A stretch of 35,332 nt of DNA, taken from assembly GCA_937930815.1 (NCBI GenBank), contig CALHBQ010000530.1, positions 1 through 35,332 of the forward strand, given 5' to 3'. Below, one piece after another: positions 1 to 35,332 of this stretch. A program made the position numbers and the translations under genes. The notes under the pieces are model-generated. The model saw only the letters and a program-made list of their open reading frames with translations, made no database searches and was not told the origin of the DNA. This DNA is from an uncultured Saprospiraceae bacterium. GTDB taxonomy: Bacteria; Bacteroidota; Bacteroidia; Chitinophagales; Saprospiraceae. How positions within the stretch are numbered: position 1 is the first letter of the stretch; each line of letters opens with the position of its first letter.

Positions 1-582
1 ACTGGCGCAAATGAAAAAACAAAATGGTGGTCATTGAGCGGAGGAGGAACTTCTTCTGCTACGCCACAAATTGCAGCAGCAGCGGCACTGTGGATTCAAC
101 GTTTTAGAAAAGAATTAGATGAGGCTGGTATCTCAGGTACATGGAAGCAAGTGGAAGCAGTGCGTCATGGACTTTTTAAATCAGCATATTTAGGTGGATT
201 CGATGAAGCGGCAAAATACTTTGGCAACGGTTGTCTCAAAGCAGCAGATGCATTGGATGCTAAATTTTTTCCAAAAGAATCTGACTTAATAAAAGCACTA
301 GAAGCAAACGTTTTTATGCCAATTCTAAAAGTATTTTTTGGTGGAAGAAGAGGCATGCCAACTCATCCTGGTATGGTCGATATGTATGCAACGGAATTGA
401 TTCAGTTGGCACATCATAACCCAGAGCTTCAAGCAATTTTAAATTCAAATATGACTGAAGAAGATGTTCGTGAACGTAAAAATATGCCTGATATGGATAC
501 TTTTATGGAATTGCGATCTGCTTTAGTTGAGGCAGGTGCTTCGAAGCATTTGTTGAATTATATGGGGGTTCGAAATTTATAA
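1..582 (+). CDS. C-terminal part of a subtilisin-like (S8) serine peptidase, truncated by the window start
   Basis: Frame is open from base 1 (TGANEKTKWWSLSGGGTSSATPQIAAAAALW...). The GTSSATPQIAAA stretch matches the S8 catalytic-Ser motif GTSxATP. The ORF-track start at 34 is an internal TTG. Confidence 0.75.
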   Translation, partial: TGANEKTKWWSLSGGGTSSATPQIAAAAALWIQRFRKELDEAGISGTWKQVEAVRHGLFKSAYLGGFDEAAKYFGNGCLKAADALDAKFFPKESDLIKALEANVFMPILKVFFGGRRGMPTHPGMVDMYATELIQLAHHNPELQAILNSNMTEEDVRERKNMPDMDTFMELRSALVEAGASKHLLNYMGVRNL

Positions 583-620
583 TTTGCAAAGAATTGAAAA
601 TTTTTATAAATTAAAACAAG

Positions 621-1373
621 ATGAATCTTGATGAAAAAGATATAGAATTTGGTTTTTGGTCAATTGAGAGAAGGAAACCATTAGATCTTCATTTTGATGA
701 TGAAAGGATTTATACGAATAAGAGCTTTGGCCTTGTTTTTTATAATGAACATGACAGGAGTAAAGAAATAAAGGAATGGAATAAAAAATTAGCAGAACTT
801 GATAGTGTTGAATATTTATGGACTTATCATAAATTGAGTCAGCATACCTTCGAAATTATTACGCAAATGAAAAATATTCGTGGGCTTAACATCAAATGGA
901 GTTCAGTAAAAGATATTTCTACGATTAATAATCTGATGGAATTGCAATATTTAAACTTGGGGCTGTCTTCAAGTATTGAAAGTATTCAACCGATTAGTTC
1001 AATGAAAATGTTACTGACGTTTGAATCAGAAGGGTTGCGAAAAGTAAAAGAATGGGATTCTATTTCAGAATTAACTCAACTTGAAGGTTTAGGAATAAGT
1101 GGCGGAATGTATAAATCTCTAAAGTTAGATTCAATTCAGTTTCTTAGCACATTAAAAAACTTGAGGTATCTATTTTTGATTGCAACAAGAATAGTCGACA
1201 AAAACCTAAAGCCATTGGAGGTGCTGCATCAACTTGAATGTTTAAGATTAGCAAATGAATGGAAAGAAAGTCAATTTGAAAAGCTGAGAATTATGCTTCC
1301 CAATTTAAAGTATGGAAATGTAGCGAACGATAAGCTAACAGTAAAATTGAATGAAATATTTAAAAAAAAATAG
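621..1373 (+). CDS. Leucine-rich-repeat-like protein
   Basis: 250 aa ORF with repeated L..L..L units (NNLMELQYLNLGLSS, SELTQLEGLGISGG, STLKNLRYLFLIATRI). Confidence 0.6.
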   Translation: MNLDEKDIEFGFWSIERRKPLDLHFDDERIYTNKSFGLVFYNEHDRSKEIKEWNKKLAELDSVEYLWTYHKLSQHTFEIITQMKNIRGLNIKWSSVKDISTINNLMELQYLNLGLSSSIESIQPISSMKMLLTFESEGLRKVKEWDSISELTQLEGLGISGGMYKSLKLDSIQFLSTLKNLRYLFLIATRIVDKNLKPLEVLHQLECLRLANEWKESQFEKLRIMLPNLKYGNVANDKLTVKLNEIFKKK

Positions 1374-1382
1374 CTGAATCCT

Positions 1383-2606
1383 CTACGATCTCGAAGAAGC
1401 AATCAACAATTCCAAACTGGTAGATTTAATACCAAAACGCTTCCCAATATAATCGTTGACCAAAGAACCTTTATAGGCATAAACGCCATGCCGCAAACCA
1501 AAATGCTCCAAAAGTAATTTTTCAACACCACCCATATCTGCTGCATCCATAAAAATGGAAGTCATGATATTACTCATGGAAACAGAGGCAGTTCGTGAAT
1601 ATTTTGAAGCGATATTCGGAACACAATAATGAACGATGTCATGTTTGACGAACGTTGGTCTATCTAATGAAGTGATTTCTGAGGTTTCGAAACAACCACC
1701 TTGATCAATACTCACATCAACAATTACAGAGCCTTTTTTCATTTTCATAACTAAATCCTCCGTCACTAACATTGGCGTCCGGCCTTCAGTTGAATGAATT
1801 GCTCCAATCACTACATCAGCAGTTTTTAATTGTCGTTCGAGGTAAATTGGATTGATGGAAGAGGTGTACAATTTTCTTCCAACCTGATCTTGTAGCCTTT
1901 TGAGTTTATAAATATTATTATCAAAAACTCGAATATCGGCACCCAACCCCATTGCGGTACGTATAGCATATTCCGCAACCATTCCTGCACCTAAAATAAC
2001 GACTTTGGCAGGTGGAACTCCTGAGATTCCTCCCAGTAAGACGCCCTTGCCTTTTGCCAACAGCTCAGCGGCTGTAAGCATAGAAGCCATGCCTGCTAAT
2101 TCACTCGCAATTCTTACAATTGGAAAGTAACCAGAGTCATCTTGAATGTACTCCATCGCAAGTGCGATGACGCGCTTTTCCTTTAATTTATTGATATATT
2201 CTGCAGAAAGTAGCGGCAAGTGAAGTGGCGAAATCAGTATTTGATTTGGACGCATCAACTCAACTTCTTCGAGGGTAGGAGGAGCGACTTTTAAAATGAT
2301 TTCAGCTTGATAAACATCTTTTCGGCTAAAAACAATTTCTGCACCTGCTTCCGAAAAGTCATTATCTGTGAAATTAGATTTGATACCTGCCTGAGATTCA
2401 ATCAATACTCTAAAACCAGCTCCAACCAAAGTTTTAATTGTAATCGGAACTAAAGCAACTCTATTTTCTTGAAGAATGCTTTCGCGCGGCACCCCAATAA
2501 ATAACTTTTGGCTATCCTTATTAACCTCAAGCAATTGCTCTTGAGTGCTGTATTGCCCCTGCATCAAAGATTGGGGAATGTGGATGCGCTTTTTCTCGTC
2601 GCTCAT
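1383..2606 (-). CDS. ald: Alanine dehydrogenase
   Basis: GVPRESILQENRVALVP, VVILGAGMVAEYAIRTAMGLGADIRVFD, VIVDVSIDQGGCFETSE are characteristic of the AlaDH/PNT family. Confidence 0.92.
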   Translation of the reverse strand: MSDEKKRIHIPQSLMQGQYSTQEQLLEVNKDSQKLFIGVPRESILQENRVALVPITIKTLVGAGFRVLIESQAGIKSNFTDNDFSEAGAEIVFSRKDVYQAEIILKVAPPTLEEVELMRPNQILISPLHLPLLSAEYINKLKEKRVIALAMEYIQDDSGYFPIVRIASELAGMASMLTAAELLAKGKGVLLGGISGVPPAKVVILGAGMVAEYAIRTAMGLGADIRVFDNNIYKLKRLQDQVGRKLYTSSINPIYLERQLKTADVVIGAIHSTEGRTPMLVTEDLVMKMKKGSVIVDVSIDQGGCFETSEITSLDRPTFVKHDIVHYCVPNIASKYSRTASVSMSNIMTSIFMDAADMGGVEKLLLEHFGLRHGVYAYKGSLVNDYIGKRFGIKSTSLELLIASSRS

Positions 2607-2658
2607 ACAGGTTTAAACTAGTTTTTTAGTTGGGATGAGTTGAAAATACTCGTCTTCC

Positions 2659-3084
2659 TTACAAAAATAAAATTTTTCGACTGGAATCAGGCAGTAATTC
2701 AAATTGAATTGTAATTACGTCTTCTGGAGCAATTGGTTTGATAATTTCCGGCCATTCAATAAAACAATAATCATCATTGTACAAATAGTCCTCAATCCCA
2801 ATATTAATCGCTTCATCGATATCTTTCAAACGATACAAATCAATATGATTTATCAATTTTTCTGCTCCTGATTCATCAAGATAAGCATATTCATTGATTA
2901 TCGAATAGGTTGGACTGGAAACCATTTCTTTTACTTTGAATTTTTCGCAAATCGCTTTTGTAAAAGTGGTTTTACCCGCTCCTAAATCTCCAATTAGAAA
3001 AAATTTCTTTCGATCAACAGCGAACTTTAGTAATTGATCTACTAATGCTGGCAACTCTTCCGGCGTTTTGATAATAAATTCCAT
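2659..3084 (-). CDS. tsaE: tRNA threonylcarbamoyladenosine biosynthesis ATPase TsaE
   Basis: P-loop GDLGAGKTTFTK, SSPTYSIINEY, HIDLYRLKD, FIEWPE. Start more likely at internal Met (MEFIIKTPEEL, 3084) than at 3123. Confidence 0.92.
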   Translation of the reverse strand: MEFIIKTPEELPALVDQLLKFAVDRKKFFLIGDLGAGKTTFTKAICEKFKVKEMVSSPTYSIINEYAYLDESGAEKLINHIDLYRLKDIDEAINIGIEDYLYNDDYCFIEWPEIIKPIAPEDVITIQFELLPDSSRKILFL

Positions 3085-3163
3085 AATAGTGCAAAAATAA
3101 AGAGCGGAAGCGACTTCTGTCACTTCCGCTTCCTACAATTTTAAAACTAACCTATATTTTTCT

Positions 3164-3275
3164 CAGGAGTCAGGTGTCAGGGTTGGCTTCGCCAACTATC
3201 AGGTGTCAGGCAATCAAGTGGTGAGCGCACCTGACTCCTGAAGAGAAACGGAGTTTCTCCTGACCCCTGACTCCT
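3164..3275. repeat. Nested palindromic repeat abutting the stop codon of the 3274..3957 gene
   Basis: Outer arms AGGAGTCAGGTGTCAGG (3165-3181) and CCTGACCCCTGACTCCT (3259-3275) pair 16/17. Inner CAGGAGTCAGGTG/CACCTGACTCCTG (3164-3176/3228-3240), GTTGGC-TTC-GCCAAC and GAGAAAC-GGA-GTTTCTC. Confidence 0.85.
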
Positions 3276-3957
3276 AAAAATTCATCATATAACCTGCATT
3301 CAGGCTGACGCCTCTATTTTTAATTTTTTCGTTAAAAACTGGAATGTCATATAGTTCTGTAAATCCGAACTGGTAACGTGCATCCATGAATAATTTCCCA
3401 GAAGGAATTTTTACTTCCGCTCCACCTCCGACGATTCCTGCTACTTCAAATTTTTCGTATCCAATTTTTCCGAGATCTAAATCTTGGTCTAAAATATCAA
3501 ATTCAAGAATTGCCTTAGCAGTGGTTCTTAGTTGACCATCAATTGCGTATCCAACAGAAGGACCAGCAATGAGGTATCCTTTCATTTTGTCATCTCCCAT
3601 TTTTCCTTTGAATAATAAAGGAACTTCCAAGTAGCTAAATTTAGATCTGACAATCACGCCAACTGGTAATGGAATATTAAATAATTCGAAATCCATTCCT
3701 TCGTCCAATTTGAAGCCTTTTTGAGTGTAAGACAATTCAGGTTGAATCGCAAAATGATTTCCTATTTCTAACTCCGACACTAAACCAATATTAAGTCCTT
3801 TCAATTGTTTGAAATCAGGCGTAAGCGCATCCAAAGCATCCGTTTCGGATATATCGTTGAAGTTGATACCCGTTTTGATTCCTACGCTAAACTGAGCAAT
3901 TGCCAAATTGGTAACTAAGAAAAGTGCTGCTGCGATTAAGATTCTTAAATTCTTCAT
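3274..3957 (-). CDS. Outer-membrane beta-barrel (PorT-like/porin family) protein
   Basis: Signal peptide, FSVGIKTGINFNDIS, IGNHFAIQPELSYTQKGFKL, LEVPLLFKGK, ending YMMNF: typical Bacteroidota outer membrane beta-barrel protein. Confidence 0.85.
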   Translation of the reverse strand: MKNLRILIAAALFLVTNLAIAQFSVGIKTGINFNDISETDALDALTPDFKQLKGLNIGLVSELEIGNHFAIQPELSYTQKGFKLDEGMDFELFNIPLPVGVIVRSKFSYLEVPLLFKGKMGDDKMKGYLIAGPSVGYAIDGQLRTTAKAILEFDILDQDLDLGKIGYEKFEVAGIVGGGAEVKIPSGKLFMDARYQFGFTELYDIPVFNEKIKNRGVSLNAGYMMNF

Positions 3958-4252
3958 GACTTATTGATTTAGAGTGATAAAATCTATTCTTTACAGAATA
4001 ACTGTGTGATGTCAGAAGAGCGGTAAGAATCTGTTAAGAGATTTTTGGATTTGTTATCGTTTTAATAAAAAAAACAAATAGTTTAATCCTACAGAGTGTC
4101 TAATTTGTAAAAAGAAATTTTTTCAGTTTATGTATTAGAAAGAAATTTCTCACTTTTTATTCAAAGCTTTGCAAAAAGAAATAATGTAAAAACAGGATTT
4201 TATTTCTTGGGTACATTGATATAATTAGAGCTCTAATTAATCTCAACATAAG

Positions 4253-4912
4253 ATGAAACAACTAATTCTTTTATCAATTTTTGTATTAATTACAGCATTG
4301 AGTTGTGAAAAACCTCATCCCACTGTTAATCCTGATTATTTAGACGATCATACTCAGGTTGAAGGATTGGTTTATGTATTAAACTCCAATGAGCCTCTAC
4401 AAAATGCTGAAGTGATTTTGGAAGAATGTGTAGGGGAGTTTTTGGGTGGTTCGAGTTGCTATAATGAAGATACTGCATATACGAATTTGCTTGGTGTTTA
4501 TTCATTTGATTTTATTCATGAAACTTCTACTGATGGTATAAGTGGTTATTCATATGAAGTAAAAGCAGTTAAAGAAAATTATTATCCTAATAGTATTACC
4601 ATAAGGCACGGTTGGGTAAATAGAGATAAGAATATTGAATTGACTCCCATTTCCTGGCTCAAACTTCATGTACGAAACATTGACCCATTTGATGAAAATG
4701 ACGAAGTAAGTTTTCGTGGACGTCTCAATAATGGCGGTGGCGGAACTCGTCTCATTGGCCAGAAAGTTGACGAAAAATTTCTTATTGATGTGCCCGGTGA
4801 TCAAGCGTTACCAGTCACTTGGTATGTAGAAAAAGATGGAGAAGGAACTCAGTTTTGGGATACATTGATGGTTGCTCCTCATGATACCTTAGCGTATCAG
4901 ATTCTTTATTGA
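4253..4912 (+). CDS. Putative lipoprotein with carboxypeptidase-regulatory-like N-terminal region
   Basis: Signal peptide with lipobox-like ALSC; VEGLVYVLNSNEPLQNAEVILEE resembles CarboxypepD_reg-like folds. Confidence 0.55.
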   Translation: MKQLILLSIFVLITALSCEKPHPTVNPDYLDDHTQVEGLVYVLNSNEPLQNAEVILEECVGEFLGGSSCYNEDTAYTNLLGVYSFDFIHETSTDGISGYSYEVKAVKENYYPNSITIRHGWVNRDKNIELTPISWLKLHVRNIDPFDENDEVSFRGRLNNGGGGTRLIGQKVDEKFLIDVPGDQALPVTWYVEKDGEGTQFWDTLMVAPHDTLAYQILY

Positions 4913-5012
4913 TAAAGCAATTCAGCCGATAGATCGAATATTGATTATTTTTTTCCTATTGAATCACGAATTGATTCCATTTTATCCATTAATTCGCGGA
5001 TAGCAATTTTAT

Positions 5013-5050
5013 AAAAAAACGCCAACCTGAATAAATCAGACTGGCGTTCT
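5013..5050 (-). terminator. Rho-independent-like terminator downstream of the ECF sigma gene
   Basis: On the minus strand: AACGCCAGTCTGA TTTAT TCAGGTTGGCGTT TTTTT. Confidence 0.7.
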
Positions 5051-5075
5051 CGGTTATAGGATTTCAAAAAAACGT

Positions 5076-5588
5076 TTATGCACGCATTCTATGCGCAGCT
5101 TCATACATCTGCATCAATTTCTTTCTCGCGAAAAAGATTCTGCTTTTGATTGTTCCAAGAGGTGCATCTAATTGCTCCGCGATTTCATCGTACTTATAAC
5201 CTTTATAAGCCATCCAAAATGGACGCTTGAAATCTTCGGGCAATTTGCTCACCATGTGGAGCATATCTTTATATGCAATATTAGTGGCTCCTTCGTTTTC
5301 GATTACTTTATCTCCAGAGTTGATATAATAGTCATTAGGTGTTTGGTCCAAAATCGTATTACGTCTTTTCTTTTTGCGATAATTATTGATAAATAAGTTT
5401 CGCATGATGGTAACTGACCAGGCTTTGAAATTGGTACCCTGTTTAAATTTATCGGTATTTGACAATACTTTAAAAGCAGTGTCTTGATATAAATCCTCTG
5501 CATCGGTACTGTTTCCTGCCAGACTCATCGCAAAAGCTCTTAATGAAGGGGTAATATCCTCTAATTGTTTTTGAATGGTAGGTAACAT
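5076..5588 (-). CDS. ECF-type RNA polymerase sigma-70 factor
   Basis: DAEDLYQDTAFKVLSN (region 2), FKAWSVTIMRNLFINNYRKKKR, YDEIAEQLDAPLGTIKSRIFFARKKL (region 4). Confidence 0.9.
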   Translation of the reverse strand: MLPTIQKQLEDITPSLRAFAMSLAGNSTDAEDLYQDTAFKVLSNTDKFKQGTNFKAWSVTIMRNLFINNYRKKKRRNTILDQTPNDYYINSGDKVIENEGATNIAYKDMLHMVSKLPEDFKRPFWMAYKGYKYDEIAEQLDAPLGTIKSRIFFARKKLMQMYEAAHRMRA

Positions 5589-5590
5589 TG

Positions 5591-5647
5591 TTTACAAATT
5601 TTATGGTGATAAATATTTTTTGTAAATATTTTTTACAAATTTACAAA
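5591..5647. promoter_or_regulatory. Cluster of TTTACAAA / TTTGTAAA boxes upstream of the sigma gene (candidate operator)
   Basis: TTTACAAA at 5591, 5632 and 5640 plus the inverted form TTTGTAAA at 5619, in the divergent gap between sigma factor and XRE regulator. Confidence 0.4.
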
Positions 5648-5816
5648 CGATAAACGGTTTTTGCAAACAAAATTTACTTTTATAGCGTTTTTAAGAAAGA
5701 ATTAAGACATAATTAACGATAAGGATTACAATTAAACTTTTTTGATTTTGGCAATGTTATTGAATTTGTCAAAAAAGCGTAACTTTATCTAAAGAAGAAA
5801 CGTTTTCATCGAAAAT

Positions 5817-6362
5817 ATGTCAATTTTAAAAATGGAACAGCAGGAACTTGTAAATATGTTTAACACACTACACCTTCCGGGCAACATCCGCCACTTGCGT
5901 AAAAGCCAGAGCTGGAGCCAAGAAGACTTGGGCAAAAGGGTTGGACTTAATCGAGGTAACATTGCTTCGTACGAAAATGGAACTGCTGAGCCTAAAATTT
6001 GCAGTTTGATGAAAATCGCTGATTTGTTTAAAATCAGAATGATTGATTTAGTACTTAAGGATATAACAGAGCCAGTTACTTTTAATATGGCGATGACTAG
6101 TTTTCAACAACAAAGTCAAAGAGATAAAACAGTACTTGATAATCAACATGAGATTGCTGCCGAAATTGAGAAAGTAATAGAGAGTTTACATAATTGCCAT
6201 GCATTCAAAATCAAATCTATAGATGAGAATGCTCCTCGCGAACTAAAAGCGATGGCACATAGTTTTGAAGAACTTTATAGTGTAACCAAGCAATTACTTG
6301 ACAATCATCAAAAATTACTTGATTTTGTCCACTGCCGATTAGAAAATAAAGGCAATTGTTAA
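5817..6362 (+). CDS. XRE-family (HTH_3) transcriptional regulator
   Basis: NIRHLRKSQSWSQEDLGKRVGLNRGNIASYENGTAEPKICSLMKIADLFKI is a canonical HTH_3; C-terminal part coiled-coil-like. Confidence 0.9.
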   Translation: MSILKMEQQELVNMFNTLHLPGNIRHLRKSQSWSQEDLGKRVGLNRGNIASYENGTAEPKICSLMKIADLFKIRMIDLVLKDITEPVTFNMAMTSFQQQSQRDKTVLDNQHEIAAEIEKVIESLHNCHAFKIKSIDENAPRELKAMAHSFEELYSVTKQLLDNHQKLLDFVHCRLENKGNC

Positions 6363-6408
6363 AAAAAGAACGATTTAAGTAACCGATTTTCGCCCAATAC
6401 AAAAGAAC

Positions 6409-7509
6409 ATGTCTCACATCCTCCAACGATACGCTAACCTGCTTGTCAACTATTGTGTAGAAATTAAGAAAGGAGAAAAGTTGTTTGTACGAACAACTAC
6501 TTTGGCCGAACCGCTCGTGAGAGAGGTTTATCGTGCTGCTATCAAAGCAGGCGCAATTGTGGAGGTAGAAATGGCCTTTCGTGAGCAAAACAGAATTTTA
6601 ATAAACGAAGGCGGTGAAGAACAATTGAAATATCCTTCCATGCAATACAAAAAAGCAATGGAGGAGTTTGATGGCTACATTTATATTCGTGCGCCTTTCA
6701 ATTTGAGAGAAGATCAAAATAATAATAGTAAGAATGCTTCTATTCGCAGTCAAGCAATGAAGCCAATTTCCCAAACCTATTTTGAAAGAACGGCAACTCG
6801 CGACCTGAAAAGGAACCTTTGTCAGTACCCAACTCAGGCTGCTGCGCAAAACGCTGGAATGTCATTGGAGGAATACGAAAATTTTGTTTTCAATGCTTGC
6901 CGCTTATTTGATGAAGACCCAATTGAAAGTTGGTTGGGTGTGCGTAAACATCAACAAGGAATTGTAGATGTTTTGAACAAAAGAGAGACTATTCGATATA
7001 GAAACGAGCATTTTGATATAACCTTTTCTACCAGAGGACGTAAATGGATTAATTCAGATGGTCAAACAAATATGCCATCTGGTGAGGTTTATACTTCTCC
7101 CGTTGAAGATTCAGTGAATGGAACGATTCATTTTGATTTTCCTGGAGTCTATATGGGACATGAGGTGGAAGATGTAACCCTTTGGGTAAATGACGGTCTA
7201 ATTGAAAAATGGGAGGCTAAAAAGGGTCAACTATTTCTTGATAAGATTTTTGAAATAGAAGGAACGCGTAGATTTGGAGAAGCGGCGATAGGAACCAATT
7301 TCAATATCAATAAGTTGACAAAGAATATTCTTTTTGATGAAAAAATTGGTGGCTCAGTTCACATGGCAATTGGACAATCTTATTTGCAATGTGGTGGAAA
7401 AAACCAATCCTCAATTCACTGGGATATGATAGCAGGGATGATGAAAAATGGAGAAATCTACGCAGATGATGAGAAAATTTACGAAAGAGGTAAATTTTTA
7501 TTCCTATAA
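6409..7509 (+). CDS. M29-family aminopeptidase
   Basis: RYANLLVNYCVEIKKGEKLFVRTTTLAEPLVREVYRAAIKAGA, FPGVYMGHEVEDVTLWVNDGLIEKWEA, EAAIGTNFNINKLTKNILFDEKIGGSVHMAIGQSY: aminopeptidase T/AmpS (M29). Confidence 0.9.
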   Translation: MSHILQRYANLLVNYCVEIKKGEKLFVRTTTLAEPLVREVYRAAIKAGAIVEVEMAFREQNRILINEGGEEQLKYPSMQYKKAMEEFDGYIYIRAPFNLREDQNNNSKNASIRSQAMKPISQTYFERTATRDLKRNLCQYPTQAAAQNAGMSLEEYENFVFNACRLFDEDPIESWLGVRKHQQGIVDVLNKRETIRYRNEHFDITFSTRGRKWINSDGQTNMPSGEVYTSPVEDSVNGTIHFDFPGVYMGHEVEDVTLWVNDGLIEKWEAKKGQLFLDKIFEIEGTRRFGEAAIGTNFNINKLTKNILFDEKIGGSVHMAIGQSYLQCGGKNQSSIHWDMIAGMMKNGEIYADDEKIYERGKFLFL

Positions 7510-7631
7510 TAAATTACAATTTTTAATATTATTCAGATAAAACGTTGAAAATTGCTTATTTTTGCGCAAAACACTGAAGGGCAGAAAAAGTAATCTTCAG
7601 TTGTAGTAATCTAAAAGAAAAAAAAACCACA

Positions 7632-8366
7632 GTGGGCTTTAAACGAAATTATTCTATTCTTGAGGTAAAGTACGGTAACCTCTATGGGGGCTTCCCAAAT
7701 TTCTTTGCTATTGCAGAGATTTCTATCGTTGTTTTCGAACCCGATACCAATCGAATTTTTGTAGAAACATTTACAAATCAGGCAGACATCGACTATGTTA
7801 GTGTCACGGCTAGAACCGATGAGTTAGGGCATACCATTGAGCGTGTCAAGGAAGTAGTAAACATGCGTACTGGTAGAACCAAACCATTTGATGAAGCGCA
7901 TCAATTGGATGAAAATGAGATCCAACGATTATTCTTTAAAATACGTCCTGGTCAAAACGCTATCAGAAGTTTCATGCTTAAGAATTTCCGAAAATACGGA
8001 ATTCAGTCGTTGATGACTTTTGATGGTAGAAGAGATGTTTTCCTTTGCGAAAAATCTGGCGTTAACTTCAGTCGTATCGAAATCATTGATTTACAACGTG
8101 ATTTAAATTCAGAAACAAACTATTTGTTCTCTCTTAATAAATTGGCAGTTGTTAGTGGTTTTAGGTTGGAAGGTTCTTATTTACGTTCTAATAACTTGGA
8201 ATACTGGTTGCACCCAATTGCTGCAAAGCAAATGTATCCAGGTAGTGCTGCTTGGGATGCTGCAAGATTACTGATGGTTAATCAGGAATATCAAATGCAT
8301 CACAGTGATTTCCTTTTGAAAGCACAGTTAGTCCTTAATAAAATACAACAGAAGAAAGGTAGCTAA
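7632..8366 (+). CDS. Conserved hypothetical protein; possible degenerate RNase H-like/exonuclease fold
   Basis: 244 aa ORF with GTG start, bounded downstream by a terminator. N-terminal layout (SILEVKYGNLYGGFPNFFAIAEISIVVFEPDTNRI) loosely recalls DnaQ-type beta1-beta3; fold is inference only. Confidence 0.6.
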   Translation: MGFKRNYSILEVKYGNLYGGFPNFFAIAEISIVVFEPDTNRIFVETFTNQADIDYVSVTARTDELGHTIERVKEVVNMRTGRTKPFDEAHQLDENEIQRLFFKIRPGQNAIRSFMLKNFRKYGIQSLMTFDGRRDVFLCEKSGVNFSRIEIIDLQRDLNSETNYLFSLNKLAVVSGFRLEGSYLRSNNLEYWLHPIAAKQMYPGSAAWDAARLLMVNQEYQMHHSDFLLKAQLVLNKIQQKKGS

Positions 8367-8390
8367 AATTCTTTCTTTTTAAATAGACAC

Positions 8391-8432
8391 AAAAGCGGTA
8401 AATCATTGGTAAACAATGGCTTACCGCTTTTC
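8391..8432 (+). terminator. Hairpin terminator between the 7632 gene and the GTPase operon
   Basis: AAAAGCGGTAAATCATTG GTAAA CAATGGCTTACCGCTTTT stem-loop followed by T-rich sequence. Confidence 0.75.
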
Positions 8433-8635
8433 ATTTTTAACTCGGCAGCAAATTTGCATTTAACAGGTGTTCACGATCTTTTTTTTTGAAAAACCTCGTT
8501 TTTTTGAAAATTGTAAGATTTAACAAATAACTTAGCAAACTATATATTTGGTTTTAGGACAATACGTAAACATATAAACATCAAATACTTAACTTTCAAA
8601 TTGTCTATTAATCAAAAGAAAAACTCTATTTGGTC

Positions 8636-8986
8636 ATGAAAAGTAACGGAAATGGAAATTTAGAATTAGGCGAAATCTCAACTATCAGAAATATCTTGAT
8701 GGGCGAGGAAATGTCTAATGTGAATCATTCTATTAAAAATATAGAATCGAAGCTCAAATCTATGGAAAGCAATTTTTCTAAAAAATTGGACTCTGTAGAA
8801 AAGCATTACGAAGAGCGTTTGAATAAAATGAAAGACGCTTACGAAGCAAAAATTGCAGCGCTTGAAGAAGAGCTAACAACAAAATCAACTGCCATTGAGC
8901 AGAAAATCGTCACTGTTAAAAATGACGACAGGAAGTTACTGTCTGATTTGTTCGCTCAAGTTAGTGAGCAATTGAAGAATAGTTAA
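8636..8986 (+). CDS. Coiled-coil protein, first gene of the GTPase operon
   Basis: Heptad-like SIKNIESKLKSMESNFSKKLDSVEKHYEERLNKMKDAYEAKIAALEEEL. ATG at 8636 preferred over TTG at 8630. Confidence 0.75.
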   Translation: MKSNGNGNLELGEISTIRNILMGEEMSNVNHSIKNIESKLKSMESNFSKKLDSVEKHYEERLNKMKDAYEAKIAALEEELTTKSTAIEQKIVTVKNDDRKLLSDLFAQVSEQLKNS

Positions 8987-9003
8987 TATCTAAACCTTAG
9001 ATC

Positions 9004-9849
9004 ATGACAACTTCTCCAGAAAATTTGGATAACAAAGAAAAATTGGCTCAACTCAAACGCATCTTGCTAAAAGATGACAGAGAGGAGTTGGTTGAACTTC
9101 GAAAAGCGCTGGAGGAGAAGGAAGCATCACTGAAAGATAGTGTTGCTCCGATGATTGAAGAACACATAGAATTTCTAAAGAAAAATTATCCAGACGAATT
9201 TAAAATAGCTGTTGATAAGCAGATAGAAACCAAAATTCGTGATTCGCAAGAAGAATTGATTGCAGTGATTTATCCAGCTTTGGGTATAATGGTGAAAAAA
9301 TATGTTGCTCACCAAATGGCATTGATGAGAGAAGGCATTGATGAGAAAATTAATAAAAAAGGTCCAATCGGTTGGTTCAAAAGAAAAGTGCTGGGAATCA
9401 AAGGAAGTGATTGGGTAATAGCTGAAGAAGGTGTTCCGATAGTTGAAGGGATTTATGTCATTGAAAAGAATTCAGGAATATTGATAAGTAGTGCTTCTGG
9501 TGCAGATACAATGGATGAAGATTTGATGGCCGGAATGTTGACTGCCATTCGCTCTTTTGCCGAAGATGCATTTATGAAAGGAGAGCAGAAAGTAGATACT
9601 ATTGAATATGATCGACTTTCGATATTTGTGCAATCATATCCGACCTTTTACATTGCCGTTTCGTTAAATGGAAAAATGACACAAGGTGATAAATCTAAAT
9701 TGAGTGATAATTTACTTGAATTCGTCAATCAAGATTTGAACCGTGATGTTATGATGGATAATGATTCGAAAGAATTAATTATTAGAAAAAAATTGACGGA
9801 TCGATTCTTGGTCGAACCAGTATCTCAATCGGTAAAGTCAATTGAATAA
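9004..9849 (+). CDS. Protein with N-terminal helical/coiled-coil region and C-terminal roadblock/longin-like domain, as found in the N-terminal part of some OmpA-family proteins
   Basis: VEGIYVIEKNSGILISSASGADTMDEDLMAGMLTAIRSFAEDAFMKGEQKVDTIEYDRLSIFVQSYPTFYIAVSLNG; lies directly upstream of a Ras-like GTPase. Confidence 0.65.
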   Translation: MTTSPENLDNKEKLAQLKRILLKDDREELVELRKALEEKEASLKDSVAPMIEEHIEFLKKNYPDEFKIAVDKQIETKIRDSQEELIAVIYPALGIMVKKYVAHQMALMREGIDEKINKKGPIGWFKRKVLGIKGSDWVIAEEGVPIVEGIYVIEKNSGILISSASGADTMDEDLMAGMLTAIRSFAEDAFMKGEQKVDTIEYDRLSIFVQSYPTFYIAVSLNGKMTQGDKSKLSDNLLEFVNQDLNRDVMMDNDSKELIIRKKLTDRFLVEPVSQSVKSIE

Positions 9850-9882
9850 ATTTCAAATTCCGATAATTTACATTTTAAAAAA

Positions 9883-10377
9883 ATGATAAAGAAAAAAGTA
9901 ATACTAACAGGTAGTTTTGGAGTGGGGAAAACCTCTCTTTTCAACCGGTTTGTTTATAGCAAATTTGATGAAAAGTATCTGACTACGATCGGTGTAAAAG
10001 TGGATAAAAAGTCACTTACTATCGAAGGTAAAGAAGTGACACTTTTGCTTTGGGATATTGCTGGAGAAATTTCTCAAGACAAAGTTCCCAACTCATATTT
10101 TTTAGAATCAAGCGCCATTATTTATGTTTTTGATTTGACTCGACCTTCCACCTATGCCAATATGGAATTTGATTTAACTCATTTGGAAAAAATGGTTCCA
10201 GGGGTATTGGTGAAAATTGTCGCGAATAAAAAAGATTTAGTTACCGACGAAGAATTAGAAAAGGTGTTGAAAGAGGTCAATAAATTTCCTGATGTTATTA
10301 CCAGTGCAAAAACTGGTGAGAATGTTGAAAACCTATTTGTTGACATTGCTAAATCTCTAATCTCCAATGCAGTTTAA
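9883..10377 (+). CDS. Ras/Rab-like small GTPase
   Basis: G1 GSFGVGKT, switch I YLTTIGVKV, G3 WDIAGE, G4 ANKKDL, G5 TSAKTGENV; 164 aa, close to a minimal Ras fold. Confidence 0.95.
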   Translation: MIKKKVILTGSFGVGKTSLFNRFVYSKFDEKYLTTIGVKVDKKSLTIEGKEVTLLLWDIAGEISQDKVPNSYFLESSAIIYVFDLTRPSTYANMEFDLTHLEKMVPGVLVKIVANKKDLVTDEELEKVLKEVNKFPDVITSAKTGENVENLFVDIAKSLISNAV

Positions 10378-10756
10378 TAATAAATTAAAAGACAGGCAGC
10401 TCATCCTCTTAGATGAGCAAGGTTGTATTATCGCAAGTTGCGATTCGATATTCTCTACTTTAGAAATGAGGGATGAACCTGTTTTTAAAGATTTTCCTCT
10501 AGTCGAAAGTATTTTTGATATAGCAAAAAAAATGAAGCTTAATGAACCGAAGTTGAGATTCTCAAAAATCGAAACGACTTTTAAAGAGTTAAACGGCTTT
10601 TACGATTTTACTTTTGTAAAAACTGATATCGATCATCGAAGACCAATACTTTGGACAATTTTGGACTACACGAGATTATATGAAGATTATCACAGAACAC
10701 AACAAAATCGCCAAGAAATAGCAATTGCAAAAGAACTACTCAGAGAACAATCATAA
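10367..10756 (+). CDS. Stand-alone PAS-like sensor domain protein
   Basis: LILLDEQGCIIASCDSIFSTLE...FPLVESIFDIAKKM...FYDFTFVKTDIDHRRPILWTILDYTRLYEDYHRTQQNRQE resembles PAS domains followed by a signalling helix in Bacteroidota sensors; 11-nt overlap with the GTPase stop. Confidence 0.6.
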   Translation: MQFNNKLKDRQLILLDEQGCIIASCDSIFSTLEMRDEPVFKDFPLVESIFDIAKKMKLNEPKLRFSKIETTFKELNGFYDFTFVKTDIDHRRPILWTILDYTRLYEDYHRTQQNRQEIAIAKELLREQS

Positions 10757-12019
10757 ATCAAATCCAATATCCTTTCTAAAATATTTCCCTTCAAAATTCA
10801 CCTTTTCCGCGTTTTCTAAAGATTGAGCAACGGCTGATTTAAAGTCATCTCCAAAAGAAGTGAGCGCCATTACTCGTCCACCATTCGTAACTAAATTCCC
10901 TTCCGAATTTTTGGTGCCAGCATGGAAAACGATGCTGTTTTCAACGGCTTCAATTCCCGTCATTACTTTTCCTTTTTCATACTTTTCTGGATATCCCCCT
11001 GAAACCAACATCACTGCCGCAGCTGTTTGTGGTTCCAATTGGATTGAAATGTCATTGAGCTTTCCATCAAACAAACTGTCTAAAAGTTCTACTAAATCAT
11101 TTTTTAATCGAGGCAAAACGACTTCCGTTTCAGGGTCGCCCATTCTGCAATTATATTCAATTACATAAGGTTCATTGTCTACACTTATTAGGCCGATAAA
11201 AATAAAACCTTTGTAATCAATTCCTCGACTTTGGATTTCGGCCATGGTTGGTTTGATGATGCGCTCATCTACTTTTTGCATCATCGCATCATTGACAAAT
11301 GGGGGAGGAGAGATGGCGCCCATGCCGCCAGTATTTAGCCCAGTGTCTGCTTCTCCGATTTTTTTATAATCTTTTGCGATAGGTAGCACTTTATAATCTT
11401 TCCCATCTGTCAAAACGAAAACTGAAAATTCTATTCCTGATAAAAATTGCTCGATAACCACCTTTTCACTTGCTGCTCCGAATTTACCACTCAACATTTG
11501 TTGAAGTTCTTCTTTTGCTTCTTCGATTGATGGTGAAATGACCACCCCTTTTCCAGCAGCTAAGCCGTCTGCCTTTAATACGATTGGAGGCGTTTGCGTT
11601 GATATGTAATTCAATCCTTCTTGGAAGGATTCAGGTGTAAACTCTCTGTATGCTGCCGTCGGAATATTCTGAGCTGCCATGAATACTTTTCCATAAGCTT
11701 TACTTCCTTCCAGTTTTGCTCCTTCTTGCGATGGCCCAACCACTTTGATGTGTTGTAAATTAGCATCGTTTTTAAAATGATCGACAATTCCTTTTACTAG
11801 TGGATCTTCTGGCCCGACCATCACCATGTCTATCTTTTTGAAAAGGCAGTAACTGCTAACTTCCTTAAAATCATTTGGATTCAATTTTACATTTCTACCA
11901 TGCTGTGAAGTACCTGCATTTCCAGGAGCAATAAAAAGTGCTTCACAAAGCGGACTCTGGGAAATTTTCCAAGCAAATGCATGTTCACGACCACCTGAAC
12001 CAAGGAGCAAAATTCTCAT
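10751..12019 (-). CDS. purD: Phosphoribosylamine--glycine ligase
   Basis: MRILLLGSGGREHAFAWKI, VVGPEDPLVKGIVD, VLKADGLAAGKGVV, EYNCRMGDPETEVVLPRL. Confidence 0.97.
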   Translation of the reverse strand: MRILLLGSGGREHAFAWKISQSPLCEALFIAPGNAGTSQHGRNVKLNPNDFKEVSSYCLFKKIDMVMVGPEDPLVKGIVDHFKNDANLQHIKVVGPSQEGAKLEGSKAYGKVFMAAQNIPTAAYREFTPESFQEGLNYISTQTPPIVLKADGLAAGKGVVISPSIEEAKEELQQMLSGKFGAASEKVVIEQFLSGIEFSVFVLTDGKDYKVLPIAKDYKKIGEADTGLNTGGMGAISPPPFVNDAMMQKVDERIIKPTMAEIQSRGIDYKGFIFIGLISVDNEPYVIEYNCRMGDPETEVVLPRLKNDLVELLDSLFDGKLNDISIQLEPQTAAAVMLVSGGYPEKYEKGKVMTGIEAVENSIVFHAGTKNSEGNLVTNGGRVMALTSFGDDFKSAVAQSLENAEKVNFEGKYFRKDIGFDL

Positions 12020-12054
12020 AATAAGCAGAGGATTGAGAGAGTTAAGAGAGAGTG

Positions 12055-12111
12055 AGAGGATTGAGAGTGTGAGAAAAGAGCGTTCTCAAACTCTCACACT
12101 CTCAATCCTCT
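12055..12111. repeat. Perfect 20-bp inverted repeat between purD and the amidohydrolase gene
   Basis: AGAGGATTGAGAGTGTGAGA (12055-12074) and TCTCACACTCTCAATCCTCT (12092-12111), 17-nt loop. Confidence 0.9.
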
Positions 12112-12144
12112 TTCATTCTCTATAAAAAAGGACAAAAGTAAAAT

Positions 12145-13884
12145 TTATTCTGATTGATATTTTATTTCACCTCCAACCATTGTAAATAAAACTTTAGTTT
12201 TTAAAATTTCTTCTTCTGGGCAATTGATTAAATCATTGGAAAGCAAAACTAAATCAGCATATTTCCCAGGCGTAATACTTCCTTTTTTATCTTCTTGAAA
12301 AGCTGCGTAAGCATTGGCCATGGTATAGGAATAAATCCCTTCTTCGCGAGACATCGCTTGTTCAGTGAAAAACTCAAAACCATTATCTGCTCTCTTTCGA
12401 GTGACAGAGGCATAAAAACTTTCAATTGCGCTGATGTCTTCTACTGGAGCATCTGTTCCATTCGACACAACAGCACCACTTTTAAGTAGTGATTTCCAGG
12501 CATAAGCTCCTTCTTTAGAACGTTCTTCTCCAAGACGTTTTACAACGAAAGGTGCATCAGAGGTACAGTGAACACCTTGCATGGCAGCGACTACCCCTAA
12601 TTTTTCGAATCGAGGAATATCTTCAACATGTAAGTGTTGTGCATGTTCCATTCGCCATCTTAGGTTTTTTATTTCTGGTGATTTTTTAGAAAGATTTTCA
12701 ATAATATCGAGAACTTCTCGATTGCCTCGGTCGCCAATTGCATGTACACACATCTGCATTTTTTTAGCGAGACACATATCTGCAATTTTGGCCACCTCTT
12801 CAACTGAGGTTGTATTTTGGCCTACAAACCCAGGTTTGTCGTCATAAGGCTCAAGCAGCCATGCACCGTAAGAACCCAGTGCGCCATCCAATTCTGTTTT
12901 TACTGCTTTGCAAGTAAAAAATCCATTACCTACATCAACCTTTGGAAACTCATTTAAATACTTTTTTAAATCTTCAGAACCATGTCTCAACATTGCCCAC
13001 ATTCTTAAATCTAATTCACCCGCTTTGGCCAACCGCTCATATTGAGCAAGTTCTTCGTAAGAACTGAGGAAGTCAGCATTTGGAGTTGTGCCTGCATCTT
13101 GAAAAGAAGTGATTCCGTTTTCCAAACATTTTTGTTGAGCCAATTTGACTCCTTTCAACCAGAGCTTTTCAATTTCTTTTTTAGAAAGTTTGGAAAGGTG
13201 ATCTTGGTAAATATTGAGAATAGATTTCATTGCTCGTTCCTCAAACATTCCGATTGCATTTCCTTTTATATCGCGGACAATTTCGCCACCGGATGGGTTT
13301 GGTGTTTCTTTAGAAATGCTTGCTAAGTCCATCGCTTTTTTGTTTGCCAGCAATCCATGCCCACTTGCATGTCGAAGCACTACAGGGTTGTTCGGAGACA
13401 CTTCCGACAACGCATCATGATAAGGGTAACCATGTACATTTTGAATCGGAGTCGAATCCCACTTTTCTTGATGCCATCCGCGGCCTTCAATCCATTCGCC
13501 GGGCTTGGCTGTTTTGGCAGCTTCTGCGACCATGGCGACTATTTCTTCCCAACTTTTAGTTTTTAAGAAATTTAATTGAAGGAGACTTTTTCCAAGGCCA
13601 GAGAAATGACCATGACCTTCTATAAAACCAGGCATCAAGAAATGACCTTCTAAGTTAATCATTTTAGTATTAGAACTGGATAGTTCTTTCATTTCTTCGT
13701 TTGTACCTATTTTTAAAATAAGTCCATTTTTGATTGCAACTGACTGAACAACAGGACGTTGTGAGTCAACGGTATAAATGTTTCCGTTGGATAAAATCAC
13801 ATCTGCTTTCTTATCGTCATTTTGACACGAGAACAAAAAGCATATTGAAATTAGAAAAAGGAAGAAGCGCTGGAGTGATGTCAT
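12145..13884 (-). CDS. Amidohydrolase family lipoprotein (YtcJ-like)
   Basis: ADVILSNGNIYTVDSQRPVVQSVAIKNG, FIEGHGHF, MCVHAIGDRGNREVLDI, RMEHAQHL, SNGTDAPVEDISAIESFYASVTRK; lipobox LFSC. Start at MTSLQ (13884) preferred. Confidence 0.9.
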   Translation of the reverse strand: MTSLQRFFLFLISICFLFSCQNDDKKADVILSNGNIYTVDSQRPVVQSVAIKNGLILKIGTNEEMKELSSSNTKMINLEGHFLMPGFIEGHGHFSGLGKSLLQLNFLKTKSWEEIVAMVAEAAKTAKPGEWIEGRGWHQEKWDSTPIQNVHGYPYHDALSEVSPNNPVVLRHASGHGLLANKKAMDLASISKETPNPSGGEIVRDIKGNAIGMFEERAMKSILNIYQDHLSKLSKKEIEKLWLKGVKLAQQKCLENGITSFQDAGTTPNADFLSSYEELAQYERLAKAGELDLRMWAMLRHGSEDLKKYLNEFPKVDVGNGFFTCKAVKTELDGALGSYGAWLLEPYDDKPGFVGQNTTSVEEVAKIADMCLAKKMQMCVHAIGDRGNREVLDIIENLSKKSPEIKNLRWRMEHAQHLHVEDIPRFEKLGVVAAMQGVHCTSDAPFVVKRLGEERSKEGAYAWKSLLKSGAVVSNGTDAPVEDISAIESFYASVTRKRADNGFEFFTEQAMSREEGIYSYTMANAYAAFQEDKKGSITPGKYADLVLLSNDLINCPEEEILKTKVLFTMVGGEIKYQSE

Positions 13885-14133
13885 TGATATTTGATTTTGC
13901 GTTGAATTAGCAAAGTTAAAATTAGATCTCAACTATGAAACACTCAGTTTTTGTATTAAAAAATTACATATTTTTTTGACAAGAATTTTTTATTACTTTT
14001 TTCTAAAATGAAACCTCTAAAAATTTTGTTAAAAAAACCATTTTCAGTTTCTTTGGAATTCCAAAAAAATAACATGTAGAACTGGGGTATTTTATTTTAA
14101 AATTAAAATGCTCGTTTCAAAATCAGACACTCA

Positions 14134-14859
14134 ATGAGCTCCTACCAACGCAGATTTATCTTTGTAGATTTTAATAACCTAAAAGAAGTTAAGTTCAAGA
14201 AACTTGACAAGATCTGTGATAAGGTGTTTATATTTATTAACTCTGATGAAGAAAATATTCCTTTCGATTTAGTATTGCATTTGCAGAAGATGGGTAAGTC
14301 CGTCAAATGGATTGTCGTGAAGCCAACCGAGCAGGGTGAAATGAACTATGTGATGAGTTTTATGATGGGACGTTTGCACCAGAAAATTGATGAAATTATT
14401 GAGTTTGCTGTTTTGTCCAATGATCCTGCTTTTGACTCGGTAGTCGCTTTTATTAATTCTTCAGGAAGAAGCTGTCTGCGTGTGAAACGTGATAAACTGA
14501 CCAAAGAGAAAAAGAAAATTCATGATCAACCAGCTCCTGCCCAGATTAGTTTTGAAGAGGAGATAATAGAAGAAGAAAATAGTAGCGTAGAGTTTAATAA
14601 TGTTGGTGCTGGACAACCCAAAGCGGGCTATATCGCTCAAGAAGAGGAAGAAGCTATTGAGCGAAGTGCTGAGAATACTATCAATCGATTGATACGTTCT
14701 GGAAACCGACCATCTGATGTCGGAATGTTGAAAGACTATATTATTACAAATAACCACGGGTTGATTTTTAATAATAATGCCGTAGATAAAGTGATTAAAA
14801 AACTCGAAACCTCTCAAGAAATTGAGGTAAGTGATGAGGAAGTAGTTTATCATTTTTAA
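14134..14859 (+). CDS. PIN/NYN-like domain protein with C-terminal winged-helix-like region
   Basis: RRFIFVDFNNLKEV...KVFIFINSDEENIPFDLVLHLQKMGKSVKWIVV...FAVLSNDPAFDSVVAFINSSGRSCLRVKR follows the order of PIN-like FVDFENV...LSxDxGFDPL proteins. Confidence 0.6.
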   Translation: MSSYQRRFIFVDFNNLKEVKFKKLDKICDKVFIFINSDEENIPFDLVLHLQKMGKSVKWIVVKPTEQGEMNYVMSFMMGRLHQKIDEIIEFAVLSNDPAFDSVVAFINSSGRSCLRVKRDKLTKEKKKIHDQPAPAQISFEEEIIEEENSSVEFNNVGAGQPKAGYIAQEEEEAIERSAENTINRLIRSGNRPSDVGMLKDYIITNNHGLIFNNNAVDKVIKKLETSQEIEVSDEEVVYHF

Positions 14860-15026
14860 GACTTCATCAAAAATAATTGTAAACTTTTCGATGGTTGTTG
14901 CGTCCTCAAATTGGGGTATCGTGTCATTTTGGACTTTCCAAAACTGGTAAATTCATTTTGAATCACTATTTTCGACCCTAAGAAGTTTTTTAATAGCTTC
15001 TAATGTTTTTAATAAAATCAAAAAAT

Positions 15027-15590
15027 ATGCAAGAGGAAATTGATATGCTCTACGATATTGCTAAAGAAAGTATGGATAAAGCAATTTCGCATTTAGGAGC
15101 TGAACTCACAAAAATTCGTACTGGAAAAGCAAGTACTTCATTGGTTAGTGGTTTGACGGTAGATTATTACGGCTCTCCAACGCCACTAAGTCAAGTAGCA
15201 AACGTAGGTACGGCTGATGCCAAAACCATAACTATTCAACCTTGGGAAAAAAGCTTGATTTCTGCCATTGAGAAATCTATTTTTGAAGCTAACCTTGGTT
15301 TAACTCCACAAAATGATGGAGAGATGGTCAGGTTGGTTATTCCGCCATTGACAGAAGAGCGCCGAAAAGATTTGGTAAAAAAGGCAAAATCTTTGGGTGA
15401 AGATGGAAAAGTGACCGTCAGAGGTGCCAGACAAAAAGCAATGGATGGCATTAAAAAAGCAGTCAAAGATGGTTATCCTGAAGATCAAGGAAAACGAGCA
15501 GAACACAATGTTCAGGAAATGACCAATGGCTTCGGTAAAAAAATAGAAGAGATTCTTAAACAGAAAGAGGAGGATATCATGACCGTTTAA
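15027..15590 (+). CDS. frr: Ribosome recycling factor
   Basis: AISHLGAELTKIRTGKASTSLVSGLTVDYYGSPTPLSQVANVGTADAKTITIQPWEKS. Start at MQEEIDML preferred over 15003. Confidence 0.97.
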   Translation: MQEEIDMLYDIAKESMDKAISHLGAELTKIRTGKASTSLVSGLTVDYYGSPTPLSQVANVGTADAKTITIQPWEKSLISAIEKSIFEANLGLTPQNDGEMVRLVIPPLTEERRKDLVKKAKSLGEDGKVTVRGARQKAMDGIKKAVKDGYPEDQGKRAEHNVQEMTNGFGKKIEEILKQKEEDIMTV

Positions 15591-15615
15591 AAATAGGTCA
15601 AATAACTACTAATAA

Positions 15616-15656
15616 AAAACTGAGTACTGCTTGATTGCGGTACTCAGTTTTTTTTG
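15616..15656 (+). terminator. Rho-independent terminator after frr
   Basis: AAAACTGAGTACTGC TTGATT GCGGTACTCAGTTTT TTTT. Confidence 0.9.
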
Positions 15657-15679
15657 TTTTGAAAAGGAAGATTAGAATT

Positions 15680-17068
15680 TTACCCTGCAACTCCCTGCAT
15701 TAGCAATGCACAGACAATCGCAAAATAAGTCCCCAACGCATACCCCAAAACCGCAAGCAATACTCCAACAGGTGCCAACGCTGGGCTAAATGCAGAAGCC
15801 ACAATCGGCGCAGAAGCTGCACCTCCGATATTCGCCTGACTACCAACCGCAACAAAGAAAAACGGCGCTTTGATTAACCATGCAACGAAGAGCAACAAAC
15901 TCACATGCACTAACATCCAAACAATTCCGATGGCGAATAAACCGAGGTTTGCCCAAACTTCTCCTAAGTCCATTTTCATACCGATAGTTGCTACCAAAAT
16001 GTAGATAAAAACAGATCCCCAACGAGAAGCACCAACACCTTCTAAGGCACGTAAACGGGTGAATGAAATAGCAATTCCTAAAGTAGTGACAATCACAATT
16101 AACCAAAAGAAATGAGACATTAACGAGTGTAAATTAGCGGAGGCTAAAGATGCTCTCATGCCATCAGTTAAAAGCGTTTTGGTAATAAAATCCGCTCCGA
16201 AGTGTGCAAAAGCAACTCCTCCAAAAGCGACTGCCATCAAAATAAATGAATCAGTCGTGGTTGGGATTTTACTAACCTTTGCCTGATAATTTTCCATATT
16301 GGTTTTCAATATTTCGATAGAAGAGTTATCGGCCTTGAGGCGACGGTCGATTTTATCGCTCACGTTGGCTCCATATAAAAGGAAGCCCATCCAAATATTA
16401 GCAACCACTACATCAACGATTATCATGGTGGCAAATAAGTTGTCACCTACTTCAAAAATCTCTTTCATCGCTGTCTGGTTGGCGCCCCCACCAATCCAAC
16501 TACCAGCAACGGTAGCGAGCCCTCGCCACAATTCGTCTGATGAAACTGGGATGATATTCGGAGCAATATTTTCAACAACCAATAAAGCGACTGGCCCACC
16601 AATCACAACGCCAATCGTCGCAGTGATGAACATGATCAATGCTTTCGGGCCGAGATTCCAAACTGATTTTAAATCAATACTCAAGCAAAGTAATATCAAA
16701 CTGGCAGGTAGCAAATACCTCGATGCAACGAAATACAATTGCGAATGCCCTTCAAACTGTTTGGTGCCTTCAACTCCGTTATCTCCAATCCAAGTTTGCA
16801 TTTCGTTGTAAGAAAGTCCGTTCGGAACGGTGAGTCCCAAGTCAGCGATATATTTTAATAGGGCAGAACTATCATACCAATGTGCTGAAATTAAACCCAA
16901 CGGCCAGTGAAGTATCGCGGGTAAAAAATAGCACAACAATAGTGCAGGGATATAGGTATAGAATTTTTTCCAGCCAGCGCTATCACTTCCTGATGTCTTG
17001 AAAACGAATGCCAATACGAGCATCAAAAGTCCTAATACGACGGCGTCGTTAGTAAAAATTGGTTCCAT
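15680..17068 (-). CDS. DUF819 family integral membrane protein
   Basis: Multi-TM protein with EPIFTNDAVVLGLLMLVLAFVF, GSWIGGGANQTAMKEIF, SQANIGGAASAPIVASAFSPALAPVGVLLAVLGYALGTY. Confidence 0.85.
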   Translation of the reverse strand: MEPIFTNDAVVLGLLMLVLAFVFKTSGSDSAGWKKFYTYIPALLLCYFLPAILHWPLGLISAHWYDSSALLKYIADLGLTVPNGLSYNEMQTWIGDNGVEGTKQFEGHSQLYFVASRYLLPASLILLCLSIDLKSVWNLGPKALIMFITATIGVVIGGPVALLVVENIAPNIIPVSSDELWRGLATVAGSWIGGGANQTAMKEIFEVGDNLFATMIIVDVVVANIWMGFLLYGANVSDKIDRRLKADNSSIEILKTNMENYQAKVSKIPTTTDSFILMAVAFGGVAFAHFGADFITKTLLTDGMRASLASANLHSLMSHFFWLIVIVTTLGIAISFTRLRALEGVGASRWGSVFIYILVATIGMKMDLGEVWANLGLFAIGIVWMLVHVSLLLFVAWLIKAPFFFVAVGSQANIGGAASAPIVASAFSPALAPVGVLLAVLGYALGTYFAIVCALLMQGVAG

Positions 17069-17149
17069 GTTATGTTTTGAATTTTGTTGATGTGAAGGTA
17101 GAAGTTTCTTGTGTAGTTTAAAAACGGTTTTTTAAACAAGAGAAAAAGT

Positions 17150-17253
17150 TTTGATTTGGCTTAAAGTGGGTTCAAAAAGGTAGTTTAAGCCAGATTGATT
17201 CTTTGATTTGGCTTAAAGTGCCTATTTTTACGTAGTTAAAGCCAAATCAAAAG
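17150..17253. repeat. Two tandem 52-bp units, each with internal dyad symmetry, upstream of the AAA ATPase gene
   Basis: TTTGATTTGGCTTAAAGTG at 17150 and 17202; inverted counterparts TAGTTTAAGCCAGAT at 17181 and TAGTTAAAGCCAAATCAAA at 17233; both pairs offset by 52 nt. Confidence 0.8.
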
Positions 17254-17256
17254 TAT

Positions 17257-18672
17257 ATGAATGTATTAATCGGCAGAAAAAAAGAGGTAAAAAGGTTAGA
17301 AGAACACTTAAATTCCCGAAAATCGGAGTTTGTTGCTGTTTATGGAAGACGACGAGTTGGCAAAACTTTTCTAATAAGAAAGGCATTTGAAAATAATTTT
17401 GCTTTTCAGATGACAGGGCTTGCTCGTAGCACTCGTAAAAAACAACTCGCCCAATTTCATGCAGCACTTATTTCTTATGCACCTGCTGATTTTGATTTTG
17501 AACCTGCCGATGACTGGTTTTCTGCTTTTCGATTATTAATCGGGATGCTCGAAAAATCTGAAAACACTGAAAAAAAAGTCATCTTTTTTGATGAGCTGCC
17601 ATGGTTGGATACTCGAAACTCTGATTTTATTTCTGGTTTAGAACATTTTTGGAATAGTTGGGCAAGTTCTCGGGATGATATTTTATTGGTCGTTTGCGGA
17701 TCGGCTGCTTCTTGGATGCTTAATAATCTCATAAAAAACACAGGAGGACTGCATAATCGAGTAACTGATCGAATTAAATTGGAACCCTTGACATTATCTG
17801 AAACGGAGGCCTTTTTAAAGTATAAAAACGCTTCTTACAACCGTTATCAGATATTGATCTTGTATATGGTTTTTGGTGGTATTCCTTTTTATTTAGATTT
17901 TCTAAAATCGGGAATGAGCGCCATGCAAAACATCAATCAATTGTGTTTTGAACGCAACGCTCCTATGCGATTGGAGTACGAAAATCTGTATGCCTCTTTA
18001 TTTAAAAAACATGAAAGACACGTTGCGATTGTTGAGGCACTCGCAACAAAAGGAAAAGGTCTAACGCGTACAGAAATTTCTAAACTTTCAGGATTGCCCA
18101 ACGGAGGTGGTTTGACTCGAATTTTAAATGAATTGGAAGAAAGTAGTTTTATTAGAAAGTACCAGTCTTTTGGTAAAAAAAATAAAAATAACCTTTATCA
18201 GTTGATTGATCTTTATTCTCTTTTTTATCTCCGATTTATTTTGAAAACAAGTGAGGACGATGATAATTTTTGGATAAATGCCGTGGAATCTCCAGCATTT
18301 TATACTTGGGCTGGTTATGCTTTTGAAATGGTTTGTTTACACCACATTCCACAAATCAAAAAGGCACTCGGTATCAGCGGAGTTCAAACTTCTGTTGCAG
18401 CATGGTTCTCTCCTGAGAGTCAAATTGATTTATTAATTGATAGAAAAGATCAAGTTATCAACATTTGTGAAATGAAATTCTCGGTCCATCCTTTTTCAAT
18501 TGATAAAAAATATGAAGCGGTTCTTCGTAATAAATTAGGGAGCTTTAAAACTGCTACTGGAACTGATAAAGCGCTTTTTCTTACTACGATTTCTACTTAT
18601 GGATTGGCGCAAAACAAATACTCAGGAATGGTTCAGAATGATTTACAAATGGATGTTTTGTTTGAAAAGTAA
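17257..18672 (+). CDS. AAA-type ATP-binding protein with C-terminal DUF234-like nuclease region
   Basis: Walker A VYGRRRVGKTF, Walker B VIFFDELPWLDT, C-terminal QIDLLIDRKDQVINICEMKFS (D...ExK, PD-(D/E)xK-like). Confidence 0.9.
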   Translation: MNVLIGRKKEVKRLEEHLNSRKSEFVAVYGRRRVGKTFLIRKAFENNFAFQMTGLARSTRKKQLAQFHAALISYAPADFDFEPADDWFSAFRLLIGMLEKSENTEKKVIFFDELPWLDTRNSDFISGLEHFWNSWASSRDDILLVVCGSAASWMLNNLIKNTGGLHNRVTDRIKLEPLTLSETEAFLKYKNASYNRYQILILYMVFGGIPFYLDFLKSGMSAMQNINQLCFERNAPMRLEYENLYASLFKKHERHVAIVEALATKGKGLTRTEISKLSGLPNGGGLTRILNELEESSFIRKYQSFGKKNKNNLYQLIDLYSLFYLRFILKTSEDDDNFWINAVESPAFYTWAGYAFEMVCLHHIPQIKKALGISGVQTSVAAWFSPESQIDLLIDRKDQVINICEMKFSVHPFSIDKKYEAVLRNKLGSFKTATGTDKALFLTTISTYGLAQNKYSGMVQNDLQMDVLFEK

Positions 18673-18695
18673 GTGGTGTTATTAGTGTTCTTTAA

Positions 18696-19625
18696 CTAAC
18701 ACTTCACCACCCCTTCCTGATTAATCCGCGAAACATACAAATCACTCTCGATCTTATTATCAGAAAAGACTTTTTGCATGGCATTGGCTGCATTTTCAGC
18801 AACAAAAGTATTGGGACTTAAAGCAAAAATAGAAGGGCCCGCACCAGAAATACTGCAACCAAAAGCACCTTGAGCAAGTGCCGCATCTTTTACTTCTTGA
18901 AAGTGAGGAATCAGTTTCGCACGTTGTGGTTCGATAACGACATCTTGCATGCATTGACTCATTAGCTCAAAGTCAGCATTGTGGCAAGCGATGATGAAAC
19001 TTGCAAGGTTTGCACTTTGCTGTACCATGTTTTTCAAAGAAACAGTTTCAGAAAGAATGTTTCGAGAATCTTTCGTTAGAATCTCGATGTGTGGATAAAT
19101 GACGGTGGCCATCAACTCTTTTGGTGCCATGATTCGATGAACGGAATTTTCATTTCTACTAAAAATAATCCCTCCAATCAATGACGGCGCGACATTGTCT
19201 GCGTGGCGCGAACCAGAAGCCAACGCTTCTCCATCCAACGCAAAAGGCAAAAGCGCTCTCTTTTCTAAAGGGTTATTCAATAACATATTGACTGCGAAAG
19301 CACCTGCAACGGCACTTGCGGCACTACTCCCTAAACCAGATCCAAAAGGCATTTTTTTATGGATTTGCATATCAAGTCCCATATCTTCGAGACCGAGATG
19401 TTTGAGGACACTTAATGCAGCCAGACCTGCGGTATTTTTTTCTACTTCGTAAGGAAGTCTCCCTTTTGCTCCCGTGATTTTTGTAATTCGAAGACCTTTT
19501 CTATCGCTTGGCGTTAAGATGATTTCATCACCTGGACGCTCTAAAGCCAAACCTAAAGTATCAAATCCTACAATGCAATTTCCTACCGAAGCAGGCGCGA
19601 AAACTTTTATTCCTGTCATACCCAA
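18696..19625 (-). CDS. thrB: Homoserine kinase
   Basis: VFAPASVGNCIVGFDTLGLALERPGDE, KKMPFGSGLGSSAASAVAGAFAVN, FGCSISGAGPSIFAL (GHMP kinase). Confidence 0.95.
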   Translation of the reverse strand: MGMTGIKVFAPASVGNCIVGFDTLGLALERPGDEIILTPSDRKGLRITKITGAKGRLPYEVEKNTAGLAALSVLKHLGLEDMGLDMQIHKKMPFGSGLGSSAASAVAGAFAVNMLLNNPLEKRALLPFALDGEALASGSRHADNVAPSLIGGIIFSRNENSVHRIMAPKELMATVIYPHIEILTKDSRNILSETVSLKNMVQQSANLASFIIACHNADFELMSQCMQDVVIEPQRAKLIPHFQEVKDAALAQGAFGCSISGAGPSIFALSPNTFVAENAANAMQKVFSDNKIESDLYVSRINQEGVVKC

Positions 19626-19646
19626 AGTCGATTTACGGATGACGGG

Positions 19647-19686
19647 AGACGAATGACGGACGGAAAAGTCTGTCCGTCATTCGTCT
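19647..19686. repeat. 15-bp perfect inverted repeat in the thrA-thrB gap
   Basis: AGACGAATGACGGAC (19647-19661) and GTCCGTCATTCGTCT (19672-19686). Confidence 0.85.
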
Positions 19687-19707
19687 TTCGTTCGTCGTCG
19701 TTCGTTT

Positions 19708-19868
19708 AGAGCTTGTTTAAAGCTCTATCAATTGGCTACAAGTGGCAAATTTTATTCTGAATTTCGTTAAAAAGCCTCGTCGATGCTAAGGCATCGCCTA
19801 CGTTTTTTGCCTCATTCAAAACAAAATTTTCTCACTTTCACTCAATTATAGAACTTTAAACAAGCTCT
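19708..19868. repeat. ~161-bp palindromic element copy 1, abutting the thrA stop codon
   Basis: Terminal inverted repeats AGAGCTTGTTTAAAG / CTTTAAACAAGCTCT; central hairpin CGATGC-TAAG-GCATCG at the midpoint. Confidence 0.8.
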
Positions 19869-22324
19869 TATAATGAATTTCCTATTCTAACTATTTCTGC
19901 AAAAACGCCAGCAGCGGTCACTTCGGCACCTGCACCAGGGCCTGTAATTACCAACGGACGTTCTTTGTATCTTCCTGTTGTGAAAACGACCATATTATCA
20001 CTTCCACTCAACGTTGCGAACGGACTATTTTTCTCCACTTCTTCCAATCCAATCGTCGCTTTTCCGTTTTCTAACTTGGCAATCATGCGGAGCAATTTGC
20101 CTTTTTTATCGGCAGCTTGTCGCATCTTTTCCATGTTACCATCCTCGTTTTTCAACTCTTTGAAAAAAGCGGGAATTGACTTTGCATCCATCACTTTTTT
20201 CGGAAGAATAGAATTGATTTTCACATCTTCCGGTTCGAGTGCAATGCCCGTTTCTCGCGCAAGGATAACAATTTTACGTCGTACATCGAAACCGCTTAAA
20301 TCTTCGCGTGGGTCAGGTTCGGTGAAGCCTTTTTCTTTGGCTTCAGTTACGATGTCTGAGAACTTTCGACTTCCGTCAAAATTATTAAAAATAAAAGATA
20401 GCGAACCACTCAATACTCCTTCAATTTTTAAAATACGATCACCGCTCATATTCAAATCATTGAGCGTCGTGATGATGGGTAAACCTGCACCAACATTCGT
20501 TTCGTACATGAATTTCACTCCTCGTTTTTCAGCAATATTTTTCAATCGTTGATATTGAAGATAGGCGGATGAAGTGGCAATTTTATTGGGTGTAGAAATC
20601 GAGATGCTACTATCCAAAATCCGTTCATAAAACTTGGTAATGCCTTCGTGAGCTGTATTGTCGATAAAAATAGAGTTGGACATATTCATATCCACGACCA
20701 TTTCTTCAACGTATTGAGCGAGGTTGGCTTTTTTGTCAGATGCATCAAGTTGATCTTTCCAGTTTTCTAAATCAATGCCTTGCCAGTCGAGTAGCATTTT
20801 TTTAGAGTTGGAAAGTCCGACTACTTTTACTTCTATATTTTGTTCTTTTTTCAAATACTCAGTATGTTCTTTGATTTGGCGAATCAATGTTCCACCAATC
20901 AAACCCACACCGACCATGAAAATGTGAAGTGATTTTACATCAGAAAGGAAGAAGGTCTCGTGCATCGCATTCAATGCTTTTATCTCATCTGATTTTGGAA
21001 TCACGACAGAGATATTCAACTCCGAAGAGCCTTGAGCGATGGCCACGACATTGATACCATTATTACCCAACGACTGAAATAATTTGCCAGAAATCCCTGG
21101 TTGATAACGCATGTTTTCGCCGATGATCGCAACGATAGAAAGGTCGTCTTCGACTTTCACTTTGTTGATTACACCGCGTTCGATTTCGAATTCAAATTCT
21201 TTTTCGACGACTTTTTTCGCTTTCGCGGAATGAGCAGGTGCGACTGAAAAACTAATTGATGCCTCAGAAGAACCTTGGGTAATCAAAATGATATTGATAC
21301 CTGCTTGAGCGATTGCTGAAAACAAACGACTCGCCGTCCCAGTCACGCCAAACATCCCACTTCCCGAAAGGGTCAACAAAGAAATATTTCCAATAGAAGA
21401 AATTCCTTTAATCGGCCGATCAGTGCCATTTGAATCAGAAGAAATCAATGTTCCAGGATGATCTGGGTTGAAAGTATTTTTGGTAACGAGGGGAATATTC
21501 TTTTTTAACGCTGGCTGTAAAGTTGGCGGATAAATCACTTTCGCACCAAAATGCGCCATCTCCATCGCTTCCGCGTAACTCATTTTTGGAATTGTAAAAG
21601 CGCGTTTTACTTTTCTTGGGTCAGCGGTCAAAACGCCATCTACGTCTGTCCAGATTTCAATGATTTTTGCATCTAAACCTGCTGCCAATAAAGCAGCGGT
21701 ATAATCTGAACCACCGCGACCAAGTGTTGTGGTTAATCCATTTTTGGTAGAAGCAATAAAACCTGTAACCACTTGTACCTCTGGATTTTTATCGAAATGA
21801 TTGGCAATTTCTTTATAAGTCTTTTTGAAGTTGACTTTGGCTGAGCCGAAATTTTTATCTGTTTTGATCACCTTTCGAGCATCGAGGTAATTTGCTCTAA
21901 CGCCTTCTTGCGTCAGATATTTCGAAATGATAAACGAAGAATTTCGCTCTCCAAAACTCAATACATAATCCATCGTGCGTGGTGACGCTTCTCTTACGAG
22001 AAAAATTCCATGCAGCAAATCATGCAGCGTTTCGTGGTTTTCTTTGAGTTCTCTCAAAACCTCTTTTCGCAAATCACCTTTCAGCAGTTTTTTGACTGTT
22101 TCTTCGTGGCGTTGGCGAAATTCATTGAACTTTTCACCGTAGCATTTTTCTCCGCTGGAAGCGCGTCGCGCCATTTCAATCAAAGAATCTGTCACGCCGC
22201 CAAAAGCAGAGAAGACCACTGCGAATTTTTCGCCTTTCTTATAATAAGATTTGAGTATCTCTGCTAATTGCTTGATACGCTCCGGTTTACCAACCGAAGA
22301 ACCACCGAATTTTAATACTTTCAT
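19868..22324 (-). CDS. thrA: Bifunctional aspartate kinase / homoserine dehydrogenase I
   Basis: MKVLKFGGSSVGKPERI, TLGRGGSDYTAALLAAGL, ACT-region GVTGTASRLFSAIAQAGINIILITQ, HSD domain VGVGLIGGTLIRQI and YETNVGAGLPIITTLNDL. Confidence 0.97.
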   Translation of the reverse strand: MKVLKFGGSSVGKPERIKQLAEILKSYYKKGEKFAVVFSAFGGVTDSLIEMARRASSGEKCYGEKFNEFRQRHEETVKKLLKGDLRKEVLRELKENHETLHDLLHGIFLVREASPRTMDYVLSFGERNSSFIISKYLTQEGVRANYLDARKVIKTDKNFGSAKVNFKKTYKEIANHFDKNPEVQVVTGFIASTKNGLTTTLGRGGSDYTAALLAAGLDAKIIEIWTDVDGVLTADPRKVKRAFTIPKMSYAEAMEMAHFGAKVIYPPTLQPALKKNIPLVTKNTFNPDHPGTLISSDSNGTDRPIKGISSIGNISLLTLSGSGMFGVTGTASRLFSAIAQAGINIILITQGSSEASISFSVAPAHSAKAKKVVEKEFEFEIERGVINKVKVEDDLSIVAIIGENMRYQPGISGKLFQSLGNNGINVVAIAQGSSELNISVVIPKSDEIKALNAMHETFFLSDVKSLHIFMVGVGLIGGTLIRQIKEHTEYLKKEQNIEVKVVGLSNSKKMLLDWQGIDLENWKDQLDASDKKANLAQYVEEMVVDMNMSNSIFIDNTAHEGITKFYERILDSSISISTPNKIATSSAYLQYQRLKNIAEKRGVKFMYETNVGAGLPIITTLNDLNMSGDRILKIEGVLSGSLSFIFNNFDGSRKFSDIVTEAKEKGFTEPDPREDLSGFDVRRKIVILARETGIALEPEDVKINSILPKKVMDAKSIPAFFKELKNEDGNMEKMRQAADKKGKLLRMIAKLENGKATIGLEEVEKNSPFATLSGSDNMVVFTTGRYKERPLVITGPGAGAEVTAAGVFAEIVRIGNSL

Positions 22325-22466
22325 GGAGAGAGAGCTTGAAAAATATATTATAAATTTTTTAACTATGAGAGTGCAAACTTATTGCCAAATGGGGAGAGAT
22401 GAAAGTATGTGGACAAGTTTTTGATTTAAAAACGCATTATTTATATTTATCATTTGTTTTAATGAT

Positions 22467-22626
22467 GAAGTTGTTTAAAGTTTCATTTCAAACTGCAAAT
22501 TCACGCTTTAGAAACCTGAGATCAGCTTTTTAAAGAGCCATAGCGATGCTATGACTATTTAAAAACCGAATTTCAGAACTCTAAATCCTGAATTTTCGCT
22601 TCTGAACTAAAACTTTAAACAACTTC
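22467..22626. repeat. ~160-bp palindromic element copy 2, between thrA and the T9SS gene
   Basis: 17-bp perfect terminal inverted repeats GAAGTTGTTTAAAGTTT / AAACTTTAAACAACTTC; central hairpin CATAGC-GAT-GCTATG at the midpoint. Confidence 0.8.
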
Positions 22627-22640
22627 AATAAATCAGTGGC

Positions 22641-24014
22641 ATGAAACTTAAGATTACAATTTTTATCCTCTTTAATTTTAGTATCCTTTTTAGCCAGAAC
22701 GAATGGAATTTTGGATACATAGGTCAATTCACTACATCGCCAAGAGATATTTCTATCGATAAGGAGGGGAATGTATTGGTTGGAGGTTATCATCTGGGAG
22801 CAGATCGAACCAATTTTTTATTAAATGTAAATATTGAAAACGGAGATTCTTTGAATAATGCTATTTGCAAAAGTGGTGTTTTATGTGATATGAGAAACGA
22901 TATATTGCATGTAGCAACAAGTAATGATGGCGAGACGTTTGTTGCGGGAAATCTTTCAAGAGGAGAGGCTGATTATGTTGCGAAATTGAAAAACACTGAG
23001 AGTTTAGATGTTGATTGGATAAGAGATGATCTATTGGCTCAAGAGATTCATGATATTGATGAATTAATCGCAATTCCAGATGGAGTGATCATCATTGCTC
23101 GGCTATCTGATTTTCGGCATACATTAATAAAGTTTGATTTTAGCGGGAATATTATTTGGACTAAACAAATAAATGTTACTCCTATCAGTGCTCCATTAGA
23201 TGAGTCAATGTTGATATCCTTGCCAGACAATAGCATAGTCATTTGGTACAAAAATGGTGATCGCCATTTTATGAGTAGAATAACAAGTGATGGCCAAACG
23301 ATTTGGGAAGAGCAAGTCAATAGTGGAATTGTTAGCTTAACTGTAAATAATGCAGGTGAAATTATTTCTGTTGAATCGGCACAAAGATTTGATCCTCCTT
23401 TTTTAATAAAAAAATACTCGATCGAAACTGGGACAGCTATCACCTTGAGTACAGATTGTCAGGCGAAAGGAGCAAGAAAAATTATATCAAATCAAAATGG
23501 CGAATTGTTTGTCGGAGGGACCTATAGAGATGCAACAACAAATGAAGATGGATTAGAATTGACTAAATTAGATTCAGAAGGTAATTTCATTTGGCGAGAA
23601 ACATTTTTGGAGCCTTCTTATGAAGACGCTTTTAAAGATATGGCAGTCTCAAAATCAGGGCAAGTCGTCATCTTAAGTACTCGTTCTTATCCAGATGTTT
23701 TTAATCAAAGAGATGCATCATTAATTTCCGTTAACGGTAACAAAACCTCTACCTCAACTAAATCAATTGAACAAAGAAAAGCCGCAAACATTTTCCCTAA
23801 CCCAGTAAACAATGAAATTACAGTTGAATTTTTCGATGGATTTTTTGATTCCGGATATCAAATATTTGATATTCATGGTCAGTTGATTCAGAAAGGGGAT
23901 TTGGAATTTCAGAAACAAGAAATCGATATTTCAGTTTTCAACTCAGGTGTCTATTTTATTAGAATAATAAATGAAAATGGTCGTTTTCAAACCCAAAAAT
24001 TGATCAAAACCTAA
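22641..24014 (+). CDS. Secreted protein with T9SS type A C-terminal sorting domain
   Basis: N-terminal signal peptide; C-terminal IFPNPVNNEITVEF...YQIFDIHGQLIQKGDL...DISVFNSGVYFIRIINENGRFQTQKLIKT. Confidence 0.92.
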   Translation: MKLKITIFILFNFSILFSQNEWNFGYIGQFTTSPRDISIDKEGNVLVGGYHLGADRTNFLLNVNIENGDSLNNAICKSGVLCDMRNDILHVATSNDGETFVAGNLSRGEADYVAKLKNTESLDVDWIRDDLLAQEIHDIDELIAIPDGVIIIARLSDFRHTLIKFDFSGNIIWTKQINVTPISAPLDESMLISLPDNSIVIWYKNGDRHFMSRITSDGQTIWEEQVNSGIVSLTVNNAGEIISVESAQRFDPPFLIKKYSIETGTAITLSTDCQAKGARKIISNQNGELFVGGTYRDATTNEDGLELTKLDSEGNFIWRETFLEPSYEDAFKDMAVSKSGQVVILSTRSYPDVFNQRDASLISVNGNKTSTSTKSIEQRKAANIFPNPVNNEITVEFFDGFFDSGYQIFDIHGQLIQKGDLEFQKQEIDISVFNSGVYFIRIINENGRFQTQKLIKT

Positions 24015-24018
24015 ATAA

Positions 24019-24055
24019 AAACGAATCCCAACTCACTGAGTTGGGATTCGTTTTA
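24019..24055 (+). terminator. Hairpin terminator (possibly bidirectional)
   Basis: AAAACGAATCCCAACTCA-C-TGAGTTGGGATTCGTTTT. Confidence 0.85.
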
Positions 24056-24060
24056 TATTC

Positions 24061-24495
24061 TTATCGAGTCGTATAATTCACTTTCGGTTCTTTCAGTTTA
24101 TTAATGGCTTTTCTTGCCTTTTCAGGTGCCATCAATTCTAAACCTGAACGTGCTACCCAATAACCTGGTTTAACTTTTTGTTTCAAGTAGTAGGTTTTTC
24201 CTTTTTGCACATCAATGGTAAAAAAATCTTTGTTCTCTGGACTGGAACTTGTGATTTGAATTTTGCCCTCCTTTTCTACCTCCCAGGCAATATAGCTTTT
24301 TGGGCCGAGTCTTCCGACCAATTCTCCATCTTGATAGATTTTCATTGGAACCGCAGTCGCTAAAATTGACTTTCGAACAATAAAGATTTTGGCGTTTTCT
24401 TCATTCGGTGATAAATCTGTTAATTTTGAATACTGAGTGGTGGCAACACAAGAGGTTAAGAATAACCCCAAGAAGATAGCATGGAATACTTTCAT
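24061..24495 (-). CDS. DUF2846-like lipoprotein
   Basis: Lipobox LTSC; AKIFIVRKSILATAVPMKIYQDGELVGRLGPKSYIAWEVEKEGKIQITSSS...KTYYLKQKV. Confidence 0.7.
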   Translation of the reverse strand: MKVFHAIFLGLFLTSCVATTQYSKLTDLSPNEENAKIFIVRKSILATAVPMKIYQDGELVGRLGPKSYIAWEVEKEGKIQITSSSPENKDFFTIDVQKGKTYYLKQKVKPGYWVARSGLELMAPEKARKAINKLKEPKVNYTTR

Positions 24496-24705
24496 AATTG
24501 AAAAGTTTTTTTGAAAAATAATAATAGAACAATTTCTATTGGTAGGTAAAAGTCTGCTATCTATATCTTTTGGTTGTATTTGAATTTTAAATTTTGGTGC
24601 GGGACTGTTTGTCTATTCGTAAACTTGGTTTAAACGGAAATGAAGTGCAGTAAAGCAACTTTAACTTTTGTAAGCCCAATCGCTTAAGTCTTTTTGAATC
24701 CATTA

Positions 24706-25188
24706 TCACTCAGAAGTATAAAAAGCTAAAATGGCTAATAAAGGTATTAGAGCAAAGAAGCCTGCTGTTATTTTAAGCCAAAGAGGACTTTTTTCTTTTA
24801 CGATTGATTGGTATAGGTATTCAGTCAAAAAATACCCGCCAATAGCTGCGACTATTCCTGCTAAAATAGCGGCAGTAGTGGCACTTGCTAAAAGGCTAAA
24901 AGCAAAAGCTGCCCCCAAGAAAATCAGTGTTGAGCCAAACATTGTTACTCCAAAAATCAATAGAATACCAACGAGTGTTTTATTAATAGCTTTTCTTTTT
25001 AACCACTTTTTTATGGAGATTTTCTTTTTTGAAAAGTGGTTTTTAAATCGTTGCCAGCGATTTAGTTTTTTCTTGGATTGAGATTTCGTAACTGTTTTTT
25101 GAACTTGAATAGTAGTTGTCTTAATTGCTACCGCCTCTGAAGGATTCAAAAGACAAATCGTGAAGATTAAAAAGTAAAAGGCTTTCAT
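24706..25188 (-). CDS. Hypothetical membrane protein
   Basis: Signal peptide plus basic linker and hydrophobic helices (VGILLIFGVTMFGSTLIFLGAAFAFSLLASATTAAILAGIVAAIGGYFL). Confidence 0.6.
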   Translation of the reverse strand: MKAFYFLIFTICLLNPSEAVAIKTTTIQVQKTVTKSQSKKKLNRWQRFKNHFSKKKISIKKWLKRKAINKTLVGILLIFGVTMFGSTLIFLGAAFAFSLLASATTAAILAGIVAAIGGYFLTEYLYQSIVKEKSPLWLKITAGFFALIPLLAILAFYTSE

Positions 25189-25207
25189 CGTTTTGAAAAT
25201 TAAGAGA

Positions 25208-26323
25208 TTATTTCCATCCCAACACCGCTCTCATTTTGTGGTAGATTTCGGTATTGTCATAAATACCCGTAAAAGTTTCTGCTCCAGGGCCAAATGCAAA
25301 AACAGGAATCATCGTCGCTGTATGCCTTCTGGCCGTATATTCTATTTTTAGGTCTTTGAATTTTTTGCCGGTGTTTACTGCCAATCCGCCGCATTCGTGG
25401 TCACCTGTTACGACGACTAAGGTCTCTTTGTCTCTCATGGCAAAATCTAAAATTCGAACAATCGTTTTATCAAAGTCCTCCATTTCACCCAAAAACTTTA
25501 CGGTATTGTTTGCATGAAGCGCCCAGTCAATTTGAGAACCCTCGATCATTAGCAAAAAGCCTTTATCACTTTTTTGTTTTAAAAAATTAGCAGCTAAAAC
25601 CCCTGCTTCTGGTAGGTAGGTCCTTCCATCCAAAGCATAAAACGGATCATTGTCAGATGTAAACCAAACGATTTTATCTTTTTGTGAAAGTTGTTTTTTA
25701 TTGGGTTTCGTTCGTGTTAGGAAGTAGCCTTTATCTTTTAGTTTCTTTCTTTTTGTATTACTAATTTTTTCTGTGGATGAAAAGTATTTTTCACCACCAC
25801 CAATCATGATGTCAAAATCGCAATCGGTCAAGTTTTCGGCAAGAGCGTCATAATTACCGCGTAGTACATTATGTCCATAAAGCACGGCAGGGGTAGCGTG
25901 CACTACAGTTGAGGTTACCGCAAACCCAGCTTTATAACCTCGGTCTTTTCCTTCCTCAAAAAACGATTGAACAGGCGTTGCGTCGGGCAACACTCCAACC
26001 ATTGTGTTATTCGTCTTATGACCACTCAACATGGCAGTACCCGAAGCTGCGGAATCGGTAACTAAATTATCGGAAGAGTGGGTCTTTTGAAAACCGATGT
26101 GCTTGAACCATTCGAAATATGAATGATTTTTATTTTCATAATTATGCGCCGAAATTTGGTTTACTCCCATCCCATCGCCAATCAACAAAATGATATTTTT
26201 AGGGGTAGGGGATTTAGGTTCCTCTATTATATTGGCTGATACTTGTTGCCTATATGAAAAAGCAAGCACTGCAAGCACGATTAAAATGAAATGACTAGCC
26301 TTCCAAATTTTACTATTATCCAA
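25208..26323 (-). CDS. Alkaline phosphatase
   Basis: NIILLIGDGMGVNQISA, NLVTDSAASGTAMLSGHKT, MIEGSQIDWALHANN, LVVVTGDHECGGLAVN, ARRHTATMIPVFAFGPGAE. Confidence 0.95.
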   Translation of the reverse strand: MDNSKIWKASHFILIVLAVLAFSYRQQVSANIIEEPKSPTPKNIILLIGDGMGVNQISAHNYENKNHSYFEWFKHIGFQKTHSSDNLVTDSAASGTAMLSGHKTNNTMVGVLPDATPVQSFFEEGKDRGYKAGFAVTSTVVHATPAVLYGHNVLRGNYDALAENLTDCDFDIMIGGGEKYFSSTEKISNTKRKKLKDKGYFLTRTKPNKKQLSQKDKIVWFTSDNDPFYALDGRTYLPEAGVLAANFLKQKSDKGFLLMIEGSQIDWALHANNTVKFLGEMEDFDKTIVRILDFAMRDKETLVVVTGDHECGGLAVNTGKKFKDLKIEYTARRHTATMIPVFAFGPGAETFTGIYDNTEIYHKMRAVLGWK

Positions 26324-26492
26324 ATCTTTGATTTGTTCGTTAAGTTTTATCAGGTTTTCGGTTTGACCGATAAAGATGGGAAATTTTAGTAATCAATCTT
26401 TATTTGAGGAACGATAAAATAATAAGTAGTCATTTTTGAGTGGTATTTTTTCGATTATTCTTCGTTGCGAAAAACCTTTTAGTTCACCGCTC

Positions 26493-27560
26493 CTAAGCTT
26501 TAAAATTCAATAGAAAGTTCTTGATCAGATCATTGAATTTTCCTCCTTCTCCAAAAAGAAAAGAAACTTCTACTGGCAAAACCATGATTGGAATTTTGTT
26601 TTGAATCAGAAATTGACGGTGCAATTCGAGCCGCATGGCATCTTTTTCTGTAGTAAGAATGACTTTTTTAGGAGAGTCAATTTTGTCAAATGTTTCTTTG
26701 AGGCGACCGATATCATGCGCCTTGAAATAGTGGTGATCTTCAAATGCTAAAACCTTTACAGAGTTAACCAAAGGTTTTAAATTGTTGAGCAAATAATCGG
26801 TATTGGCAATAGCACAAATGACCAAAACATCCCAATCTTTATCAATCTGAAATCGCTGGGACCAATTGAACATGTAGTATGGATAACCATAATTGTAGCG
26901 AGAGAAAAATATTTTTTGATGTGGAAAAGGTTTGATTTCCTGAATCATTTTTTCTTTTCCTTCCTCGGTCAAATCATGCGGACATTTTGAAATAACAATC
27001 ACATTTGCTCGCTCATAAGAAGAACGCCACTCGCGCAGTCGTCCCGAAGGCAGGAGGTAATCTTTCGTAAAAGGCTTTTCGTATTCAGTTAATAAAATAT
27101 TCAGTCCTGGATTGACAGATAAATGCTGGAAAGCATCGTCCAATAAAATCGCTTGCGTTTCAGGATGGTTTTGCATCAATTTAGGAATCGCGTAAGAGCG
27201 ATCTTCACCTACTGTCACCAAAATGTCTTGAAACTTTCGAGCATATTGCAATGGCTCATCACCCGATTGTTCCGCGTTGAAATTTGGTTTTATTTCTAAA
27301 TAGCCTTTTGTTTTTCGTTGATAACCTCTGCTCAATGTCGCGACTTCAAGGTAATCTTTTAGCAAGCGAATTAAGTATTCGATGTGAGGTGTTTTGCCGG
27401 TGCCGCCTATTGATAAATTTCCAACAGAAATAACTGGAACATTGAAAGTGATGCCTTTTAATAGCCCATTTCGATACAAAAAGTCACGAATACTGATGCC
27501 TATTCCATAAAGGAAAGAAATAGGGGCAAGCAATATTTTTATAAGTGTATTTTGTACCAT
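26493..27560 (-). CDS. lpxK: Tetraacyldisaccharide 4'-kinase
   Basis: VPVISVGNLSIGGTGKTPHIEYLIRLL, ATLSRGYQRKTKG, SGDEPLQYARKF, AILLDDAFQHLSVNPGLNILL. Start at MVQNTLIK (27560); the upstream extension of the ORF is repeat-derived. Confidence 0.93.
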   Translation of the reverse strand: MVQNTLIKILLAPISFLYGIGISIRDFLYRNGLLKGITFNVPVISVGNLSIGGTGKTPHIEYLIRLLKDYLEVATLSRGYQRKTKGYLEIKPNFNAEQSGDEPLQYARKFQDILVTVGEDRSYAIPKLMQNHPETQAILLDDAFQHLSVNPGLNILLTEYEKPFTKDYLLPSGRLREWRSSYERANVIVISKCPHDLTEEGKEKMIQEIKPFPHQKIFFSRYNYGYPYYMFNWSQRFQIDKDWDVLVICAIANTDYLLNNLKPLVNSVKVLAFEDHHYFKAHDIGRLKETFDKIDSPKKVILTTEKDAMRLELHRQFLIQNKIPIMVLPVEVSFLFGEGGKFNDLIKNFLLNFKA

Positions 27561-27570
27561 GACTTTTAAG

Positions 27571-27675
27571 ACTCTGTGAACCTCTGTGCCTCCTCTGTGA
27601 ACCTCTGTGTCCCAGTTTTCCACGATAAATTGGGACACAGAGACACACGGAGAAGCACAGAGCTACACAGAGAGA
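27571..27675. repeat. CTCTGTG / CACAGAG repeat cluster with inverted organisation
   Basis: CTCTGTG at 27572, 27582, 27593, 27603 and CACAGAG at 27636, 27656, 27666; perfect arms CTCTGTGTCCCA / TGGGACACAGAG (27603-27614/27631-27642). Confidence 0.9.
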
Positions 27676-27677
27676 TT

Positions 27678-28610
27678 TTAATTCTTCTCATCAAACTCCG
27701 CAACAATCTGAATCATCAATTGCACATCTTCAAAAAACTCTCGGATGAGGTCAAAACTGACATTCGATTGAAAAATAAATGGTTCCATCAAATCTTTATG
27801 CTCAGTTACGGCAATATAAATTTCTCTTCCTAAAATCGACATGTAAATTTCCTTACCCGTTCGATGGCGAAAATCTACAATTGCCTCCTGCATTTCAGGA
27901 GAAAGCAACCTTCTAAATGGAGCATCATCTGTTGCATAAGTCAAAAACGCCTCAGAATACATTTGGTTGCTTAGATAATCATCAACGCTTCTTCCTCCAA
28001 GTCGATTAAATTGCTTGATAGAACGAGTTAAGTATTGTCGAAACTCCTTTGGCAAAATAAGTATCGAACCTTTAACCTCATAATTGAGGGTCGCATGCAT
28101 GAAAACGCCCCTGAAAACATAATTGAGCCGACTCCTTACTTTTGAAAATTCGCGAACTTTTAATTCACACATTTTGAACGGAAGTTCGCCCAACTGACCT
28201 TCGATGTAATCTTCTCCTTTGTATTCGTCAGCAGTAGTGACAAATATTTTACTACCTAAAAATTCTTTTTTGGAAATGAATTTTTCTTCCTCATATTTCA
28301 GCGTTCCATAATTCACATCATTGTCCATGAAGTCCAAGACCAAGTTCATAACATTGGGTTTGAACGTACTTCTGAATTGTTGAAACTGATAAACCAGATA
28401 AGTCATGTAAAAACCAACTGGAATTAAAAGAAACAGGGTCACTGTCAAGATATCTAAAAAGACACTTAGCCCCATTAGCACAACTAAAAATAAAATGGAC
28501 AAAAAGAATAAACGCAATAAACGCCCACGCTTCTTTTCCATTCTCATCAATTCAGGATGAATGGTATGGTTGTAAAAAATCCGAAATTCTTCGAGTTTGT
28601 GTGGTGACAT
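27678..28610 (-). CDS. DUF3137-like membrane protein
   Basis: Two N-terminal TM helices followed by FISKKEFLGSKIFVTTADEYKGEDYIEGQLGELPFKMCELKVREFSK...FRGVFMHATLN. Confidence 0.8.
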   Translation of the reverse strand: MSPHKLEEFRIFYNHTIHPELMRMEKKRGRLLRLFFLSILFLVVLMGLSVFLDILTVTLFLLIPVGFYMTYLVYQFQQFRSTFKPNVMNLVLDFMDNDVNYGTLKYEEEKFISKKEFLGSKIFVTTADEYKGEDYIEGQLGELPFKMCELKVREFSKVRSRLNYVFRGVFMHATLNYEVKGSILILPKEFRQYLTRSIKQFNRLGGRSVDDYLSNQMYSEAFLTYATDDAPFRRLLSPEMQEAIVDFRHRTGKEIYMSILGREIYIAVTEHKDLMEPFIFQSNVSFDLIREFFEDVQLMIQIVAEFDEKN

Positions 28611-28754
28611 TAGATATTTCTCATATTAGAAGAGGTCAAATTTGTGAAAAATAAATTAAATCAAAGGTCAAACAACCATTTTCAGTGGAAATACCCTCTT
28701 TGTTTATGAAGAAATATGCTATTTTTTAAATAATACTATTAATTTTGCGCCCTT

Positions 28755-29603
28755 ATGAAAAAAACCTTGGTAAATTGGTTGGTTTTCGGTCTTTTGATAA
28801 TCCTATCTGCAACTGCTTGCAAAACGGAATATGAGAAGATTCGAACAAGTGGAGATGCGACTTCCATTTATAAAAAAGCTTATGACTATTATGAGCAAGG
28901 AAGATACATCAAAGCACAGGGTCTTTTTGAGTTGGTGATTCCTACTTATCGTGGAAAAAAAGAATTGGAAGACATCTATTATAAATACGCTGATACTTAC
29001 TTTCAAGATAAACAATATCTTTTAGCAGCTTATTATTTTAAGAACTTCTCTACTACTTTTCCGAATAGTCCGATGAGGGAAGATGCAGAGTTTATGTCAG
29101 CTTTTTCGAACTACCAATTATCACCTAATCCAAAATTGGATCAGACTTCAACTCAGAAAGCAATTGATGATTTTCAGTTGTATATCAACACTTTTCCAGA
29201 AAGCAAACGAGTTGGAGATGCAAATAAATTGATTGATGAACTGAGAGTTAAAATGGAGCAAAAAGCGTTGAATGAAGCGGAGTTGTATTTTAATTTAAGG
29301 CAATATCAGGCATCTGTTCTTTCAGGTGAAAATCTGTTGAAAGAATACCCTGAAACTAAGAATGGCGAGTATATTCGGTATTTGTTGGTAAAGGCTACTT
29401 ATAACTTGGCTGAAAATAGTGTCGTCACTAAACAACAGGAACGATTCGAAAACGTTAAGAAATACGCAGGAGACTTTCAAAAGAAATATAAAAAATCCAA
29501 ATATAAAGCACAAGTGGCTGATATGATGGATAAATCATTAAGTAAAATCAAATCTTTAGAAGATGAGCGATATCAAAACAAAAGTTCAAGGAGTAAATCC
29601 TAA
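28755..29603 (+). CDS. bamD: Outer membrane protein assembly factor BamD
   Basis: Lipoprotein with TPR-like YKKAYDYYEQGRYIKAQGLFELVIPTYRGKKELEDIYYKYADTYFQDKQYLLAAYYFKNFSTTFPNSPMREDAEFMSAFSNY. Confidence 0.92.
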   Translation: MKKTLVNWLVFGLLIILSATACKTEYEKIRTSGDATSIYKKAYDYYEQGRYIKAQGLFELVIPTYRGKKELEDIYYKYADTYFQDKQYLLAAYYFKNFSTTFPNSPMREDAEFMSAFSNYQLSPNPKLDQTSTQKAIDDFQLYINTFPESKRVGDANKLIDELRVKMEQKALNEAELYFNLRQYQASVLSGENLLKEYPETKNGEYIRYLLVKATYNLAENSVVTKQQERFENVKKYAGDFQKKYKKSKYKAQVADMMDKSLSKIKSLEDERYQNKSSRSKS

Positions 29604-29904
29604 TATCACCCCTCGTAATGTAAAAGAGTTTGTAAGAGATACAGGCAATATTTACGAAGCTTTGGTTGTAATTAGTAAAAGAGCTGCGCATTTGAGCGTA
29701 AATCTTAAGAAAGAACTACATGATAAATTGGATGAATTTGCAGTAAGCCCTGAAACGATTGAGGAGATTACTGAGAATAAAGAGCAAATCGAAATTTCAA
29801 AATTCTATGAGCGTTTGCCTAATCCGGCTATCATCGCTACTAATGAATTTTTTGACGAAGAATTGCATTATCACTTTAAGAACAAAGGAGGAGATAAGAA
29901 GTAA
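29563..29904 (+). CDS. rpoZ: DNA-directed RNA polymerase omega subunit (Bacteroidota type)
   Basis: NPNITPRNVKEFVRDTGNIYEALVVISKRAAHLSVNLKKELHDKLDEF; position after bamD. Overlaps bamD by 41 nt. Confidence 0.85.
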   Translation: MSDIKTKVQGVNPNITPRNVKEFVRDTGNIYEALVVISKRAAHLSVNLKKELHDKLDEFAVSPETIEEITENKEQIEISKFYERLPNPAIIATNEFFDEELHYHFKNKGGDKK

Positions 29905-29928
29905 TAATTTCTAATTACTTGATTCTTT

Positions 29929-29968
29929 AAAGACGGAGATGCTTCAACTTGAAGCATCTCCGTCTTTT
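29929..29968 (+). terminator. Rho-independent terminator after rpoZ
   Basis: AAAGACGGAGATGCTTC-AACTT-GAAGCATCTCCGTCTTTT. Confidence 0.9.
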
Positions 29969-30299
29969 ATTAAAAAGCTAACTTTTTTGATGGTGTTTCC
30001 GTCTTTATATCGCGACCAATTGACAAAGAATTTTAATTAGCCCTTGATTTTTCAATTAAAATAGATTTACTTTGTCAACGTTCCTGAGGAATTATTTTAA
30101 AGCGTACCTTAAATTTATGTTAAGAAAGATATAAATTCTGGTATTACTTGATAAGAAGTAGTTTCTTTGGCTTGGATTTTGGAAATCTTTCAATAATCCT
30201 TTCTTCTCAAATTTTTTCCTAATTAAATTTTTTCTATCCGATAGTAACTTTTACACTAAACTTAATCTGTTTTTCATTTAACCACTAAATGGTTTAGTC

Positions 30300-30881
30300 A
30301 TGAAAGTTACGCAATTGAATGATCAGCAACTGATCGGCCTTTATCTTGAGGGCAACGAAAGAGCATTCGAAGAATTACTCGGACGCTACAAGGAAAAAAT
30401 CTTCACTTCTATTTACCTTTTTGTAAAAGATACTGCCAAGGCAGAAGACATCTTCCAAGAGGTATTTATTAAAATTATTAAAACCTTACGGGAAGGTAAA
30501 TACAATCACGAGGGCAAATTTGGTCCTTGGGCGATGCGTATTTCCTACAACTTGTGTGTGGATTATTTCCGTAGAGGAAAGCGTCACTCTAAAGTTCAAG
30601 CAACAGATACATTTGACATTTTTGATGTCCTTTCATCTGATGAATTGAACGTGGAGCAACAGATGATGCGCAGCCAAACGCACAACAAAGTGCGTGAGTT
30701 GGTAGACATGCTTCCTCCAGAGCAACGTGAGGTTGTTATCCTTCGTCACTATGCCGATATGAGTTTCAAAGAAATAGCAGCAATGACGCGCGTAAGCATC
30801 AATACCGCTTTGGGTAGAATGCGTTATGCACTTATTAATATCCGTAAAATGGTTGAAGAACGCGACGTCGTTTTTCAGTAG
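30300..30881 (+). CDS. ECF-type RNA polymerase sigma-70 factor
   Basis: AKAEDIFQEVFIKIIKTLREGKY, FGPWAMRISYNLCVDYFRRGKR, LPPEQREVVILRHYADMSFKEIAAMTRVSINTALGRMRYAL. Confidence 0.93.
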   Translation: MKVTQLNDQQLIGLYLEGNERAFEELLGRYKEKIFTSIYLFVKDTAKAEDIFQEVFIKIIKTLREGKYNHEGKFGPWAMRISYNLCVDYFRRGKRHSKVQATDTFDIFDVLSSDELNVEQQMMRSQTHNKVRELVDMLPPEQREVVILRHYADMSFKEIAAMTRVSINTALGRMRYALINIRKMVEERDVVFQ

Positions 30882-30900
30882 AAAAAATAGCGTAACTTGA

Positions 30901-30944
30901 TCGTGGCACGAATGTCAATTTGTTAATTCGTGCCACGATTTTTT
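30901..30944 (+). terminator. Rho-independent terminator after the ECF sigma gene
   Basis: TCGTGGCACGAAT ... ATTCGTGCCACGA TTTTTT. Confidence 0.9.
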
Positions 30945-30957
30945 ACCTCAAAAACCA

Positions 30958-32469
30958 TTAGACTTTGGTAAAGCCCAAATACATTTTTCTTCGAAATTTG
31001 AGGCCTCCCAAAAACTGCTCTATTTCTGGTTGCCACATTTCTTGACCAGAATTTCCTAAATTCCACTCATCTCCCAAGCCGCGTTGCAACAAGGACGGAT
31101 TCACTCTATACGCTGCTGTTTTTAGTAGTTCCTTGTAATGCCAAGTTGACCAATTAAACGACTGTAATTTTGAGATATGCTCTTTCAAAGGGTTGATGAT
31201 TTTTTCGGAAAGGTCATCATCCCAGTGCTGTGTCGAATTTTTCAAATAGATGAATAATGGAACCAATTCTCCCAAAAGCTGCGGTTCCTTTGGAAGGCTC
31301 GCCATCGCCAATAAATTGAAAGTCTTATCGGAAAGCAAAGGCACCAATTCCTGAATTTGCCAAGACATGAAATTTAGATTGCTCTTTTCTTGCAACCAAT
31401 AATGTAGCAGGGGAGCGATCCATTTTTCATTTTTTTGTTCGAAACAGGCGTTGATTAAATGCTCTGCCATTACGTGCTTTTCATTACACTTCAAAAACAT
31501 GGGGACGAGTTCTTTGGGCTCGAATTCAAAATATGCTTCCCATTTTTCTAATGGAATTTTTGAAAACAACTGTCCCAAAATCACAGTTTTCATTCCTTTG
31601 GTAAGCGACTTCTTTTTATCGAAATGAATGACGGCTCCATATCGCTCATCAATTTCCTCAGGCAATTCGACTTGTATATTGACCTTCTTTAATAGGATAT
31701 ATTTTTTTAAAAGTTCGAAAAGTTGATTGCTGTATTCGCTATCTGGAATTTTCAGCAAAAGCTCACCCGCTATTTTTCTGATTTCTTTTCTGGATTCACT
31801 CAAACCTTTTTTTAGAAAAGGCTCGTCTTTTTTAGAAAGTCCAATTGCTAAAGTTTTTAAAAATTCGACTTTTGATTTATAGTCTTCTTCTGACCAAGTT
31901 GACGCTAATGCTTTGGTTGCTTTTTGAGGAGCAGTTTTTCGCCAATGTTTTAAAAGTAAGAGCCGAACTTCTTTAGAAGCAAATTTCCAATCGACTTCTA
32001 CTATTTGGTTGCCCAAATGCATCCAATCTACATTCTGCGAAAGCAGCCATTCACCTCGTTGACCGATTAAATGCTTGATGTCTTTCCAAAGTTTTTTGTT
32101 GGATTTTGATTCTTCGAATAATTCGGGAAGCATTGAAGGAGGCAGGACTTGTTGATACTGCTCCAACAATTCTAAAAATTCCTTTAATGCAGGCGCATGC
32201 ATTCCTTTTAAAATGACTTTCAAACTCTTGGTCGCTGCAGGTCCACAAGCGTTATCATCTAAATGCGTTTCAAGTTTTTCGAATTTGACTTTAGAATTGA
32301 TAACAGCCGTTTTTTTAGCTGCGCCATAAACCGACAATAACTGAAGTAATGCTTCCTCTGAAGAAGGGGCTTGTGGCAATTTGAACGCCTTCAATAAATC
32401 GTCTAACGAATCAGGTGAATCCGTTCGTTCCGTTCCGAGTAAGGTAGTTTTTATAAGTTCATCCCACAT
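30958..32469 (-). CDS. DUF5691-like protein
   Basis: MWDELIKTTLLGTERTDSP...PSMLPELFEES...LIGQRGEWLLSQNVDWMHL; TAATG overlap with the upstream gldH stop. Confidence 0.7.
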   Translation of the reverse strand: MWDELIKTTLLGTERTDSPDSLDDLLKAFKLPQAPSSEEALLQLLSVYGAAKKTAVINSKVKFEKLETHLDDNACGPAATKSLKVILKGMHAPALKEFLELLEQYQQVLPPSMLPELFEESKSNKKLWKDIKHLIGQRGEWLLSQNVDWMHLGNQIVEVDWKFASKEVRLLLLKHWRKTAPQKATKALASTWSEEDYKSKVEFLKTLAIGLSKKDEPFLKKGLSESRKEIRKIAGELLLKIPDSEYSNQLFELLKKYILLKKVNIQVELPEEIDERYGAVIHFDKKKSLTKGMKTVILGQLFSKIPLEKWEAYFEFEPKELVPMFLKCNEKHVMAEHLINACFEQKNEKWIAPLLHYWLQEKSNLNFMSWQIQELVPLLSDKTFNLLAMASLPKEPQLLGELVPLFIYLKNSTQHWDDDLSEKIINPLKEHISKLQSFNWSTWHYKELLKTAAYRVNPSLLQRGLGDEWNLGNSGQEMWQPEIEQFLGGLKFRRKMYLGFTKV

Positions 32470-33116
32470 TATTTTTGGAGATCAGTTTCTTCAATTTTTA
32501 ATGCAAATTTATTGATGCCACCCACGGGGCTTTCTCTCATGAATTGTTTTAAAACAAACTCATAACCACCTACTTCTTGAAAGTATATTTGCTGTTGGAG
32601 CGGAATTAATAAAGTGCAATTTTCACTGCCACAATCCCCTAACCATGCGCCATACTTATTTGCCAATTCCAATGAGATGACTTGTACATCTCTTTTTTTA
32701 GAAGGAAATAAGGTAGCTATCTGTACATATAGATTCTGATGACGATAGGCCATCGAGTGGTCGATTTCTAAATTCAGATTATAAACCTTACTTGTATCTG
32801 TTACTTCAAACTGGAAGGATAGAGAATCAGCATAAGTCCAATTGGAATCGACAATCGGTTTTTCTTCGTCGAATATGTAGTTTGGGCCGCAACTACATAA
32901 GAACGAAGTGAAAATAAGTAGAACGCTAAGATCAAGAATATTGCTAATGTTAGACCTTACTTGTCCCCCTTTGGAGGGGGATAAAGGGGGTGGACTTTTT
33001 AAGTATTGTGGAATATTCCACCCTCTGCTTATCGGCATCTCCCTCCAAAGGGAGACAAGTAACTCTTGGAATCTGTAAAGAAAAAAACATATCACTCTGC
33101 TCATTGATTTTGTCAT
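32469..33116 (-). CDS. gldH: Gliding motility lipoprotein GldH-like; true start uncertain
   Basis: FLCSCGPNYIFDEEKPIVDSNWTYADSLSFQFEVTDTSKVYNLNLEIDHSMAYRHQNLYVQIATLFPSKKRDVQVISLELANKYGAWLGDCGSENCTLLIPLQQQIYFQEVGGYEFVLKQFMRESPVGGI matches GldH organisation. Confidence 0.8.
   Translation of the reverse strand: MTKSMSRVICFFLYRFQELLVSLWREMPISRGWNIPQYLKSPPPLSPSKGGQVRSNISNILDLSVLLIFTSFLCSCGPNYIFDEEKPIVDSNWTYADSLSFQFEVTDTSKVYNLNLEIDHSMAYRHQNLYVQIATLFPSKKRDVQVISLELANKYGAWLGDCGSENCTLLIPLQQQIYFQEVGGYEFVLKQFMRESPVGGINKFALKIEETDLQK
32959..33060. repeat. ~102-bp palindromic repeat overlapping the gldH 5' region
   Basis: ACTTGTCCCCCTTTGGAGGGGGAT...GGGTGGA (32959-32994) versus TCCACCC...ATCTCCCTCCAAAGGGAGACAAGT (33017-33060). 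Confidence 0.85.
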
Positions 33117-33124
33117 TTTGGGTA

Positions 33125-33167
33125 AAAATAGACCATCCCGAACTTCTTACGAAATTCGGGATGGTTT
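33125..33167 (-). terminator. Terminator downstream of dnaJ
   Basis: Minus strand ACCATCCCGAA...TTCGGGATGGT followed by CTATTTTTA. Confidence 0.75.
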
Positions 33168-33198
33168 AGTATTGATATTATAGAATAAGATCTTTGCT

Positions 33199-33256
33199 CA
33201 TGTGCTCCTCGGCACTTCGACTGCGCTCAGCACAGCGCTTCGCTCGGAGTACACAT
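33199..33256. repeat. GC-rich palindromic intergenic repeat between dnaJ and its terminator
   Basis: TGTGCTCCTCGGCACTTCGACTGCGCTCAGCACAGCGCTTCGCTCGGAGTACACA: much more GC-rich than the surrounding sequence, with partial dyad symmetry. Confidence 0.55.
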
Positions 33257-33268
33257 AGTGGAGGTCTT

Positions 33269-34441
33269 TTAATTAAAGAAATCCTTCATCCTATCAAAGA
33301 AAGTTCTATCTCCTTTTTCTGGGTTTGGGTGGAAGTTTGGCATTTCGCGCATCTTTTCCAATATCTTTTTCTCTTCAGAAGTAAGTTCCTTTGGTGTCCA
33401 AATGTTTACATTGATGAGCTGATCACCTTTGCTATAACTTTGAACAGATGGCAATCCTTTTTCGCGTAAGCGGAACATCTTGCCTGCCTGTGTACCTGGT
33501 GGAACTTTGATTTTTACTTTACCATCGAGCGTTGGTACTTCAATCGAAGTTCCAAGTGCAGCATCAGCGAAATTGAGGTATAGTTCATAAATCACATTGT
33601 CGCCATTTCTAACAAAATGATCATGTGGTTTTTCCTCAATACTTATCAACAAATCTCCAGATGGGCCACCTTTGCTTCCTGAATTCCCATTGCCAGACAT
33701 TGATAATTGCATACCTTCTGCAACACCTGCTGGAATTTCAATTTCAATCAATTCATCTGAATAATTTCTACCATCACCTCGACAAGTGCCACATTTTGCA
33801 GTAATCTGACTTCCAGATCCTTGACAAGTTGGGCAAGCACCTGTGGTTTGCATTTGACCAAGGAAAGTAGTTCTCACCTGACGAACGACACCTGCACCTT
33901 TACAAGTACCACAAGTTTGCACAGAGCCAGAATCTTTTGCGCCACTTCCGCTACAAGTGCCACACTCTACCTGCTTTTTAACTTTGATTTTTTTATTGAC
34001 ACCAGTGGCAATCTCCTCCATCGTCAATTTGACTTTGATACGAAGGTTAGAACCTCGCTGGCCTCTCGCTCTTCTTCGTCCGCCACCTCTTGCTCCACCA
34101 GCACCGCCGAAGAAATCACCAAAAGGTGAATCATCTCCAAAGACACCGCCAAACTGAGAAAAAATATCTTCCATTGTCATGCCTCCTCGACCGCCTCCGC
34201 TGAAGCCGCCACCTTGTCCCATACCAGCATGTCCAAAGCGATCATATCTCGCTTTCTTTTGGTCATCGCTCAAAACCTCATACGCCTCTGCCGCTTCTTT
34301 GAACTTATCCTCTGCTGCTTTATTATCTGGATTTTTATCCGGATGATACTTCATGGCTACCTTTCGGTAGGCCTTTTTTATCGTATTCGCATCAGCAGAT
34401 TTGTCGACGCCCAATATTTCGTAATAATCTCTTTTTGCCAT
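33269..34441 (-). CDS. dnaJ: Molecular chaperone DnaJ
   Basis: J domain [40 protein letters not shown] region; four CxxCxGxG zinc motifs ([32 protein letters not shown]). Confidence 0.98.
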
Positions 34442-34443
34442 AA

Positions 34444-35025
34444 TTATTTACCAACCACGACTTTCGCGTGACGGATTATTTTTTCATTTAAGAAATAGCC
34501 CTTCTCAGTCGTATCTATAATTTTACCCTTCATCTCCTCTGTTGGGGCAGGTATTTCAGCAATTGCTTCATGCAATTCAGGATCGAAAACTTCGCCTGTT
34601 GACTCCATAGCTTTTAAGCCTTTTGTAGATAATACGCCAACGAATTTATTATACACCAACTGAACACCTTCTGAAAAGCCTTCACTGTTTTCGCTGCTTT
34701 CTGCGGCATTTTTTGCTCTGTCAAAATCGTCCATTACTGGCAACATTGCTGACAAGGTGTCCCTTGCAGCAGTGCTCAATAAATCCAATTTTTCTCTACG
34801 GCTTCTTTTTTTGAAATTTTCGAACTCTGCATAGATTCGCAAATATTTATCTTTTTGCTCTTCTACGTCCGATTTTAATTGACTTACTTCATCAATCTCC
34901 GTTGTTTCTTCCTCTGTAACTTCTTGATTTTCAGCAGTTTCTGCTGCATCTACTTGTTCTTCAACGGAATCAACTTGTGGCTTTTCGCCTTTACTTTTAT
35001 TTTCTTTTTTCGACTTTTTACTCAT
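34444..35025 (-). CDS. grpE: Nucleotide exchange factor GrpE
   Basis: [46 protein letters not shown]...[74 protein letters not shown]. Start at 35025 or 35040. Confidence 0.97.
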
Positions 35026-35185
35026 TTTCCAAAAAGACATTTATGATTTTATTGAATAAAGTATCAATCTGTCTGCCATGTCATTTTGGAAGGTCATTTT
35101 GTCAGGCATGGTTTAGGGTAGGAGAGGGTGAATAAAATCTGAGTTTGATTTTATTGGAAAGCGCATCTTTTTAGTTTGGTGAAGC

Positions 35186-35332
35186 TCATTTCAAAATCGC
35201 CGCTCCAACACTACACTCCAAACATCGCTTCTTATTACAATACTCATTTTTTAATTGCAGTAAAGCCTGAGTTTGCGCAGCTGATTCAGGCTTTACTCCT
35301 AAGTTTTTCCAACCATCAATAATTGAATTCTT
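35186..35332 (-). CDS. C-terminal fragment of a DUF2851-like protein, truncated by the window end
   Basis: Minus-strand open frame KNSIIDGWKNLGVKPESAAQTQALLQLKNEYCNKKRCLECSVGAAILK* to the window edge; not listed in the ORF track. CNKKRCLxC resembles the DUF2851 C-terminus. Confidence 0.65.
   Translation of the reverse strand, partial: KNSIIDGWKNLGVKPESAAQTQALLQLKNEYCNKKRCLECSVGAAILK

Follow-up and report, generated by a model that had tools for sequence, protein, structure and literature searches.

How two palindromes of about 160 bp came to bracket thrA, and what they are, is the question raised by a window of 35,332 nucleotides (the whole stretch of DNA that was analyzed) from an uncultured Saprospiraceae bacterium. 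A preliminary description, made from the letters of the window, had read the pair as diverged copies of one full-length palindromic element, consistent with a MITE/REP-like family or a structured RNA. The features on which the argument turns are as follows.

19709..19867, unstranded: copy 1, a probable type I fold-back MITE of 159 bp, with ends GAGCTTGTTTAAAG...CTTTAAACAAGCTC
19709..19722, plus strand: left terminal inverted repeat of copy 1, GAGCTTGTTTAAAG
19781..19796, unstranded: apical hairpin of copy 1, CGATGC-TAAG-GCATCG
19854..19867, minus strand: right terminal inverted repeat of copy 1
19706..19708, unstranded: left target duplication of copy 1, TTA
19868..19870, minus strand: right target duplication of copy 1, TTA, doubling as the thrA stop codon TAA
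22467..22626, unstranded: copy 2, a probable type II fold-back MITE of 160 bp, with ends GAAGTTGTTTAAAG...CTTTAAACAACTTC
22467..22483, plus strand: left terminal inverted repeat of copy 2, GAAGTTGTTTAAAGTTT
22539..22553, unstranded: apical hairpin of copy 2, CATAGC-GAT-GCTATG
22610..22626, minus strand: right terminal inverted repeat of copy 2
19868..22324, minus strand: thrA, fused aspartokinase / homoserine dehydrogenase, between both copies (context, outside the elements)
18696..19625, minus strand: gene of a GHMP kinase (presumably thrB, homoserine kinase), oriented like thrA and lying downstream of copy 1 (context, outside the elements)

Both full-length palindromes proved real, albeit imperfect, with arms about 75-78% alike (61/81 aligned columns in copy 1 and 63/81 in copy 2) and perfect terminal repeats of 14-17 bp. 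The RNA folding energies of -58.4 kcal/mol for copy 1 (shuffles near -26) and -55.1 kcal/mol for copy 2 (shuffles near -22.5) each correspond to a z of -9.5 and were matched by no shuffle, and folding as ssDNA gave z values of -7.3 and -7.9, respectively. The small hairpins described at the two midpoints were found there, and the ends were placed correctly to within 1 bp, but the outermost pairs claimed belong to the flank, one pair of copy 1 being target-duplication sequence. Neither copy contains an ORF of at least 90 aa. Their interiors, described as diverged, have no detectable relation at all, i.e., a forced alignment of copy 1 with copy 2 was identical in 101/173 columns and BLAST of type I against type II interiors returned no match. 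Two minus-strand genes, thrA and that of the GHMP kinase (probably thrB), flank copy 1; copy 2 is flanked by thrA and a divergent gene whose product has a Por-type sorting domain. A second strong hairpin, ACGGGAGACGAATGACGGACGGA...TCTGTCCGTCATTCGTC, lies at 19642-19691 between copy 1 and thrB, with diverged hairpins of similar motifs at the same position in two other genomes of the genus (G003 and G004); its 12-mer GACGAATGACGG was tried as the mark of a high-copy repeat family and dismissed, as it occurs only 0-4 times per genome.

The genus is represented by six draft genomes (G000-G005, of which G000 is the genome of the window), 64-88% complete. Type I matches numbered 22, 44, 55 and 16 in G000, G001, G004 and G003, and type II matches 23, 40, 7 and 9, counts that include fragments and both strands of one copy, with the best candidates per genome scored. 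The same search of G002 and G005 gave 0 matches of either type, G002 being devoid of a detectable copy although 87% complete. The exact ends GARSTTGTTTAAA occurred 25, 76, 63 and 6 times in G000, G001, G004 and G003, and their reversed control 0-2 times. Many type I copies of G001 carry GAAG ends like those of type II, and thus the two types share ends. In the same genome many contigs start or stop inside a type I element (e.g., C78:5-137, C2:5-137 and C90:10-136); near-identical copies have evidently broken the draft assembly, and copy numbers are underestimates. The exact long-gap end pattern that had been proposed for a genome search recovered, in G000, only the 2 sites already known, and 4 once both ends were shortened by their last base; the interior of one of these four, on C140, is unrelated. 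The preliminary description had allowed for two chance palindromes, to be recognized by a lack of further copies and of covariation; many copies in the genus, and covariation in the arms, were found.

Both ends persist in shortened copies of about 33-70 bp, from which slippage may have removed the center. Miniature derivatives were seen at L178 (401-470), L179 (401-453), L180, L188 and L189, and at least the first of these is flanked by a 3-bp duplication, AAA/AAA, so that very short forms may themselves move. A 26-bp insert, CCCGCCCGTCTGCCATCGGCGGACTG, at the same inner position in several type I elements of G000 and G004 (L033, L037, L108 and L111) marks a type I sub-lineage, and two further type I elements (L024 and L031) are 183-184 bp long, with an extra small hairpin, TTTGATGCTCTGGCATCAAGCAAACC, next to the center.

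Mobility was evident at the flanks. Exact 3-bp direct repeats bound 43/142 automatically called genus elements (2-bp repeats 11, 4-bp repeats 2), and since these calls contain overlapping and spurious entries, the true share is probably higher; among the elements listed from other genomes the count was 76/112, with no 4-bp repeat. A good part of the copies has no exact duplication, and copy 2 is one such case, its flanking triplets GAT/AAT matching at 2/3 bases, perhaps as a degraded duplication. The one empty site that was read, for copy 1, bears out the suggestion to look for such sites in relatives: in G004 GGAAATTCATTATAA is followed directly by AACGAACG, and G000 has TTATAA, then copy 1, then TAAACGAACG, with TTA duplicated and a difference from the empty site of one A in an A-run. 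Upstream of thrA, G003 and G004 are too rearranged for a like reading of copy 2. As the TTA duplicated on the plus strand is TAA on the thrA strand, the thrA stop codon was re-created; stop codons as a general target were considered and discarded, with only 4/150 sites. When flanks were rejoined after removal of the element, an ORF of at least 100 aa ran across 15/89 genus sites vs. 132/178 (74%) control positions 280 bp away, and across 6/61 of the sites listed elsewhere vs. 101/122 (83%) controls. Copy 1 and copy 2 are mobile elements, each belonging to a high-copy family of the genus.

The design is not confined to this genus. The pattern TTGTTTAAA-N(118-148)-TTTAAACAASYTC, run over a species-level genome collection, matched at least 112 stretches, and those listed are nearly all from Bacteroidota or MAGs so labeled, including Aquimarina, Saprospiraceae, Rufibacter, Saccharicrinis, Draconibacterium, Sinomicrobium, Aureivirga and Chitinophagales, together with several copies in one MAG labeled Chlorobiota. 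A few matches in Coxiellaceae, Peregrinibacteria and Calditrichaceae were rejected as members, for they have neither GAR ends nor duplications, pair poorly and look like chance. Among the matches listed, element length is mostly 152-165 bp (about 150-165 bp for the design overall), and mean arm identity is 73% vs. 57% shuffled, the excess being strongest at the ends and the interior averaging 68% vs. 56%. At the GAGC/GAGG-ended elements listed the duplicated triplets are mainly TAA, TTA, TCA and TGA, and at the GAAG/GAAC-ended ones ATT, TAT, AAT, ATA and others. When perfect-ended copies were counted, a 2.1-Mb Aquimarina bin had 70, Saprospiraceae SJ668 had 30 and Rufibacter had 16 (reversed control, 0). 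By interior sequence the matches listed fall into 28 sequence-unrelated clusters, 7 of which have a central TAGC-N(2-5)-GCTA core, ranking first among 256 tetramers, with the runner-up in 3 clusters. Sequence kinship reaches beyond the genus as well: type I has a relative at 84% identity in another Saprospiraceae MAG, and type II matches a Saccharicrinis element, collinearly, at 80% over 61 aligned bases, a likeness implying that the apical half was spread or kept across orders. The same ends, length and fold-back plan thus recur across Bacteroidota in sequence-unrelated clusters.

A candidate for the enzyme behind these insertions came from larger elements, insertion sequences of 854-952 bp that have matching ends and encode a transposase of the NCBIfam group transpos_IS5_3 (NF033580).

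G019 (same taxonomic family as the window): insertion sequence L337, ends GAAGGTGTTTAAAA, duplication TAA/TAA
G011 (same taxonomic family as the window): insertion sequences L338 and L349, ends GAGCRTGTCTAAA, duplication TTA/TTA
G023 (same taxonomic family as the window): insertion sequence L336, ends GAAGCCGTTTTAA, duplication TTA/TTA
Tenacibaculum: insertion sequence L310, ends GAGCCTGTTTAAA, duplication TTA/TTA
Aquimarina RZ0: insertion sequence L315, ends GAGTATGTTTAAA, duplication TAA/TAA

The proteins of L315, L310 and L324 scored 149, 127 and 115 bits against NF033580 (cut-off 110), which those of L336, L337, L338 and L349 also exceed. Aquimarina RZ0 in addition holds a MITE (L309) with ends GAGCATGTTTAAA / GAGTATGTTTAAA, nearly those of its insertion sequence. 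In the six genus genomes, incomplete drafts at 64-88%, autonomous insertion sequences with such ends were looked for and not found, and an IS5_3 search across 61 relatives gave no strong match from the genus; since no partner was found there, mobilization is taken to occur in trans. The PF01609 loci of the genus were considered as partner and set aside, as their ends differ.

Both copies are short (less than about 600 bp), non-coding and bounded by terminal inverted repeats, and the family has a target duplication of fixed length (3 bp; 2/3 bases for copy 2 itself), dispersed copies and an empty site, all as in a MITE. The GAG/GAA-type ends and the 3-bp TNA duplication, with other AT-rich triplets also at GAAG-ended copies, are those of an IS5-family derivative. 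Because ends that match, together with TTA/TAA duplications, occur in IS5-family insertion sequences elsewhere, the elements are best read as IS5-mobilized fold-back MITEs, the MITE half of the preliminary description being the one that held. In our judgment they are, with high probability, non-autonomous and moved by the IS5-family DDE transposase of a separate insertion sequence, the link from transposase to 160-bp element being deduced from ends and duplications. In the mechanism we envisage, a separate insertion sequence with ends GA[AG]nnTGTTTAAA would supply a transposase of the transpos_IS5_3 group, which would move or copy the elements in trans. Insertion would be at AT-rich triplets, of the form TNA where the element ends are GAGC/GAGG and less strictly defined where they are GAAG, and would leave a 3-bp duplication. 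Insertions within genes would be lost, so that surviving copies are intergenic, and copy 1 would have landed in the thrA stop codon, its duplication restoring the stop.

Other origins were weighed against this one. With a folding z of about -9.5, genus-wide families, an empty site and duplications to account for, chance palindromes or unrelated terminators can practically be dismissed, and nothing apart from the intergenic position of both copies speaks for them. The apical hairpin of copy 1 is terminator-like on the plus strand only, opposite thrA, and a terminator role for it was considered and set aside; terminator-like sites in the region numbered 8 vs. 3.0 expected in shuffles. The imperfect intergenic hairpins, and the presence of Y1 transposase genes in 6/6 genus genomes, do recall REP/BIME-type palindromes moved by RAYT, or another Y1 (IS200/605-like) transposase, acting on a single-stranded hairpin. 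REP/RAYT and IS200/605 elements, however, make no target duplication, and here there are sharp 3-bp duplications, an empty site with its duplication and conserved inverted ends in the style of DDE elements. Nor do Y1 genes track the elements, as two strong Y1 genes occur in G002, which has 0 elements, whereas G001 has many elements and weak Y1 matches only. Given the target duplications and the distribution of Y1 genes, the REP-like suggestion is unsupported, and we consider it very improbable.

Whether the hairpin does something once inserted is a separate matter, i.e., the MITE might carry a working structured RNA in neighboring mRNAs (thrA-thrB in the case of copy 1), with its pairing under selection. 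The arms of type II speak for this most clearly. Across 43 copies, 89.7% of the 63 nested pairs are standard, 37/63 are changed on both sides (22.9 shuffled, sd 2.2), double-change cells number 232 (66.0 shuffled, sd 6.3) and the covariation score is 0.253 vs. 0.085 shuffled and at most 0.105 slid, although the shuffle test is inflated by related sequences and the alignment that was scored had also supplied the structure. At several sites three or four kinds of pair occur, indicating more than one event. Covariation is weaker in type I, and thus the idea that structure rather than sequence is conserved, for which a covariance check had been advised, stands within type II and in the phylum-wide design and is only modestly upheld within type I. 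Most of the double changes show no wobble intermediate, and whole blocks are often swapped, as conversion between the arms or a few diverging sub-lineages would give; arm covariation can be explained by selection or by such conversion. An RNA keeps G.U pairs, not A.C pairs, and one strand is often the richer in G.U: type II, in the plus-strand orientation of copy 2, has 64 G.U vs. 287 A.C, making the opposite (thrA sense) strand wobble-rich. The lean is absent from type I (168 vs. 139), and the other clusters listed lean either way (e.g., 5.8/2.3, 5.9/2.0 and 1.2/5.8 G.U/A.C per element), with a mild asymmetry overall (hand chi-square about 47, 28 degrees of freedom) that strand-biased deamination could cause, and as a sign of an RNA role it is suggestive only. 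The curated covariance models of Rfam gave no match. On balance a working RNA is unlikely, even with the apical TAGC...GCTA hairpin in 7/28 of the clusters listed. The fold may nonetheless be maintained, as RNA or as DNA, to judge from the strong covariation in type II, the weak covariation in type I and the apical hairpin of those 7 clusters. As a tentative possibility, there may be a phylum-wide 160-bp fold-back lineage in which the hairpin with TAGC...GCTA is selected as a working RNA or single-stranded DNA, for spread or for host-gene tuning, while the sequence is free to turn over.

Among known systems, the IS5-family insertion sequences of the NF033580 group found here, which we take to be IS1031-like by duplication type, share with the 160-bp elements the ends GA[AG]nnTGTTTAAA and 3-bp TTA/TAA duplications, but are 854-952 bp long and have a transposase gene. 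ERIC and Rickettsia palindromic elements, at about 130-150 bp, belong to other phyla and have other ends, and those of Rickettsia are known from in-frame gene insertions. Both are likewise dispersed palindromic repeats, as summarized in a review (PMC10969869). REPs too are palindromic, intergenic and numerous, but their units are 20-40 bp (PMC3733652). Within Bacteroidota, several MITEs of Porphyromonas gingivalis have been tied to IS5, namely BrickBuilt, MITE239, MITE464/PgRS and MITE700 (PMC4596501). They too are non-autonomous and intergenic, with ends that match IS5-family ISPg elements (e.g., GAGACTGTTGCA), but the end sequence is another, several are longer with tandem repeats, duplications are inconsistent and their description has no palindrome or hairpin (PMC4596501). 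MITECca01/02 of Cardinium, about 240 bp and present in many copies in a Bacteroidota genome, differ in having an IS982-family parent, ISCca4, and in being reported from one strain only (PMC9769881). A 2024 review of prokaryotic MITEs names, in the part that bears on this phylum, Porphyromonas and a spider endosymbiont, with no phylum-wide family mentioned there (PMC10969869).

In the open-access papers searched on Bacteroidota palindromic MITEs, on the end sequence and on Saprospiraceae, no earlier description of the 160-bp family was found. Bacteroidota MITEs in those papers are of single species only, whereas here one design, with fixed ends, near-fixed length, a full-length palindrome and a 3-bp duplication, spans several orders in sequence-unrelated families. 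The elements explain some of the breaks in draft assemblies, and they caution annotators that a hairpin of this kind is a mobile insertion and need not be a regulatory RNA. With them it can also be tested how palindromic MITEs come about, how they keep their palindromic form and how they are mobilized in trans.
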